Below, piece after piece: positions 1-64,000 of a DNA stretch of 64,000 nucleotides. The notes beneath the pieces are model-generated. The model saw only the letters and a program-made list of their open reading frames with translations. It did no database searches and was not told the DNA's origin. The number at the start of each line of letters is the position of its first letter. The first letter of the stretch is position 1. Source of the stretch: a bacterium HR11 (GTDB taxonomy: Bacteria > Acidobacteriota > HRBIN11); NCBI GenBank assembly GCA_002898535.1, contig BEHN01000001.1, positions 1-64,000 on the forward strand, written 5' to 3'. Position numbers and translations under genes: made by a program.

Positions 1-531
1 CCGCCTCGCCTCCTCGCTCCCCGCCGCCCACTCCAACCCCGCATACACGTCCTCCGTGTTCTCCCGAAACACCACCATGTCCACCTTCTCCGGCTCCCGG
101 ACCGGCGCCGGCACCCCCCGAAAATAACGCACCGGCCGAATGCACGCATAAAGGTCCAATGCCTGACGGATCCGCACGACGAGGCTCCGATGGCCCTGCG
201 GTCCGGCCGCCGTCGTAAACGGCCCTTTAAGGCCCACCCGATATGTCTGCAGGGCCTGCAGGGTGTCGGCCGGCAGGAGCTCGCCGAAGAGCCGCTGGGC
301 CTTGTGGCTGGCGTAGACCTCGAACCAGACGATTTCCCGGCGGCCGCCGTAGGCGAGGCGGACGGCCTCGTCGAGGACGAGGCGGGCGGCCCGCATGATG
401 TCGGGTCCGATGCCGTCGCCCTCGATGAAAGGGACGATGGGCCGGTCGGGCGGGACGACCCGACCGTCCCGAATCTGGATGACCTCCCCGCGGGTCGGCG
501 GCTCCAGGCGCTCAAAGGCGGCCGGGCTCAT
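1..531 (-). CDS. icd: Isocitrate dehydrogenase, NADP-type (N-terminal 177 residues; truncated by the window edge)
   Basis: Oxidative decarboxylation of isocitrate to 2-oxoglutarate in the cytoplasm. The visible part reads like E. coli Icd: [11 protein letters not shown] near residues 35-45, a KGPFTT segment, the substrate-loop serine in GHRSL, then [12 protein letters not shown] and [13 protein letters not shown] near the cut end. The serine and the KGPFTT context are isocitrate-dehydrogenase features; the Thermus homoisocitrate dehydrogenase differs in that loop. The ATG overlaps the lysU stop (ATGA), so translation is coupled. As the last visible gene of the homocitrate operon it may supply 2-oxoglutarate, or it may stand in for homoisocitrate dehydrogenase. 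The C-terminal catalytic half is not in the window. Confidence 0.9.
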
Positions 532-1043
532 GGACGCTCCTCCGGCGGGGTCGTGCCCAGCTTCCGACGGAGCAGGGGGATCAGGCCGCCGGCCTGGAGG
601 ATCTCCAGGACGGTCGGCGAAAGCGGTGCAAAGGGGAACTCACCGGCGGCGCATCGGACGATCCACGTCCGCAGGTCGACCTCGACCGTCTCGCCGGCCT
701 GGATGGCCTCGACGGCCGCCGGGCAGATAACGGGCAAAAGGCCGTTGTTGATGGCGTTCCGAAAATAGATCCGGGCGAAGGACTTGGCGATGATGGCCGA
801 CACGCCGGCATGCTTCAGGGCCGTGACGGCCTGCTCCCGGGAGCTCCCACAGCCCCAGTTGCGTCCGGCCACGATGATGTCCCCGGGCCGGACTTCCCGG
901 GCAAACCGGGGGTCCAGGTTCTCCAAAACGTGGCGGGCCATTTCGTCAGGGTCTCGGAGCGTGTACGTGTACTGACCCGGAAAGATGAGGTCCGTGCTGA
1001 CGTTGTCACCGTACTTCCAGACGCGACCCCGAACCACCGTCAT
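528..1043 (-). CDS. lysU: Homoaconitase / isopropylmalate dehydratase small subunit
   Basis: Small (swivel) subunit of an aconitase-family hydro-lyase, 171 residues, the usual length for this family. [13 protein letters not shown] lies near the N-terminus and [13 protein letters not shown] in the middle, followed by [19 protein letters not shown], all typical of LeuD/LysU/HacB. It pairs with the large subunit directly upstream; the two reading frames overlap by 4 bp. Sequence alone does not separate isopropylmalate from homoaconitate specificity. The assignment to lysine synthesis rests on the adjoining homocitrate synthase. A longer upstream extension of this frame lies inside lysT and is not used; the ATG at 1043 gives the family-like N-terminus. 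Confidence 0.85.
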
Positions 1044-2341
1044 CCGACGACCTCCCGCGGATCGGTGATGACGCCCGTCACGGCGCTGGCGGCCACGACG
1101 GCCGGGCTCGCCAGGTAGATTTCGGCGTCCCGGGGTCCCATCCGTCCCCGGTAGTTGCGGTTCATCGAGGCGATGACGACCTCGCCGGGCGCCGGGATTC
1201 CCATGTGATTGCCCATGCAGGGTCCGCAACCGGGCACGCCGATGACGGCACCCGCCTCGACGAGCGTCGCCAGGTAACCCCGTCGCAGGGCTTCCTGGAG
1301 GACGACCTGAGACGCCGGGATGACCAGGAGCCGCACGCCCGGAGCGACCCGCCGACCCCGCAGGACCTCGACGGCCGCGGCGATGTCTTCGAGGCGTCCG
1401 TTCGTGCAGGTCCCGATAAAGGCGTAGTCGATCGGCGTCCCGGCGACCTCCCGGAGGGGCCGGACCCGGTCCACGTCGTGGGGACAGGCGACCAGGGGCT
1501 CCAGGCCGTCCAGCTCGACGACGTGCTCGGCGACGTACCGGGCGTCCGGGTCGGGGTAGAGGGCGCCGGCCGCGATGCGGTCCCGGCACTCGGCCGGCGG
1601 ACGGCCCGTCCGGCGGGCCAGCCGCTCGGCCAGCCAGTCGAAGACGGCGTCGTCCGGCGGGAGGTAAGCGTTCTTGACGCCGAACTCGGCCATCATGTTG
1701 GGGATGACCATCCGACTTTCCAGACTCCATTCCCGCAGGGCCGGCCCGTAAAACTCGACGGAAAGGTAGAGCCCCCCGTCGGTCCCGAGGTCGCCGAGGA
1801 TCTTCAGGCACAGGTCCTTCGTCGTCACGCCGAAGGGGAGCCGACCCCGGAGGACGATGCGCATGCTGTCGGGGACCCGGAGCCACAGCTCGCCCGTCGC
1901 CCAGAGGGCCGCCACCTCGGACCGGCCGACGCCGGCCCCGAAGGCGCCCATCCAGCCGTAGTGGGTCGTGTGACTGTCGGCTCCCAGGATCACCTGACCG
2001 GGCAGGACGAGCGCCTCCTCGCTGACGACCTGATGGCAGATGCCGCGGCCGACCTCGTAGAAGTGACGGATGCCCTGGTCCCGGACGAACCGCCGGATCT
2101 CGGCATGGTTCTGGGCGTGCTGGGGCGTCGGCGGGGGTACGGCGTGGTCGAGGACGACGACGATGCGGTCGGGGTCCCAGACCCGCCGGACGCCCAGACT
2201 GGCAAAGATCTGGGCGATGGCCGCCGTGTTGTCGTGGCTGAGGACGACGTCGGGCCGGACGTCCACGATCTCACCGGCCGTGACGGCCGTCCGCCCGGCG
2301 GCCCGGGCCAGGGCCTTCTCGGCAAACGTCTTAGCCGCCAT
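1040..2341 (-). CDS. lysT: Homoaconitase large subunit (aconitase family, 4Fe-4S)
   Basis: Large subunit of a LeuC/LysT-type hydro-lyase, 433 residues. It shows LSHDNTAA near residue 34, [21 protein letters not shown], and the three cluster-ligand cysteine positions in FIGTCTNGR and [12 protein letters not shown]. Cytoplasmic; predicted to interconvert homocitrate and homoisocitrate through cis-homoaconitate. The start overlaps the end of the homocitrate synthase gene by 11 bp and its stop overlaps lysU by 4 bp, so the subunits should be made in step. An isopropylmalate role (leuC) is the main alternative, but no leuA- or leuB-type gene is visible nearby. Confidence 0.87.
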
Positions 2342-3515
2342 CGGTCCGCCCCCTGGAGGCTACGGGGACCGGGACCCGCGCCTGGACCCATCGGTACAAG
2401 GCCTCGTCTACGTCCTCGATCGTGATGGGCCGTTCGTCGGCCAGGGCCTTCACCCGGGCCGTCACCTGGCGGACCTCTTCGTCGGTCAGGTCCAGGCCGA
2501 GCTCCTCGGCCCGGAGCTTGATGGCGTGCCAGCCCGTCAGACGGTGGGCGATGGCGATGGACCGACTCAGGCCGAAGTCAGCCGGGTCCAGGACTTCATA
2601 GACGGCCGGATGGTGGAGGACGGCCTTCGTGTGGACCCCTGCCTTGTGGGCAAAGGCGGCTGAACCCGTGATGTAATTGTTGAAGGGGACTTCCAGACCG
2701 AGGATCTCGGCGACCATCCGGTCGAGCTCGGGGAGCAGGGCCAGGTTGTACTTCCGGCGCACGAGGTCCCGGTCGAGCGTGTACAGCCGGGCGATGAAAC
2801 CGCCCAGGGGCGTGATGCCGACCCGCTCCCCGATGCCCAGGACGGTCGTGTCGATGTGGGTCGCCCCGGCCCGGAGGGCCGCCAGGGCGTTGGCGACGGC
2901 ACAGCCCGTGTCGTCGTGACCGTGAAACTCGATGTCGGCCCGGGTCATCCGCCGGAGCGTCCGGACCGTCGCGTAGACCTGCCAGGGCGTGGCGATGCCG
3001 ACCGTGTCGGCCACGCCCAGGCGGTGGACGACGCCTAACCGGTCGACGGCCAGGTAGACTCGGAAGACGTCGGCCCACGGACTCCGGAAGGTGTCCTCCG
3101 TCGAGAACCGAAGCTCGACGTGGGGCGCCTCCGTCCGGATCAGGGTCAGGACCTCGGCGGCCCGGTCGATGACGGCCTCGACGTCCAGGCCGTGACTGAA
3201 CCGCCGGAGATACGGCGAGACGCCGAGGAAAACGCTGATCCCCTGCGCCCCGGACTCGATCGCCCGCAGGGCGTCGTCCCGATGACACCGGATGTGGACG
3301 ACGACCTTACTCCGCAGGCCGAGCCGCAGGATCGCCCGGACGTCTTCTAGGCTCTTGGGCGAGGTCGCCGGGTTCGTCAGTTCGATATACTCGACGCCAA
3401 ATCGGTCCAAAGCCGTGGCGATCCGGACCTTGTCGTCGGTCGTGAAGTGGGCGTGGATGAACTGTTCGCCCTCTCGGAGGGTCGTATCGACGATGTAGAA
3501 GGGGCCCAATGGCAC
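2331..3515 (-). CDS. hcs: Homocitrate synthase (first step of the alpha-aminoadipate lysine pathway)
   Basis: Condenses acetyl-CoA with 2-oxoglutarate. The protein aligns from memory along its whole length with Thermus homocitrate synthase: [12 protein letters not shown] at the N-terminus, [56 protein letters not shown] and [18 protein letters not shown]. The chosen start is the GTG at 3515 ([10 protein letters not shown], 394 residues) because an AGGT-type ribosome site (GGGAGGT) sits 5 bp upstream. An ATG further upstream would add 39 residues with no family similarity. First gene of the minus-strand operon with lysT, lysU and icd. A dyad at 3603-3619 lies upstream and may control it. Confidence 0.92.
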
Positions 3516-3602
3516 CGTTGACCTCCCGTCGGGTGGGTTCGCTACAGCGGAGGAACTCCCTCCGGGTGCGGGCTCAGCGCCCCTCCCGACTGCTGTATAT
3601 TT

Positions 3603-3619
3603 TTGCACGCTCGGTGCAA
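3603..3619. promoter_or_regulatory. Perfect dyad upstream of the homocitrate synthase operon
   Basis: TTGCAC and GTGCAA arms separated by 5 bp, flanked by TATA-like sequence on both sides. It lies 88 bp upstream of the hcs GTG. On the minus strand TTGCAC is followed after 14 bp by TATACA, too short for a normal sigma-70 spacer, so I read this as an operator rather than a clear promoter. It resembles an NtrC half-site pair, but the spacing is 5 rather than 7 bp. Confidence 0.5.
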
Positions 3620-3812
3620 TACTATACGCCAAGGAGGGACCGCTGTCAAGTCGGCCGGGAGTCGGACCCCGGGATGGGGGACGGGGCCGGACGTGGAGAA
3701 ATCGCGGGTCCCGACCGATCGCCGGGGCCGAGGGCGTGCCCAGTGTTCGGCGGAGTCGGCCCGGCTCAGCGGGTCCCGGCGACGGCCCTCGGGAGTCCCC
3801 CCGGCCGGGGCC

Positions 3813-3852
3813 TTGACGAAGGGGGTCAGAGGTTTATCATCATAATGATAAA
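3813..3852 (+). promoter_or_regulatory. vapBC promoter with overlapping operator palindrome
   Basis: TTGACG at 3813-3818 and TATCAT at 3835-3840 are 16 bp apart. The -10 lies inside a perfect dyad (TTTATCAT, 4-bp centre, ATGATAAA; 3833-3852). A palindrome over the -10 just upstream of an antitoxin gene is the usual layout for autorepression by a VapB-VapC complex. The SD-like AAGGGG and the vapB ATG follow at 3870-3880. Confidence 0.65.
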
Positions 3853-3879
3853 AAACCACATCATGGTGAAAGGGGTCCG

Positions 3880-4116
3880 ATGTTCCGTCTGACAATCCAG
3901 CTCCCTGAGGACCTCTACTTGGCCCTCCGGCGGGCCGCCGAGGCCGAGGGCGTGTCAGCGGCCGAGGTCATCCGCCGAGCCCTTCGGGCCTACGTGCCCT
4001 CCGACCGTTGGGAACGGGCCCTGGCGGTCGTCGGGGCCTTCGAAGACCGGGCGACGGACGTGGCCGAGCGGCATGACGACTACCTGGCGGAGGTCTTCCG
4101 TGGACGTGTTCGTTGA
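3880..4116 (+). CDS. vapB: Ribbon-helix-helix antitoxin, VapB-like
   Basis: 78 residues. The N-terminus (MFRLTIQLPEDLYLALRRAA, then EGVSAAEVIRRALRAY) has the pattern of a ribbon-helix-helix DNA-binding fold: a short beta strand, two helices and SAAEVIRRAL as the second helix. The C-terminal half should wrap the toxin. It overlaps the PIN-domain toxin by 17 bp. With the operator palindrome upstream, this is a type II toxin-antitoxin module likely to repress its own promoter. Confidence 0.8.
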   Translation: MFRLTIQLPEDLYLALRRAAEAEGVSAAEVIRRALRAYVPSDRWERALAVVGAFEDRATDVAERHDDYLAEVFRGRVR

Positions 4117-4738
4117 CACGTCGGCCTGGTACGCCTTGCTCAACCGCCGGGACGCCTTTCATGGAGCGGCCGCCCGCATCTTTCGGCGGCTCCGGGACGA
4201 GGCCGCTCGGCTGGCCACGACGAACTACGTCGTCGTAGAGACGACGGCCCTGGTTGCCGCTCGGCTTGGCCGCATAGCGGCACGCCGGTGGATGGTCGAC
4301 CTCCTACCCGTGGCGGAGGTCCTGTGGGTCGACCGGGGCGTGCACGAGGCAGCCGTCGCCGCCTTTTTAGGGGCTCGTGGGGGCACAAGCCTGGTCGACC
4401 TGGTGAGTTTCGAAGTCATGCGCCGGGCGGGCCTCCGGCGGGCTTTCGCCTTCGACAAAGTCATCAGCGTTCAGCCTACGGACGGCTTGACCTCCCGGGC
4501 GGGGGAGTCTAATCTTATGTCAGCCGTCGGTGTGGAGGGTGTAGCTCAAGTGGTCAGAGCGTTGGGCTGTGGCCCCAAAGGCTGTGGGTTCGAGTCCCAT
4601 CACCCTCCCCAGGACGGCGGGCCCGGGTCGGGTATGGGGCGAGTCCGTGGGCCGTCGGGTGAACCCGCTTCCGACGGGCGGGGCCGGGATCGAGGGCAAA
4701 GCGCCAAGGGCATAGGGCTCGGAGCCCTGGGCCTTTGA
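4100..4738 (+). CDS. vapC: PIN-domain ribonuclease toxin, VapC-like, with a frame that runs on through tRNA-His
   Basis: Starts at GTG 4100 (VDVFVDTSAWYALL). The four acidic residues of a PIN nuclease are present: Asp in FVDTSAW, Glu in VVVETTALV, Asp in TSLVDLVSF and Asp in AFAFDK. A normal VapC would end about 130-140 residues in, but this frame has no stop until 4736-4738, giving 212 residues whose tail translates tRNA-His. A shift of one base near 4460 would reach a TGA at 4488-4490 with a tail ending SSAFSLRTA, similar to a usual VapC end. A 3' indel is therefore likely, or the tail is a genuine extension. PIN identity is firm; the end coordinate is not. Confidence 0.7.
   Translation: MDVFVDTSAWYALLNRRDAFHGAAARIFRRLRDEAARLATTNYVVVETTALVAARLGRIAARRWMVDLLPVAEVLWVDRGVHEAAVAAFLGARGGTSLVDLVSFEVMRRAGLRRAFAFDKVISVQPTDGLTSRAGESNLMSAVGVEGVAQVVRALGCGPKGCGFESHHPPQDGGPGSGMGRVRGPSGEPASDGRGRDRGQSAKGIGLGALGL
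4534..4611 (+). tRNA. tRNA-His (GTG anticodon)
   Basis: The acceptor stem GAGGGTG (4535-4541) pairs with CACCCTC (4601-4607). The extra G at -1 (4534) faces discriminator C73, the tRNA-His identity signature. Anticodon stem TTGGG/CCCAA encloses loop CTGTGGC with anticodon GTG at 4569-4571. The T-loop TTCGAGT is intact and CCA is encoded (4609-4611). It lies in the same strand and inside the open frame of vapC. Confidence 0.97.
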
Positions 4739-4778
4739 TCCCGACCCCGGGACGTGGGACCCGGTCCTCCACTTTCAT

Positions 4779-4958
4779 CTTGCATCCTGCATCCTGTATC
4801 GTCGTGACGTCCCTTTCGTCTTGCTGGGGGCGCCCGTAGCTCAACGGGATAGAGTGTCGGGCTTCGAACCCGAAGGTTGGGGGTTCAAGTCCCTCCGGGC
4901 GCACCACTGCCTCATCATCGACGTTCGGGCCGAATACGGGATGCAAGATGCAGGATGG
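4779..4958. repeat. Inverted GCATCCT-word repeats bracketing tRNA-Arg
   Basis: The left arm (4779-4801) repeats GCATCCT-like words; the right arm (4938-4958) is its inverted counterpart built on GGATGCA and AGGATG. The two arms flank the tRNA-Arg gene. The same word family recurs near 6096, 18715, 47742 and 60931. Confidence 0.7.
4830..4906 (+). tRNA. tRNA-Arg (TCG anticodon)
   Basis: Acceptor GCGCCCG (4830-4836) pairs with CGGGCGC (4896-4902). D-stem GCTC/GAGT is wobble-closed. Anticodon stem TCGGG/CCCGA encloses loop CTTCGAA, anticodon TCG at 4864-4866, reading CGA. T-loop TTCAAGT is intact, discriminator A, and CCA is encoded (4904-4906). Confidence 0.97.
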
Positions 4959-5051
4959 AGATACGTCGGGGTGAGCCCTTCTGTAAACTGGGGCCGACCC
5001 CCGGCCTCGTTCCCGGCCGCCCGATAGAGCTCGCCCTTTGAGGGACTCACG

Positions 5052-5951
5052 ATGGCCGAGGTCCACCCGAGCCCGGCCCGGGAGCCCATCCAGGTCGTCA
5101 TCGTGACGGGCTTGTCGGGCTCGGGCAAGAGCTGTGTCCTGAAGAGTTTGGAGGACCTGGGCTTCTTCTGCGTGGACAACATGCCGCCCCGGATTCTCCC
5201 GGCCTTTCTCCGGATCATCCACCGGTGGATGCCCGAGGTCCGACGGGTGGCCGTCACCGTCGACATCCGGGAGCGGGCCTTTCTTCAGGACTTCCCCCGC
5301 GTGTACTACGCCCTTCGCAACCGGCCCATCCGGATGGAGGTCGTCTTCCTGGAGGCCGACGACAGCGTCCTGGTCCGGCGTTTCAACGAGACCCGGCGGC
5401 CCCATCCCCTGGCCTTCGACCGCCCCGTGTGGGAGGGCATCCGGGAGGAGCGCCTTCAGCTCCAGCCCATCCGGCAGTTGGCGGACCGCATCATCGACAC
5501 GGGGGCCCTCTCGGTCCATCAGCTCCGGCGGTTCATCTTTCAGGCCTATGGCCCCCCGCCGGCGACGACGCCCATCATTCAGCTCATCAGCTTTGGGTAC
5601 CGGCACGGCGTCCCCTTTCAGGCCGACCTCGTATGGGACGTCCGCTTCCTGCCGAATCCCCACTTCGACCCCAAGCTCCGGCCGCGGACGGGTCTGGACC
5701 CGGAGGTCCGGAAGTTTGTCCTGTCGTCGGAGGAGGCCCGCCGCTTTCTCCGGATGGTCCATCGGATGTTTCGTTTTCTGCTCCCCTACTATCAGGCGGA
5801 GGCGAAGCATTACGTGACGATCGCCGTCGGGTGTACGGGCGGGCGGCACCGGTCCGTGGCCATCGTGGAAGCCCTGGCCCATGCCTGGCGGCGGCGGGGC
5901 TGGCGGGTCGAGGTCGAGCACCGGGACCTGGACAAGCCGGAGAACCTGTGA
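5052..5951 (+). CDS. rapZ: RapZ/YvcJ-family nucleotide-binding RNA adapter
   Basis: 299 residues. Walker A GLSGSGKS at residues 20-27, followed by LEDLGFFCVDNMPP, which is diagnostic of the family. The C-terminal part carries GCTGGRHRSV near residue 260, the conserved phosphosugar/RNA-binding region. In enterobacteria RapZ hands the sRNA GlmZ to RNase E; in other phyla the role is less clear but linked to cell-envelope metabolism. No HPr or PTS genes sit next to it here; it is followed by asnS on the same strand. The N-terminal start has a GAGGG-like site upstream. Confidence 0.93.
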   Translation: MAEVHPSPAREPIQVVIVTGLSGSGKSCVLKSLEDLGFFCVDNMPPRILPAFLRIIHRWMPEVRRVAVTVDIRERAFLQDFPRVYYALRNRPIRMEVVFLEADDSVLVRRFNETRRPHPLAFDRPVWEGIREERLQLQPIRQLADRIIDTGALSVHQLRRFIFQAYGPPPATTPIIQLISFGYRHGVPFQADLVWDVRFLPNPHFDPKLRPRTGLDPEVRKFVLSSEEARRFLRMVHRMFRFLLPYYQAEAKHYVTIAVGCTGGRHRSVAIVEALAHAWRRRGWRVEVEHRDLDKPENL

Positions 5952-6091
5952 GGCCCGGGTCCCGGCGAGAGACGCCGGCCTATAGACCGCTTCGCCTTGT
6001 CGCTACCTTACGGTATCGTTTGGGTCTCTGGCGACCCGCATCTTGCGTCGCATGGAACCCCATGCGGGCGAGCGGTGCGGGGATTCCCTTG

Positions 6092-6124
6092 CATTCCGCA
6101 TCCTGTGTCTTGTATCCTGCATGG
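6092..6124 (+). repeat. GCATCCT-word repeat upstream of asnS
   Basis: A run of words of the type GCATTCC, GCATCCT and GTATCCTGCAT in the 192-bp rapZ-asnS gap. It belongs to the same family as the arms around tRNA-Arg. No gene is seen in the gap (5952-6143). Confidence 0.6.
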
Positions 6125-6143
6125 CCTGGCGTGGAGCGCGGCC

Positions 6144-7439
<1,296 letters not shown>

Positions 7440-7498
7440 GAGCAGTCAGGCGGTGCGTCGAGTGGATGCGCCTGACTGCCTTATGGTCCGATGGCCTC

Positions 7499-9127
7499 AT
7501 GGCCCTATCGCCGATTCGGGAGGGGGCTGAATTGAGCGCGGGGACCGTCGAGAAGCGGCTTCGTGAGCTGACGGCCATCTGCATCGCCCTGACGGCGGAG
7601 CGGGACCTCCACCGTCTGCTGGAGCTGATCCTCACGAAGGCCCGGGAGCTGACGCTGGCCGACGCCGGGAGCCTGTACCTCATCGAGGAAGACGAGACGA
7701 CGGGCGAGTCTCGCCTCCGTTTCATGCTGGCCCAGAACGACACGGTCCCCCTGCCGGACATGGAGTCCATCGTCCTGCCCCTGGACGAGTCCAGCATCGC
7801 CGGGTACGTAGCCAAGACGGGCCGTTCCGTGCGACTTTCGGACGTTTACTACGCCTCGGAGCGGTACCCCTTCCGGTTTAATCCCCGCCTGGACATGGCG
7901 CTGGGCTACCGGACTTACTCGGTCCTGGCCGTCCCGATGCGGACGCCGGCGGGGGATATCATCGGCGTGCTTCAACTGATCAACCGCAAGACGGCGCCGG
8001 GGCCGATCCCCGACGTCCTGCGGGTCGAGGCCCACGTCGTCAGCTTCTCTTACGAAGACGAGGAAATGGTCCGGGCCCTGGCCTCGCAGGCGGCGGCGGC
8101 CATCGAGAACAACCGCCTCTTAGAGAGCATCCGTCGGCTGTTCGAGAGCTTCATCCGGGCGGCCGTCCTGGCCGTCGAGCAGAGGGACCCGGCCACGAAG
8201 GGTCATTCCGTCCGGGTCGCCGAGCTTTCCGTCGGTCTGGCCCGGAGTCTGGCCGGCGTGACGTTCGGCCGCTGGGCCGGCGTCGTCTTCACGGCGGACC
8301 AGCTCCGGGAGATCCGCTATGCGGCCATCCTGCACGACTTCGGCAAGATCGGCGTGCGGGAGCCCGTGCTGGTCAAGGCGGAAAAGCTGTATGCCCACGA
8401 ACTGGACCTCATCCGCGCCCGGTTTGCCCTGGCCGAGTACGCCGTCCAGTGCGAGGCCCTGCGGCGAAAGCTCGAGCATGTCCTCGCCCATGGTGTCGGC
8501 CACCACACGGCGGCGTTCGCCGAGCTGGACCGGTGGGCGGCTGAGCAGACGGAGCGCCTGGCGGCGTACTTGCGGGTCGTCGAGGCCCTCAACCGGCCTT
8601 CGGTCGTGGACCAGGACCCGAACGTCGACCTTTTGGAGGCGATCGCCCGGCTTCGGTTCCCTACGCCGGCCGGGGCCGAACAGGCCCTCCTGACGCCCCG
8701 GGAGGTCTACCGTCTCTCGATTCCCCGGGGGAGCTTAGACGACGAGGAGCGGCGGGAGATCGAATCGCATGCCGCCAAGAGTTACGAGTTCCTTCGACAG
8801 ATCGCTTGGACCAAGGAGCTCCGGCGAGTGCCCGAGTTTGCGTACGCCCATCACGAAAAATTGGACGGGAGCGGCTATCCCCGAGGCTTACGGGGCGACG
8901 AGATCCCCCTCCAGGTCCGCATCATCACGATCGCCGACATCTACGACGCCCTGGTCGCCAGCGACCGGCCTTACAAGCCGGCCGTCCCGCCCGGGGAAGC
9001 CCTGGCCATCCTGGAAGAGGAGGCCCGGGACGGTCGGCTGGACGCCGACCTGGTCCGAGTATTTCGGGACACCGGCGTGTGGCGCCGGACGCTGGGGTGG
9101 GGACCCGGGATGGCGAGTGGCGAATAG
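7499..9127 (+). CDS. GAF domain plus HD-GYP phosphodiesterase (probable c-di-GMP turnover)
   Basis: An N-terminal GAF sensor (about residues 15-210, with VLPLDESSIAGYVAKTG and SVLAVPMRT) is followed by an HD-GYP domain. Metal and catalytic residues are present: AAILHDFGKIGV, an IESHAAKSYEFL histidine and the HHEKLDGSGYPRG signature. It should hydrolyse cyclic di-GMP in the cytoplasm in response to a small ligand. Start unsettled: ATG 7499 is given, but TTG 7532 has the better ribosome site (GGGAGGGGG) and ATG 7466 is also in frame. The stop codon lies inside the 9108-9160 inverted repeat, so the last residues MASGE are encoded by the repeat. Confidence 0.85.
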   Translation: MALSPIREGAELSAGTVEKRLRELTAICIALTAERDLHRLLELILTKARELTLADAGSLYLIEEDETTGESRLRFMLAQNDTVPLPDMESIVLPLDESSIAGYVAKTGRSVRLSDVYYASERYPFRFNPRLDMALGYRTYSVLAVPMRTPAGDIIGVLQLINRKTAPGPIPDVLRVEAHVVSFSYEDEEMVRALASQAAAAIENNRLLESIRRLFESFIRAAVLAVEQRDPATKGHSVRVAELSVGLARSLAGVTFGRWAGVVFTADQLREIRYAAILHDFGKIGVREPVLVKAEKLYAHELDLIRARFALAEYAVQCEALRRKLEHVLAHGVGHHTAAFAELDRWAAEQTERLAAYLRVVEALNRPSVVDQDPNVDLLEAIARLRFPTPAGAEQALLTPREVYRLSIPRGSLDDEERREIESHAAKSYEFLRQIAWTKELRRVPEFAYAHHEKLDGSGYPRGLRGDEIPLQVRIITIADIYDALVASDRPYKPAVPPGEALAILEEEARDGRLDADLVRVFRDTGVWRRTLGWGPGMASGE

Positions 9128-9160
9128 CGATCGCCATTCGCCGTTCGCTACTCGCCATCC
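9108..9160. repeat. Inverted GCGAAT-word hairpin at the end of the HD-GYP gene
   Basis: GGATGGCGAGT at the left pairs with ACTCGCCATCC at the right, with GCGAATAGCGA words inside. It supplies the final codons and stop of the upstream gene. Related copies lie at 46586-46655 and 49086-49158. A role as a terminator or 3'-end stabiliser is possible. Confidence 0.7.
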
Positions 9161-9181
9161 ACCATTTGGGAGTCGAGGGTC

Positions 9182-9976
9182 GTGACCGATTCGATAGGCC
9201 CCTTGCCGCCGAAGGCCTTCCGGAAAGTCAGTATCGTAATCCCCGTTTACAACGAAGTGAACACTGTCGAGACCCTGCTGAACCGGGTCCTGGCCGCCGA
9301 CACGCTCCATCTGGACAAGGAAGTCATCGTCGTCGACGACGGTTCGACCGACGGGACGCGGGGCGTCTTGGCCCGGTGGGCGGGCCACCCCATCGTGCGG
9401 GTCATCGAGAAGCCCTGTAACGAGGGCAAGGGGGCCGCCCTCCGGACGGGCTTTCGACACGTGACGGGCGACATCGTCATCATCCAGGACGCCGACCTTG
9501 AATACGACCCGGCCGACTATCCCAAGCTCCTGCGCCCCATCCTGGACAACCAGGCCGACGTCGTGTACGGCTCCCGGTTCTTGGGATTTCCCCGACGGGT
9601 CCTCTATTTCTGGCACACCCTGGGCAATCGGTGGCTGACGACCCTGTCGAACATGTTCACGAACCTGAACTTGACGGACATGGAGACCTGCTACAAGGTC
9701 TTCCGGGCGGAAATCCTGCGGGAGGTCGCCTTTGAGTCCAACCGATTTGGGTTCGAACCCGAGTTTACCGTCAAGGTCGCCAAGCGCCGGTATCGCATCT
9801 ATGAGGTCCCCATCGCCTATTACGGCCGGTCTTATGCCGAGGGGAAGAAGATCACCTGGCGGGACGGCCTGGCGGCCCTATTCTGGATCGTCTACTACAC
9901 GCTGAAGGACCGACCCCGGGGCGCCGTCCGGGCCGAAGTCCGGGATTGGTCGTCGGTCCGGGAGCCGGAGGAATGA
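9182..9976 (+). CDS. Family 2 glycosyltransferase (dolichol-phosphate mannosyltransferase-like)
   Basis: 264 residues from GTG 9182. The GT-A fold signatures are [25 protein letters not shown] and [11 protein letters not shown] (DXD metal site), followed by a YGSRF motif. There is no clear membrane segment, so it resembles soluble polyprenyl-phosphate sugar transferases that load a lipid carrier for surface glycans. The acceptor and sugar cannot be told. It sits 22 bp after the repeat at the end of the HD-GYP gene. Confidence 0.85.
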
Positions 9977-10072
9977 GCGAGGCCGATTCTTCGAGGCAGG
10001 CTGCAAGGTCGTCCCTTTCCTGAAACGCCGGTTTGCGTTATACTGACCATCTCCCGACTTCGAGGGTAGGGC

Positions 10073-12106
10073 ATGGAACGTATCGGTCCGTACGTTTTAG
10101 TCCAGCCCATTTATCGATGGGGTTGGGCCGACGTCTCCTTGGCCGTCGAGGCGCCGGAAGGCCGGCCCCAGCGGGTCGTCTGGTGGGCTCGTCTGTCGCC
10201 GGACCTCCCGTGGAACGATGCCGGATTTGTCCATCGGCTTCAGGACCTCTTAGACACGTTCCGGCGGAAGATCCAGGACCCCATCCTGGCACTCCCGATC
10301 CGGTGGGACTTTACGGCCGAATCGCCCTTCATGGTCTTTGAGCCGATCTCGGGAAAAAGTCTCTGGGAAGTCCTCCAGGCGGGTCGGGACCAAATTCTGC
10401 CGATGAGCATCGACCAGGCCCTGGCGTGCACGCATCAGCTCTTGATGGCTCTCCAGACACTCCACGATCTGACGTTTCAGGGTCAGCCCGCATTCCATGG
10501 GAGCTTATCCCCGACCCAGGTATTTGTCACTTACGAAGGCCAGCTTCGTCTGGTGTATGGAGGCATCTTGCAGGCCCTGGGGGAGGTGGGGCGTATCCCG
10601 GCCTCGATCCGACAGGCTTTAGGTTCCTACCTGGCGCCGGAGCAACGGGACGGTCTGCCGGGCTCTCAAGCGGCGGACGTCTACACGGCCTCTCTGCTAT
10701 GCCTGGAACTCTTGACAAACCGGCCTCTGGAAGCACCGCTGGCGGACCTCGCGGCGTGGCTGATGGACCAGACGGTCTACCTCCGAACCGGCGAGGTCGT
10801 TCACCTCCCGGAAGACCTACAGATGGTCTTCCTGCAAGGTCTTCAGGCGGATCCCCACCACCGGTTCCAGCACATAAGCCTCCTCAAGGAGCCTTTGGAC
10901 GAGAAGGCCTTTTCAGGCGAGTACGAGGCATCCACGTTTCATCTGGCCTTTTACTTGAACGCCCTCTTTCGGGACTTTCCGGAACGGGAATACCGACACT
11001 ACCAGAGCCTTTTGGGGCAGGACTACTCGGCCTTGTTTGCGCCCCCGCCGCCTCCACCGGCGGAAGCGCCGGCCGTCCCGTCCGAGCCGCCGCCCGCGCC
11101 CTCGTCGGAGGAGGTCGTCCTGTACCCGCAGGTGATGCCCTCGGAGGAGCGGCCCCGACGGGGCTTTCCGCTTTTGCCCGTATTCATTGCCCTGGTCATC
11201 TTAGCCTTTGGCGGTGGGGCCATCTGGCTTCTCCAGCGGCGGATGGTCGCTCCGCCGCCGACCGTGACGCCGGGCCCTTCGCCCGAGACGGTCGCCTTGC
11301 GCCAGCAACTGGAGGAGAACCAACGGCGCATCGCCGAACTCCAGCAGGTCATCCAGCAACTTCAAGCCACCCAGAGCGCCCGTCCGGCCACCGGACCAGC
11401 GGCGGACGCCGCCGATGTGCAGATGCAAGAGCTCTTGAAGCGGGTCCAAGAGCTGGCCAAGCAAAACGAAGAGCTCCAGCGCCAGTTACGGGAGAAGGAA
11501 AAAACGACGGCACCCCTGCCGTCCCCGCCTCGGGCCGCCAAGGAGGAGTCTCCCGAGAGCTGGCCGGCCGCGGAATCGTCGCCCGCCCCGCCGTCTCCGC
11601 CGACCGTGGAGAAGGCACCGTCCGTCGGAGCTCCGACGGGCTCTCCCTCGCCGGCCAATGCAGGGACTAAGCATGAGGCTCCACCGTCGCCGGCCTCGAC
11701 GACTCCGGTGACGGCGCTTCCGCCGTCACCAGCCGCCCCATCCCCGCCGCCGGCCAAGGTCGAACCCGAACCGCCGCCCCGGGCCGAGCCACCCCCGACG
11801 CCCCTCCCGGAGTTTGTCTTAGAAGTCGACCTGGACGTCCGTATCGAACCGGTTAGTCCGTGTGTTTCGACCGACCCCCGATTGAACTGGATCCGGAATC
11901 GTTATCCCGGCACCCATCGGGTGATCGGCCAGATCTACCTCAACGAGTCGGGGCAACCCCTGAAGGTCGAGATCCTCCAAGCACCGGTCGACATCCTGAG
12001 GGAGATTGCCCGAGACACTTGGATGAATTGCCGGTTCCGCCGTCCGACCCGGAACGGTCAGCCGGTCAAGGCTGTCATCACGCGCGTGATGGTATTTGGA
12101 CAGTAA
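10073..12106 (+). CDS. Pseudokinase - transmembrane - coiled-coil - TonB-like C-terminal domain protein
   Basis: 677 residues. Residues 1-275 follow the protein-kinase fold but lack its chemistry: the catalytic loop reads FHGSLSPTQVFV (no HRD aspartate) and the DFG position reads LVYGGI, while SYLAPEQRDG (APE region) and ADVYTASLLCLELLTNRPL are well kept. Pro-rich linkers flank a single membrane helix (about 365-387, PVFIALVILAFGGGAIWLL). Then comes a coiled coil (about 400-480), a long Pro/Ala/Ser spacer, and a C-terminal domain with GQIYLNESGQPLKVEILQAP resembling TonB_C energy-transducer domains. The predicted topology puts the pseudokinase in the cytoplasm and the TonB-like end in the periplasm. 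A TATACT lies at 10039 and a GAGGG site precedes the ATG. Confidence 0.72.
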   Translation: MERIGPYVLVQPIYRWGWADVSLAVEAPEGRPQRVVWWARLSPDLPWNDAGFVHRLQDLLDTFRRKIQDPILALPIRWDFTAESPFMVFEPISGKSLWEVLQAGRDQILPMSIDQALACTHQLLMALQTLHDLTFQGQPAFHGSLSPTQVFVTYEGQLRLVYGGILQALGEVGRIPASIRQALGSYLAPEQRDGLPGSQAADVYTASLLCLELLTNRPLEAPLADLAAWLMDQTVYLRTGEVVHLPEDLQMVFLQGLQADPHHRFQHISLLKEPLDEKAFSGEYEASTFHLAFYLNALFRDFPEREYRHYQSLLGQDYSALFAPPPPPPAEAPAVPSEPPPAPSSEEVVLYPQVMPSEERPRRGFPLLPVFIALVILAFGGGAIWLLQRRMVAPPPTVTPGPSPETVALRQQLEENQRRIAELQQVIQQLQATQSARPATGPAADAADVQMQELLKRVQELAKQNEELQRQLREKEKTTAPLPSPPRAAKEESPESWPAAESSPAPPSPPTVEKAPSVGAPTGSPSPANAGTKHEAPPSPASTTPVTALPPSPAAPSPPPAKVEPEPPPRAEPPPTPLPEFVLEVDLDVRIEPVSPCVSTDPRLNWIRNRYPGTHRVIGQIYLNESGQPLKVEILQAPVDILREIARDTWMNCRFRRPTRNGQPVKAVITRVMVFGQ

Positions 12107-12198
12107 GGTCCCGGGTCGCAGGTCCCCGGTCCAGCCAGAGTCCAGGAGGCCTCCTTATTCGACCGACCCCTGGGGCCTCGATGGCGTGAGGCATGCCG

Positions 12199-13020
12199 AT
12201 GGCAGAACGACGTCCCCCGGTCATCACGTTGTTGACCGACTTTGGCTTACAGGACTACTTTGTCGCCGCCATGAAGGGCGTCATCTACGACATCTGCCCG
12301 GAGGCCTGTGTCGTCGATATCACGCATCTGATCCCGCCGCACGACGTCATCGGGGCGGCCTTCACCCTGGGGGCCGTTTACCACGAGTTCCCCCGGTGGA
12401 CGGTCCACGTCGTCGTCGTCGACCCGGGCGTCGGCACGGCCCGGCGGCCCATCCTCGTCGTCGGGGACCAGCACTACTTCGTCGGGCCGGACAACGGCGT
12501 GTTCTCGGTCGTCTACGAACGGGAGCCCTATATCCGCGTGTATCATCTGACGGAAGAGCACTTCTTCCGGCCCACACCGTCGGCGACCTTCCACGGGCGG
12601 GATATCTTCGCTCCGGTCGCCGCTTGGCTGGCCCGGGGCGTCGAGCCGGTCCACATGGGGGTGCCCGTCGAGGACTTCATCCGCCTGAAGTTCCCCAAGC
12701 CCGCCCAGAAGGACGCCAACGTCTATCAGGGCATCGTCCTGCACGTCGATCGGTTCGGGAACCTCGTCACGAATTTCGACGCGGCATTCTTGGCGAACGT
12801 TCTGGGCGAAGACTTCCAACGGCGATGCCAGATCATCGTGGCCCAGACTCGCATCCCGGGCCTTCGACGCACCTTCGGCGAGGTCGCCCGGGGCGAGCCG
12901 GTAGCTTACATCGGGAGTGCTGGCTTTCTGGAGATCGCCATCAATCAGGGGAATGCGGCCCAGACTCTGAAAGCGACCCGGGGGACGGAGGTCTCCATCG
13001 TCGTAGCCCCGGAGGCTTAG
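12199..13020 (+). CDS. SAM hydrolase / hydroxide adenosyltransferase (DUF62 family)
   Basis: 273 residues. VITLLTDFGLQDYFVAAMKG opens the protein, with VVDITHLIPPHDV, VVDPGVGTARRP and VGPDNGVFSVV, all hallmarks of the family related to SAM-dependent fluorinase and chlorinase. Prokaryotic members of this group hydrolyse SAM to adenosine and methionine rather than forming halides. ATG 12199 is chosen over 12193 because a GAGG site is 7 bp upstream. Cytoplasmic. It is followed by the 13.0-13.2 kb inverted repeat. Confidence 0.9.
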   Translation: MAERRPPVITLLTDFGLQDYFVAAMKGVIYDICPEACVVDITHLIPPHDVIGAAFTLGAVYHEFPRWTVHVVVVDPGVGTARRPILVVGDQHYFVGPDNGVFSVVYEREPYIRVYHLTEEHFFRPTPSATFHGRDIFAPVAAWLARGVEPVHMGVPVEDFIRLKFPKPAQKDANVYQGIVLHVDRFGNLVTNFDAAFLANVLGEDFQRRCQIIVAQTRIPGLRRTFGEVARGEPVAYIGSAGFLEIAINQGNAAQTLKATRGTEVSIVVAPEA

Positions 13021-13190
13021 AGGGGAATGGGGAATGAGGAATGAGGAATGGGGAATGGGGGAAGAAATGGGGAACGGGGCGTGAAAAGGCGGGCCATGCA
13101 GGTTAGAGCATGACATTTCCCCATAGATGCCCCTTTTATCCCCCATTCCTCATTCCTCATTCCGCATTCCGCATTCCCCATTCCATTTCC
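13021..13190. repeat. Inverted GAATGAGGAATGGG-word repeat
   Basis: The left part (13021-13075) repeats GGAATG and GAGGAATGGGG words. The right part (13140-13190) repeats CATTCCT and CATTCCGC words in the opposite sense, so the two can fold on each other across about 70 bp. No gene is seen. It lies between two plus-strand genes. Confidence 0.75.
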
Positions 13191-13191
13191 C

Positions 13192-14901
13192 ATGCCGTGG
13201 GCATTTCTGATCGGTGCGGCCTTCCCCTTTCTCGACCCCGCCGGGTGGCATCTCCGGGTCGGCGGCCTGGAGTGGAAGCCCATCGAGGTCGGCCTGGGCC
13301 TCTGGCTGATGTATGGCCTGAGCGTCGGGATTCGCAATCCCGGTGCGGTCCGCCGCCTTCGGGACCCCGTCACCCTCCTGTGGGGCCTGAGTCTGCTGAT
13401 CCTGCTGGTCGTGAACTCGGTCGGGGCGGTTGACCCCGGCGCGGCGCTCCGGATGGGCCTTCGATGGGTAGCCGCCTGGGCGCTCTTTGCGAGCCTGCGG
13501 GTCGTGCGGCCCGGCCCCGAGGCGGCCCGACGCTTCCTGGACGGGTTTATCGCCGGGTCCCTGATGACCCTCCTGCTGGGCCTGGCCGAGGGCATCGGCG
13601 AAGACCGGGTCGACCCGTGGTTGGCGTGGTTTCGGACGGCGCCGACGGAGGTCGAGGGCTTCCGCCGGTGGGCGTCCATATTCGAGCATGCGAACGTCGC
13701 TGGCGTGTGGTGGGCCCTGGCTGGCCTGGCCTGCGGATTTCGGCTTCATGGGACATCACTCCGGACCCACCGATGGATATTCGGCGGATTGGCCGTCGCC
13801 TTCACGGCCGGCGTCCTCCTCACATACAGTCGGGGCGCCGCCCTAATCCTTGGGACCGGGTGGGCCCTGCTGACCCTGTGGGAACGGCGGTGGGGCCGGC
13901 CGAAATACGGCCTCGCCCTGGCTGTAACGGGCATCGGCGTGGGGACCGTACTTTTCTGTACAGATTCCGTGTTTCGAGAGCGGTGGTGGCCGTCTGGACG
14001 GCCGTGGGTCGCGGCCCGGCTGATGCCGACGGAGTTTCCGACGAGTCCTTATCCAACCCGGCAGAAGGTCGTCGTTTACAATGCGGGCGCTCTCCGGTGG
14101 TCCTGGGGCGGCCGGCACCCCGTTCAACTGGCCTACCACCTGGTGGACGAACACGGGCGGCTGTACTGTCTGGACGTGCGGCGCTACCCGCTACCCCACG
14201 ATGTCGAGCCTGGCGTCCATCAGGTCTTGGAGGTGACGGTCCCGGCGGTGGCCTGTGCGCCTCGATGCCGGGGCCGATGGGACCTCGTGTGGGAGCGCGT
14301 GACGTGGTTCGACCCGACCGTTCAACAGATCATGTTCGGCATTCGGGCGACGGGGGGTCGTCTCCCGGGGAGAGGAGCGGCTTCGGATAGGCCCCCCGAG
14401 TGTAGATCCGGTATTTATTTGCCGCCACCGCCTCACGTGACGGCGGTTCACCAAGCCGGCCGCGTGCTTCAACGTCAGAGGGTCGAACTCGGTCGGTGGC
14501 GGTTGTACGCATTGGCGTGGGACCTGTGGCGTCAGCGTCCCTGGGTCGGATGGGGTCTCGATGCGTTCCGGCTCCGCCTGGCCGAGATGGCCGGCGGCGT
14601 GTGGCCGACGGGCACCGTCACGAGCAATCAGATGTTCCTGGAAGTCCTGGTCGGCGGCGGCATCGTGGGCCTGGGACTCCTCGCCCTCTGGGCGATTCCA
14701 TTGATCATTCGGCTCGGCCGCCGTCTCTGGGCGTCCGATGAAGGGGTCGTCTATCGTTGGATGGCCCTCCTGATCGGCAGTACAGGCCTGTGGGACTTCA
14801 TGATGGGCTTTTACGTCGTCCTGGGCTTGGGGGCCATCAGTGCGGCCTGGGGCATGGAAGTCGGGCAAGTAGGCAGTCGGCGTCAGGCAGATGAGGGATA
14901 A
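13192..14901 (+). CDS. O-antigen ligase / polymerase-like membrane protein with an inserted extracytoplasmic domain
   Basis: 569 residues and multiple membrane helices. The Wzy_C/WaaL landmarks are ASIFEHANVAGVWWALAG, LTYSRGAALILG and RPWVGWGLDAFRL. Between the central and C-terminal helices (about residues 285-390) is a hydrophilic insert with VQLAYHLVDEHGRLYCLD, YPLPHDVEPG and WDLVWERVTWFDPT. That pattern (AYHxxD, LPxxxxPG, WDLVxExVxWF) is a beta-sandwich-like module otherwise seen in surface-glycan enzymes. Probably joins or polymerises lipid-linked sugars on the periplasmic side; the next gene is a glycosyltransferase. It begins directly after the GAATGAGG repeat. Confidence 0.75.
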   Translation: MPWAFLIGAAFPFLDPAGWHLRVGGLEWKPIEVGLGLWLMYGLSVGIRNPGAVRRLRDPVTLLWGLSLLILLVVNSVGAVDPGAALRMGLRWVAAWALFASLRVVRPGPEAARRFLDGFIAGSLMTLLLGLAEGIGEDRVDPWLAWFRTAPTEVEGFRRWASIFEHANVAGVWWALAGLACGFRLHGTSLRTHRWIFGGLAVAFTAGVLLTYSRGAALILGTGWALLTLWERRWGRPKYGLALAVTGIGVGTVLFCTDSVFRERWWPSGRPWVAARLMPTEFPTSPYPTRQKVVVYNAGALRWSWGGRHPVQLAYHLVDEHGRLYCLDVRRYPLPHDVEPGVHQVLEVTVPAVACAPRCRGRWDLVWERVTWFDPTVQQIMFGIRATGGRLPGRGAASDRPPECRSGIYLPPPPHVTAVHQAGRVLQRQRVELGRWRLYALAWDLWRQRPWVGWGLDAFRLRLAEMAGGVWPTGTVTSNQMFLEVLVGGGIVGLGLLALWAIPLIIRLGRRLWASDEGVVYRWMALLIGSTGLWDFMMGFYVVLGLGAISAAWGMEVGQVGSRRQADEG

Positions 14902-14974
14902 CGAGAAGCCGACGACGGTTACCGCCGAGCTCCCGAACTGCCGAATGGCCGAGCGACCCGGGCATCAGACGGTC

Positions 14975-17005
14975 ATGCGATTGGGTCTGGACGTCAGCAC
15001 GGTTCGCGCCGGGGCCACGGGGGTCGGTTATGTCGTGTACCACCTGTGGCGGGCCCTGCGGGCTTACGAGGGCCTGGAGTGTGTCCCCCTGGTCCCCCAT
15101 ATGACCGTAGCGACGGATTCACGACCGCCAGCGTACCGGCCTCACTGTTGGCCGACGCGCCTGGCCTGGCTTCAACTGGAACTTCCCTCAGCCTTACGGA
15201 CCACCGACTTGGATCTCCTTCATTTTCCGAACTACTTGGCCCCCCTACGGTGTCCCCTCCCGTATGTCGTCCACTTCCATGACCTGTCGGTATTTCGTTA
15301 TCCAGACCTACAGCCCCTTCGGAAGCGATGGATTTTCCGGGTCCTCCTGACACGGGTCGCCCGTTCGGCCGCCTGTGTCGTGACCGTATCCCACACGATG
15401 GCTCGGGAGATCGCCGAGTACTTTGGACTCCCCCTCGAGCGGGTCGCCACCGTCTGGAACGGTTACGACCCGGCCTTCGGTCCGGTCGACCGGGACGCCC
15501 AGCGAGATGTGTGCCGCCGTTATGGATTGGAGCCGCCCTTCTTCCTGTTTGTCGGTGCGATCCACCCTCGGAAGAACCTGGAGACGCTCTTGCGGGCCTT
15601 CGACGTCTTTCGCCGCTGGGGCTACCCGCATCACCTCGTCGTCGTCGGCCCCCGGGGCTGGCAATATCAGGCAGTCTTCCGACTATGGCGTCGTCTGCAC
15701 TTGGAAGACCGGGTCCACTTTCTGGGCTACGTCCCCCGGTCCGACCTGGTGGGTCTTTACAATGCGGCTACGGCCCTGACGTATCCCTCCCTCTATGAGG
15801 GCTTTGGTCTGCCTGTCGTCGAAGCGATGGCCTGTGGGACGCCGGTCGCCGCCTCTCGGATCCCGGCCCTACAAGAAATCAGCGGTCCGGCCGCTTATTG
15901 GGTCGAGCCCCGGGACGTCTCGGGATGGGCCGAAGCGATGGCTCGTCTGGCCGACGACGGGGCCCTGCGGGACGACCTCCGGGCGGCCGGCTTAGCCCGG
16001 GCCCCCCAGTTTTCATGGGACCGGGCGGCGGCCGAGCTGGTCCGTCTATACGACCGAGTGTTGAACGAGATGTCCCCACCGACCGGGGCGGGCGGCGCGA
16101 CCCTGCCCGAGGTCCACGCCCCCGATCCATCGGCCCTGGCTGACGCCGTCCGGCAGAGCCTCCTGTACTTCGCCCTCTTCAAACACCCCGTGACCCTGCA
16201 GGAACTCCATCACAGTCTCCCGAACCGGCCCGTGCCGCTCGAGACCCTGCAGGCCTTCCTCCAGACCCGGCCCTGGCCAGAGCTTCAGTGCCAAAACGGG
16301 TTCTACGCCTGGTGCGAGGCCGGGGAGTCCGTCCCATCGTGGCTGGCTCGCCGACGTCGACGAGAACAAAAGTTTGAGGCCCTCTGGACCCGGTACGGAC
16401 ACCATGTCCACCGGCTCGCCCGACTCCCGTATGTCCGCATGGTCGGCCTCTCCGGCGGCGGCATGTTCGGGACCGATATCCGAGACCTGGACCTCTTTAT
16501 CATCACCCGCCCAGGTCGCACAGCCCTCGTGTACTGGATGATCGTCCTACTGACCCGCGCCCTGGGAGTCCGATCGGTCCTCTGTGCCAATTACTTCATC
16601 GACGAGACGGCCCTCACCCTGCCCGAGCAGGACTACTACACGGCCCATCAGGTCATTCACTTGCGGCCCGTCGTCGGCTACGACCACTACCTGGCCTTCT
16701 GGGCCGCCAACCCGTGGGTCGTCCGCCTGTTTCCGAATGCTCACCCCTGGCCGCCCGAGGGACCGGCTCTCCCGAAGGTCGGGGCCCGATGGCTGGAGTG
16801 GGTCCTGGACGTCCTGGGCGGACCCCTCTGGAATCGGGTCGGCCTTTGGCTTTTACGGTGGTGGCTTCGCTCCAAGGCCGGCCCCGAGTCCGACCTCCGC
16901 TTGACGCCCCACGTCCTGAAGCTTCACCTGCACGACTACCGGAAGCGCATCCTGACCCGCTTAAAACGCCTCTTCTCGTCGAACTCACTCCACACTCAGG
17001 TTTAA
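14975..17005 (+). CDS. GT4 glycosyltransferase fused to a C-terminal nucleotidyltransferase-like domain
   Basis: 676 residues from ATG 14975. Residues 1-355 are a group 1 glycosyltransferase: GVGYVVYHL, FVGAIHPRKNLETLLRAF, YPSLYEGFGLPVVEAMACG (nucleotide-sugar EX7E site). After a linker, residues about 485-600 carry LSGGGMFGTDIRDLDLFIIT, a DNA-polymerase-beta-type nucleotidyltransferase signature, then CANYFIDETALTLPEQDYYTAHQVIHL. Usually these are separate proteins. The frame is open 84 bp further upstream, but that stretch is a CCGAACTGCCGAA-type repeat, so I leave it out. Likely surface polysaccharide synthesis with the preceding ligase-like protein. Confidence 0.78.
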   Translation: MRLGLDVSTVRAGATGVGYVVYHLWRALRAYEGLECVPLVPHMTVATDSRPPAYRPHCWPTRLAWLQLELPSALRTTDLDLLHFPNYLAPLRCPLPYVVHFHDLSVFRYPDLQPLRKRWIFRVLLTRVARSAACVVTVSHTMAREIAEYFGLPLERVATVWNGYDPAFGPVDRDAQRDVCRRYGLEPPFFLFVGAIHPRKNLETLLRAFDVFRRWGYPHHLVVVGPRGWQYQAVFRLWRRLHLEDRVHFLGYVPRSDLVGLYNAATALTYPSLYEGFGLPVVEAMACGTPVAASRIPALQEISGPAAYWVEPRDVSGWAEAMARLADDGALRDDLRAAGLARAPQFSWDRAAAELVRLYDRVLNEMSPPTGAGGATLPEVHAPDPSALADAVRQSLLYFALFKHPVTLQELHHSLPNRPVPLETLQAFLQTRPWPELQCQNGFYAWCEAGESVPSWLARRRRREQKFEALWTRYGHHVHRLARLPYVRMVGLSGGGMFGTDIRDLDLFIITRPGRTALVYWMIVLLTRALGVRSVLCANYFIDETALTLPEQDYYTAHQVIHLRPVVGYDHYLAFWAANPWVVRLFPNAHPWPPEGPALPKVGARWLEWVLDVLGGPLWNRVGLWLLRWWLRSKAGPESDLRLTPHVLKLHLHDYRKRILTRLKRLFSSNSLHTQV

Positions 17006-17063
17006 CGGTCCCGTATGCCTTTTCCCACCGACCGGCCTATCGGCCGACCCGCCCAAGACATGG

Positions 17064-18674
17064 CTATCGGGGTGGGTCGGCCGGGACGGGGACGGGGGCG
17101 CTCAGGCGACTGTGGCGGAAGCCGTACAGGAAGTAAAAGACCAGGCCGACGGCCAGCCACAGGCCAAACCGAACCCACGTGATGACCGGCAGGTGCCAAG
17201 CCAAATACCCGCAGGTCAGGATGCTCAGCAGGGGAACCCACGGGACCAGGGGCGTTCGGAACGGGCGGGGCCGGTCCGGCTCTTTGTACCGAAGGACGAG
17301 GACGCCGGCCGAAACGATCATGAAGGCAAATAGAGTCCCGATATTCGTCAGCTCGACCATCTCCTGGATGTTCGTGAAGGCCGACGTCCCGGCCACGACG
17401 ACGCCCGTCAGGATCGTCGTCACGTAGGGCGTCCGAAACCGGGGATGGACGGCCGCCGCCCACGGCGGTAGGAGACCGTCCCGGGCCATCGAGAAGAAGA
17501 TCCGGGGCTGGCCGAGCTGGAAAACCAGCAGGACGGCCGTATGGGCGATGACGCTCCCGAGGGCGACCAGGCCCGTGATGAAGTGAAGCAGACGACTGTC
17601 GCCGACGGCCTTCAGGGCGACCGTCAGGGGCTCCGGCGTGTTCAACTGGGTGTATGGGACCATGCCCGTCACGACGGCCGCCACGGCGACATAGATCAGA
17701 GTGCAGACGATCAGGGACCCGATAATCCCGATGGGCAAGTCTCGACCCGGGTTCCGGGCTTCTTCGGCCGCCGTCGAGACGGCGTCAAACCCGATGTAAG
17801 CAAAAAAGATGATGGCCGCCCCGGCCATCACACCCTTCCAACCGCCGGGCGCGAAGGGCGCGTAGTTCTCGGGCTTCACGTAAAACAGGCCCGTCACGAC
17901 GAACAGACCCAGGACCGTCAGCTTGATGAGGACCATGACGTTGTTGAACCAGGCGCTCTCCTTGATACCGATGACCAGGATGATCGTCAAGAGCATCACG
18001 ATCATCATGGCCGGCAGGTTGAAGACGACAGGCACGCCGAACAGGACCGGATGACCGCAGAACCCGGCCAGCGCCAGCCGCGTAGGTGCGTCCATCATCC
18101 CTGGTGTGATCAGATGCCCATAGGCGCACACCTGGTCGATGGATACGGAAGTCCCCAGGACGCCCGTGAGCTGGGCGGCGGCCGTCTCAGCGGCCATCCG
18201 GGCCGTCCGAAAGTCGGTCGCCATCCAGGCCGGAAACTCGAAGCCGAAGCCCCGGAGGAACTCCTGAAAGTAGCCGGACCACGAGATGGCGACGGCCACG
18301 TTGCCGACGGCATACTCAATGATGAGGTCCCACCCGATGATCCAGGCGACCAGCTCGCCCAGCGTGGCGTAGGCGTACGTGTACGCCGAGCCGCTGACGG
18401 GGACCATCGAGGCCATCTCGGCGTAACAGAGGGCCGCCAGGGCGCAGGCCAGGCCCGTAAACACGAAGCTGACGATGATGGCCGGGCCCGCCGGCGGCCG
18501 CACGCCGGGGTCGCCCGCCGAGGCCGTCCCGACCGTCGCAAAGATGCCGGCCCCGATGATGGCCCCGATCCCCAGAAAGACCAGGTCCGTCGCCGTGAGG
18601 ACCCGCTTGAGTCTCGTATGGCGGGCCTCGTCTTGGAGGAGGTCTACGCTTTTCCGACGGAATAGTCCCCGCAT
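17064..18674 (-). CDS. APC-family amino acid permease
   Basis: 536 residues, at least 12 predicted membrane helices. LTATDLVFLGIGAIIGAGIF is the first helix with the GxG substrate motif, followed by YAEMASMVPVSGSAYTYAY and FFAYIGFDAVSTAAEEARNPG, the consensus of cationic/broad amino acid permeases (YfnA/CAT type). A substrate cannot be fixed from sequence. ATG 18674 (MRGLFRRKSVD) is preceded by a GAGGAG site; the open frame upstream lies in repeat DNA. Its promoter region contains the minus-facing arm of the 18794-19099 element. Confidence 0.88.
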   Translation of the reverse strand: MRGLFRRKSVDLLQDEARHTRLKRVLTATDLVFLGIGAIIGAGIFATVGTASAGDPGVRPPAGPAIIVSFVFTGLACALAALCYAEMASMVPVSGSAYTYAYATLGELVAWIIGWDLIIEYAVGNVAVAISWSGYFQEFLRGFGFEFPAWMATDFRTARMAAETAAAQLTGVLGTSVSIDQVCAYGHLITPGMMDAPTRLALAGFCGHPVLFGVPVVFNLPAMMIVMLLTIILVIGIKESAWFNNVMVLIKLTVLGLFVVTGLFYVKPENYAPFAPGGWKGVMAGAAIIFFAYIGFDAVSTAAEEARNPGRDLPIGIIGSLIVCTLIYVAVAAVVTGMVPYTQLNTPEPLTVALKAVGDSRLLHFITGLVALGSVIAHTAVLLVFQLGQPRIFFSMARDGLLPPWAAAVHPRFRTPYVTTILTGVVVAGTSAFTNIQEMVELTNIGTLFAFMIVSAGVLVLRYKEPDRPRPFRTPLVPWVPLLSILTCGYLAWHLPVITWVRFGLWLAVGLVFYFLYGFRHSRLSAPVPVPADPPR

Positions 18675-18714
18675 GCGCTCCTCAGGACCCCTCCCGGCCT
18701 GGACGAAAACGACG

Positions 18715-18752
18715 GGATGCAGGATACAGGATGCAGGCCGCAAGATGCAAGA
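18715..18752 (-). repeat. GGATGCA-word repeat upstream of the permease
   Basis: GGGATGCAGGAT, ACAGGATGCAG and AAGATGCAAG words in succession, the same family as around tRNA-Arg and at 47742. Confidence 0.6.
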
Positions 18753-18793
18753 GCGGAACAGGCGTCGGTGTCAGGGAGATCGGGATGGCTCAT

Positions 18794-19099
18794 CCGAGCC
18801 GTTCGGTTGGGAGAAATGCTGTTCCCATCAGGGAAAACGATGGCCCGGCGATCTCGATTTTTCAAGATGCCTCAGGATGACACGGCCATGACGGGCGGTT
18901 CATGAGGATGACACCGGCATGACGGCCGGTGTTCCGGGGATAGACGCCAGTCTCCCGACCTGCCGACGGCCCATCTGCCCATCTGCCGACCTGCCTATCT
19001 GCCGACTGCCCACCTGCCGAATGCTTGAAACATCGTGCTTTCCGGGGGATGGGAAAGATTGTTCTGACGCCGTTCTCACGAACCGAACGGCTCTGTTAA
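18794..19099. repeat. MITE-like element 1: outward-facing ~75-bp arms between divergent genes
   Basis: The arm at 18794-18866 (minus) and the arm at 19024-19099 (plus) start internally with CTTGAAA(A)ATCG, carry GAACCGAACGGCTC near the outer end, and the plus arm ends CTGTTAA. Each points at the start codon of its neighbour (permease minus, lipoprotein plus). The core holds ACACCGGC/GCCGGTGT and GGGCAGATGGGCAG words. Core and minus arm recur, inverted, at 41371-41615 with long matching blocks. The whole 18675-19152 gap shows no gene. Confidence 0.75.
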
Positions 19100-19152
19100 C
19101 CAGGCCAGCGGGATAGGCGTTCTTCCCTTGACGGAAGTACTGGAGGGAATCC

Positions 19153-20178
19153 ATGGCCCGAGTCGTTTCGGCCGCCCGAGTCGCCCTCTTAGCCGGCCTG
19201 GCCCTGGGTCTGCTGGCCGCCTGCAGGCCGGGATGGGCCTATCGGGCCGAGGGCCGCTTCGAGCGGGACCTGTCGGTCGACACCCCCGTGCGTCTCACCG
19301 TCGAGAACCCCAACGGTGCCGTCCGGGTCCGTCGGGGCGAACCGGGGCGGGTTCGTGTCGTGGGCCACGTCATCATACGGGCTTTTTCCAGAAAACGGGC
19401 TCAGACGTGGCTCCAGCGGATCGTCACCGACCCCCCCATCGTCCAGGCCGACGGGGACATTCGAGTCGAATGGCCGGCGTGGGCCCGCCGGTCTTGGGGC
19501 GTTTTCGGAGGCCCCTGGGGCCTCCGGGTCGACTACACGGTCGACGTACCGCCTACGACGGACGTACGCATCACGACCGGCTCGGGCGACGTCGAGGTCC
19601 GGGACGTGGACGGGCCCGTCCGGGTCCGGACAGGGTCGGGGGACGTCGAAGTCCAGACTGTCCGGTCGGCCGTCGAGGTCCGGACCGGGAGCGGCGACGT
19701 CCGCATCGAGGAAGTCCAAGGCGACATCGAGGTCCGGGCCGGAAGTGGGGACGTCCGCCTGGGGTCTGCCACCGGTCACGTGACCGTGCGGCTCGGAAGC
19801 GGCGACCTGACCGCCGACCGCGTCGAGGGTCCCGTCGAAGCGGCGACGGGAAGCGGCGATATCGTCCTGACCGACGTGGTCGGCGACGTCCGGGGTCGGG
19901 CCGGAAGCGGGGACATCGTCGTCCGGGCCGACCGACCTTTGACAGACCGAACTTGGGACTTGGCGACGGGGTCGGGCGACGTCGAGGTGACCCTTCCCGA
20001 GACGGCCCGCTTCGAGGTCGACGCCCGTACACGAGCCGGCCGCGTAACGGTCGAGTTCCCCTTGACGACGGTGTGGACGCAAGACCGACGGCATCTCCGG
20101 GGTGTCGTCGGAAGCGCCGACCTGCACATCGAGGCCCGCGTGGGGAGTGGCTCCATCCGGATTCGTCGGACGCCCTGA
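19153..20178 (+). CDS. Lipoprotein with tandem GSGDV beta repeats (DUF4097-like)
   Basis: 341 residues. An N-terminal signal with the lipobox LLAAC predicts a lipid-anchored envelope protein. Residues about 130-290 hold roughly eight repeats of about 18 residues, each built on TGSGDVEV, RAGSGDIVV or a close variant, the pattern of DUF4097-type right-handed beta structures. Function unknown; such proteins are thought to be surface or periplasmic scaffolds. The ATG has a GGAGGG site 6 bp upstream. The gene lies just downstream of the outward arm of MITE-like element 1. Confidence 0.8.
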   Translation: MARVVSAARVALLAGLALGLLAACRPGWAYRAEGRFERDLSVDTPVRLTVENPNGAVRVRRGEPGRVRVVGHVIIRAFSRKRAQTWLQRIVTDPPIVQADGDIRVEWPAWARRSWGVFGGPWGLRVDYTVDVPPTTDVRITTGSGDVEVRDVDGPVRVRTGSGDVEVQTVRSAVEVRTGSGDVRIEEVQGDIEVRAGSGDVRLGSATGHVTVRLGSGDLTADRVEGPVEAATGSGDIVLTDVVGDVRGRAGSGDIVVRADRPLTDRTWDLATGSGDVEVTLPETARFEVDARTRAGRVTVEFPLTTVWTQDRRHLRGVVGSADLHIEARVGSGSIRIRRTP

Positions 20179-20182
20179 ATTC

Positions 20183-20541
20183 GGGCGTTCGGCAATTCGG
20201 GAATTCGGGAATGCGGCATCGATGGTGGAGGGGACGGAGCGATCACCCGGACCTACCGTCCAGGCCGGTATATCTGGAACCGGTCTCATCAATCCGAGGG
20301 GACCGGGATCGGACCCTCGACATCCGACCCCAGACCATGGACTATGGACCCTAGACCCCCGGGGCCCAAGCCAGTCTATGGTCCGTGGTCTATGGTCGGA
20401 TTTATGAGACCGCTTGGGGCCACGGCCGAATCCCCGGACGGCCGAATTCCCGAGTTCCCGGGTTCCCGAACGCTCCGAGTGAAATCGTCGGACTCCCGCA
20501 TTCCCGAATTGCCGAACTCCCGAACTGCCGAATTCCCGAAT
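20183..20541. repeat. Nested inverted repeats between convergent genes
   Basis: Outer arms: TTCGGCAATTCGGG words at 20188-20218 and CCCGAATTGCCGAACTCCCG words at 20498-20541, in inverted sense. Nested inside is the hairpin unit 20280-20400. No gene is seen. The stop of hslO abuts the right outer arm (20543). Confidence 0.75.
20280..20400. repeat. Long hairpin unit, copy 1 (convergent junction)
   Basis: CCGGGATCGGACCCTCGACA is followed by a hairpin (20333-20397) built from GACCATGGACTATGG on the left and GTCTATGG, GTGGTCTATGGTC on the right. A near-identical ~118-bp copy lies at 43097-43213, also between convergent genes. Likely a bidirectional terminator or mobile repeat. Confidence 0.75.
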
Positions 20542-20542
20542 T

Positions 20543-21427
20543 TTAGTGGACCCGCCCAAGGGGCCGCAGGTAGAAGTCCAGCTCCTCCCGGGAGAACCGG
20601 TAGGCGACATTGCAGAAGCCGCACCGGACCTCGACGGTCGCCTCTTGCCGGAGGTCGTCGATGAGGGCCTGCCGGTCCATCGCCATTAAGACCTCCAGGG
20701 CCCGGCTCCGTCGGCACCGACAGCGGAAACGAAGCGGCCGGACCTCCAAGACCCGGGGCTGGCCTCCCTCGAGGAGCTGATGCACCAACTCGATGGGGTC
20801 CGGATGCCGCCAGAGCCAGTGACTGATCCCGCCCAAGGCCCGGATGCGCTCCGACAGCCGGTCCATGGCCGGCTCATCGGCACCGGGCAAGCGCTCGACC
20901 AGGCATCCCCCGGCGGCGATGACCCGGTCCCGCCGAATGAGGACCCCCAGCAGGACGGCCGAGTGGACTTGCTCGGACTGCAAAAGATAGTAGGCCAAAT
21001 CCTGGGCGATCTCCCCGCTGACGAGAGGCACCGTACTGGCGTAAGGCTCACCCAAGCCCAGGTCCCGAAGGACGGTGAAATAGCCCCGGCCGACGGCCCG
21101 GGCGACGTCCCACTTGCCGTCGCGCGGCGGGAGGTCGACTTGGGGGTTCCGGACGTATCCCCGGACGTGGCCGATGCCATTACACTCGGCGACGACTTCC
21201 CGAAGGGGCCCGTCGCCGGTGATGTGGATCTGGACTCGCTGTTGGGCCGTCGGCTTGAGGTAAGCCGACAGGAGGGCCGACCCGACCATGGCCCGACCGA
21301 GGGAGGCGGTGGCGACCGGAGAGGTCGCCAGGCGTCGCCGGACGGTGTTCAGGAGAGAAGTCGCCGTGGCGACGACGAGCCGGACGTGCCAACGGTCGTC
21401 GACGACCCGGAGGAGGCGTTGCCGCAT
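20543..21427 (-). CDS. hslO: Redox-regulated chaperone Hsp33
   Basis: 294 residues, the normal length. The N-terminal fold carries SLGRAMVGSALLSAYLK and GDGPLREVVAECNGIGHVRGYV. The C-terminal zinc redox switch is present as RCRC in RFRCRCRRSR and CGFC near the end, i.e. the CXC-X27-32-CXXC arrangement. The holdase is activated by oxidation and unfolding in the cytoplasm. ATG 21427 has a GGAG site 9 bp upstream; the open frame further up adds 25 residues without family similarity. Confidence 0.92.
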   Translation of the reverse strand: MRQRLLRVVDDRWHVRLVVATATSLLNTVRRRLATSPVATASLGRAMVGSALLSAYLKPTAQQRVQIHITGDGPLREVVAECNGIGHVRGYVRNPQVDLPPRDGKWDVARAVGRGYFTVLRDLGLGEPYASTVPLVSGEIAQDLAYYLLQSEQVHSAVLLGVLIRRDRVIAAGGCLVERLPGADEPAMDRLSERIRALGGISHWLWRHPDPIELVHQLLEGGQPRVLEVRPLRFRCRCRRSRALEVLMAMDRQALIDDLRQEATVEVRCGFCNVAYRFSREELDFYLRPLGRVH

Positions 21428-21506
21428 GGTAGGGTCTCCGGGAGGGGGGACTTGGAGAGATAGGATAGCACCGGCGGCGGCCTCTGTCGATGCCATGATC
21501 ATAGCA

Positions 21507-21533
21507 AAAATAGACTAAACAACCGTCTGTCAA
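21507..21533 (-). promoter_or_regulatory. Candidate hslO promoter
   Basis: On the minus strand TTGACA (21533-21528) and TATTTT (21512-21507) are separated by 15 bp. The -35 is perfect but the spacer is short. Confidence 0.35.
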
Positions 21534-21544
21534 GGTGTAGGCCC

Positions 21545-21660
21545 TGCGAGCCGGTACCCCCCTACATATGCCCCATACTTCATATCATTCTATTTATGTG
21601 CCATTTTTACGGTTTTACACATATTTAAAATATATTATTATGCATCTTTTTTCAAATTGG
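21545..21660. other. AT-rich island upstream of HU
   Basis: About 115 bp of strongly AT-rich sequence (runs such as TATTTAAAATATATTATTAT) in an otherwise GC-rich window, between the divergent hslO and HU genes. No convincing open frame. It could act as an UP-like or curved promoter region. The single TTTTACACA is one base from a DnaA box but no cluster of boxes is seen. Confidence 0.6.
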
Positions 21661-21773
21661 CCTCCTGTGAACATAAGAGGTCGATTCGCATATTTTTCCG
21701 GCATCGACTTCAAGGAGTTCCCGATGACATCGACCAAAGGGGGGTGATTTCACAGGAAGATCCGCATCGGCCC

Positions 21774-21802
21774 TTGACAAACCCCGCCCCGGGACCTATA
21801 TT
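21774..21802 (+). promoter_or_regulatory. Sigma-70 promoter of the HU gene
   Basis: TTGACA (21774-21779), a 17-bp spacer, then TATATT (21797-21802): a near-consensus housekeeping promoter. The leader from about 21809 to the ATG contains two adjacent perfect hairpins. Confidence 0.85.
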
Positions 21803-21836
21803 TGGGTTGAAAATATTCGACTCCCCAAAGCCGCCC

Positions 21837-21880
21837 GTGGCAGAGCGACAATCTGCCACCCGGTGACGGACCGTCACCGG
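21837..21880 (+). promoter_or_regulatory. Twin hairpins in the HU mRNA leader
   Basis: GTGGCAGA (21837) pairs with TCTGCCAC (to 21859). Immediately next, CCGGTGACGG pairs with CCGTCACCGG (21860-21880). The second ends 3 bp before the AGAGGAGG ribosome site, so it could gate translation or be a binding site for HU, which is known to bind structured nucleic acids. Confidence 0.65.
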
Positions 21881-21896
21881 TCAGAGGAGGTTCTCT

Positions 21897-22199
21897 ATGG
21901 CGCGCAGAGCCCGAGGCGCGAAGGTCACGAAGGCCCATCTGGTGGACCGGGTGGCGCGATTGGCGGGCCTGACCAAGACCCAGGCCCATCAGGCCATCGA
22001 CGCCGTCATCAAGGCCATCCAGGACGCCCTGGCGGGCGGGTCGGCCGTGAATCTGGTGGGCTTCGGTTCCTTCACCGTCACTCAGCGGAAGGCCCGCAAG
22101 GGACGGAACCCCCGGACCGGGCGGCCGATGACCATCCCGGCCCGGACGGTCGTCCGCTTCCGTCCCGGACGGAAACTCCGGGAGGCCGTCGCTAAGTAA
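21897..22199 (+). CDS. hup: HU/IHF-family nucleoid DNA-binding protein
   Basis: 100 residues. KAHLVDRVARLAGLTKTQAHQAID is the helical dimer core. NLVGFGSFTVTQRKARKGRN leads into the DNA-intercalating arm (NPRTGRPMTIPARTVVRFRPG). A basic N-terminal tail (MARRARGAKVTK) is slightly longer than in E. coli HU. Strong AGAGGAGG ribosome site. Monocistronic, with its own near-consensus promoter and a downstream GC hairpin. Confidence 0.95.
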   Translation: MARRARGAKVTKAHLVDRVARLAGLTKTQAHQAIDAVIKAIQDALAGGSAVNLVGFGSFTVTQRKARKGRNPRTGRPMTIPARTVVRFRPGRKLREAVAK

Positions 22200-22238
22200 A
22201 CGTTTTCCCTTTGGCCCCCCTTGTCCCCCCTTAGACGG

Positions 22239-22274
22239 GCAGGCCCCCGCCCCCCGGGGGCCTGCTTCCAGTTT
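22239..22274 (+). terminator. Terminator of the HU gene
   Basis: Hairpin GCAGGCCCCC / GGGGGCCTGC (22239-22265) followed by the short T-containing tail TTCCAGTTT. The stem is strong but the T-tract is weak. Confidence 0.65.
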
Positions 22275-22386
22275 AGGCCGTCGTCCCTGGGTCGTCCAAT
22301 TTCTGACCTTCTCGGATAGAACAAAGGGCGAATACTTTGCGCCCTGGGCCCTCTGGGGCCTTTTCGATGGGCCCGTTGACCCTGGC

Positions 22387-22415
22387 TTGCTTGTCCCAGG
22401 CCGACCGTGTATATT
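22387..22415 (+). promoter_or_regulatory. Candidate promoter of the class V aminotransferase
   Basis: TTGCTT (22387-22392), 17-bp spacer, TATATT (22410-22415). The leader to the ATG (22639) contains CCGAACGG-type repeat words (22450-22510) and a hairpin around 22600. Confidence 0.5.
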
Positions 22416-22638
22416 CGCCTTGGATTCTTTGGGAAAATCCGGACATCCGGGAACCCGGGACATTCGTCGTGAAGTCGCCGAACGGCCGGGTTCCCGAATG
22501 GCCGAAAAGATTGAATGGATATGAGATCGCTTGAAAGCAATAGAGCAAGGCGCTTTATGCCCTTGCCTCTATGTCCTTCGCCTTTGGCGAGGCCGGGCTT
22601 CGTCGTTTACCGACCTTAGCCGATGGCTCGTCACTGAG

Positions 22639-23748
22639 ATGATACGACCGGTCATTCGGAAGGAACGGTTATTCACGCCGGGGCCGACGCCGGTCCCGCC
22701 CTTCGTGACGGCGGCGATGGCGCGGGCGGCCGTCTTTCACCATCGGCATCCCGAGTTCCGGGCGGTCTGGCAGAGGGTCTGCGAGGGTCTCCCGGCTCTC
22801 TGGGGCGTCGCCGAGCCGGTCGTCCTCCTGGCGGGTTCCGGTACGGCCGGGATGGAGGCGCTGGTCGCCAATCTCTTTGAGCCCGGCGAGAAGGTCCTCG
22901 TCGGTTCGATCGGCAAGTTTGGGGAACGGTGGATCGAAATCGCCCGTCAGCGGGGCCTCGACGTCGTCGTCGTCGAACGGCCTTACGGCTATGCCCTCTC
23001 GGCCGACCAGGTCGCGGCGGCCCTGGCGGCCCATCCGGATGCGACCGGTTTCCTCATGCAGGCCTGCGAGACCTCGACGGGTGTCGAGAACCCCTTGGGC
23101 TCGATGGCCGAGGTCTTTGCCGGTCGGTCGGTCCTGTGGGTCGTCGATGCCATCTCGGGGATGGGGACGATGCCTATCGAGGCGGCGGCCTGGGGGATCG
23201 ACGGTCTCGTGACGGCGTCTCAGAAGGCCTGGATGCTTCCGCCCGGGCTGGCGATGGTCTACCTGAGTCCTCGAGCCTGGGAGAAGGCCCGTCGGGTCCG
23301 GACTCGGCCTTACTACTTGGACCTTGTCCGTCTCCGGGGGGCCCAAGAGGAGGGGGACTCGGCCTTTACGCCGGCCATCCCCCTTGTCGTCGCCCTGGGG
23401 GAGGTGATAGACTACATCCGGCGGCTGGGAGGTTTAAAAAGTTTGATCCAGAATAGTCAGCAGTTGGCCGAATACTGTCGGCGCCGTCTGACCGAGGGCG
23501 GGTGGACGCTCTTTGCCAAGGAGCATCCCGCCGGGGCCCTGACGGCCATCGAGGTCCCGTCGGGCCTGGACGGCACCCTCTGGGTCCGAAAGCTTCGAGA
23601 GGACTACGGCCTGATCGTCGCCGGCGGCCAGGGTTCCTTGAAAGGCCGTATCTTCCGGGTCTCCCACATGGGCTACGTGGACCTGGCCGACGTAGCTGGT
23701 CTGATGGCCTGCCTCGAAGAAGCCTACCGGTCCCTCGTGCACGGGTGA
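22639..23748 (+). CDS. Class V PLP aminotransferase (alanine-glyoxylate / serine-pyruvate type)
   Basis: 369 residues. LFTPGPTPVPPFVTAAMARA and HHRHPEFRAVWQRV are the typical opening of AGXT/PucG-like enzymes. WVVDAISGMGTMPIE carries the PLP-aspartate region and VTASQKAWMLPPGLAMVYLS the Schiff-base lysine. Cytoplasmic. The substrate is probably glyoxylate or pyruvate with a small amino donor; a photorespiratory-like or serine-metabolic role cannot be told from context. It precedes pilB by 19 bp and may share its transcript. Confidence 0.87.
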   Translation: MIRPVIRKERLFTPGPTPVPPFVTAAMARAAVFHHRHPEFRAVWQRVCEGLPALWGVAEPVVLLAGSGTAGMEALVANLFEPGEKVLVGSIGKFGERWIEIARQRGLDVVVVERPYGYALSADQVAAALAAHPDATGFLMQACETSTGVENPLGSMAEVFAGRSVLWVVDAISGMGTMPIEAAAWGIDGLVTASQKAWMLPPGLAMVYLSPRAWEKARRVRTRPYYLDLVRLRGAQEEGDSAFTPAIPLVVALGEVIDYIRRLGGLKSLIQNSQQLAEYCRRRLTEGGWTLFAKEHPAGALTAIEVPSGLDGTLWVRKLREDYGLIVAGGQGSLKGRIFRVSHMGYVDLADVAGLMACLEEAYRSLVHG

Positions 23749-23767
23749 GGCTGAGAGAGGAGGAGGG

Positions 23768-25528
23768 ATGGCGCGACGGTTGGGCGAGATGTTGCTGGAA
23801 GCCGGGTTGATCACTCGGGAACAGCTCGAGCGGGCCCTGGACCATCAGAAGGAGACGGGCAAGCGGATCGGCGTCTGCCTCGTCGAGCTGAACTTCATCA
23901 CCGAAGAAGAGCTGGCCGACTTTCTCAGTAAGAAGCACGGTGTTCCGGCCATCAACCTGCGGCACTTTGAAATCGACCCGGCCGTCATCCGTCTGGTCCC
24001 CCCGGAGCTGTGTCGGCGGTTCGTGTTGATCCCCGTCAGCAAGTCGGGTCCGACGCTGATGGTCGCCATGTCGGACCCGACGGACCTGGAAGCCATCACC
24101 CAAGTCGAGTTTGCGACGAACTACTCGGTCGAGCCCGTCGTCGCCCCCGAGACGATGATCTTAGAGGCCATTCGGAAATACTACGGCGGCGAACACGGGA
24201 TCGACCTCCCCCGGACCCCGACGGGTGCCGCCGTAGGCCTTGCTGGGGAACCCAGCTTCGAGGAGCTGATCGACGCCGAGCTCGGCGACGAGGCCATCGA
24301 GGAGCTGGCCGAGGACATCTCATTGGACACCGAGTCCCTCATGAAGGCCGCCGAGGAGCGGCCCATCATCCGGCTCGTCAACAAGATCATCTACGAGGCC
24401 GTTCGGCAGGAGGCCAGCGACATCCACATCGAGCCTTACGAGAAGGAGATGCGGGTCCGATACCGCATCGACGGGGTCCTCCACCCCATCTTCAGCCCGC
24501 CCATCAAGCTCCGGGACGCCATCGTGTCCCGCATCAAGGTCATGTCCCGCTTGGACATCGCCGAGAAGCGGCTCCCCCAGGACGGTCGGATCAAGATGCG
24601 GCTACGGGTCGAGGGCCGGATGAAGACGCTGGACTTCCGGGTCTCGGTCCTGCCGACCATCTGGGGCGAGAAGGTCGTCATCCGGATCCTGGACCCCGAG
24701 CGGCTGTTTCTGGACATGACGAAGCTGGGCTTCGAGCCCGAGTCGCTGGAGCGCTTTGAACGGGCCATCACGAAGCCCTGGGGGATGATCCTCGTGACGG
24801 GGCCGACCGGGAGCGGCAAGACGAATACCCTGTACTCGGCCATCTCCCGCCTCAACACGACCGAGGTCAACATCCTGACGGCCGAGGACCCCGTCGAGTT
24901 CAACCTGTTCGGCATCAATCAGGTCCAGGTCAACGAGGCCATCGGTCTGACCTTTGCGGCGGCCCTGCGGTCCTTCCTGCGGCAGGACCCGAACATCATC
25001 CTGGTCGGGGAGATCCGCGACTTCGAGACGGCCGAGATCGCCATCAAGGCGGCCCTGACGGGTCACCTGGTCCTCTCGACTTTGCACACGAACGACGCCC
25101 CGAGCACGGTCACCCGGCTGATGAACATGGGCATCGAGCCCTTCCTGGTCGCCACGTCGGTCCACCTCATTCAGGCCCAGCGGCTCGTCCGCCGCATCTG
25201 TCAGGAATGTAAGGAGGAGGTCCGTGTGCCGACCCAGACGCTGATCGAGGTCGGCTTCACGCCCGAAGAGGCGAAGTCGGTGAAGATTTACAAGGGTCGG
25301 GGGTGTAGCCACTGCAACAACACGGGGTATCGGGGCCGCATCGGCCTGTTCGAGGTCTTGGAGTTCGACGACGACATCCGGGACATGGTCCTGTCGGGGG
25401 CGTCGGCCCTGGAAATCCGGCGGGTCGCCATCGAGAAGGGGATGATCACGCTTCGGCGGAGCGGCCTCATCAAGGTCATGAACGGCATCACGACTATCGA
25501 GGAAGTCCTACGAGAGACGGTCAAGTGA
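23768..25528 (+). CDS. pilB: Type IV pilus assembly ATPase PilB
   Basis: 586 residues. The N-terminal GspE/PilB N-domain (LGEMLLEAGLITREQLERAL) is followed by the ATPase core: Walker A GPTGSGKTNTLYSA, Asp box AEDPVEFNLFGINQVQV, Walker B RQDPNIILVGEIRDFETAEIA, His box LSTLHTNDAPST. A four-cysteine zinc site (CQEC ... CSHC) lies near residue 480-515. It powers pilus extension at the inner membrane. First pil gene of pilB-pilT-pilC-pilS-pilR. Confidence 0.96.
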   Translation: MARRLGEMLLEAGLITREQLERALDHQKETGKRIGVCLVELNFITEEELADFLSKKHGVPAINLRHFEIDPAVIRLVPPELCRRFVLIPVSKSGPTLMVAMSDPTDLEAITQVEFATNYSVEPVVAPETMILEAIRKYYGGEHGIDLPRTPTGAAVGLAGEPSFEELIDAELGDEAIEELAEDISLDTESLMKAAEERPIIRLVNKIIYEAVRQEASDIHIEPYEKEMRVRYRIDGVLHPIFSPPIKLRDAIVSRIKVMSRLDIAEKRLPQDGRIKMRLRVEGRMKTLDFRVSVLPTIWGEKVVIRILDPERLFLDMTKLGFEPESLERFERAITKPWGMILVTGPTGSGKTNTLYSAISRLNTTEVNILTAEDPVEFNLFGINQVQVNEAIGLTFAAALRSFLRQDPNIILVGEIRDFETAEIAIKAALTGHLVLSTLHTNDAPSTVTRLMNMGIEPFLVATSVHLIQAQRLVRRICQECKEEVRVPTQTLIEVGFTPEEAKSVKIYKGRGCSHCNNTGYRGRIGLFEVLEFDDDIRDMVLSGASALEIRRVAIEKGMITLRRSGLIKVMNGITTIEEVLRETVK

Positions 25529-25534
25529 GGGCTC

Positions 25535-25640
25535 CGGCCATTCGGTCATTCGGCCATTGGGGAGCTCGGCCGTTCGGGGATGGGGCGGGGGACGTCGAAC
25601 GGCCGGAGGGCCGAATCCCGAACGGCTGGGACGGAGGGTT
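25535..25640. repeat. CATTCGGCC / GGCCGAAT inverted words between pilB and pilT
   Basis: GGCCATTCGGTCATTCGGCC at the left and GAACGGCCGGAGGGCCGAAT at the right form an imperfect fold in the 117-bp gap. It belongs to the CCGAA-word family seen at 20.2, 26.8 and 61.9 kb. Confidence 0.6.
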
Positions 25641-25645
25641 GGGCC

Positions 25646-26746
25646 ATGTCGTTTACCTTACATGACCTTTTGAAGCGTCTGATCGAGATGGAGGGGACGG
25701 ACCTCCATATCACGACGGGCCAGCACCCCATCGTGCGGATCCACGGGGCCTTGGTCCCCCTGTCCGACTTTCCCAAGCTGACGCCGGTCGACACGAAGCG
25801 GCTGTGTTACAGCATCTTGACGGACTCCCAGAAGAAGCGGCTGGAGGAGAATCTCGAGCTGGACTTCTCCTTCGGCGTGAAGGACGTCGGCCGATTTCGG
25901 GCGAACGTGTACTTTCAGCGGGGTTCTATCGCCGGGGCCTTCCGTCTGATTCCTTTCGAAATCCGGGGCTTCGAGGAGCTGGGTCTCCCGCCCATCGTGC
26001 AGACGCTCTGCAACAAGCCCCGGGGCCTCGTCCTGGTGACGGGGCCGACGGGGAGCGGCAAGTCGACGACCCTGGCGGCGATGATCGACAAGATCAACCG
26101 GGAGCGGCCCGTGCACATCGTGACCATCGAGGACCCCATCGAGTACATCCACCACCACAAGCGGGCCATGGTCAACCAGCGGGAGGTCCACAACGACACC
26201 CATTCGTTTGCCAATGCCCTGCGGGCCGTCCTGCGGCAGGACCCGGACGTCGTCCTGGTCGGGGAAATGCGGGACCTGGAGACGATCGAAACGGCCATCC
26301 GTATCGCCGAGACGGGGCACCTGACCTTCGCGACCCTGCATACGAACTCGGCGGCCGAGACGATCCACCGGATCGTCGACGTGTTCCCCCAGCATCAACA
26401 GCCCCAGGTCCGGGCTCAGTTGGCTCTGATCCTACAGGGCATCATCTGCCAGGCCCTGCTTCCCCGGGCCGACGGTCGGGGCCGCGTGCTGGCCTGCGAG
26501 GTCCTGATCCCGAACAAGGCCATCCGGCACCTCATCCGGGAGGACAAGATCCACCAGATTTATGGCGTCATGCAGACGGGCCAGATCCAGCACGGGATGC
26601 AGACCTTCAACCAGTCGCTGGCTCAGCTCTACCTGAGCCGGAAGATCACGCTGGAGACGGCCCTGAGCGTGTCCCACGACCCGGACGAGCTGATGGACCT
26701 GATCAACCGCCGCGGGGGTCAGCCAGCGGCTCGACCGGCTCGGTGA
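25646..26746 (+). CDS. pilT: Twitching-motility retraction ATPase PilT
   Basis: 366 residues. TDLHITTGQHPIVRIHGALV is the N-terminal PilT domain. Walker A is GPTGSGKSTTLAAMID, the Asp box IEDPIEYIHHHKRAMVNQRE, Walker B RQDPDVVLVGEMRDLET and the His box ATLHTNSAAETIHRI. The ATG is chosen for its GGAGGG site (~8 bp upstream). Drives pilus depolymerisation and so twitching motility or DNA uptake. Confidence 0.96.
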   Translation: MSFTLHDLLKRLIEMEGTDLHITTGQHPIVRIHGALVPLSDFPKLTPVDTKRLCYSILTDSQKKRLEENLELDFSFGVKDVGRFRANVYFQRGSIAGAFRLIPFEIRGFEELGLPPIVQTLCNKPRGLVLVTGPTGSGKSTTLAAMIDKINRERPVHIVTIEDPIEYIHHHKRAMVNQREVHNDTHSFANALRAVLRQDPDVVLVGEMRDLETIETAIRIAETGHLTFATLHTNSAAETIHRIVDVFPQHQQPQVRAQLALILQGIICQALLPRADGRGRVLACEVLIPNKAIRHLIREDKIHQIYGVMQTGQIQHGMQTFNQSLAQLYLSRKITLETALSVSHDPDELMDLINRRGGQPAARPAR

Positions 26747-26755
26747 TGACGGGCC

Positions 26756-26955
26756 ATTTGGGGGTTCGGCAGGCCGGGAACTCGGCAGTTGGGCAATTCG
26801 GCCCTTCGGGTGTTCAGCCATTGGGCAGACAGGCGGATGAAGGTAAAGGGCAGAGAAGCAAAAGGCGAGAAGCCCGAAGCGTGGCGGCTAAGCATCCATC
26901 TTGCCCTGACCTGATTCCCGAATGGCCGGACTGCCGAATTGCCGAACTGGAGGGA
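26756..26955. repeat. Inverted GTTCGGCA / TGCCGAAT words between pilT and pilC
   Basis: The left side (26761-26825) repeats GGTTCGGCAGGCCGGGAACT-like words; the right side (26908-26948) repeats CCCGAATGGCCGGACTGCCG. A long-range fold is possible. The 213-bp gap carries no supported gene. Confidence 0.65.
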
Positions 26956-26959
26956 CGGC

Positions 26960-28162
26960 ATGCCGACGTTTGAATATCGGGGTCGGCGGGGTGACCAGGT
27001 CATGACGGGCGTCATCGAGGCGGGGTCCAAGGACGAAGCCCGGGCGCTCTTGCGCCGTCAGCAGATCATCGTCGACCAGCTCAAGGAGAAGGGGCGGGAG
27101 ATCGCGCTCCCCTTCCTCCGCCGCGGGGTCCCCCTGAAGGACTTGGCCGTGTTCACCCGCCAGTTCTCCGTCATGATCGATGCGGGTCTCCCCATCTTGC
27201 AGTGCTTGGAAATCCTGGCGGGCCAGGCCCAGAACAAGGTGTTCCAGCGGACGCTGATGGCCGTGCGGGACGACGTCGAGGCCGGCTCGTCCCTGGCGGG
27301 GGCGCTTCGCAAGCATCCGACAGTGTTTGACGACCTGTACTGCAACCTCGTCGCCGCCGGCGAGGCGGGCGGGATTCTCGACACCATCCTCCAGCGGTTG
27401 GCGGCCTACCTGGAGAAGATCGTGAAACTCCGTCGGGCTGTCCGCTCGGCCTTGACGTACCCGGCCGCCGTGATCGTCATCGCCGGCATCGTCGTGTGGG
27501 TCATCCTGACGTACGTGATTCCCACGTTCCGGGACCTGTTCGCCGAACTGGGGGCGACGCTTCCCTTACCGACCCGGATCGTCATCGCCTTGAGCAACCT
27601 CTTAGCACGATTCGGATGGTTCGTCCTGATCTTGCTGGTCGTGGCCTTCATCGCCATCCGCCGATGGTACAAGACGACCCGGACGGGCCGGATGACGATC
27701 GACCGGCTCCTCCTCCGGACGCCGATCCTGGGCGGGGTCCTCCGCAAGATCGCCGTGGCCCGGTTCTGCCGGACGATGGCGACCCTCATCAGTAGCGGCG
27801 TGCCTATCATCGAGGCCCTGGAGGTCACGGCCAAGACATCGGGCAACGCCATCATCGAGGAAGCCATCCTGAAGGTCCGGACGGAGGTCGAGGCCGGCCG
27901 CGGGATCGCCGAGTCGATGGACCGGACGGGCGTGTTCCCGGCCATCGTCACCCACATGGTCAGCGTCGGCGAGCAGACGGGCGCCCTGGACACGATGATG
28001 AATAAGGTCGCCGAGTTCTACGAAGAGGAAGTCGACGCCGCCGTCGAGGGCTTCATGGCCCTCATCGAACCGGTCATGATCGCCTTCCTGGGGCTTGTCA
28101 TCGGCTCTATCGTCGTGTCGATGTACTTGCCCATTTTCGGTCTTGTCAGCAAGATCGGATAG
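26960..28162 (+). CDS. pilC: Type IV pilus inner-membrane platform protein PilC
   Basis: 400 residues. FEYRGRRGDQVMTGVIEAGS opens the protein, then two T2SSF domains: FTRQFSVMIDAGLPILQCLE and FCRTMATLISSGVPIIEALE. Membrane segments lie near residues 170-190 (VIVIAGIVVWVILTYVIP), 215-235 and at the C-terminus (FLGLVIGSIVVSMYLPIFG). It links the PilB/PilT motors to the pilus base. GGAGGG site 4 bp upstream. Confidence 0.95.
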   Translation: MPTFEYRGRRGDQVMTGVIEAGSKDEARALLRRQQIIVDQLKEKGREIALPFLRRGVPLKDLAVFTRQFSVMIDAGLPILQCLEILAGQAQNKVFQRTLMAVRDDVEAGSSLAGALRKHPTVFDDLYCNLVAAGEAGGILDTILQRLAAYLEKIVKLRRAVRSALTYPAAVIVIAGIVVWVILTYVIPTFRDLFAELGATLPLPTRIVIALSNLLARFGWFVLILLVVAFIAIRRWYKTTRTGRMTIDRLLLRTPILGGVLRKIAVARFCRTMATLISSGVPIIEALEVTAKTSGNAIIEEAILKVRTEVEAGRGIAESMDRTGVFPAIVTHMVSVGEQTGALDTMMNKVAEFYEEEVDAAVEGFMALIEPVMIAFLGLVIGSIVVSMYLPIFGLVSKIG

Positions 28163-28164
28163 TC

Positions 28165-29763
28165 GTGGTCCGTACCACGTCGCCCCTACTGGAGCGGTAC
28201 CTGGCCATCCGGGTCCTGGTGGCCACGGTCGTGCTGGGCTCGATCCTGGTCACCCAGGTCGTGGCCCAGGAGGTCCTGCGCGTCCGACCCCTGTACACGT
28301 TGATCATCTACGTCCTGGCCTACTCCCTGGCGAGCATCTTCCTGTACCTCGCCCTGGGCTTCCGGAACGGCCTCTTCTACCTTCAGTTCCTGTTGGACCT
28401 CAGCGCCATCACGGCCCTGGTGTACCTGACGGGCTCCTACCGGAGCCCCCTGAGCATGCTGTATGTGCTGTTCATCGCCGTCAGCGGCTTGACCCTAAGC
28501 CGGGCCGGCCTTTTCCGGCTGGCGGCCACGGCCGCCATCTTCTACGGTCTGATGGTCCTGGGCGTCCTGTTTCGATGGCTTCCCCTCTATGCCTCTGAGT
28601 GGTTCCCCGTTGACCCGGAGCCGGCCAAACCGGCCCTGTACAACCTGCTCCTCCATCTGACGGCGTTCCTCCTGACGGCCTGGCTCGTGAGCATCCCGGC
28701 CGAGCACGCCCGACGTTCCCAGCGGCAGGCCGTCGAGGAGCACCAGAAACTCCGGAGCACCCAGGAGGTCCTCCAGTTTGTCGTCCAGCAGTTCCCGGCC
28801 GGCCTGGTCCTGACAGATGCTCGCGGGCGTGTGAGCTTCGTCAACTCGACGGCCCAGGCCATCCTTGGAAGTCTGCCGGGAGCCGACGACCGCCCCTGGT
28901 GGGAGCGCTTGGGTATGGCCCTGGACGAGGCCTCTCTCCAAACGGAATCGGCCTGGCACTTCCGCACGGCGCCGATCCAGGGACGGACCTACGACGTGCA
29001 GGGAAGCCGATTCCTGGATGCCACTCAGGGAAGCTTCTGGTGGTTGTGGGTCCTGCGGGACGTGACCGAAGACTTGAAGCGTCAGCGGCAGGAACAGCTC
29101 CATGCCCGAATGCGGGCGACGGCCGAGATGGCCGCCGGCCTGGCCCACGAAATCAAGAACCCTTTGGCGGCCGTCCACGCGGCCGTTCAGCTCCTGGCCC
29201 GCCAGAGCCGGCCCGAGGACCGAGAGGTCATCGAAATTCTGGTCAAGGAGGTGACCCGCCTCCGGGACGTCATCGATCACTTCGTGCGGTTTGCGAGTCC
29301 AGCCCCCCTGGACGTCCGAGTCTTCCCGTTGGCCCGAGCCGTCGAGGACGTCGTGCGTCTGGCCCAGATGCTCCCGACGGGCGACGGGCCGGTCCAATGG
29401 TTGACGGAAGTCCTCCCCGAGTCCCTGACCCTGCGGGCCGACGAGAATCAGATCAAGCAGGTCCTCTGGAACCTCATCGTGAATGCCCTCCAGGCGATGC
29501 CGCGGGGCGGCACGCTCCGGCTGAAGGCCCGCCAGGAGGGGCATTGGGTTCACCTCAGCGTCCAAGACACGGGCCCGGGCATTCCCCCCGAGCGGCTTCG
29601 AACACTATTTCAACCCTTTCAGCCGTCCTCGACGGGCGGCCTTGGCCTCGGACTGGCCATCGTGTACAATATCGTCCAGGCCCACGGGGGTTACATCGAG
29701 GTCACGAGTCAACCCCAGCAGGGCACCCGCTTTGACATCTGGCTCCCCTCGGGGATGGTATGA
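28165..29763 (+). CDS. pilS: PilS-type sensor histidine kinase
   Basis: 532 residues from GTG 28165, 2 bp after pilC. About six N-terminal membrane helices (to residue ~190), a PAS-like domain (~205-310, FPAGLVLTDARGRVSFVNS), the HisKA box LAHEIKNPLAAVHAAVQLL with the phospho-histidine near residue 327, and an HATPase domain with N-box NQIKQVLWNLIVNALQAM, DTGPGIPPE and GGLGLGLAI. Partner of PilR; the frames overlap by 4 bp. Controls pilin transcription in species with this pair. Confidence 0.92.
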   Translation: MVRTTSPLLERYLAIRVLVATVVLGSILVTQVVAQEVLRVRPLYTLIIYVLAYSLASIFLYLALGFRNGLFYLQFLLDLSAITALVYLTGSYRSPLSMLYVLFIAVSGLTLSRAGLFRLAATAAIFYGLMVLGVLFRWLPLYASEWFPVDPEPAKPALYNLLLHLTAFLLTAWLVSIPAEHARRSQRQAVEEHQKLRSTQEVLQFVVQQFPAGLVLTDARGRVSFVNSTAQAILGSLPGADDRPWWERLGMALDEASLQTESAWHFRTAPIQGRTYDVQGSRFLDATQGSFWWLWVLRDVTEDLKRQRQEQLHARMRATAEMAAGLAHEIKNPLAAVHAAVQLLARQSRPEDREVIEILVKEVTRLRDVIDHFVRFASPAPLDVRVFPLARAVEDVVRLAQMLPTGDGPVQWLTEVLPESLTLRADENQIKQVLWNLIVNALQAMPRGGTLRLKARQEGHWVHLSVQDTGPGIPPERLRTLFQPFQPSSTGGLGLGLAIVYNIVQAHGGYIEVTSQPQQGTRFDIWLPSGMV

Positions 29764-31151
29764 AACCCCACGTCGTGATCGTCGATGACGAGGTCGGCAT
29801 CCGGGAAGTCATCCGCATGACCCTCGTGCGGGAGGGCTATCAGGTCTGGGTCTTCAGCACGGGGACGGAAGCCGTCGAGTTCCTCAAGCAGAACATCGTC
29901 GACCTCTTCATCATCGACATCCGCCTCCCCGACATGGACGGCATCACCCTCCTGCGGGCGATTCGGGAGAACGACCCCTATCTGCCCGTCATCGTCATCA
30001 CGGCTTACGCCTCCCTGGACACGGCCCTGGAGGCCCTCCGGATGCACGCCCGGGACTACCTCATCAAGCCCTTCGACCTCAACGAGCTCGTCCTCCGGGT
30101 CCGCCGCTGTCTGGAGGAATATCAACTGTGGCGGGAGAACTGGTTCCTCCGCCAGCAGGTCCGTCAGCTCCAGATGCCGTCCGAGCTGGTCTTCGAGAGT
30201 CCGGCCATGAAGTCGGTCCTCGACCTCGTCCAGCGGATCGCCATGACGCCCCACACGGTCCTCATCACGGGCGAAAGCGGGGTCGGCAAGGAGGTCATCG
30301 CCCGCTTGATCCACGAGACGAGCCACCGGGCTGGTCCCTTCGTGTCCATCAACTGCGCGGCCGTCCCGGCGACCCTCCTGGAGACGGAACTCTTCGGCCA
30401 CGTTAAGGGTGCCTTCACGGGGGCCGTCACCCACAAGAAGGGCCTCTTCGAGGTCGCCAACGGCGGGACCCTCCTGCTGGACGAGGTCGGCGAGCTCCCC
30501 ATGGAAGTTCAACCCAAGCTCCTGCGGGCCATCGAGCACCGGACGATCCGTCCCATCGGGGCGACCCACGAGGTCGAGGTCGACGTCCGCTTAATTGCGG
30601 CGACGAATCAGGACCTGCAGGCCCGTGTCCAGAGCGGCCAGTTTCGGGAAGACCTGTTTTATCGCCTTCACGTCTTTCACGTCCGGGTCCCGCCCCTCCG
30701 GGAACGTCGGGAAGACATCCTGCCCCTGGCCGAGATGTTCCTGCGGAAACACAGCCGCCTCGTCCAACACCCGATCCGTCGCCTGGCCCCAGAGACCCAG
30801 AGGGTCTTCCTGGAGTACCCCTGGCCGGGCAACGTGCGGGAGCTGGAAAATACTATCGTGCGAGCCGTCCTCATGGAGGCTCACGACGAGCTCCACCCCC
30901 ACGCCCTGCCCTCCGAGATCCTCCAGAAGGCCGTCGGGATAGCCGTCCCCGTAGGTCCGCCCGACACACTCCCCGAGGGTCTCGACCTGGACGCCTACGT
31001 CGAACAGGTCCGCCGCCGTTTCATCGAGCAGGCCCTCCGGAAGACCCGGGGGTCCCGCAAGCGGGCGGCCGAGCTCCTCCGGATCCCGGTCCGGTCGCTG
31101 AAGTACTACATGCGGAAGTACGGCCTCTCGGCCCGCCAGTTCCGGACATGA
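29760..31151 (+). CDS. pilR: PilR-type sigma-54-dependent response regulator
   Basis: 463 residues. The receiver domain has acceptor Asp 53 in LFIIDIRLPDMDG and Lys in YLIKPFD. The AAA+ domain has Walker A GESGVGKEV, the sigma-54-contact loop GAFTGA and Walker B GGTLLLDEVGELP. The C-terminal Fis-type helix-turn-helix reads RGSRKRAAELLRIPVRSLKY. It should activate RNA polymerase-sigma-54 at pilin promoters; no pilin gene is in the window. Confidence 0.95.
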   Translation: MKPHVVIVDDEVGIREVIRMTLVREGYQVWVFSTGTEAVEFLKQNIVDLFIIDIRLPDMDGITLLRAIRENDPYLPVIVITAYASLDTALEALRMHARDYLIKPFDLNELVLRVRRCLEEYQLWRENWFLRQQVRQLQMPSELVFESPAMKSVLDLVQRIAMTPHTVLITGESGVGKEVIARLIHETSHRAGPFVSINCAAVPATLLETELFGHVKGAFTGAVTHKKGLFEVANGGTLLLDEVGELPMEVQPKLLRAIEHRTIRPIGATHEVEVDVRLIAATNQDLQARVQSGQFREDLFYRLHVFHVRVPPLRERREDILPLAEMFLRKHSRLVQHPIRRLAPETQRVFLEYPWPGNVRELENTIVRAVLMEAHDELHPHALPSEILQKAVGIAVPVGPPDTLPEGLDLDAYVEQVRRRFIEQALRKTRGSRKRAAELLRIPVRSLKYYMRKYGLSARQFRT

Positions 31152-31156
31152 GGCCG

Positions 31157-31186
31157 CCCGGGGGCCTGGATGACGACCCCCGGGCC
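31157..31186. terminator. Bidirectional hairpin between pilR and hsp20
   Basis: GCCCGGGGG (31157-31165) pairs with CCCCCGGGC (31178-31186) around a 12-nt loop, between the convergent ends of pilR (31151) and the small heat-shock gene (31195). No T-tract. Confidence 0.6.
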
Positions 31187-31194
31187 CGAGCCGC

Positions 31195-31659
31195 TTACTT
31201 GACCTCGATGACCCGACCGGCGCTGGGCTCCCGCTTGGGGAGCGTCAGCCGCAGGACGCCGTCCTTGAACTCGGCCGAGACCTTATCGGCGTCGACCGTG
31301 TCGGGCAGGGTAAAGCTCCGCAGGAACTTCCCGTAGAACCGCTCCTGCCGGTGATAGTCGACCCCCTTCTCCTCTCGAGCCAGCCGCCGCTCGCCCTGAA
31401 TCGTCAGGACGTTGTTCTGGAGCGTGACCTTGACGTCTTCTTTCTTCAAACCCGGGAGGTCGACCTCGACGACGTAGGCCTTGTCGTTCTCATAGACGTC
31501 CACGGCCGGCGCCCACAGGTACTCCCGCTCCTCCTCCCGGCGCACGGTCGGGAAGAACTCCTCGAAGAGACGCTCCATCCGCTCCGTCAGGCGCTCCATC
31601 TCCCGGAAGGGGTCCCACCGACGGAGCTCACGGAAGGGCGACCACCTGACCAGGGCCAT
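31195..31659 (-). CDS. Small heat-shock protein Hsp20 (copy 1)
   Basis: 154 residues. Alpha-crystallin domain from about residue 45 (APAVDVYENDKAYVVEVDLPG, then DVKVTLQNNVLTIQGER) to GVLRLTLPKREP; the conserved GVL...LPK strand is present. ATP-independent holdase in the cytoplasm. The N-terminus MALVRWSPFRELRRWDPF is shared with copy 2, indicating tandem duplication. GGAGGTG site before the ATG. Confidence 0.93.
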   Translation of the reverse strand: MALVRWSPFRELRRWDPFREMERLTERMERLFEEFFPTVRREEEREYLWAPAVDVYENDKAYVVEVDLPGLKKEDVKVTLQNNVLTIQGERRLAREEKGVDYHRQERFYGKFLRSFTLPDTVDADKVSAEFKDGVLRLTLPKREPSAGRVIEVK

Positions 31660-31724
31660 GGCTCACCTCCGTGGGCAGAAGTCTCAGGTCCGCGGGGTCT
31701 CCGGTTGGACCCCAGGACCTGGCC

Positions 31725-31752
31725 CCCGGGACCCCTTCGAGGGAGTCCCGGG
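31725..31752 (-). promoter_or_regulatory. Hairpin between the two hsp20 genes
   Basis: CCCGGGAC and GTCCCGGG arms with an inner CCC/GGG pair and TTCGA loop. It lies in the 159-bp gap between the tandem hsp20 genes and could be an intercistronic mRNA stabiliser or attenuator. Confidence 0.5.
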
Positions 31753-31818
31753 CGTCAAGCCCCAGGGATCCATGGGCCGGGGCGGAGGCTGGACGCTCCG
31801 CCCCGTCCGAGGGGAGAC

Positions 31819-32247
31819 TTACTGGACCTTCACCTCGATGGGCCGCGCCTCCGGCTTCTTGGGGAACGTGACCCGCAAGACGCCGTTCTGGAACTCCGCC
31901 GTCGCCTGATGGGCGTCGACGAAGTCCGGCAGAGTGATGGAACGATAGAACTTGCCACTCCAGCGCTCCTGGCAGTGGTACCGGCTTTGGGCGACGCCCT
32001 CGGGCGCCTTCCGCTCGCCAGCGATGTAGAGGACGCCGTTTTCGACCCGGACCTGCAGGTCCTCCTTGGTCAGGCCCGGCAGGTCGGCCTCGACGACCAG
32101 GGCGTCGGCCCGTTCATACATGTCGATGGCCGGTGCGAAGGCCGTCTCATCGAGGAAGGTCCGGAGTTCAGGGAAGACCGACTGGAGGACCCGCTCCATG
32201 TCCCGGATGGGGTCCCACGTCCAGGGCGACCATCGGACGAGGCTCAT
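31819..32247 (-). CDS. Small heat-shock protein Hsp20 (copy 2)
   Basis: 142 residues. MSLVRWSPWTWDPIRDMERV resembles copy 1. The alpha-crystallin domain shows FAPAIDMYERADALVVEADLPG, DLQVRVENGVLYIAGER and GVLRVTFPKKPE. Start at 32247 has a GGAGGTC site; the frame is open 19 codons upstream without support. First gene after the promoter at 32309-32337, so both hsp20s probably share one heat-inducible transcript. Confidence 0.93.
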   Translation of the reverse strand: MSLVRWSPWTWDPIRDMERVLQSVFPELRTFLDETAFAPAIDMYERADALVVEADLPGLTKEDLQVRVENGVLYIAGERKAPEGVAQSRYHCQERWSGKFYRSITLPDFVDAHQATAEFQNGVLRVTFPKKPEARPIEVKVQ

Positions 32248-32308
32248 GGCCGACCTCCTTGGAGGGGGCGTTTGCAGGGGTGTTTGACCTATCCCCGAGC
32301 TCACCGAT

Positions 32309-32337
32309 AAGATAGGCCTCTATTGAGTGGACGTCAA
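32309..32337 (-). promoter_or_regulatory. Promoter of the hsp20 pair
   Basis: On the minus strand TTGACG (32337-32332), a 17-bp spacer and TATCTT (32314-32309). The surrounding 32300-32400 stretch is AT-rich and has separated TATTGAG and CTCAATA words (32321, 32361) that could form an operator. It is not a match to the CIRCE or HAIR heat-shock operators. Confidence 0.6.
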
Positions 32338-32596
32338 GCAGATTTTATGAGTCATATAGGCTCAATATAGTATACTTAGAAGTCAACTATAGACGGAAGA
32401 CCGTCCTTCCCCCGTCCAGAGCAGGATAGCGGCGCTCGAAGGCATGCCCCTATCGGCGACCCTCCGCATCCGATCCCCGGCCTGAGACCTTTCCCGCACG
32501 CTGGAAGCGGACGCCTGAACTTCAAACTTTTGACCCGCCGCCGACGTCTGGGTTACAATGAAGGCCTTCCTCCCAGCGCCACGTAGGAGGCCGGTC

Positions 32597-34084
32597 GTGT
32601 ATCCGACGAAAGCTCGCCTTCCCCGGCGGTTTCCCCGGCCGACGTGGGTAAATCCCCTGCCCGAGGAGCTTCGGGCCCTGGCCCGTCCTGAAGAACGGAC
32701 GACGGCTTACGGGGCCCCCAGCTACGTCACCCGCTTTCGAAGCCGTTCGGCCAGCTTTACCAAGAACACCGTCGACGACCCCATCACCGACGCCGACCTG
32801 AGGGCCGTCGAAGACGTCGTAGAGAGCTTTCCCCGGCGGGAGTGGATCCAGCTCGACCGCTGGATCGGCGAGGACCCCCGCTTCCGGGTCCACGCCCGCT
32901 TGTACGTCCCCCGCGAGTATGCCCGTATCGCCTTCGGATGGGGCCAGCTCCTCGTGCCGGCGCCGGCCGACGCCGAGCCCGACGTCGTGACCGTCAACGT
33001 CCCGGACTGGCCTGAGCGCCGTATCCTCGTCGACCCCCTCGAGCGGGTCAACTACCTGATGGGGACGGACTACATCGGCGAGACGAAGATGTCGTTTCTG
33101 CGGCTGTGGATGTACCTCTGGAAGGAGCGGGGTGCCCTGGGCTTTCACGCCGGGAGCAAGGTCTTGCGCCTTCGGGACACCCCCCGGTGGCAACTGTTTT
33201 TCGGCCTGAGCGGGACGGGCAAGACGACGCTGACGAACCACACCCTGGGCCTCCCGCCCGGTAAGGTCTTCCTCATCCAGGACGACATCGTCGCCTGGCG
33301 CCCGGACGGCCTCTGTCTGGGAAGCGAAAACCGGGGCCTATACGTCAAGACCGAGGGTCTGACGCCCGAATCCCAGCCGGCCATCTACCATGCGGCCACG
33401 CGCCCGTCGGCCATCCTCGAAAATGTATGGGTCGGCCCCGACGGCCGGGTCGACTTTGGCAACTACGAGCTGACGACCAACGGCCGGGCCGTCATCCTCT
33501 TGGAGGAGCTTCCCAATGCGGCGCCCAGCATCGATGCGCCGCGGGTCGACCAAATCTTCTTTATTACCCGGAATCCCCTGGTCCCGGCCCTGGCCCGGCT
33601 GGACCACGCTCAGGCGGCCGTCGCCTTTATGCTGGGCGAGTCGGTCGAGACGAGCGCCGGCGACCCGAGTCGGGCCGGTCAGGCCGTCCGGGTCGTCGGG
33701 ACGAATCCCTTCATCATCGGGCCTCCGCAGGACGAGGGGAACGCCTTCCTGGCCATGTTGGAGAAGGCGTCCCACGTCGAGTGTTACCTCGTCAACACGG
33801 GGTCCCTCGGGGAAGGCGGGCGGTCTCGGAAAATCCAGCTGGAGGAGACGGTCGCCCTCCTGCGGGCCGTGGCCGAGGGTTCGGTGACGTGGGTGTACGA
33901 CCGGGACCTGCGGCTGGAGGTCCCGGCGTCAGCTCCCGGCGTCCCCGTCGAGGCGCTCCACCCGAGGGCGTACTACAAGCCGGACGAGTTCCAAGAACGG
34001 CTGGCTCAGCTTCGGGCCGACCGGCGGGCCTGGCTCGACCGCTTTCCGGGCCTCCGCCGGGACATCGTCGAGGCGCTGTATTGA
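32597..34084 (+). CDS. pckA: Phosphoenolpyruvate carboxykinase (ATP-type, divergent)
   Basis: 495 residues from GTG 32597, chosen because AGGAGG ends 6 bp before it; an in-frame ATG at 32558 would add 13 residues. P-loop GLSGTGKTTL is the kinase-1a motif; QDDIVAW supplies the kinase-2 aspartates; GNYELTTNGRAVILLEELPN and FFITRNPLVPALARL fit the ATP-PEPCK core. Converts oxaloacetate plus ATP to PEP in gluconeogenesis. The sequence is clearly diverged from E. coli PckA. The last 79 bp overlap the 3' end of aroB on the other strand. Confidence 0.85.
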   Translation: MYPTKARLPRRFPRPTWVNPLPEELRALARPEERTTAYGAPSYVTRFRSRSASFTKNTVDDPITDADLRAVEDVVESFPRREWIQLDRWIGEDPRFRVHARLYVPREYARIAFGWGQLLVPAPADAEPDVVTVNVPDWPERRILVDPLERVNYLMGTDYIGETKMSFLRLWMYLWKERGALGFHAGSKVLRLRDTPRWQLFFGLSGTGKTTLTNHTLGLPPGKVFLIQDDIVAWRPDGLCLGSENRGLYVKTEGLTPESQPAIYHAATRPSAILENVWVGPDGRVDFGNYELTTNGRAVILLEELPNAAPSIDAPRVDQIFFITRNPLVPALARLDHAQAAVAFMLGESVETSAGDPSRAGQAVRVVGTNPFIIGPPQDEGNAFLAMLEKASHVECYLVNTGSLGEGGRSRKIQLEETVALLRAVAEGSVTWVYDRDLRLEVPASAPGVPVEALHPRAYYKPDEFQERLAQLRADRRAWLDRFPGLRRDIVEALY

Positions 34085-35181
34085 GGAGCCATGGGGCCGA
34101 GGCCGACCTCGGCCAGGGCCTGTCGGAGAAGGTCCGGCGAGACGTCCTCGACGACCTCGACCCGGCCCGGCTCGACGAGGAGGGGGATCCGGAAGCCGGT
34201 CGTCCCGTGGCGTTGCTTCTTGTCCAGCTCTAAAGCCTGCCAGAAGCGGGCCTCGTCCCAGACCGGTAGGGGTCGAAGCCCACCCCAGGCGTCGATCAGC
34301 CGGTGCAGGCGGTCCAGGTGAGCCGCCGCGAGGCCCGTCCGTCGGCGGGCGATGCGTCCCTCGACGACGAGGCCCCACAGGACGGCCTCCCCGTGCGTCA
34401 ATCCCCGGTAATCTACCATAGCCTCCAGGGCATGGCCGACGGTGTGGCCCAGGTTGAGCCACTGCCGCACGCCCCGGTCCTGCTCGTCGGCTTGGACGAC
34501 CTGGACCTTATAGGCGGCGCAGGTCCGGACCATCGTCTCGAGGGCGTCCGGGTCCCGGCGGCGGAGGTCGGGCGAGTGCGCCTCCAGCCAGCTCAGGAAG
34601 GGCTCTCCGATCAGGAAGGCGTACTTGATGACCTCGCCCATCCCGTCTCGAAAGGCGGCTTCCGGCAGGGTCGTCAGGAATCGGGGATCGGCCCAGACGA
34701 ACTCGGCCGGATAGAAGGCGCCGACGAGATTTTTTCCAAAGGGCGTGTCGACGGCCGTCTTCCCCCCGATGGCGCTGTCGGTCTGGGCCGTCAGGGTCGT
34801 CGGCACGTGCCAGAGGGCGATGCCTCGCATGTAGAGGGCCGCCGCCAGGCCGACGAGGTCCCCCAGGACGCCCCCGCCCCAGGCGACGAGGCGAGCGTCT
34901 CGCCGGAGACCGAGACGGAACATCTCATGGAGGAGGTCCCGGAGGCTATCCCACGACTTGGCCGTCTCGCCCTCGGGCCACGTCAGGAGGTGGACGCCGG
35001 GCTGGTGGCGGACCGTGGCGGCCAGGTCCGAGAAGGTCTCGACGATAGAAGGGTGGGTGACGACGGCCGTCGGCGTCGGCTCGGCCGTCAGACGCCGGAG
35101 GAACCGGTCCCAGGCGTCCCGGCCGACGACGATGCGGGACACGAGGTGTCGGTGGACGTGAAGCTCCAGGGTGTCCTGCAT
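34006..35181 (-). CDS. aroB: 3-dehydroquinate synthase
   Basis: 391 residues. WGGGVLGDLVGLAAALYMRG binds NAD and VPTTLTAQTDSAIGGKTAVD follows; GEVIKYAFL and LNLGHTVGHALEA supply zinc ligands. Second step of the shikimate pathway. The family core ends near LLRQALAEVGL, so about 30 C-terminal residues are extra. They are encoded antisense to the end of pckA, giving a 79-bp tail-to-tail overlap. Confidence 0.94.
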   Translation of the reverse strand: MQDTLELHVHRHLVSRIVVGRDAWDRFLRRLTAEPTPTAVVTHPSIVETFSDLAATVRHQPGVHLLTWPEGETAKSWDSLRDLLHEMFRLGLRRDARLVAWGGGVLGDLVGLAAALYMRGIALWHVPTTLTAQTDSAIGGKTAVDTPFGKNLVGAFYPAEFVWADPRFLTTLPEAAFRDGMGEVIKYAFLIGEPFLSWLEAHSPDLRRRDPDALETMVRTCAAYKVQVVQADEQDRGVRQWLNLGHTVGHALEAMVDYRGLTHGEAVLWGLVVEGRIARRRTGLAAAHLDRLHRLIDAWGGLRPLPVWDEARFWQALELDKKQRHGTTGFRIPLLVEPGRVEVVEDVSPDLLRQALAEVGLGPMAPQYSASTMSRRRPGKRSSQARRSARS

Positions 35182-35375
35182 TTGGTGTCAGGTCCTGGGG
35201 ATAGGTAGGCAGATGGGCGGAAAGTGACGTCGTGATAGCGTGGCGGCCGGACGATGCCGACCCAAACCTTTCCGCCCGGGCGATGACTTCTCCTTGAACT
35301 TCGAACTTCCTTAAACTCCGTCCCGCCGTCACAAAGCCAAGCCGATCGGGGGTCCTCACGGCCTGGAGGGCTACG

Positions 35376-36332
35376 TTACTCAAACAGGACGCTGACGGAG
35401 GTCTCCTCGTGGATGTTTCGGATCGCCTCGGCAAACAGCCAGGCCACGGAGAGGACCTCGATCTTCGAGCACCGGGCCTTTTCGGGCGTCAGGGGCACGG
35501 TGTCGGTGACGATCAGACGCTCCAGGGGCGACTCTTCGATCCGTTCGACGGCGGAACCGCTCAGGATGGCGTGGGTGCAGCAGGCCAGGACCCGGCGGGC
35601 ACCGTTTTCCAGGAGGGTCCGGACGGCCTTCAGGAGGGTCCACCCCGTATCGACGATGTCGTCCACGATGAGGGCGTCCATCCCGCGCACGTCGCCGACG
35701 ACCCGCAGGACCTCCGCTTCGTCGGGCCGCTCCCGGCGCTTGTCCATGATGGCGATCTGGCAACCGGCCCGCTTGGCCAGGGCGCGCGTGCGGGCGACGC
35801 CCCCGGCGTCGGGCGAGACCATGACGAGACGGCTCGTGTCCAGGTTGGACCGGATGTAGCTCAGGAACACGGGCGCCGCATACAGGTGGTCGACCGGGAC
35901 GTCGAAGAAGCCGACGATCTGGTCGGCGTGGAGGTCCATAAACAGGAGGCGGCTGACGCCGGCCGCCTGAAGCATGTCGGCGACGAGCTTCGAGGAGATG
36001 GGCACGCGGGGCTTGTCCTTCCGGTCCTGCCGGGCGTAGCCGTAGTAGGGCATGACGGCCGTGATCCGCCAGGCCGAGGCCCGCTTGAAGGCGTCGATCA
36101 TCAGGAGGAGCTCCATGAGGTTTTCGTTGACCGGCGGGCACGTCGGCTGGATGACGAAGACGTCGGCGCCCCGGACGTTCTCTTGGACCTGCACGTAGAT
36201 CTCCCCGTCGGCAAAGCGACGGATCTCGACGGCGCCCAGGGGCATGCCGAGATGTTCCGCAATCCGGCTGGCCAGGGCCGGATTGGCCGTACCGGAAAAG
36301 ATCTTGAACTTCTCGACGCCGGGCGACGGCAT
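35376..36332 (-). CDS. prs: Ribose-phosphate pyrophosphokinase
   Basis: 318 residues. [58 protein letters not shown] and [17 protein letters not shown] are all conserved. It makes PRPP for purine, pyrimidine, histidine and NAD synthesis. Oddity: the PRPP loop reads [11 protein letters not shown], with Trp (TGG codon) where the family has Gly (DTGGT or DTAGT). The 194-bp gap before aroB carries no supported gene, only a short GGCAGATGGGCGG word. GGAGA site upstream of the ATG. Confidence 0.95.
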
Positions 36333-36411
36333 GGGTAGGGTCTCCTTTCGCTGGGATAACGTCAGCTCGATCTATGCTAACACACGGACGGGCCCGGCGC
36401 TACAGGGTGCG

Positions 36412-37359
36412 TTACGGGACGATCCGGGTCCCGCTCTCCCCCCGCAGGGCTCGGGGGAGCTCCTCGATGGACGTGATCAGGACCGATGAACCCCCGCCCC
36501 GGAGATACTCGACGGCCGCCTCGATCTTGGGGCCCATCGACCCGGCCGGGAAGTGACCCGCCTGCATGTAGCGTTCGGCCTCGGCGACGGACATTTGGTC
36601 GAGCCACCGCTGGCGCGGCGTGTTGTAGTACAGGGCGACCCGGGGCACGCCCGTCAGGATGACGAATAAGTCGGCCTGAAGACGGGAGGCCAGGAGGCCG
36701 CTGGTGTAATCCTTATCGATGACGGCCTCGACCCCGCGCAAGAGGCCCCGCTCCGTCCGGATGACGGGGATGCCCCCACCACCGGCGGCGATCACGACGT
36801 AGTCCCGTTCCAGGAGCGTCCGGATGGCGTCCAGGTTCAGGACCTCCCGGGGCCGGGGCGAGGCGACGACCCGCCGATAGCCGCGACCGGCGTCCTCGAC
36901 GATCATCCACCGCTTTTTGCGGGCCAGGAGGGACGCCCGGTAGGCCGTGAAGAAGGGGCCGATGGGCTTCGTCGGTTGGACGAAGGCCGGGTCGTTTTCG
37001 TCGACGACGACCTCCGTCAGGAGGCAGGCGACCCGCGGGGGTCGGCCGAGGCGGGCCATCCCGTTCTGGAGGGCCAGGCCGATCATGTAGCCCATGCTCC
37101 CCTGCGACATGGCGACGGCCACGTCCAGGGAAAAGGGCGGGACCTTCGTGCTGGCCTCCTCCATCTGGATGAGGATGCTCCCGACCTGGGGGCCGTTGCC
37201 GTGGACGACCAGGAGCCGGTAGCCGGCCCGCAGGAGGACCATCAGACGGCGGGCGGCCCGGTGGGCGTTGCGGAGTTGCTCCCGCTGGGTGCCCCGTTCG
37301 TCGGGCGGATGCAAGGCATTTCCCCCAAAGGCGACGACGGCCAAGGGCTTCCTGCCCAT
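36412..37359 (-). CDS. arcC: Carbamate kinase
   Basis: 315 residues. FGGNALHP, VHGNGPQVGSILIQ, VIAAGGGGIPV and the C-terminal MGPKIEAAVEYL are conserved amino-acid-kinase/ArcC motifs. It interconverts carbamoyl phosphate plus ADP and carbamate plus ATP. ATG 37359 is preferred to an in-frame ATG at 37380 because of a GGAGA site. It follows the cDPGS-like GTPase by 25 bp, so the two form an operon; no arginine deiminase or carbamoyltransferase gene is adjacent. Confidence 0.92.
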   Translation of the reverse strand: MGRKPLAVVAFGGNALHPPDERGTQREQLRNAHRAARRLMVLLRAGYRLLVVHGNGPQVGSILIQMEEASTKVPPFSLDVAVAMSQGSMGYMIGLALQNGMARLGRPPRVACLLTEVVVDENDPAFVQPTKPIGPFFTAYRASLLARKKRWMIVEDAGRGYRRVVASPRPREVLNLDAIRTLLERDYVVIAAGGGGIPVIRTERGLLRGVEAVIDKDYTSGLLASRLQADLFVILTGVPRVALYYNTPRQRWLDQMSVAEAERYMQAGHFPAGSMGPKIEAAVEYLRGGGSSVLITSIEELPRALRGESGTRIVP

Positions 37360-37384
37360 GTTCTGCGTCTCCGGCCCCAAGCGC

Positions 37385-38716
37385 CTATCCCCGGGGGACC
37401 CGACCCAGACGCGCCAGGAGGACCTCCTCCAACGTCGGCTGGCCGATGGGCTGGAGTTCGTAGGTGACCCGGACGACGGGCTTCTCGATGCGGATGATGC
37501 GCCGCAGGTCGACCGGCGTGGCCATCACGACGACGTCGGCCGGACACTGCCGGATCGTCGCCTCCATCTCCTCCATTTGCTGGCGTCCGTAGCCCATCGC
37601 CGGCAAGACCTGCGTGAGCTGACGGTACGTCTGAAAGACCTCGACGAGGGAGCCGACGGCGTAGGGTCGGGGGTCGACGACCTCGGCCGCCCCGAACTTC
37701 ATCGCCGCGATGAGCCCCGCCCCGTAGGCCATCTCCCCGTGGGTCAGCGTCGGGCCGTCCTCGATGACGAGGACCCGGCGGCCCCGAATCAAGTTCGGGT
37801 CCTCGACGAAGATGGGCGAGGCCGCGTCGACGACGACGGCCGACGGATTCAGGGCCATGACGTGCCGACGGATCGTCTGGACCTGCTCGAGGGACGCCGT
37901 ATCGACCTTGTTGATGACGACGACGTGGGCCCGCAGGAAGTTGACGGACCCCGGGTAGTACGTGCGCTCATGACCCGCCCGGTGGGGGTCGGCGACGACG
38001 ACCTCGACGGTCGGCTCGAAGAAGGGCCAGTCGTTGTTGCCGCCGTCCCAGACGAGGACGTCGGCCTCCGGCTCGGCCGCCTCCAAGACGGCCTTATAGT
38101 CGACGCCGGCGTAAACGACGACGCCCCGTCGGAGATGGGGCTCGTATTCTTCCCGCTCCTCGATGGTGCACTCGTAGCGGTCCAGGTCCTCCAGCGTCGC
38201 AAACCGCTGAACCCGCTGACGGGTCAGGTCCCCATAGGGCATCGGATGCCGTACGACGACGACCCGATAGCCGGCCCGCTGAAGACACGCCACGACATAC
38301 CGGGTCGTCTGACTCTTGCCGCTCCCCGTGCGGACCGCGCAGACCGAGACGACGGGCTTCCGACTCTTGAGCATCGTCGCCCGGGGTCCGATCAGGCGGT
38401 AGTCGGCCCCATGGGCCAGGGCGACGGCCGCCCGCTCCATGACGTACTGATGAGACACGTCGCTGTAAGCGAAGACGACCTCGTCGGCTTGATATTCCCG
38501 GATGAGCCGGGGAAGGTCTTCTTCGGGGACGATGGGGATGCCCTCCGGATACAGCGGGCCCGCCAGCTCAGGGGGATACCGGCGGCCAGCGATGTTGGGG
38601 ATTTGCGCCGCCGTGAAGGCGACGACCTCGTAGGACGGGTCGTCGCGATACACGACGTTGAAGTTGTGAAAGTCCCGACCGGCGGCGCCCATGATGATGA
38701 CCCGACGTCGCCTCAT
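37385..38716 (-). CDS. Cyclic-2,3-diphosphoglycerate-synthetase-like P-loop GTPase
   Basis: 443 residues. RRRVIIMGAAGRDFHNFNVV opens a Rossmann-like half. A P-loop TGSGKSQTTRYVV near residue 145, VLVWDGGNNDWPFF and VVVINKVDTAS (NKxD) mark a GTPase half. This matches bacterial homologues of archaeal cDPG synthetase; in bacteria the reaction is not established. The frequent neighbour in genomes is carbamate kinase, as here. The ATG at 38716 has a strong GGGAGG site; upstream open sequence is left out. Confidence 0.82.
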   Translation of the reverse strand: MRRRRVIIMGAAGRDFHNFNVVYRDDPSYEVVAFTAAQIPNIAGRRYPPELAGPLYPEGIPIVPEEDLPRLIREYQADEVVFAYSDVSHQYVMERAAVALAHGADYRLIGPRATMLKSRKPVVSVCAVRTGSGKSQTTRYVVACLQRAGYRVVVVRHPMPYGDLTRQRVQRFATLEDLDRYECTIEEREEYEPHLRRGVVVYAGVDYKAVLEAAEPEADVLVWDGGNNDWPFFEPTVEVVVADPHRAGHERTYYPGSVNFLRAHVVVINKVDTASLEQVQTIRRHVMALNPSAVVVDAASPIFVEDPNLIRGRRVLVIEDGPTLTHGEMAYGAGLIAAMKFGAAEVVDPRPYAVGSLVEVFQTYRQLTQVLPAMGYGRQQMEEMEATIRQCPADVVVMATPVDLRRIIRIEKPVVRVTYELQPIGQPTLEEVLLARLGRVPRG

Positions 38717-38805
38717 ATACCGCCTCCCGAAAGGTCTCAGGTGCCCGGGTCTCGGCTCCCAGTCCATCGGGTGTCGGGGCCGGGACCCAGGACCTTCCTA
38801 CAGCC

Positions 38806-40107
38806 TTACGGCCCTCCTACTTCCCGAAGCGCCCGCTCGATGGCCCGGTCGAGGATGCGGATCGCCCGGTCGAGATGCTCCTGCTCGACGATGAGGGGCG
38901 GGATCCATCGGATGACGTTCCCGTACCGACCGCACGTGATCAAGAGCAGGCCGTCGGCCAGGGCGTTCTCCAGGACCCGCCGGACGAGCTCCCCCCAGGG
39001 TCGTTTGGACCGACGGTCCCGGACAAACTCGAGGCCGACCATGTAGCCGAGGCCCCGGACGTCCCCCAGGCACTCGTACTTGTCCTGAAGCCGGCGGAGA
39101 CCCTCCATCATCCCGGGCTGGAGGGCCTGCCCCTTCTCCAGGAGCCGGTCTTCCCGAATCGTGTCGATGGTCGCGATGGCCGCCGCACACGAAAGGGGTG
39201 AGCCCCCGAAGGTCGTCCCGTGGGCCCCGGGACTCCACTGCTCCATGATCCGACGGGGCGCACACACGGCGCTCAGGGGAAGCCCCGAGGCGATCCCCTT
39301 CGCGACGGCCATGACGTCGGGGACGACCCCGGCATGTTCACAGGCAAACCACCGAAGCGTACGCCCAAAGCCCGTCTGGACCTCGTCGAGGACAAGCAGG
39401 ATTCCGTGGTCATCGCAGACCTTCCGAAGGGCCTGTAGAAACGACAGGGGCGGGACGACGTAGCCGCCCTCGCCCTGAATCGGCTCGACGAGGATAGCCG
39501 CCACCGCCTCCGGCGGGACCCGGGTCTCGAACAGCCGGTACAGGGCGTCCATCGTCGCCTGTACGCATTCGTCCGGCGTGCCTTCGAATCGATAGGGATT
39601 CGGGAAGGGTACGTGGTAGACCTCGGGCAGGAGCGGCGCATAGCGCCGTCGGAACTTGACGGCCGACGTCGTCAGGGAAATGCAGGCCAGCGTGCGGCCG
39701 TGGAAGGCCCCCTCGAAGGCGATGACCGCCGGCCGGCCCGTCACGTACTTGGCCAGCTTGATGGCCCCCTCGACGGCCTCGGCCCCCGAGTTGCTGAAGA
39801 AGAAGGTGTCGATGTCGCCGGGCATGACCTGGGCCAGCTTTTCGCCCAGCTCGGCGAGGGCTTCAAAGTAGTAGGTACAGCCGGCATGGATGAGACGGTC
39901 CATCTGCCGCCGGAGGGCCTCTAAGACGCGGGGCGGACGGTGGCCGATGTTGGCGACGGCCGTCCCGGAGGCGAAGTCCAGGTATGCCTTTCCGTCCGGG
40001 TCATAGACGTAGGGACCTTCCGCCCGGGCGACGGCCAAGGGCCAGTCGATGACGAGGGCCGGCGTCAGGTGGCGCTGAGCGCGTTCGACGATAGGATGGA
40101 GGGTCAT
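38806..40107 (-). CDS. Class III aminotransferase (4-aminobutyrate / acetylornithine type)
   Basis: 433 residues. YLDFASGTAVANIGHRPPRV, FFFSNSGAEAVEGAIKLAKY, FEGAFHGRTLACISLT, ILVEPIQGEGGYVVPP, LVLDEVQTGFGRT and the PLP lysine in MAVAKGIASGLPLSA. Transfers an omega-amino group (GABA, ornithine or a similar donor) to 2-oxoglutarate. ATG 40107 is supported by a GGAG site. In context with an AAA lysine route it could also act on aminoadipate-semialdehyde intermediates, but this is only inference. The 264-bp gap downstream of the next gene (40108-40371) holds a degenerate copy of the GGTCCATGG hairpin words and no gene. Confidence 0.87.
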   Translation of the reverse strand: MTLHPIVERAQRHLTPALVIDWPLAVARAEGPYVYDPDGKAYLDFASGTAVANIGHRPPRVLEALRRQMDRLIHAGCTYYFEALAELGEKLAQVMPGDIDTFFFSNSGAEAVEGAIKLAKYVTGRPAVIAFEGAFHGRTLACISLTTSAVKFRRRYAPLLPEVYHVPFPNPYRFEGTPDECVQATMDALYRLFETRVPPEAVAAILVEPIQGEGGYVVPPLSFLQALRKVCDDHGILLVLDEVQTGFGRTLRWFACEHAGVVPDVMAVAKGIASGLPLSAVCAPRRIMEQWSPGAHGTTFGGSPLSCAAAIATIDTIREDRLLEKGQALQPGMMEGLRRLQDKYECLGDVRGLGYMVGLEFVRDRRSKRPWGELVRRVLENALADGLLLITCGRYGNVIRWIPPLIVEQEHLDRAIRILDRAIERALREVGGP

Positions 40108-40371
40108 AGGGGCTTCTCCGTGGATGCGCGGGGCTGTGCAGGGGGATTCTACAAAAAGAAACCCATTCTGCAAGCTGAATGAATTTCATGCCATGGGGCC
40201 AGGGGGGTCGGGGAGTTTCAGGAACGGCCAAAAAAGACCACAGACACCGGACTTCGGACCATGTTCGCCCCGTCTCGAGACGAGGCATTCGGCTGATATC
40301 GTCGGGTCCAGGGTCCATGGTCTACAGTCTGAAGTCTCCTTTACGCCACATGCGCACCCGACACCCCCCGA

Positions 40372-41259
40372 TCACCGGGGTCGGACCGACGGCCGGGACG
40401 AGAACGTCGGGACCGGCGGGACCTGGGACCGCCACGTCGGCGTCGGGACGGAGGGCGTGAGGGCCGGAGCGAACGGCTGCGGCGTCACGGGCTGGAATCG
40501 GACGGCCGGGCCCTGGACGACGGGGGCCGGCGTCACGGGGACCTGCACCGGCGGGATCGGACCCGGGGGCGTCGTCTGGACGAAGGCCGGGAGGGCCGTC
40601 ACCGACGGCGGGATCGGCTGGGGCGGCACGGGCCGGACGACCTCGCACTGAATGCCCTGGAGGGCGCAGGTCAACTGCCAGAACAGGGGGTTCGGAAACA
40701 GGTAAACGGGAGCCGTGTATGTCGGCGTCGGGGTTTCCGAGGGCGTCGGGGCCTCTTCGTAACGGCGTCGGGGACGGCGCTCCGGAGCTTCCGGATACTC
40801 GTGGACGATTCGGATCTCCCGGGGCGCTTCGACCGTCACGGTCGCCGTCCGGGGGACGGGGCCGCCGATGCGTTCGCCCGTCGGTGTCCGGTTCGTGATC
40901 ATCCAGGTCCGTTGGCCGTCTCGTTCGAGGATGGCCAGACGCATATCGCCTTTCAGCCAGACGCTGGTCCCCTCGACGCGCAGGATACCGGACGCATCCG
41001 GCGTTTGGGCCGACCGTGCGGCCATCCGAAGGATGAGACCCGTCGGGACCGGTGACCGCAAGAGACGGATCAGCCCCCCGACGTCTACGGTCGGCCATCC
41101 GTGCTGGTCCAGCCACTGGGTCAAGTAGGCCTCCGAGGGATTCCGGGCCGCCGCCTGAAGGAAGGCCTCCAGTGTCGAGGCCTCCGCCCACCCGGCGAGT
41201 ATCCAGAAAACGCCCAGGACCCACGCGATGGTCCAAAAGCCGCATCCTGGCCTGGACAT
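40372..41259 (-). CDS. Secreted or periplasmic proline-rich protein of unknown function
   Basis: 295 residues from ATG 41259 (GAGGAGGT site). An N-terminal signal peptide (FWTIAWVLGVFWILAGWAEA) is followed by a small folded part (about 28-140, with GDMRLAILERDGQRTWMITN) and a long Pro/Thr/Val-rich tail (about 165-295). I recognise no family. Transcription would start near the minus-facing arm of MITE-like element 2, 30 bp upstream. Confidence 0.7.
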   Translation of the reverse strand: MSRPGCGFWTIAWVLGVFWILAGWAEASTLEAFLQAAARNPSEAYLTQWLDQHGWPTVDVGGLIRLLRSPVPTGLILRMAARSAQTPDASGILRVEGTSVWLKGDMRLAILERDGQRTWMITNRTPTGERIGGPVPRTATVTVEAPREIRIVHEYPEAPERRPRRRYEEAPTPSETPTPTYTAPVYLFPNPLFWQLTCALQGIQCEVVRPVPPQPIPPSVTALPAFVQTTPPGPIPPVQVPVTPAPVVQGPAVRFQPVTPQPFAPALTPSVPTPTWRSQVPPVPTFSSRPSVRPR

Positions 41260-41288
41260 GGGCGACCTCCTCATGCTTCTTTATAGTT

Positions 41289-41615
41289 TAACAGGGCGGT
41301 TCGGGAGGTGAGAAGTGAGATGGAGAGTGGAAAGGGCACCTCCGCGAAAGCACGATTTTTCAAGTATTCAGGCAGATGGGCAGTCGGCAGATGGGCAGGT
41401 GGGCCGATGGGCAGGTCGGGAGACTGGCGCCTATCCCCGAGACACCGGCCGTCATGCCGGTGGCTTCCGGAGAGAGCCCGCCATCCTGCGGGCGTCCTCC
41501 TCATGCACCGCCCGTCATGGCCGGGTCATCCGGAGGCATCTTGAAAAATCGAGATCGCCGGGCCACCGTTTTCCCGGATGGGAACCGCATTTCTCCCAAC
41601 CGAACAGCTCTGATA
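41289..41615. repeat. MITE-like element 2: outward-facing ~75-bp arms between divergent genes
   Basis: Arm 41289-41364 points minus towards the secreted-protein gene; arm 41540-41615 points plus towards the sulfatase gene. Both carry CTTGAAAAATCG at the inner end; the outer ends read CTGTTAAAC (minus) and CTCTGATAGG (plus). The core has GGCAGATGGGCAG words and ACACCGGCC/GTCATGCCGGTG. Core and plus arm match element 1 in inverted orientation, with a small insertion near 41480-41505. Confidence 0.75.
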
Positions 41616-41668
41616 GGATAGGTCCCCGCCCGTGCCGCACGGAAGTTGGCCTCTGCTGGGAGGGATGG

Positions 41669-43069
41669 ATGGACACTCGGGGACTCGGATTTCGAGCCCT
41701 CATCGGGGTCAGTGCCCTGGGGGTAGTCTTAGCAGTCGTCGGGACCTTCGGGACCCTCTCCAAGCCGACGGGCCTCCCGCGGGCCTCAATCCTGTTCGTC
41801 ACGGTCGACACGCTCCGGCGGGACTATGTCGGCGTGTACGGGGCCCCCTGGCCGATCACGCCGGCGATCGACCGGGTCGCCGGTCGGGGCTTTGTGTTCG
41901 AGCAAGTCTTAGCGACGGCTTCCTGGACACCTCCGACGATGGCGTCTCTCCTTTACGGAGGGACCCCCCTCGAACACGGCGTCTATGATTGGGACACGCC
42001 GCCTGCCGGCGGGACGGTCTCGTGGCCTCGGTGGCTTCGGCGGCAGTATGGATACCAGACGGTCTTCTTTACAAACCATCCTGGCCTGGCGGCGCCGGCT
42101 CTGGGGATCGCCACCCAGTTCGATACGGCCGTCTTTCTGGGCGATCCCTGGATGCCGGCGGAACGTCTGACCGACGCCGTCCTGCAGTGGCTCCGACGGC
42201 GGACGTCGTCCCGGCCGCTTCTCCTCTGGGTCCATTACCTGGACCCCCACGAGCCCTACGATGCCCCGTCGCCCTGGCCCGAGTACTGGCGGGCGAATAC
42301 GGCCGAGCCTTGGCTCCTGCCGATGAACCTATCGGTCTGCCCCGTCGAGCTGTACTTCGGGGAAAACTGTGTCCCGCCCTACCTCTGGCCGCATCTGGAC
42401 CGAAACGAATACCAACCTGACCGGTTGGCCGCCCGCTATCGGGCCGACATCGCCTACACGGATTATCACGTCGGGCGCCTCGTGAAGGGCGTCGTCGGAC
42501 GCTGGGACCGACCTCGACAGCGGTGGATCGTCTCGATCACAGCCGACCACGGGCAGTTGATCGTCCGGGAGCGACCCGACGGGACCCGCATTTTCTTTTC
42601 CCACGGGACGTATCTCTTCGATGAACTCCTGTGGGTCCCCTGGGTCCTGGCGGACACCCATCGCCCCATGAATGCTCAGCGGATCGACATCCTCGTCAGC
42701 CAGACCGATATTCCCCCGACGGTTCTCGCCTGGGCCGGCCTGGACCCGCCGCCGGCCTGGCGGGGCTTCGCCCTCTGGCGGGAAGACCGGTGGCAGTCGC
42801 ACCGGGCCTGGGCCGCGGCCTGGGAGCTTCGGGTCCCGGCCGCCGCCGTACACACGGGAAAGCAAAAACTCTGGGTCGCCCCAGGCCAGGTCTCGTACCT
42901 GGCCTGGGGCGATAGACCCCTCCGCGATGAAGCCCCAGACCCAGCCTTTGAGACGATCGTCCACCGCCTGCGGCAAGCGATGGCCCGCATGCAGGACGGC
43001 GGGCGTCCGGTCCCCCTCCCCAGTGACCTGAAGGCCCAACTCCAGCAGTTGGGGTACGTGGGACCCTAA
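41669..43069 (+). CDS. Membrane-anchored sulfatase/phosphatase-like protein (alkaline phosphatase superfamily)
   Basis: 466 residues. One N-terminal membrane helix (FRALIGVSALGVVLAVVGTF), then ILFVTVDTLRRDYVGVYG with the metal-binding Asp near residue 47, SWTPPTMASLLYGGTPLEHGV as the nucleophile region, HYLDPHEPYD and ITADHGQLI. The nucleophile position has Thr (WTPPT) rather than the Cys/Ser of the CxPxR sulfatase motif, as in several uncharacterised superfamily branches. Probably hydrolyses or transfers a phosphate or sulfate ester outside the membrane. ATG 41669 has a GGGAGGG site. Confidence 0.8.
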   Translation: MDTRGLGFRALIGVSALGVVLAVVGTFGTLSKPTGLPRASILFVTVDTLRRDYVGVYGAPWPITPAIDRVAGRGFVFEQVLATASWTPPTMASLLYGGTPLEHGVYDWDTPPAGGTVSWPRWLRRQYGYQTVFFTNHPGLAAPALGIATQFDTAVFLGDPWMPAERLTDAVLQWLRRRTSSRPLLLWVHYLDPHEPYDAPSPWPEYWRANTAEPWLLPMNLSVCPVELYFGENCVPPYLWPHLDRNEYQPDRLAARYRADIAYTDYHVGRLVKGVVGRWDRPRQRWIVSITADHGQLIVRERPDGTRIFFSHGTYLFDELLWVPWVLADTHRPMNAQRIDILVSQTDIPPTVLAWAGLDPPPAWRGFALWREDRWQSHRAWAAAWELRVPAAAVHTGKQKLWVAPGQVSYLAWGDRPLRDEAPDPAFETIVHRLRQAMARMQDGGRPVPLPSDLKAQLQQLGYVGP

Positions 43070-43096
43070 TAGGCGGCAGGCCGATGGGCGGGTAGA

Positions 43097-43213
43097 ACCA
43101 GTCTCATCCGACGGGACCGGGATCGGACCCTCGACATCCGACCCCAGACCATGGACTATGGACCATAGACCCCCTGGGCCCAAGCCGGTCTATGGTCTAA
43201 GGTCTATGGTCGG
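43097..43213. repeat. Long hairpin unit, copy 2 (convergent junction)
   Basis: Nearly identical to 20280-20400: CCGGGATCGGACCCTCGACA, then a hairpin (43147-43211) with left arm GACCATGGACTATGGACC and right arm GGTCTATGG repeated. It lies between the convergent sulfatase and the 43297-44712 gene, and fits a bidirectional terminator. Confidence 0.75.
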
Positions 43214-43223
43214 AACTCCGTCA

Positions 43224-43299
43224 CTTTGAAAAATCGGGCTTCCCGGGGGATGGAAAAGGTTGTTCCGACGCCATTCTCACGAACCGAAGGGCTCTGTTA
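43224..43299 (+). repeat. Solo arm of the MITE-like family
   Basis: CTTTGAAAAATCGGGCTTCC to GAACCGAAGGGCTCTGTTA: one ~75-bp arm without a partner. Its terminal TTA is the stop codon (TAA) of the minus-strand gene 43297-44712. Confidence 0.7.
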
Positions 43300-44712
43300 T
43301 GCGCCCGGTAGGGAAAAGCCCAAGTCCTTCAGGATATCCTCGACGGCCAGGTCCGTCCCCACGCCCCAGAGGTCGAATAGCCCCATGCGGGCCGCCCGCT
43401 CTTTCCACCACGTCGGTCCCCAATGGTCTTCTAAGAAGCGGTGGACGGCCTCGGCCATCCACCAGCCCCGGAACCACCACAGGGGCCAGCCCCGGTTGAC
43501 GGCCCAGGGAAGGAGGAGTTCGGCCTCGACCTGGAGGCCCAAGCTCCGTTGGACGTCCTGTCGGAGCTCGTACAAGTATCGTCCGACCTCGTCAGCCGGG
43601 ATGCCCATCGTCTCGACGGGGGCCAGAGCCAGATTCGCCCACCAGCGGCCCAGCCAGGTATCCAGCCAGGTCAGGCCCGTCTGGAATTCGTCCCATTGAG
43701 GCTCCCATTGAAGGGCCCGCCAGAAGCTGGGGCGGCTCAGCCATCGGGCCCACCAGAGGCCCCATCCCAGGGGAACGGACGGGTCCCCGCCAGCCAGTCG
43801 GGTCCAGGTATATTCCTCCGGGGTCCACAGGGCCGGTTGAGCCCGGCCCCACAGGAAGAGGCGCTCCCAGACGTCCCACAGGGACGACCCGGCACTGCGT
43901 AAGAGCCATAGCGTCGAGCCATCGAAGAGGGCGTGGGCCCCGACGATGGGGGTCGGCCCGGATGGCTCCCACCATCGGACCTCGACGTAGCCCTCTTCCG
44001 GTGCCTGCAGGACGTGCTTCCACAAGAAATCGATCAAGGCCGACTCCACGGGAATCAACCGTTGGGCGGCGGCCTCGGCCGAGGCCGGCCATCGGAAGAG
44101 GACGGACCAGTGCGGGAGTCGGCCCGACTCGGCAGGAACATGTGTCTCGTAAAGCTCGAAGTACCGAGCTTCTTGAGCATCCAGCCAGACCTGGCGCTGG
44201 GTCTCCCAAGCCGTCAGGTCCCACCCCTGCCAGCGGGTATAGAATTGGCGACCGTCGGTGACCCCCCAGGCCCGCAGGACGGCCTGCCAGCGGGCCAGCC
44301 ACTGCAGACGGAGGGTATTCCGGGTGTCCAGACCCTGGGCGAACCGGCGGGCGACCTCCAGGTCGCCGGCCTGAAGCAATTCACGCCATACGTGGGCCAA
44401 AGAGCGGTCTTCGGCCCCGACTCGCTCGCCCCATGCGCGCCAGATCGATGCGAGGTCCTCGATGGTGACCGATTCCCAGTGGAGCCAGAGGGCCATCCGC
44501 ATGGGGGCGACCCACTCGTAGGGGGACCGAGCGGCCTCAGGGCGAGCTTCTTCCAAGAAGGTTCGGACGGCTTCTTCTTTCAGGATGTCCTCAAAGTATG
44601 TGTACAACTCGCCCATCCGGAGGGAGACTTCGCCCCGAAGCCACCGGGCCAGGTGACGGCCCCGCCAGACGATGAGGTCCTCTAAGCGTTCGACGTATCT
44701 ATGGATGTCCAT
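43297..44712 (-). CDS. Unknown Trp-rich protein (471 residues)
   Basis: No confident family. Strikingly tryptophan-rich, with no signal peptide or clear membrane helix. The C-terminal part (GWPLWWFRGWWMAEAVHRFL, then WGPTWWKERAARMGLFDLWG) loosely resembles the C-terminus of M2/M3-like gluzincin hypotheticals, but no HEXXH zinc motif is present (the expected place reads LFLWGRAQ), so it may be an inactive relative. The stop is contributed by the solo repeat arm. It is followed upstream by ruvX on the same strand (15-bp gap), so they may be cotranscribed. Confidence 0.6.
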   Translation of the reverse strand: MDIHRYVERLEDLIVWRGRHLARWLRGEVSLRMGELYTYFEDILKEEAVRTFLEEARPEAARSPYEWVAPMRMALWLHWESVTIEDLASIWRAWGERVGAEDRSLAHVWRELLQAGDLEVARRFAQGLDTRNTLRLQWLARWQAVLRAWGVTDGRQFYTRWQGWDLTAWETQRQVWLDAQEARYFELYETHVPAESGRLPHWSVLFRWPASAEAAAQRLIPVESALIDFLWKHVLQAPEEGYVEVRWWEPSGPTPIVGAHALFDGSTLWLLRSAGSSLWDVWERLFLWGRAQPALWTPEEYTWTRLAGGDPSVPLGWGLWWARWLSRPSFWRALQWEPQWDEFQTGLTWLDTWLGRWWANLALAPVETMGIPADEVGRYLYELRQDVQRSLGLQVEAELLLPWAVNRGWPLWWFRGWWMAEAVHRFLEDHWGPTWWKERAARMGLFDLWGVGTDLAVEDILKDLGFSLPGA

Positions 44713-44727
44713 ATCCTGATGCAGGGG

Positions 44728-45231
44728 TTAGGAGTCCGGAAGCTGGGCACCCGGGTCTCGGGTCCCCGACGCCGATGATGGGTCACTACCGGACGACCGG
44801 CGGCGGAGGGACCGGACGTCATCCCAGGACCATACCGCCGCCGGGTCGTCCAGGGCCCGCTGAAGGATGAACGCCGCCGCCCAGGCGTCGTCCCGCTCGC
44901 CGGCGGCCGTGTAAAGCCGAGCGTCCTGGGAAGTTTCACTTTCGTCGACAAATCCTATCGCCAGGCCACGTAAGCGCCGACGCAGATAGCCGGCTTGGAC
45001 AAATACCGTCTCGGTCGTACGCGTCCACCGACCCTCGTACAAGGGCAGGCCGATGATGATCCGGCTCACGCTGTAGTCCCGGACCCACGCCTGAATCCGG
45101 CGGACGCAGGCCGGGCGGTCCGACGCCGGCAAGACGGCGAGGGGCCGAGCCGTCCTGCGGTCGACGTCCGACAGGCTCACGCCCCACCATCGGAGGCCCA
45201 GGTCCAAACCCATCCAACGGCCTTGGGTCAT
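44728..45231 (-). CDS. ruvX: RuvX/YqgF-family RNase H-like protein (putative pre-16S rRNA nuclease)
   Basis: 167 residues. WMGLDLGLRWWGVSLSD is the RNase H-fold start with the first Asp, RIIIGLPLYEG the central motif and GFVDESETSQDA the equivalent of the usual DERLTT region. Predicted to mature 16S rRNA or resolve nucleic-acid structures. The ATG lies 2 bp from the outer end of MITE-like element 3, leaving no ribosome site, so either the mRNA is leaderless or the true start is the internal ATG of MGLDLG. Confidence 0.8.
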   Translation of the reverse strand: MTQGRWMGLDLGLRWWGVSLSDVDRRTARPLAVLPASDRPACVRRIQAWVRDYSVSRIIIGLPLYEGRWTRTTETVFVQAGYLRRRLRGLAIGFVDESETSQDARLYTAAGERDDAWAAAFILQRALDDPAAVWSWDDVRSLRRRSSGSDPSSASGTRDPGAQLPDS

Positions 45232-45233
45232 GA

Positions 45234-45498
45234 TAACAGAGCCGTTCGGTTCGGGAGAATGGCGTCGGGACGGCCTTTCCCAACGCCCGGGAAGCACGAT
45301 TTTTCAAGCATCCGGCCGATGGGCAGGTCGGCAGATAGGCAGATAGAAGCCGGGTGGGCAAGGATCAGCCCCAGGGCTTTTGGGACCATCTGCCCATCTG
45401 CCGAACTGCCTATCAGCCAAAGCTTGAAAACCGTCCTTCCCGAAGGGTCGGAAAGGCTGAATCCATGCGGATTTTCACGAACCGAACGACTCTGTTAA
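45234..45498. repeat. MITE-like element 3: outward-facing ~75-bp arms between ruvX and yicC
   Basis: Arm 45234-45308 (minus, towards ruvX) and arm 45423-45498 (plus, towards yicC): CTTGAAAA(A)TCG or close variant inside, GAACCGAACGGCTCTGTTA outside. The core carries GGGCAGGTCGGCAGAT words. A further degraded minus-facing arm begins at 45514 (AACAGAACGGTTGAGTCCGG). No gene in the 45232-45688 gap. Confidence 0.75.
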
Positions 45499-45688
45499 TA
45501 TGGTAATTCAACAGAACGGTTGAGTCCGGGCGGATGGCATCGGACCCGCCTTTCCCTGGGCCCCCTTCTCGCATCCGACCCGACTCCGCTCTAACGGGCG
45601 GGGTCGGGATCGGCATCCTGCATCGGTTTCTTCCACTGCCCACCTGCCGACCTGTCCAAGACACGCTCGTCACCGGGGGAGAGGTCCT

Positions 45689-46582
45689 ATGGCCGTCTAC
45701 AGCATGACGGGTTACGGATATGCCCGCCGAGAGTCCCCGGACGCCATCGTGGAGGTCGAAGTCCGGACCGTCAACCACCGGTACTTTGCCTGGCATTTTC
45801 AAGCCCCGGCCGAGTGGGCCTTTTTGGAATTCCCGCTCCAGAAGCGGACCCTGGAGGTCATCCGTCGCGGCGACGTCAAGGTCTCCGTCCGGGCCCGCTA
45901 TCAGAATCCGGCCTGGCTGGAACTTCAGCTTCCCGAGCCGGTCCTCCAGGCCCTCCTGGAGAGGCTCCAGACACTCCTTCAGCCCTGGCAGGCTCGATGG
46001 CCCACGCACCTGAACGTAGACGGCCTGCTCCGGCTCCCCGGCCTCTCGGGGTTGACCCTCCGGGTCGAGCAGGTCCAGTCGGCCTTGACGCCCGTCGTTC
46101 AGGAAGCCTTCGAGTCGGCCCTCCAGGAAGCATGTCAGTTTCGTCGGCAAGAGGGGGCTCGGATCGCAGAAGTCCTCGACCGGGAGCTGAGCATCGTCGT
46201 CCAGGTCTTGGACGCCCTGGAGGCGGTCTGGCCGGCGTACCAGGACCAGGTTCGAGAGACGTGGCGCCAGCGGGTCGAGCAGTGGTTTCAGACGTGGCCT
46301 ATCGTACCGGAACCTGACCGTCTCTGGAGCGAGGTGGCCCTCAGCCTTCAGAAGGCCGACGTGTGGGAAGAAATCGACCGCCTGCGGTTTCATGTGCGAG
46401 CCTTCCGAGAAGCCTTACTCGAATGGCCCTGCGGGCGAAGGTTGGACTTCATCGTCCAGGAGATGCACCGAGAGGCCACGACGCTGGCCGCCAAGTGGCA
46501 GGGCCCCCTCCACCTGGATCGGCTCTTGCAACTGAAGACGGCGATCGACCACCTCCGGGAGCAGGTCCAGAACGTGGAATAA
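45689..46582 (+). CDS. yicC: YicC-family endoribonuclease
   Basis: 297 residues, the family length. YSMTGYGYARRE is the N-terminal signature with VEVRTVNHRYF. The C-terminal DUF1732 segment shows FIVQEMHREATTLAAK and HLDRLLQLKTAIDHLREQVQNVE. Cytoplasmic; E. coli YicC takes part in RNA turnover. ATG preceded by GGGGGAGAGG. Downstream it meets the surA-like gene tail-to-tail across a GCGAATGGCGAAT repeat. Confidence 0.92.
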   Translation: MAVYSMTGYGYARRESPDAIVEVEVRTVNHRYFAWHFQAPAEWAFLEFPLQKRTLEVIRRGDVKVSVRARYQNPAWLELQLPEPVLQALLERLQTLLQPWQARWPTHLNVDGLLRLPGLSGLTLRVEQVQSALTPVVQEAFESALQEACQFRRQEGARIAEVLDRELSIVVQVLDALEAVWPAYQDQVRETWRQRVEQWFQTWPIVPEPDRLWSEVALSLQKADVWEEIDRLRFHVRAFREALLEWPCGRRLDFIVQEMHREATTLAAKWQGPLHLDRLLQLKTAIDHLREQVQNVE

Positions 46583-46585
46583 GCA

Positions 46586-46655
46586 CGACAAATGGCGAAT
46601 GGCCGGTGGCGAATGGCGAATAGCGAATGGCGAATGGCGAATAGGGAGTAGCGAC
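46586..46655. repeat. GCGAATGGCGAATAG-word repeat between yicC and the SurA-like gene
   Basis: Seven or so tandem GGCGAAT(A/G)-like words. The convergent junction (46583-46699) also holds a CGCTCGCCGCTCG run. Same family as 9108-9160 and 49086-49158. Confidence 0.7.
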
Positions 46656-46699
46656 AGTGACCGCTCGCCGCTCGCTCATCGGAGCGGTGGAGTCCGGGA

Positions 46700-47710
46700 T
46701 CATCCGTGCATGCAATTTGGGTTCTTTTCGTAGAGGGATCGGTAGGGTTCTGGCAAGTTGGAGCAGTAAATACGAATGAAGCTGTTTTTCTTCAGTTCCT
46801 CGATGTAGCGGTCCCGCGCTTGGTCAGCCCGCTCCTGGGCGACCCGTTCATAGACCTGGTCCCGGACCGTCTCGAAGGACAACTGAGTGCCGCCTTCCCG
46901 ACGGTCGAACCAGAGCCAAACCCATCGATCGTTCAGGTCCAGGGGCCCGACCCACGTCTGCAGGGTTGCTTGGGACAGGGCCTGGCGAATCTCCGACCGG
47001 ACCTGTTCCGGAGCGATGGGGCCGACGGCGGCAAACTGGACACCCTCCATCGAGGCGACCTTGGCTTGAAGCTCGGGGGAGGGGCTCATCGACAAGACCT
47101 CCTGCTCGATGGCCTCCCGGAGGGTCGAGTCCTTCGGCACTTGGAGCTGATAGAACTGCCACTGCTCGGGGGTCCGAAACTCGTCGGCATGGCGTTGATA
47201 GTAGTCCCGCAGGTCCTGGTCCGTGATGACCAGCCGGGGCTGGATATACGACAAGAGGACCATCCGTTGAAGGACCTGGACCCGAATCGTGTCGACGAAG
47301 TCCTCAAAACGGATGTTCTCCCGCTCCAAGGCCGCCCGTAACTCCTCATCGGATGAAAGGTTGTTCTCCTTCTTGATCCGTTCCAGGGCCGCCTGGACCT
47401 GGGGTTCCGGATTTAAGCCCATTTCCTTGGCCTTTTGGAGGAACAGCTGTCGCTCGATCAGGCTGTCCAAGAGCTTGGCTTGGTACTCCCGAAAGACCTC
47501 GGCCTGCTTCTCGGGGAGGACCTGCGCCTGGACCTGTCGGAGGAGAAGTTCCTCCTCATGACGGAGGTCGCTTAAGTAGATGAAGTCCTCATTGACTTGC
47601 GCGATGACGGCCTCGACGACGTCGGTGACCCCGGGGGACGCCCCCCCGAGTCCGATGCCCAGGGCGAGCCCGATCGAGAGCGACCCAACCGATTTCCAGA
47701 ACCCTCGCAC
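46700..47710 (-). CDS. SurA-N-like periplasmic chaperone with degenerate PPIase region
   Basis: 336 residues from GTG 47710 (GAGG site). Signal sequence (VGSLSIGLALGIGLGGASPG), then a SurA N-terminal domain (AVIAQVNEDFIYLSDLRHEE, LLDSLIERQLFLQKAKEMG). The region about 195-290 is where a parvulin domain would be but lacks its usual motifs. Likely an outer-membrane-protein chaperone without isomerase activity. A 113-bp gap with GGATGCA words separates it from corC upstream. Confidence 0.75.
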   Translation of the reverse strand: MRGFWKSVGSLSIGLALGIGLGGASPGVTDVVEAVIAQVNEDFIYLSDLRHEEELLLRQVQAQVLPEKQAEVFREYQAKLLDSLIERQLFLQKAKEMGLNPEPQVQAALERIKKENNLSSDEELRAALERENIRFEDFVDTIRVQVLQRMVLLSYIQPRLVITDQDLRDYYQRHADEFRTPEQWQFYQLQVPKDSTLREAIEQEVLSMSPSPELQAKVASMEGVQFAAVGPIAPEQVRSEIRQALSQATLQTWVGPLDLNDRWVWLWFDRREGGTQLSFETVRDQVYERVAQERADQARDRYIEELKKNSFIRIYCSNLPEPYRSLYEKNPNCMHG

Positions 47711-47741
47711 TTTCAGACCTCATCGGGGGACCCAAGGGGAT

Positions 47742-47786
47742 GGAGGATGCAGGATACAGGATGCGAGAGGCGGGATGCAAGATGAC
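47742..47786. repeat. GGATGCA-word repeat upstream of the SurA-like gene
   Basis: GGATGCAGGATACAGGATGC followed by GGGATGCAAGATG, in the gap between corC and the SurA-like gene. Confidence 0.6.
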
Positions 47787-47823
47787 ATGGAGAGACGGAC
47801 GTTCGGAGCCTTAGGGATGGGCC

Positions 47824-49074
47824 CTACGGCCGTACTGCCTGATCGCCCCCGTCCGGTACGTGGTCTGGCGGGGCCGGGGGGCGACGGACGACTCGGATTT
47901 TCTCTAATCGCCGGCCCTTGACCTCCAGGATAGTGAACTCCAAGCCGTTCCATCGGATGACTTCGCCGACGGCCGGCAGATGGGGCACCATGGAAGCGAC
48001 CCAACCGGCGACGGTCTCCAAATGTCGAGGCATCTGACCCGGGTCCAGGTCGGCCATCTGCCAGAACAACTCGATGGGACAGCGGCCGCGTACGACCCAC
48101 TCGTTTTCGGACCACGTCTCGTAATACCGTCGGGCGTAATCCTCGGCCCCGACTTCCCGGTCCGCCGCCCGGGCCAAGCTGGCGGCCAAATCGACCCATC
48201 GGAGGAGGCCCAAGACTTCCCCGTATTCGTCGTAGACGAAGGCGACCGGGGGATAGCCTGTCGACCACGTCCGCCAAAGCGTGACGAGACGCTGACCCTC
48301 TGGGACCGTCAGGGGTTCGGCCCACCCGACCTGGCGGATGGGGCGCTTGGGGTTCGTCAACAGGCCCTCGATCAGGTGTTCCCAGGTCACGACGCCGACC
48401 CAGCGTTCCGGGACGGTATCATAGACGACCGCCCACGAATAGTGGGTCTGGAGCAAGGCCCGAGCGATCTCCTCGACCGGCGTGTCGGCTGAATAAGCGG
48501 TCAAGTCCGTCCGGGGGATCAGGATGTCCTCGACCGTTTCCGGTTGAAACGTGACTTCTTCGGCCGGGGCGGCCGATTCGGGGGTCTCAGTCTCCAGGTC
48601 CGGGGTGGCGGCTTGGACGAGCCTTAGGGCCCGATCCATGAGGCCGAAGGGTTCCAATAGAAGGGCCTCGACCGATAGGATGACCCAGGCCGGCCGCCAC
48701 GCCCAGCCTGCCCAGGGGGGTCGACGGTGACCCCACCATCGACCCATCGCCGTACCCAGGACCGGCAAGACATAGAGCAGTAAGGCCGCCAGCCCCAAGC
48801 GGGCCGACCCGGCGAGACGCCCCCACAGGAGGCTCACCCAGAAGACGGCCGTACCGATCAACAGGAGACCCTGGATCATCCGATAGTACGGCCACATACG
48901 GGGATGCAAGGTATGAGTCCGGACCAACCGGGATGAAGACGGCGGGGGCCGCCGTTGAAGCCAAGTCTCGATGGCGTGGTCCCATATCCATAGATACATG
49001 GCCCCCGCGTAAGGGAGCCACCCACCCCACGTCACCCCCTGCCAGGCCCATGCCGATAGGTAGGGACTGTCCAT
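47824..49074 (-). CDS. CorC/HlyC-like protein with CBS pair and transporter-associated domain
   Basis: 416 residues. An N-terminal membrane part with 3-4 helices (MIQGLLLIGTAVFWVSLLWG, LAALLLYVLPVLG) stands where a DUF21 domain is usual but diverges from it. The middle has a CBS pair (ILIPRTDLTAYSADTPVEEI ... VFVYDEYGEVLGLLRWVDL-type pattern) and the C-terminus a CorC_HlyC domain (VRGRCPIELFWQMADLDPG, LETVAGWVASMVPHLPAVGE). Probable divalent-metal efflux or its regulator. Belongs to the conserved phoH-pgpH-ybeY-corC block; start 49074 is the first plausible ATG after repeat DNA. Confidence 0.8.
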   Translation of the reverse strand: MDSPYLSAWAWQGVTWGGWLPYAGAMYLWIWDHAIETWLQRRPPPSSSRLVRTHTLHPRMWPYYRMIQGLLLIGTAVFWVSLLWGRLAGSARLGLAALLLYVLPVLGTAMGRWWGHRRPPWAGWAWRPAWVILSVEALLLEPFGLMDRALRLVQAATPDLETETPESAAPAEEVTFQPETVEDILIPRTDLTAYSADTPVEEIARALLQTHYSWAVVYDTVPERWVGVVTWEHLIEGLLTNPKRPIRQVGWAEPLTVPEGQRLVTLWRTWSTGYPPVAFVYDEYGEVLGLLRWVDLAASLARAADREVGAEDYARRYYETWSENEWVVRGRCPIELFWQMADLDPGQMPRHLETVAGWVASMVPHLPAVGEVIRWNGLEFTILEVKGRRLEKIRVVRRPPAPPDHVPDGGDQAVRP

Positions 49075-49085
49075 ACGCTTACCCG

Positions 49086-49158
49086 ATGAGCGAATGGCGA
49101 ATGGCGAGCGGTTTGAAGCACGATTCGCCATCCGCCGCTCGCTACTCGCTATTCGCCC
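49086..49158. repeat. GCGAATGGCGAATGG-word inverted repeat at the ybeY 3' end
   Basis: GAGCGAATGGCGAATGGCGA (left) and CGCCATCCGCCGCTCGCTAC (right) fold on each other. Its right part encodes the last residues and the stop of ybeY (GANSE then TAG). Confidence 0.7.
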
Positions 49159-49591
49159 CCCGGAAGGCGGGGTCGATGAACCGACGTCGGATTTCCCGTT
49201 CCAGGGCCGCCATTTCCCCCTGATCGACCTCGTGGTCATGGCCTAATAAGTGCAGGAAGCCATGAACGAGCAAGACGGCCAGTTCGTACTCCAAGGCGTG
49301 CCCCTGGGCCTGCGCTTGGCGCTGAGCTACCGGAATGGAAAGGACGATGTCCCCCAGGTAAGTCTCCCCATCCGGGAGGGTCTCTCGGAACGGAAAGGCC
49401 AGGACGTCCGTCGGCCGGGGCTCTCCCAGGTACTGACCCTTCAGACGAGCCACCAGCCGATCGCCAGCCAGTACGATGGTCACCCGCTGGTCGGGGACGC
49501 CCAGAAAATCGGCCGTGGCGTCTAAGATCGACTCCAACGTCCGACGGGGAACCGATGGGCCTCGGTAACGACGAATCCACGTCCAGCGCAT
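49142..49591 (-). CDS. ybeY: Endoribonuclease YbeY (rRNA maturation)
   Basis: 149 residues. The zinc site HGFLHLLGHDHEVD (H-X3-H-X5-H) is intact, and TDVLAFPF and YLGDIVLS precede it. Needed for 16S rRNA 3'-end maturation and ribosome quality control. In the phoH-pgpH-ybeY-corC block. The C-terminal GANSE is encoded by repeat DNA. Confidence 0.93.
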   Translation of the reverse strand: MRWTWIRRYRGPSVPRRTLESILDATADFLGVPDQRVTIVLAGDRLVARLKGQYLGEPRPTDVLAFPFRETLPDGETYLGDIVLSIPVAQRQAQAQGHALEYELAVLLVHGFLHLLGHDHEVDQGEMAALEREIRRRFIDPAFRGANSE

Positions 49592-49705
49592 CCTTTCCAG
49601 CCAGGGACGGGGATCATGAAGTGACGAGCGACCACGGACTCGGGCCGATGAGTCTGAACGAGCTCATGGCCCCACAAGCCATGAGCCACGCATCCCCCCG
49701 AAGGG

Positions 49706-51988
49706 TTACTTGACCCTCCGCCAGGAACCGGAAGGCTGTTCGACCTCTTCCCCCCGGAGGCTGGGCATCTCGAAGGAGACGGGCCCCTCCCCAAAGTCAA
49801 AGCCCGGATACTGGACCCGCTGGTGGTACATCGTGACCAGGGTCTTCCAGAGGGCATCCCGGATACGGGAGAGCTCTCCCAAGGTCAGTTCGGTCTCGTC
49901 GAGCTGACCGTCTCGGAGACAGTACTCGATGATCCGGTCGACGACATTTTCCAGCTTCTTGGGCGTCGGCTCCCGCAGACTCCGGGCGGCGGCCTCGACG
50001 CTGTCGGCCAGCATCAGGATGGCCGCCTCTTTCGTCTGGGGCTTCGGACCCGCATAGCGGTACGCACTTTCCTCTGGCGGTGCCCCCGGTGGATAGAGGG
50101 CCTGGGCCTTTTTATAGAAGTACAGGAGCAGTTTCGTGCCATGATGCTGGGGGATCATATCGACGATGACCTGCGGGAGACGGTGCTTGCGGGCCAGCTC
50201 GATGCCCTCCTTGATGTGGGACAGGATGATGAGGCGGCTGATGTTCGGATGAGTCCGGTCGTGCGGATTCCCCGAATGTTGGTTCTCGGCAAAGTACCCG
50301 GGGCGCGCCATCTTGCCGATGTCGTGATAGAGGGCCGCCACCCGCAGGAGGAGGCCGTTGGCCCCGATGGCCTTGGCGGCGGCCTCGGCCAGTTGGCCGA
50401 CGGCGATGCTGTGGAAGTAGGTCCCCGGCGCCCGCAGGGCCAATTGCTGGAGAAGGGGATGCTGGAGGTTACTCAGCTCCAAGAGCTTCATCTCCGTGAC
50501 GATGTTGAAGACGCTCTCCAGGACGGGGAGGACGACGAAGGTCAGGATGGCGGACTCGAGCCCCCCTACGAAGGCCATCCCGAGGCTTTGCAGGGGCCGC
50601 GTCGGGGCACCCGTCTGGAACTGGACCCACAGGAGCAAGCCCTCCCAGGCCGTCAGAAGGAGGCTCAGCCGGAATCCGTTGATGAAGAGGTCGATCCGGC
50701 GATGATACCGCCGGAAGGTGACGATCGGGAAAAGGACCGCCCCAAGGATGTATAAGAACTGCCAGAAGTCCACGCCCAAGAAGAACCCGACGAGCGGGGC
50801 CATCCAGAGGCCAAACCATCCGGCCCGGGCCCAGTCACCCAAGAGGACCCACAGACAGGTCCCCAGGGACAGAGGCAGGCTGAAGAAAAAGGCCGATTCC
50901 CAGGATTCGGGGAGGCCGATCGCCGCCAGACCGGCGACGACGTACCGTGTCTCGACAAAGACGAGAGTCCATAGGAGTAGCCAGATGGTCACGCCCGTCG
51001 CAAACAAGGGCTTATGACTGAGGGTGATGTTCCGAAGGGGAAGCCGCGTCATCCCGTAGTAAAGCAGGCCGATCATCAGGCCCGTCCACAAGGCCAGTCC
51101 GATGGCCAGGGGGATCAGCGTCCGGGGCGTGCGTTGGGCGGCCAGCCGACTTAGGACCCGCTCGACCTGCGGCGTCACGGTCTGACCGGCCCGGATGATC
51201 GTCTGGCCCCGCCGAATCTCGACCCGGACCTCGGGGACCGATTCCATGGCCCGCCGTTGCCGGGCCAGGGTCTCTTCCATCTGGGGCCATAGATTGGCCA
51301 AGCTCTGGTCGGCCAGCCAGGCGGCCACGGCGGCCGACCCGGCCCCACCGCCCTCGACCCGCTTCTGCCAGAACTGACGAACGTCGGCACCGGTCCAGAG
51401 ATGCAAGTCGGCCGGCCGACCCAGGATTTCCCGGCCGCTGTAAACGTCCCGGATGACGAGGCGACCTTCCAGGTCCGTCTGGATGAGGGAGGCATCGGTG
51501 ATGATGTAATGGCGGTAGACCTCATCGATACCGGCCCGAAGTCGGTCCTCCAGGTCCTTACCAAAGCCCCGCTGGTGGAACCAACGACGGACGGCCTCGG
51601 GCAGGGCCTCCAACTCAGGCGGGAGGGACGACCGGCCGTCCCACGACCGGCCCGCCTGAAAGATCCCCGTCAGGCGCTCGTGGAGGACTCGACCGACTTG
51701 GGGGTCCCAGGCATAGACAGGCGGGACCTCCTGACGGGCCCGCTCCCGCTGGGCGCGCGTCTCCTCTTCATCGACGACGATCAAATGAAAGGGACTCCGA
51801 ACCGTCTGGGAGGCGACGGTCCCAGCCGTCCATCGGGGAATCGAATGGGCCTGCTGCCAGAACAAAAGCCAAAAGGTCCATACCCCGGCGGCGAGGCCCC
51901 ACCACACCCGGGGATCCCGGACCCACCGGACCCCATCCCGGACCCAATGGCCCCAACGACGTTCCGGAGGAACTTCCGAGCTTCTCAT
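49706..51988 (-). CDS. pgpH: PgpH/YqfF-type 7TM-HD phosphodiesterase (probable c-di-AMP)
   Basis: 760 residues. A membrane helix (WWGLAAGVWTFWLLFWQQ) is followed by a large extracytoplasmic 7TMR-HDED domain, then about seven helices (residues ~300-480) and a C-terminal HD domain: LYHDIGKMARPGYFAENQ with HD near residue 554, and IPQHHGTKLL. Members hydrolyse cyclic di-AMP. Its ATG overlaps the phoH stop by 4 bp (ATGA). The 114-bp gap to ybeY shows no gene. Confidence 0.9.
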   Translation of the reverse strand: MRSSEVPPERRWGHWVRDGVRWVRDPRVWWGLAAGVWTFWLLFWQQAHSIPRWTAGTVASQTVRSPFHLIVVDEEETRAQRERARQEVPPVYAWDPQVGRVLHERLTGIFQAGRSWDGRSSLPPELEALPEAVRRWFHQRGFGKDLEDRLRAGIDEVYRHYIITDASLIQTDLEGRLVIRDVYSGREILGRPADLHLWTGADVRQFWQKRVEGGGAGSAAVAAWLADQSLANLWPQMEETLARQRRAMESVPEVRVEIRRGQTIIRAGQTVTPQVERVLSRLAAQRTPRTLIPLAIGLALWTGLMIGLLYYGMTRLPLRNITLSHKPLFATGVTIWLLLWTLVFVETRYVVAGLAAIGLPESWESAFFFSLPLSLGTCLWVLLGDWARAGWFGLWMAPLVGFFLGVDFWQFLYILGAVLFPIVTFRRYHRRIDLFINGFRLSLLLTAWEGLLLWVQFQTGAPTRPLQSLGMAFVGGLESAILTFVVLPVLESVFNIVTEMKLLELSNLQHPLLQQLALRAPGTYFHSIAVGQLAEAAAKAIGANGLLLRVAALYHDIGKMARPGYFAENQHSGNPHDRTHPNISRLIILSHIKEGIELARKHRLPQVIVDMIPQHHGTKLLLYFYKKAQALYPPGAPPEESAYRYAGPKPQTKEAAILMLADSVEAAARSLREPTPKKLENVVDRIIEYCLRDGQLDETELTLGELSRIRDALWKTLVTMYHQRVQYPGFDFGEGPVSFEMPSLRGEEVEQPSGSWRRVK

Positions 51989-52980
51989 GGCGAGTCGGTC
52001 GGACCGTCCCCGTCGGCCGCCGCGGGACCGACTCGGCGACGGCCCTCATAACGCTCGTAGGCCTCGACGATTTTGCGGACCAGGGGGTGACGCACGACGT
52101 CCTCGGTGTCGAAAAACACAAACTGCAAGCCCTCGATGCCTCGGAGGATCGGGATGGCCTCCCGAAGGCCCGAGACCTGCCCCGGCGGCAGGTCGACCTG
52201 CGTGATGTCCCCCGTGACGACGACCTTCGAGTTGAAGCCGATACGGGTCAGGAACATCTTCATCTGCTCGGACGTCGTATTCTGGGCCTCGTCCAGGATA
52301 ATAAAGGCATCGTTCAGGGTCCGACCCCGCATGAACGCCAGGGGGGCGATCTCGATGATGCCCTTTTGATGCAGGGCGTCCACCCGCTCGATGTCCATCA
52401 AGTCATAGAGGGCGTCAAACAGGGGCCGTAGGTAAGGATGGACCTTCTCGATCATCGTGCCGGGCAGGAAGCCCAGGCGCTCCCCCGCCTCCACGGCCGG
52501 CCGGGTCAGGATCAGGCGACTGACCTGCCGGTTAGACAGGCACTCCAACGCCATGGCGACCGCCAGGTAAGTCTTGCCCGTACCGGCGGGACCGATGGCG
52601 AACACAAAGTCGTAATTCCGCATGGCCTCGATGTACAGGCGCTGGTTCCGGGACTTGGGGTACACGCTCCGCTTGGGCGACGCCCGGACCTGATAGGTCT
52701 CGTAGTACTGCGTCAGGTCGACGTCCGGGTTCTCTTCGGTCACCCGAATCAACGTGGCGACGTCGTCGGCCTGGACGGGTTGGCCCTCCAGGCTCATCGT
52801 CGAAAGCTGGCGGATGACCCGCTCGGTGCGAGCGACGTTGCCCGGTGTCCCCTCGATGTAAAGGTGGTTCCCCCGCGTGTAAATGCGAACCCGTAAACTT
52901 TTCTCCAAGAGGCGGAGGTGCTCGTTGAGGGGGCCCATCACGGGCCGGGTGACTTCCGGCGGAATCTCTAAACGACGCAT
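51985..52980 (-). CDS. phoH: PhoH-like ATPase
   Basis: 331 residues. An N-terminal KH-like region (RIYTRGNHLYIEGTPGNVAR) is followed by a P-loop AIGPAGTGKTYLAV near residue 131, then LTRPAVEAGERLGFLPG, LAFMRGRTLNDAFIILDEAQN (Walker B) and VVTGDITQVDLP. RNA-binding helicase-like ATPase, often next to ybeY. ATG 52980 gives the family start; a 13-residue upstream extension is possible. Cotranscribed with pgpH. Confidence 0.93.
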   Translation of the reverse strand: MRRLEIPPEVTRPVMGPLNEHLRLLEKSLRVRIYTRGNHLYIEGTPGNVARTERVIRQLSTMSLEGQPVQADDVATLIRVTEENPDVDLTQYYETYQVRASPKRSVYPKSRNQRLYIEAMRNYDFVFAIGPAGTGKTYLAVAMALECLSNRQVSRLILTRPAVEAGERLGFLPGTMIEKVHPYLRPLFDALYDLMDIERVDALHQKGIIEIAPLAFMRGRTLNDAFIILDEAQNTTSEQMKMFLTRIGFNSKVVVTGDITQVDLPPGQVSGLREAIPILRGIEGLQFVFFDTEDVVRHPLVRKIVEAYERYEGRRRVGPAAADGDGPTDSP

Positions 52981-53046
52981 CGTCGGTGGCTTACCCTCGT
53001 CTCGGACGCCAGGGCGCACGGGACCTCGAACCTCGCCAGGGGTCGG

Positions 53047-53490
53047 TTAGATGAGAAAGTCCAAGTCCTCGTCCCCCGAGGGGGTCGACGAGGGTGCCTC
53101 ATACGGCTCGTCAAAAGCCGGGGGCGGCTCGATAGGTTCCTCGACCTCCGGGGCCGCTCCACGGGGGTCCAGGAACCCGATGTCCCGGGCGACGATCTCC
53201 GTCACGTACCGGGCGATGCCCTGGCCGTCCGTATATTGACGGGTTTGCAAACGACCCTCGACCAGGATAAAGCGGCCCTTCTGGATGTATTTCTCGGCAA
53301 AGTCGGCCAGGTCCCCAAAGGCGACGATCCGATGCCATTCGGTCCGCTGTTGACGTTGGCCTCCGGCGTCCCGCCAGACCTCGTTGGTCGCCAGCGTAAA
53401 GTTGGCGACCTTCCGGCCCGTCGGGGTCGTCCGGACCCGAGGGGGCTGGCCGACATGACCGATCAAGAAGACGCGATTCATGCTTCGCAT
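53047..53490 (-). CDS. ssb: Single-stranded DNA-binding protein
   Basis: 147 residues. OB-fold motifs MNRVFLIGHVGQPPRVRTTP, NFTLATNEVW, EWHRIVAFGDLADFAEKYI and KGRFILVEGRLQTRQY. A Pro/Glu-rich linker ends in the acidic tip DEDLDFLI instead of the usual DDDIPF. Binds ssDNA during replication and repair. First gene of the minus operon; the promoter is at 53532-53560. Confidence 0.95.
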   Translation of the reverse strand: MRSMNRVFLIGHVGQPPRVRTTPTGRKVANFTLATNEVWRDAGGQRQQRTEWHRIVAFGDLADFAEKYIQKGRFILVEGRLQTRQYTDGQGIARYVTEIVARDIGFLDPRGAAPEVEEPIEPPPAFDEPYEAPSSTPSGDEDLDFLI

Positions 53491-53531
53491 AACGGGCCTC
53501 TTCCGATTCGTGCCTGCCTCGAGCTGGATCA

Positions 53532-53560
53532 ATTTTAAGCGAAAGGGACCGACCTGACAA
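53532..53560 (-). promoter_or_regulatory. Promoter of the ssb-phoH-pgpH operon
   Basis: On the minus strand TTGTCA (53560-53555), 17-bp spacer, TAAAAT (53537-53532). Transcription would begin near 53525, about 35 bp upstream of the ssb ATG. Confidence 0.7.
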
Positions 53561-53587
53561 ACCGCAGATCCGTGGGGGTGGGATGCA

Positions 53588-53613
53588 TAGGGGCGACCGG
53601 CCGGTCGCCCCTA
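53588..53613. repeat. Perfect 26-bp palindrome TAGGGGCGACCGG / CCGGTCGCCCCTA
   Basis: Two 13-bp arms with no spacer, between ssb and the kinase operon. It has the look of the GGGGCGACC-type intergenic palindromes found scattered in many bacterial genomes. It may serve as an operator or terminator for either side. Confidence 0.75.
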
Positions 53614-53797
53614 CGGACGTTCGAGAAGGACCTGTTACAATAGGACGACGGTGCGCCCGGGGCACGGGTCGTTGTACTTCCAACACCCGGCATCGGAGAC
53701 CGTTTGTAGGTTATCCCTGCCGGGCTTTTCAAGTAGGCGCATGGGGATCGGTGAGAAGGGGACTCGGGTCCCCGACTCGAAAGTCGGAGACGACCGG

Positions 53798-54151
53798 ATG
53801 ACCCCACGGGACGAGACCTTGGAACATGCCCTGGCGACCCTCCGGACCATGGTCGACCGGACGCGGCGCCGCCTGGCGATCGAACGGATGGGAACCGACG
53901 GCCGGCAGGCCATGCGACTGCTTCGGTGTCCCTTAGACGGCCTTGTCGCCGGCGTCCTGTATGCCGTGGGTGGGCGCATGGCCGTGCGACAGCTCTACCG
54001 GTCGGGTCGCCTGCCGGTCGTCCCCTTCCGATACGAAAGCCGGGTCGTCGTCCTTGAACTTTTAAAGGGGGCTCCCCCATGGACGGAGATTCAAGCGCAG
54101 GCGTTGGCATGTTTGCGCCGGCTCGGGAATATCTCGGAGTCCCAGACATGA
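53798..54151 (+). CDS. Unknown small protein, first gene of the kinase/ATPase operon
   Basis: 117 residues from ATG 53798 (GGAGA site). Mostly helical with DETLEHALATLRTMVDRTRR and a hydrophobic stretch (LDGLVAGVLYAVGGRMAVRQ) that is too short for a sure membrane helix. It shares a 4-bp ATGA overlap with the kinase gene, so it is part of the same translational unit. I recognise no family. Confidence 0.65.
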   Translation: MTPRDETLEHALATLRTMVDRTRRRLAIERMGTDGRQAMRLLRCPLDGLVAGVLYAVGGRMAVRQLYRSGRLPVVPFRYESRVVVLELLKGAPPWTEIQAQALACLRRLGNISESQT

Positions 54152-55056
54152 AAATGATCTTCGTTTCCTCGCTATCGGAGGAGGCTCATCCCCGGCGGGT
54201 CCTCCACGAGACGGGTCCCCTGCGGGTCATCGTCCCAGCCCACGATCCGTACGCCGACTTGGTCGAGTCCCTTTGTCGGCAACGGGGTTGGGAATGTCGG
54301 CGGGTCGAGCGGCACGTCGTCGGGGACGTGGAGCTCCCCCTGGGTCCGCCCTTCGTGTTTGTGGAATCGCTTCGCCTCCTCTGTCGGGGGACGGTCTCGA
54401 TGGTCTACGAGGCTTCCATGGGCGAAGGCATCATCGTCCTAAAACAGATCCCCCTGGACGCCGGGATGGACCATCCCGTGAAGTATCTTCTGGCTTCTCA
54501 GGAGGCCAAGCTGTTGGTCGGCCTGCGGTCGCCCTGGACGGTGCCCGTCCTGGGCACGGGGACGACGCCGTCGGCCATCTGGATCGCCATGGAGCGGATG
54601 GACGCCACGCTGGACCGCTGTCTGGAGGTCCTCGACGCGGCGGCCCTCAGCCTCGTCCTGGCCGACGCCTGCCGGGGCCTTGCGTTCCTCCACGCATCCG
54701 GTTGGGTCCACATGGACGTGAAGCCCCAGAACATCTTCGTCCATCAGGGACGGGGCCGTCTGGGGGACTTTTCGGCGATGTGGCGGCGCGACGTGTGTCT
54801 GCCGATTTCCCTTCGGGCCCTCACGCCCCGGTACGCCGACCCCCGGCTGATGCGACCGGAGGGCCGCATCCTGGAGGCTGTCCCCGAGTTCGACGTTTAC
54901 TCGATGGGCGTCGTCCTGCGGGAACTCGTCGAGAAGGGCCACCTTCCCGAGACAGTCCGGGACCTCGCCCAACGGTGCCTGGGGAGTCGGCGGCCCTCGG
55001 CCGAAGAGCTGGCGGACCGTCTGGAGGAGCTGAGCCATGCTGGACGTCATCCTTGA
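54148..55056 (+). CDS. Eukaryote-like Ser/Thr protein kinase
   Basis: 302 residues. A ~75-residue N-terminal region of unknown fold is followed by a kinase domain: GTVSMVYEA loop, VLKQIP with the ATP lysine (~K99), catalytic loop VHMDVKPQNIFV (Asp 190, Asn 195; His-Met-Asp instead of His-Arg-Asp), DFS at 207-209 instead of DFG, and a C-lobe ending DLAQRCLGSRRPSAEELADRLEEL. Likely active despite the changes. No membrane helix, so cytoplasmic. It overlaps both neighbours (4 and 20 bp), tying it to the PilT-like ATPase downstream. Confidence 0.8.
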   Translation: MKMIFVSSLSEEAHPRRVLHETGPLRVIVPAHDPYADLVESLCRQRGWECRRVERHVVGDVELPLGPPFVFVESLRLLCRGTVSMVYEASMGEGIIVLKQIPLDAGMDHPVKYLLASQEAKLLVGLRSPWTVPVLGTGTTPSAIWIAMERMDATLDRCLEVLDAAALSLVLADACRGLAFLHASGWVHMDVKPQNIFVHQGRGRLGDFSAMWRRDVCLPISLRALTPRYADPRLMRPEGRILEAVPEFDVYSMGVVLRELVEKGHLPETVRDLAQRCLGSRRPSAEELADRLEELSHAGRHP

Positions 55057-56248
55057 CGCCATCTATGACCGTTGTGTCGAGCTCTGGGTCACCGACCGGG
55101 GCTACTACGTCGTGTCGGCCCCGACGGGCCACCTGGAGACCCTCCCAGAGCTGGCCGACCTCCGGCCGGACCGCCCCGTCGAGGCCCTGTGGGAGGAAAT
55201 CCGGCACCAGTCCAGCCTCCTGATCCCGGCGGACGTGCCCATCGAGACGGCCGTCTGGATTGACGCCCAGGGACGCATGTGGCGGGCGACCTACTTTCGG
55301 TCGATTCATGCCATCGTCGTCCTCCGTCGGGTCGGCTTTCCCTTCACGACGGCCGACTACCCGGAGCCCTTCCAGCGGTTCGTGCCGACGCTAATCGGGG
55401 AGGGTCGGGGCCTGATCCTCATCGGCGGCCCCATCGGAGGCGGCAAAAGCGCGCTGCTGTCGGTCTTCCTGCGAGAGCTCATCCGTCAGCCCGTCGGGAT
55501 CGGGATCTACGAGGAAAGCCTGGAGCTGGACCTGCCGACCGACCGGGCCGTCGTCTTCCATCGTCTCCGCGGCGTCCACTACCAGAACCTGGCCGAGGCG
55601 TTGGAGAGCGACCGCCGGGTCATGCTCCGGGCCGTCGCCGTCCAAGAGGTCACCGAACGGGACGTCCCGGCCCTGTTGCACCCGATTCGTATGGGCCGTC
55701 TCGTCCTGACGACGATGCACGCCGTCTCCCTTCGGGAACTCCTGCACCGCCTGAGTCAAGCCGTCGGCGGGTCGGCCGTCCTGGCCGACATCCTAACGGC
55801 CTTGATCATGGTCCACCTGCGGCTGGGCCGAGAGGGCCAAGTCATCCCCGTACCGTCCATTTTCCGGCCGACCGGGAGCGTGCGGGTCTCCCTCGAGCGG
55901 GGCGACCTGGACGGAGCCATTCAGGCCCACGAACATGACCGGGAGGGGCTCGACAACCTGCCCGAATCGGTCGTCCTGAGTTGGCTGGAGGCCCAGGGCT
56001 GGATTGAACCTGAGTCGGCCTTCCACCTGGGTCGAACGTATATCCAGGAGGTCCACGGCGGGGGAACCATCCGACGGATGATCCCGGGCGGCCTGGGTGT
56101 TCGGTTCTCGGCCAAGGTCCAGGTCCAAGCGGGCGTGGTCAGCGTCCTCCAGATGCGACCCTTCCGAGACGAGGAAGCGTGCGCCTGTATCCAGGCGGCG
56201 GCCCGCTCGTGGCCCGACGGGTTTTACCAGGTCGAGCTGACGGAGTGA
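55037..56248 (+). CDS. PilT/GspE-like secretion ATPase, divergent
   Basis: 403 residues. Walker A is GGPIGGGKSALLSVF (K137, S138). The His box is VLTTMHAVSLRELLHRL, typical of PilT-family motors. The Asp box (IYEESLELDLP) and Walker B (DRRVMLRAVAVQEV) are altered relative to PilT, so ATP turnover may be changed. The C-terminal ~120 residues differ from PilT. Embedded between a kinase and unknown proteins and 28 kb from the true pilBTC cluster, so it is more likely a separate system. Confidence 0.72.
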   Translation: MLDVILDAIYDRCVELWVTDRGYYVVSAPTGHLETLPELADLRPDRPVEALWEEIRHQSSLLIPADVPIETAVWIDAQGRMWRATYFRSIHAIVVLRRVGFPFTTADYPEPFQRFVPTLIGEGRGLILIGGPIGGGKSALLSVFLRELIRQPVGIGIYEESLELDLPTDRAVVFHRLRGVHYQNLAEALESDRRVMLRAVAVQEVTERDVPALLHPIRMGRLVLTTMHAVSLRELLHRLSQAVGGSAVLADILTALIMVHLRLGREGQVIPVPSIFRPTGSVRVSLERGDLDGAIQAHEHDREGLDNLPESVVLSWLEAQGWIEPESAFHLGRTYIQEVHGGGTIRRMIPGGLGVRFSAKVQVQAGVVSVLQMRPFRDEEACACIQAAARSWPDGFYQVELTE

Positions 56249-56273
56249 GACCCTCGGGGTCGGGGGGTGGAGG

Positions 56274-56708
56274 ATGCATTACATCATCCGGTATCCGGTC
56301 AGCTACGGGAACGTTCAACCGCCGGGCATCGCTTTCGTCGACCACTGCATGCTCACGATGACGACCCACCGGGCCATCATCGTCCCCCAGGCCGCCTTGG
56401 TCCTGCCCATCGTCGACCAGCTATGCGCCCTCCAGGCCGACTTTCAGTGCCAGCCTATCCGTCCCTTCTCGCGTCTTCCAGAAGCGACCCACGGATATCC
56501 CCGGGAGGGCCTCTGTAGCTACTTGTACTACCATGTCCTCCAGTCCCGGGCCCCTTATGCCCTGCTTCAGCAGGACGGGGTTCGTCCTGTCTTCGTCCGC
56601 CTCTTAGACCGAGAGTATCCGGTCGCCCAGAATCAGGTCATCGTCACTCGAGAAACCGTCGTCATCGAGTTCATCGAACCCTCGCGAGTGCTGGTATGGC
56701 CGGAATGA
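56274..56708 (+). CDS. Unknown protein, fourth gene of the kinase/ATPase operon
   Basis: 144 residues. MHYIIRYPVSYGNVQPPG opens the protein; mixed alpha/beta composition and no membrane segment or known motif that I can place. It starts 26 bp after the ATPase stop and overlaps the zinc-binding protein gene by 13 bp. It has a GGGGTGGAGG site. Confidence 0.6.
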   Translation: MHYIIRYPVSYGNVQPPGIAFVDHCMLTMTTHRAIIVPQAALVLPIVDQLCALQADFQCQPIRPFSRLPEATHGYPREGLCSYLYYHVLQSRAPYALLQQDGVRPVFVRLLDREYPVAQNQVIVTRETVVIEFIEPSRVLVWPE

Positions 56709-57544
56709 TTTGCCCTACGTGCCTAAACCGCATGGACGGGACCTGTCCCTTACACGGGGGATTTCTATGTGAACGCTGTCGGCAATGTTACTGCGAGCAT
56801 CGAGAGGAACTCCTGCAGGCCGACGTGTTCGACGCCATTGACATGGGCCTTTATGAACAGGACCCGGCCTTCTGGCAGGCCCTCCAGGCCGTCCCCTGCC
56901 GTTTGGAGGGGGATCGCATCTTCTGCCTCTACGTGCCGCGGGGCGAGCCGGTCGCCGAAATCCGACGAGCCATCTCAGAACATTTCTTAGTCCGACAGGT
57001 ATTTCTGAAGCCGACCCCATCCATCCCCGAACTTCCGGTGGCGGCTCCCCTCTACATCGCCTGTACCGGACGACCTGGAGCCGGTTGGTTGATCCCGGCG
57101 GAAGGTGCGCCCCGCCCATGGCCGGAGCACATGAACACGCCGGGGCTCCCGATCACCGAGGACTGGTATGAAATTCCAACGCCTGTCCGGGTCCGGCCCG
57201 AGTGGACGGACTTGATCCGGTCCCATCCCCGATGCCGTCTCTACACGCCGCCCTTCCCGCTGGCCGTCTCAAAGGCCATCCTGGACGCCGATTCCCATAG
57301 CGTCTGGATGTGGCACGGCCCCTTCCGGGCCGTGGCCGCCTACATCAGCGTGCCCGCCGTCCCGGTGCCCCACCCCTGGGGAAGCGTACGCGTGATTCGA
57401 TGGCGCCACCCGGGTTGCGTCGATATCCGGTCGGCCGAACCCCGGCCTGCCGTCGTGGCCGTCTGTACGGTCACGCCGGTGGTGGACGGACCCGCCATCC
57501 TCTTAGAGGTCGGCCTTCGGCGTATCCTTCACCGGCGCGGTTAG
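56696..57544 (+). CDS. Unknown protein with an N-terminal cysteine-rich zinc-binding module
   Basis: 282 residues. Residues 6-33 carry CPTCLNRM, CPLHGGFLCERCRQCYC: seven cysteines plus a histidine in treble-clef or zinc-ribbon spacing. The rest (about 45-282) has no family I can name; segments such as PLYIACTGRPGAGWLIP look globular. Last gene of the operon; ATG 56705 (MICPTC) is an alternative start. Confidence 0.6.
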   Translation: MAGMICPTCLNRMDGTCPLHGGFLCERCRQCYCEHREELLQADVFDAIDMGLYEQDPAFWQALQAVPCRLEGDRIFCLYVPRGEPVAEIRRAISEHFLVRQVFLKPTPSIPELPVAAPLYIACTGRPGAGWLIPAEGAPRPWPEHMNTPGLPITEDWYEIPTPVRVRPEWTDLIRSHPRCRLYTPPFPLAVSKAILDADSHSVWMWHGPFRAVAAYISVPAVPVPHPWGSVRVIRWRHPGCVDIRSAEPRPAVVAVCTVTPVVDGPAILLEVGLRRILHRRG

Positions 57545-58219
57545 GCCGGTCAGCTCGACTGGCCATCCTGGGGGCATCCACCTGATAGTAGTCACGTCCG
57601 CAGTAGGCAGACCGCTTCCCTCGTGCGCGGGCCCTCCCCCGCCGCCACCGCCGCAACCACACGGCCACCACCACAAGGTAGACGCCACCCGCCCACCCTC
57701 GCCGGGGTTCTCGGCGTACGGCCCTCTGCCGTCCGAATCGTCGCGATGCGCGCACCGGCCGTCGGCCGGACAGAACGTTCGAAGCCCTCTAACAAGTCCC
57801 ATGCCATTGGAGACACCGGCCCGTCCGACGCCGCTCCCCACGACATCTGAAGACTCCCGGAATCCCGGCCTCGACCGTCCCCCGCGCCGATACGTGTCGA
57901 CCCCGTTCGACACGGTGTCGATCCCGTTAAACACCTTCAAAACCGGGTCCCGGGTTCCAGAAAGGGGGAGGGGGAAGACCGACAGCCTGTTTCAAAACTC
58001 ACCGCCGAGGCGCAGAGGACACAAAGGACGAGGGTTACTCTTCGATTTTTCTCTGCGTTCTCGGCGTCTCAGCGGTGGAATGGAGGTTTTGAAATACGCT
58101 CGAGAAGCCGGGATTTCAGGACTGGCTGACGGGGAAAAGGAATTTTGAAACGAATTTCAAACACCCGGCGGCGTCCAACGAGCCCGGCCTCTTTCCCGAA
58201 ATCACCCCGCCGGCAGACC
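57545..58219. other. 675-bp convergent gap without a supported gene
   Basis: Short Arg/Gly/Pro-rich frames exist on both strands but none shows family motifs or a ribosome site. It contains two adjacent copies of GTGTCGA(C/T)CCCGTT near 57895-57930 and the large inverted repeat 57990-58094. Confidence 0.6.
57990..58094. repeat. Large inverted repeat with CGCAGAG words
   Basis: TTTCAAAACTCACCGCCGAG (left) and GTTTTGAAA preceded by GGCGTCTCAGCGGTGG (right) form a long stem of about 30 bp with GCGCAGAG/CTCTGCG inside. It lies between convergent genes. The words resemble CGCAGAG-type intergenic repeats seen across several phyla. Confidence 0.75.
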
Positions 58220-59794
58220 CTACACCAGGGCCCCCAGGGGGACGAGGCGCCGGTAAGCCTCCCGGTACTTCTCGATGGTCTGCCGGACGACGTCCGGCGG
58301 GAGGGGCGGCCCCGGCGGCTGTTTGTTCCAGCCGAGACGGCTCGTGTAATCCCGCACGTACTGCTTGTCGAAGCTCGGCGGCGTCCGGCCCGGCTCGTAG
58401 AGGTCCTTGGGCCAAAAGCGAGACGAGTCGGGCGTCAGGAGCTCGTCCACGATGTAAATCTGTCCCTGCTCGTCGGTCCCGAACTCGAACTTCGTGTCGG
58501 CGATGAGGATCCCCCGCTGTTCGGCGTACTCGGCGGCCTCCCGGTAAATCTGGAGGCTCCAGTCCCGGAGCGTCTCGGCCGTCTTCCGACCGACGAGGCG
58601 GGCGACCTCGTCGAAGGTCAGCGGCTGGTCGTGGCCCGTCTCGGCCTTGGTCGTCGGCGTGAAGACCGGTTCCGGCAGGCGGTCGGCCTCCCGGAGGCCC
58701 GGCGGCAGGGCCACGTCCAAGATCCGACCCGTCTCCCGGTACATCTGCCAGCCGCTCCCCGTGATGTAGCCCCGGACGACACACTCGACGGGGAATACCT
58801 TGAGTTTGCGGACGAGCATGACCCGTCCGTCCAGGTAGGGGTACCGCTGGCCGAGGCCGTCCGGCAGGTCGGCCAGCCGGGTGCTGACCAGGTGATGCGG
58901 GAACCGGTCCTGGAACTTCCAAAACCAGAAGGCCGACAGGGCCGTCAGGATGCGACCCTTGCCGGGGATCGGCGTCGGCAGGACGACGTCAAAGACGGAG
59001 ATTCGGTCCGTGGCGACGATCAGGAGATGGTCGCCGAGGTCATAGATGTCCCGGACCTTGCCCCGCTTGAGGAGCGGGACGCCCTCCAGGCGGGTCTCCG
59101 CCAGCCCCGCTTCCGCCTCCATCAAGGTCGAGACCCAGGGCGCCCCTTGAAGGACCTGCGTTTTCTGACGAGACCGGAATTCTTCCAAATCCGCCTGAAG
59201 CATCGGATAGCCAATTTGCAAGATGCGGGCCGCCAGGAGGGCCGCATTCGCCCCGGCGTCGACGCCGACGCCGGCGACGGGTACGCCCGGCGGCATCTGC
59301 ACGATCGACAGCAGGGCGTCCAGGCCCGACAGCATCCCCGACCCGATGGGAACCCCGATGACGGGCCTCAGCGTGTGGGCCGCCAAGACGCCTGGCAGAT
59401 GGGCTGCCATCCCGGCGGCGGCGATGAACACCTGCACGCCCCGGGCCTCGGCGTTTCGCACGTAGGCGACGACCTCGTCGGGCGTCCGATGGGCCGACAA
59501 GACGACCGTCTCGTAAGGAATCCCGAGCTGATCCAGGGTTTCCTGACATCGGGCCAGCTTCGGGAGGTCGTTGGCCGACCCCGTGACGATGGCGACGAGG
59601 GGGTTCCGATAGGCGTCGGCCCCGCTGTGCACGTAAATGGCTACGCCGGCCCGGCGAGTCGTCCCGATGGGCGTGACCGTCACGGTGACGTCTTCCCCCA
59701 GCCGGTACGTCCCGCCTTGGACGAACCACTGGCCCCGCCGTTCGACTTCCTCCAGGTAACGAATCAGGTCTTGCAAGCGCGAACCTGAGGTCAT
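58220..59794 (-). CDS. PurE-PurC fusion: AIR carboxylase/mutase plus SAICAR synthase
   Basis: 524 residues. About residues 65-225 are class I PurE: LVAIVTGSANDLPKLARCQE, VLSAHRTPDEVV, GMAAHLPGVLAAHTLRPVIG. Residues about 240-524 are PurC: KRGKVRDIYDLGDHLLIVAT, DRISVFDVVLPTPIPGKG, CVVRGYITGSGWQ, DTKFEFGTDEQG. Catalyses two successive purine steps. Vertebrate PAICS has the opposite domain order. The first ~60 residues (QWFVQGGTYRLGEDVTVTV) are an extra domain that I do not recognise. GGAGG site upstream. Confidence 0.88.
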   Translation of the reverse strand: MTSGSRLQDLIRYLEEVERRGQWFVQGGTYRLGEDVTVTVTPIGTTRRAGVAIYVHSGADAYRNPLVAIVTGSANDLPKLARCQETLDQLGIPYETVVLSAHRTPDEVVAYVRNAEARGVQVFIAAAGMAAHLPGVLAAHTLRPVIGVPIGSGMLSGLDALLSIVQMPPGVPVAGVGVDAGANAALLAARILQIGYPMLQADLEEFRSRQKTQVLQGAPWVSTLMEAEAGLAETRLEGVPLLKRGKVRDIYDLGDHLLIVATDRISVFDVVLPTPIPGKGRILTALSAFWFWKFQDRFPHHLVSTRLADLPDGLGQRYPYLDGRVMLVRKLKVFPVECVVRGYITGSGWQMYRETGRILDVALPPGLREADRLPEPVFTPTTKAETGHDQPLTFDEVARLVGRKTAETLRDWSLQIYREAAEYAEQRGILIADTKFEFGTDEQGQIYIVDELLTPDSSRFWPKDLYEPGRTPPSFDKQYVRDYTSRLGWNKQPPGPPLPPDVVRQTIEKYREAYRRLVPLGALV

Positions 59795-59897
59795 GGGAGA
59801 AACCTCCGAATCGGTCTAATGGAATCATGGGCCTGCTTCCTGGGCGGTCGGCCGTCAAGGGGGCCCATCCACACCGGCGACCCGCAGGAGCGGCGTC

Positions 59898-60920
59898 TCA
59901 CGGTTCGACGAGGACCTTCAAGGAGCCCCGGGGACGCAGGACGAGCTCGAAGGCCTGGGCGATATCCCGTAAGGCGAACCGGTGCGTGATCAGGTCCCGT
60001 ACGGCGATGCGGCCCCACCGCAGGAGGTTCAGGGCCCGTCGCATGTCCGCCGGGGCCGCCCCATAAGAACTCGTCAGGGTGACCTCGTTCCGCCAGAACA
60101 GGTCATTAAAGGGCAACGGCACGGTCGCCGTCGGCGGTAGGGGCGCAAAGAACAGGACGGTCCCGCCCCGCTCTACACAGCGAAAGGCCAGCTCGACGGC
60201 GGCCGGCGCCGACGTGCAGACGACGACCCGCTCGGCCCGACGCCCCTCCAGGTGCGCCTGGAGAGCGCCGACCACGTCGTCCTCGGGCGACCAGACGGCA
60301 AAGGCCCCCACGCGCAGGGTTACCTCCCGACGGAAGGGGTCCGGCTCGACCCCGAAAATCGGGCCGGCGCCCAGCGCCCGGGCCGCCCGGATGTGCAGGA
60401 GGCCGGCGACGCCACAGCCGATAACGACGACACTCTGGCCCGGCGCCAGACGAGCCAACCGCTGACCCCGCAGGACGCACCCCAGGGGCTCGACCATCGC
60501 CCCGTCGGCCCACGTGAGAGAGTCCGGCAATCGGAAGATACCCCGGCGGGCCTGGAGGGCCGGGACGCGAATGTACTCGGCGAATCCGCCGGGGTCCACG
60601 TGGCCCTCCTGCAAGACCGGGCAGACGGTCTCGTGGCCGGCGTAGCAATCGTCGCACGCCCCGCACGGGACGTGATGGGCCACGACGACTCGGTCGCCGG
60701 GCCGGAGGTGAACGACGCCATCGCCGACTTCGACGACCTCGCCGGCGATCTCATGCCCCAGGACGACCGGTGCCCGAGGCCGGCGGTACCACTCAAGGAC
60801 GTCGGTTCCGCAAATCCCGCAGGCCCGCACCCGGACGAGGACCTCCCCGGGGCCGATCGTCGGGACGGGCCGTTCCTCCAGCCGGACATCACGATTGCTG
60901 TAGTAGACGGCGACGAGCAT
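59898..60920 (-). CDS. Zinc-dependent medium-chain alcohol/polyol dehydrogenase
   Basis: 340 residues. ACGICGTDVLEWYR and LGHEIAGEVVEVGDGV carry the catalytic zinc ligands (Cys, His, Glu). CGACDDCYAGHETVC is the structural zinc site. VVVIGCGVAGLLHIRAARAL binds NAD(P). It resembles threonine/sorbitol dehydrogenases; substrate not determinable. It is next to an LsrF-like aldolase (77-bp gap), so both may act on the same sugar-phosphate or keto intermediate. No clear ribosome site before the ATG. Confidence 0.85.
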   Translation of the reverse strand: MLVAVYYSNRDVRLEERPVPTIGPGEVLVRVRACGICGTDVLEWYRRPRAPVVLGHEIAGEVVEVGDGVVHLRPGDRVVVAHHVPCGACDDCYAGHETVCPVLQEGHVDPGGFAEYIRVPALQARRGIFRLPDSLTWADGAMVEPLGCVLRGQRLARLAPGQSVVVIGCGVAGLLHIRAARALGAGPIFGVEPDPFRREVTLRVGAFAVWSPEDDVVGALQAHLEGRRAERVVVCTSAPAAVELAFRCVERGGTVLFFAPLPPTATVPLPFNDLFWRNEVTLTSSYGAAPADMRRALNLLRWGRIAVRDLITHRFALRDIAQAFELVLRPRGSLKVLVEP

Positions 60921-60930
60921 AAGAGGCCAG

Positions 60931-60957
60931 ATGCACGATGCAGGACGCAAGCCGCAA
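60931..60957 (-). repeat. GATGCA-word repeat between the dehydrogenase and the aldolase
   Basis: ATGCACGATGCAGGACGCAAG, a short member of the GGATGCA family in the 77-bp gap. Confidence 0.45.
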
Positions 60958-60997
60958 AATCGAGTCCGGGACTCGGGGGGTGCGACCGAATGCCGGA

Positions 60998-61810
60998 TTA
61001 CACCCGACCGACCGGGGCCGTCGAGTGGGCCAGGTCCTGCAGGAGCTCGTATGCCTGCCGGGGCGTGGCCCCTTCATGGACGATGGCCCGAATCGCCCGG
61101 ATCATGGCGACCGGATGGTCGTGCTGCCAGATGTTCCGGCCCATATCCACGCCGGCGGCACCGCCCTGGAGGGCGTCGTAGGCGAGCCGCAGGACGTCCA
61201 TGTCCGAATCGAGCTTGGGGCCCCCGGCGATGACGATGGGGACGGGACATCCGCCGACGACCTTCTCGAAGTCTTCGCAGTAGTACGTCTTCACAAAGTG
61301 GGCCCCGAGCTCGGCGGCGACCCGACACGCCAGGGCCAGGTACCGAGCGTCCCGCTTTTCCAACTCCTTGCCGACGGCCGTGACCGCCAGGACGGGAATC
61401 CCGTAAGGCGTCGCCTCGTCGATGAGGCGGGCCAGGTTCGCCAGGGTCTGATGCTCGTAGTCGGAACCGACGAAGATGGAGAGGGCGACGGCGCTGACGT
61501 TCAGGCGGACGGCGTCCCGGACGGACGTCGTGATCGTCTCATTCGCCAGGTCTCGGCCGACGATGGTCGCCCCGCCCGAGACCCGCAGGACGACGGGAAT
61601 CGTCACCGTCGGGTCGACGCAGGTCTGCAGGATCCCCCGCGTCAGCATGATGGCGTCGGCATACGGCAGTAAGGGCGTGATGGTCGCCCGGGGGTCTTCC
61701 AAGCGGGTCGTCGGGCCCAGAAAGTATCCATGGTCGACGGCCAGCATCAACGTACGACCGTCCCGCGGCTGAAAGATGCGGCTCAGACGATTCCGGATTC
61801 CCCAGTCCAT
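60998..61810 (-). CDS. LsrF-like class I aldolase/thiolase
   Basis: 270 residues. Closely resembles LsrF: DWGIRNRLSRIFQPRDGRTL, MLAVDHGYFLGPTTRLE, DAIMLTRGILQT, VGSDYEHQTLANLARLIDEA, the lysine in FVKTYYCEDFEKVVGGCPVP and GVDMGRNIWQHDHPVAMIRA. LsrF transfers an acetyl group from phosphorylated AI-2 to CoA in enterobacteria; no lsr transport, kinase or regulator genes are seen here, so the role is more likely general. GGAGG site 6 bp upstream. Confidence 0.85.
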   Translation of the reverse strand: MDWGIRNRLSRIFQPRDGRTLMLAVDHGYFLGPTTRLEDPRATITPLLPYADAIMLTRGILQTCVDPTVTIPVVLRVSGGATIVGRDLANETITTSVRDAVRLNVSAVALSIFVGSDYEHQTLANLARLIDEATPYGIPVLAVTAVGKELEKRDARYLALACRVAAELGAHFVKTYYCEDFEKVVGGCPVPIVIAGGPKLDSDMDVLRLAYDALQGGAAGVDMGRNIWQHDHPVAMIRAIRAIVHEGATPRQAYELLQDLAHSTAPVGRV

Positions 61811-61829
61811 CGTCTGCCTCCAAGGGCTC

Positions 61830-61980
61830 GGGAATTCGGGAGTCCGGCAGTCCGGGAGTTCGGCATTGCAGAAGTGGGGATAAGGCGGCCCCTACGATTC
61901 AATCGCCGACACCCCTATCGCCCGACTCCCGGACTGCCGAACTCCCGAATTCCCGGATTCCCGAACTGCCGGATTCCCGG
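61830..61980. repeat. Inverted GGGAATTCGGGAGTCC / GGACTGCCGAACTCCC repeat
   Basis: The left arm (61829-61865) repeats CGGGAATTCGGGAGTCCGGC-type words; the right arm (61925-61978) repeats CCGGACTGCCGAACTCCCGA. A long hairpin is possible between two co-directional minus genes. Same CCGAA family as 20.2 and 26.8 kb. Confidence 0.7.
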
Positions 61981-61981
61981 C

Positions 61982-63151
61982 TCACGTAAAGGCCGACAGG
62001 CCCGTGATGTGCTCCCCGATGATCAGGGTGTGGATGTCGTGGGTCCCCTCGTAGGTATACACCGATTCCAGGTTGCACAGGTGGCGGGCGACCTGGTACT
62101 CGTACATGATGCCGTTGGCCCCCAGGATGTCCCGGGCCAGGCGGGCGATCTGGAGGGCATGGTAGACGTTGTTCATCTTCCCCATCGAGACCTGCACGTG
62201 CGTGACCTTCCCCCGGTCCTTGAGGCGCCCCAGCCTCAGACAGAGGAGTTGCATCTTCGTGATCTCCGTCAGCATGTAAACGAGCTTCTGCTGGACGAGC
62301 TGATAGCCGGCGATGGGACGGTCGAACTGGATGCGATTTTTAGCATACTCGAGGGCCACTTCATAGCAGGCCATGGCCGCCCCGATGGCGCCCCAAGCGA
62401 TGCCGTACCGGGCCTGGGTCAGACACCGCAGGGCCGCCTTCAGGCCGTTCGCCTCGGGGAGGCGATTTTCCTCAGGAATGCGGACGTCCTCCAGGACGAG
62501 CTCGCCCGTGTCCGAGGCCCGGAGGGAGAACTTATCGGTAATCTTGTTCTGTCGGAAGCCGGGCGTCCCCTTCTCGACCAGGAAGCCCCGGATGACGCCC
62601 TCGTCGTCCTTCGCCCAGACGAGGGCCACGTCGGCGATCGTCCCGTTGGTGATCCACATCTTGGTCCCGTTCAGGACCCACGAAGAGCCGTCCCTCCGGG
62701 CTCGCGTGATGAGACCGGCCGGGTTCGACCCGTAGTCCGGCTCCGTCAGGCCAAAACAGCCGATGACCTCGCCCCGGGCCATCTTGGGGAGCCAGTACTG
62801 CTTTTGCTTCTCTGAGCCGTACTCCTGAATCGGCCACATGACGAGGGACGACTGGACGGACACGAAGCTCCGCAGGCCGCTATCGCCCCGTTCCAGCTCC
62901 TGCATGATGAGGCCATAGGCGACGTTGTTGAGGCCCGCACAGCCGTACTTCGGGTCGAGGTTTGCCCCCAGTAGGTTCAGCTCGGCCATCTGGGGGACGA
63001 GATGGAGCGGGAACGTGCCGGCCTCAAAGTGGCGAGCGATGATGGGTAGGACTTGGTCGTCGACCCAGCGGCGGACCTCGTCCCGGACCATCCGTTCTTC
63101 GGACGAAAGCTCCTCATCGAGTCCGAGAAAATCGACGCCTCGAAAGCCCAT
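61982..63151 (-). CDS. Acyl-CoA dehydrogenase, glutaryl-CoA-dehydrogenase-like
   Basis: 389 residues. GCFGLTEPDYGSNPAGLITR and WVLNGTKMWITNG bind FAD and substrate. FDRPIAGYQLVQQKLVYMLT and YTYEGTHDIHTLIIG carry the C-terminal helical bundle and the catalytic Glu (YEGTHDIH). GcdH-type enzymes use glutaryl-CoA from lysine/tryptophan breakdown. Start 63151 is set by a GGGAGG site; an upstream ATG adds 6 residues. Neighbour to a crotonase on the same strand. Confidence 0.88.
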   Translation of the reverse strand: MGFRGVDFLGLDEELSSEERMVRDEVRRWVDDQVLPIIARHFEAGTFPLHLVPQMAELNLLGANLDPKYGCAGLNNVAYGLIMQELERGDSGLRSFVSVQSSLVMWPIQEYGSEKQKQYWLPKMARGEVIGCFGLTEPDYGSNPAGLITRARRDGSSWVLNGTKMWITNGTIADVALVWAKDDEGVIRGFLVEKGTPGFRQNKITDKFSLRASDTGELVLEDVRIPEENRLPEANGLKAALRCLTQARYGIAWGAIGAAMACYEVALEYAKNRIQFDRPIAGYQLVQQKLVYMLTEITKMQLLCLRLGRLKDRGKVTHVQVSMGKMNNVYHALQIARLARDILGANGIMYEYQVARHLCNLESVYTYEGTHDIHTLIIGEHITGLSAFT

Positions 63152-63283
63152 TTGGGCCTCCCGTCCCAAGAGCTATGGCGATAGGGCCCATGGGCCGGGC
63201 CGACGGCTCCATGCGAACGACAGAGCGAGGAAGTCCCCCCAGGCACCGCTTACGGCCGACGGCCCTATGAGCCTGACTGCCCC

Positions 63284-64000
63284 TTATTCCGTCCACGTCG
63301 GGGTCCGGCGTTCCAGCCACGCCCGGATGCCCTCCCGGGCGTCCGGTGTCGTCGCATGTTGGACCAGGTAGATTTCCTCGAGGGCCGCGACGGCCTCGTC
63401 CCAGTTCGAGAGGACCGACGCCCAGAACGCCCGCCGGCCATGGTGTAGGACCGACGTGCTCATCCCCGTCAGGTGTTGGACGAAACGTTCGGCCTGGGTC
63501 CGCCACTGGTCGGCCGGGAGCGCCCAGGCGACGAGGCCCCAGGCGGCCGCCGTCTTGGCGTCGACGACCTCCCCGCTGAGGGCCAAGTACAAGGCTCGGT
63601 TCTTCGGCATCAGGCGGGGATACAAAAGCATCGCCAGGGGCGTGAAATGGCCGTACCGGACCTCCGGATGGCCAAGGCGGACACCCTCCGGGGCAAAGGT
63701 AAAGTCGCAGACGGCCGCCAGGACACAACCGGCCCCAAAGGCGTGGCCGTTCAGGAGGCCGACGACGACGGCCGGCAGGGTCAGGACCTGTCGGACCACG
63801 CGATGGAACAGGTCGACCGTCAAAAACAGGTCCTCGTCCCGCATAGCCGCCGGGTCCAGACCGGCGGAGAAGTACTCCCCGCTGGCCGTCAGCGTGACGA
63901 CCTTCAGGCGGCCGTCGAAGGCCACCTCGGCCAAGACCCCCTGGAGCTCCCGCAGGAAGTCCGGGTCCATGTAATGGAGCGGGGGGCGCTGAAAGGTAAT
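63284..64000 (-). CDS. Enoyl-CoA hydratase/isomerase family protein (5' end beyond the window)
   Basis: The frame is open to the right edge (ITFQRPPLHYMDPDFL at the cut), so 239 residues are visible and the N-terminus is missing. SGEYFSAGLDPAAM and LNGHAFGAGCVLAAVCDFTFA form the oxyanion-hole motifs of the crotonase fold. Probably acts in fatty-acid or aromatic/glutaryl-CoA breakdown with the adjacent dehydrogenase. The 132-bp gap to that gene shows no other feature. Confidence 0.85.
   Translation of the reverse strand: MTFQRPPLHYMDPDFLRELQGVLAEVAFDGRLKVVTLTASGEYFSAGLDPAAMRDEDLFLTVDLFHRVVRQVLTLPAVVVGLLNGHAFGAGCVLAAVCDFTFAPEGVRLGHPEVRYGHFTPLAMLLYPRLMPKNRALYLALSGEVVDAKTAAAWGLVAWALPADQWRTQAERFVQHLTGMSTSVLHHGRRAFWASVLSNWDEAVAALEEIYLVQHATTPDAREGIRAWLERRTPTWTE

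Follow-up and report, generated by a model that had tools for sequence, protein, structure and literature searches.

PilT and PilU are the ATPases of type IVa pilus retraction, and PilU works only through PilT. In motors of the type IV pilus kind, a hexameric ATPase has to be paired with a PilC-like platform (PMC6858323). The HIS-box histidine and the Asp-box glutamate of PilT contact ATP and magnesium, the substitution E204A or H229A abolishes twitching, and T221 in the HIS box of Geobacter PilT makes open and closed interface contacts (PMC6858323). PilU lacks the AIRNLIRE motif (PMC6762196). Here we describe an operon, found in an acidobacterium from a hot spring and in its near relatives, that encodes a strongly altered member of this ATPase family together with a Ser/Thr kinase. 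The operon is real, undescribed, and narrowly distributed, and it probably represents a module with a control or accessory role in the cytoplasm, not a complete new motor.

The window (the first 64,000 nucleotides of contig BEHN01000001.1 of bacterium HR11, whose genome is 2.99 Mb) contains, at 53798-57544, five intact plus-strand ORFs that overlap or are close-set (Table 1). Genes 1 and 2 overlap by 4 bp, genes 2 and 3 by 20 bp, and genes 4 and 5 by 13 bp, and a gap of 25 bp separates genes 3 and 4. A five-gene operon with these overlaps had been proposed in a sequence-only reading of the window. Its ORFs are confirmed, and the question raised there of whether the genes are found together in other genomes is answered by the sister species (contig JAUQPV010000043.1, Acidobacteriota bacterium JZ-1.bins.94), in which all five are intact, with identical order, overlaps, and flanking DNA. 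The operon is distinct, as had also been held, from the pilBTC cluster of type IV pilus motor genes, which lies 28 kb away. It is flanked by minus-strand genes that we named from their translations (ssb, a phoH-like gene, and an HD-domain gene upstream, and a purE/purC-type fusion downstream), and no other plus-strand gene at the locus is convincingly part of the unit. Nothing useful came from scans for promoters, terminators, or Rfam families. The intergenic stretch 3' of the operon (window 57544-58226) is about 690 bp long and that of the sister species (locus L041, 9743-9918) about 175 bp, so that about 0.5 kb has been gained or lost. Upstream of the operon, window 53586-53664 has no blastn match to the sister species, and the sequences on both sides of it match at 94-95%.

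Table 1. Genes of the operon, with window coordinates and amino-acid identity to the sister species
Gene	Coordinates	Strand	Length	Identity	Description
gene 1	53798..54151	+	117 aa	92%	no family match
gene 2	54148..55056	+	302 aa	94%	Hanks-type Ser/Thr kinase; Pfam Pkinase
gene 3	55037..56248	+	403 aa	98%	divergent PilT-family hexameric-type ATPase; Pfam T2SSE
gene 4	56274..56708	+	144 aa	97%	no family match
gene 5	56696..57544	+	282 aa	92%	N-terminal Cys/His cluster, zinc-binding type; remainder without relatives

A third genome of the genus has a contig that breaks off within gene 4; gene 5, which is 84-85% identical, lies on it beside the same purE/purC region. Genes 1-3 are beyond the contig end, and no gene 3 turned up in the rest of that genome, which reflects either loss or an assembly gap. 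Between the window's genome and the sister species, dN/dS for genes 1-5 is 0.56 (from few changes), 0.20, 0.09, 0.16, and 0.13, and the values for the other two reading frames are 0.7-6. Four of the five genes are clearly under purifying selection, which is strongest in the ATPase (gene 3).

Outside the genus we found no counterpart of the operon. Matches to gene 3 reach 949 bits in two genus members and do not exceed 48 bits in the remainder of 396 Acidobacteriota genomes from 210 genera, and the loci nearest to it outside the genus contain no relative of genes 1, 2, 4, or 5. Gene 4 occurs in the genus only, among 396 Acidobacteriota genomes, and gene 5 only in the three genus members among 247, the next best match having an E value of 0.001 over 60 residues. 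A scan of 84,980 species genomes, which reaches close relatives only, found the sister-species contig alone. A match from Alphaproteobacteria in the genome-contig search was to an RNase R-like gene and was rejected as a chance match. There were no relatives in plasmids or viral contigs (genes 3 and 5) or in phages (gene 3). Among the genomes searched, a single genus carries the operon; its absence outside the genus is partly a matter of poor sampling, because the class of the source genome has only five genomes in the searched collection.

Gene 3 matches Pfam T2SSE (1.7e-9) above the cut-off and the NCBIfam profile pilT_fam (7e-8) with 32.1 bits, far below the family cut-off of 319 bits. Among single PDB sequences it matches DotB best (E 3e-6), one of the DotB/VirB11-like secretion ATPases, and PilT is also among the PDB matches. 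Yet the structure fits PilT better: the AF2 model (pLDDT 65 overall and about 80-92 in the core) has as its best Foldseek match PilT4 of Geobacter (6ojx, E 1.2e-18), and the operon contains no secretion genes. Sequence, alignment, and predicted structure agree in placing gene 3 in the PilT family.

We aligned gene 3 with 13 PilT-family proteins (15 rows in all). The elements that define the PilT/VirB11-like ATPase superfamily are present, and the Walker A lysine (K137), the Asp-box glutamate (E163), the Walker B glutamate (E204), and the HIS-box histidine (H228) align in 15 of 15 rows. E159 and R238 are also kept, as is the PilT layout from the N-terminal domain through the C-terminal helices. 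Gene 3 shares with PilT and PilU the fold, the domain order, Walker A, the catalytic and Asp-box glutamates, and the HIS-box histidine, and it differs from them in its low identity (about 19-25%), in an extra C-terminal domain of about 70 residues (334-403, with strands and one helix predicted by AF2), and in the absence of pil genes alongside. The sequence-only reading had described a PilT-family ATPase with altered Asp and Walker B boxes, and both the T2SSE match and the alignment agree with it: the Asp box is EESLE in place of EDPIE, and the Walker B region is QEVTE in place of GEMRD. The interface threonine of the HIS box is replaced by M219, nine residues before the histidine, the Walker A threonine is also replaced, and the AIRNLIRE position reads GSVRVSLE, so that this motif is absent, as in PilU. 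To judge from the alignment, gene 3 seems to have retained the ATP chemistry and to have an altered switch between subunits. Gene 3 is probably still able to bind and hydrolyze ATP; PilT-like hexamer switching is doubtful because the HIS-box threonine is a methionine and the Walker A threonine is replaced. It had been asked whether the ATPase would cluster inside ordinary PilT. In our tree, gene 3 sits outside all PilT and PilB rows on a stem of 7.33 changes per site, a placement that is unsure and subject to a long-branch-attraction warning; given this stem, it is probably not an ordinary PilT.

Gene 2 matches Pfam Pkinase (1.6e-19, 70.8 bits) above the cut-off and, when aligned with five kinases, keeps the VAIK lysine, the alpha-C glutamate, the HxD aspartate, the asparagine, and the DFG aspartate. 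Its glycine loop is degenerate, and the profile match and the alignment bear out the eukaryote-like kinase with HMD and DFS (for DFG) variants that had been recognized in the sequence. By these comparisons, gene 2 is a compact Hanks-type Ser/Thr kinase with its catalytic residues in place. Its N-terminal 70 or so residues had no match in family searches. The best PADLOC match is mad6 (74 bits), with PD-T4-6 kinases also listed; against mad6 in NCBIfam, gene 2 scores 45 bits (cut-off 460). These matches reflect the kinase fold only.

None of genes 1, 4, and 5 could be assigned significantly to a family of Pfam, NCBIfam, PHROGs, or PADLOC, nor did PDB sequences give a meaningful match, in keeping with their earlier listing as unknown proteins. 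Gene 5, which had been called cysteine-rich, has eight Cys/His residues in its first 33 (C6, C9, C17, H20, C25, C28, C31, and C33) that are invariant in the three genomes, and this cluster is likely a zinc site. An AF2 model of gene 5 built from three sequences was uninformative (pLDDT 37). MshEN-like half domains suggested by eye in the N terminus of gene 2 and in residues 48-110 of gene 5, and a DUF4388/PATAN-like C-terminal domain suggested in gene 3 by the predicted order of strands and helix, were rejected for want of profile support; MshEN and DUF4388 profiles scored within or below shuffled copies in genes 2, 3, and 5. Elsewhere in the phylum there are long PilT paralogues of 490-580 aa (loci L007, L008, L009, L013, and L068) in which the ATPase is followed by a C-terminal tail resembling a coiled coil.

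Elsewhere in the Acidobacteriota, too, a PilT-family ATPase gene can be closely preceded on the same strand by the gene of a Ser/Thr kinase. In a sample of 109 genomes, 44 have a canonical kinase with a C-terminal zinc ribbon, and in 12 of these it lies upstream of an ordinary pilT2 (loci L131 and L133-L143, in genomes G008, G023, G048, G060, G071, G092, G065, G030, G106, G054, G087, and G017). In three genomes of one family, the kinase is directly 5' of pilT2 on the same strand, with a gap of 4-10 bp. In the other nine, a single same-strand gene lies between them, which from its translation we take to be the branched-chain aminotransferase gene ilvE. The genome of the window still has ilvE next to pilT2, and its zinc-ribbon kinase is on another contig (C8:90804-91745). 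Kinase-PilT linkage therefore recurs in the phylum; because ilvE sits inside it, the string need not be functional. The string shares the kinase-ATPase arrangement with the operon and differs from it in having an ordinary PilT2 and a canonical kinase, little similar to genes 3 and 2, and in lacking genes 4 and 5.

The sequence-only reading had interpreted the operon as a kinase-controlled motor or secretion-like machine. Such machines are usually driven by a PilT-family ATPase, but we consider a self-contained machine of this kind very improbable, and this is the part of the earlier interpretation that is not supported. The family searches found no PilC/GspF platform or pilin among genes 1, 4, and 5, the operon contains no secretin, and its proteins have no evident transmembrane segment (hydropathy peaks at or below 1.93). 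The genome has only three PilC/GspF-type platforms (T2SSF), at C1:27k, C10, and C22; none is near the operon, and they sit with other ATPases (pilB/T, a GspE-type gene, and a PilB-like gene, respectively). Because a type IV pilus-like motor needs such a platform, the operon is unlikely to form a motor by itself; a module of the cytoplasm, whether accessory to an existing motor or free of pili, is likelier. What held of the earlier interpretation is a conserved operon that joins a kinase to a PilT-family ATPase placed, if not securely, outside the ordinary PilT branch. It is improbable that the operon is a genus-specific anti-phage or conflict system composed of a kinase, a P-loop ATPase, a zinc protein, and small unknown proteins. 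It includes diverged proteins of no known family, mad6 is the best PADLOC match of the kinase, and gene 3 has a marginal match to mad8 (E 0.023), but the mad6 match covers the kinase domain only, is no better than the generic Pkinase match, and is far below the curated NCBIfam cut-off. In place of the mad1-8 set with methylation genes that characterizes MADS, the operon offers only these two matches and has no methylase or nuclease; it also occupies the same chromosomal place in three species, as far as the contigs reach, and the plasmid and viral collections hold no relatives of genes 3 and 5, nor the phage collection of gene 3. We likewise give little credence to the idea that the operon arose by duplication of the kinase-ilvE-pilT2 region and has since diverged or is decaying. 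The order and orientation of kinase and PilT-family gene agree with such an origin, but the low dN/dS of genes 2-5 speaks against decay, and genes 4 and 5 have no counterpart in that region. Descent from the string is unsupported, because gene 2 gives only 24 bits against the zinc-ribbon kinase, where other kinases score 109-190, and gene 3 is closer to the PilT of the pilBTC cluster than to PilT2.

The reading we favor, tentatively, is that of a vertically inherited, genus-restricted module in the cytoplasm, in which an accessory ATPase is coupled to a kinase and perhaps acts on the cell's type IV pilus motor. In such a soluble module, the gene 3 ATPase would work with the gene 2 kinase, the zinc-binding-type protein of gene 5, and the products of genes 1 and 4. 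The kinase may act on the ATPase or on its partners, the ATPase would be an accessory or modulator of the pre-existing motor, functionally like PilU, and adaptor roles could fall to the C-terminal extension of gene 3 and to genes 1, 4, and 5. The accessory reading is supported by the overlaps kept between species, by the strength of selection on gene 3, by its PilT layout and catalytic residues together with the PilU-like absence of AIRNLIRE, by the presence in the genome of PilB, PilT, PilT2, and PilC on which it could act, and by the recurrence of kinase-PilT linkage in the phylum. It is weakened by the altered HIS-box and Walker A threonines, by the possibility that the string is not functional, by the fact that genes 2 and 3 are not closest to its members, and by the distance of the operon from pil genes; the connection with pili is its weakest point. 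We found no literature on kinase control of PilT in open-access papers. It is about as probable as the accessory reading, and also short of an even chance, that a PilT-derived ATPase was recruited with a kinase to a cytoplasmic signaling or macromolecule-remodeling complex unrelated to pili, PilT ancestry saying only that the protein is a ring ATPase. The very long stem of gene 3, its replaced interface residues and new C-terminal extension, the absence of pilus genes nearby, and the dissimilarity of genes 1, 4, and 5 to any Pfam or NCBIfam pilus protein family all point this way. However, PilT/PilU relatives of known function act on pili or secretion, and purifying selection shows only that some function is maintained; nothing in the data points to a different partner.

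The accessory reading and the pilus-unrelated one both concern a gene set for which, as the sequence-only reading had held, our searches found no matching described system. It is conceivable, though we think it somewhat unlikely, that the operon specifies an ATPase complex of a kind not described before, regulated by a kinase, in which a PilT-type ring has left pilus biology and acquired three new protein families as partners within one genus. Should gene 3 prove active, it would exemplify, cleanly and in extreme form, the rebuilding of a pilus-motor ATPase for a different task or a different kind of control, in which the chemistry is kept and the subunit-switch residues are changed. The operon and the kinase-ilvE-pilT2 string together provide a testable case for the control of PilT-type motors by Ser/Thr phosphorylation in the Acidobacteriota.
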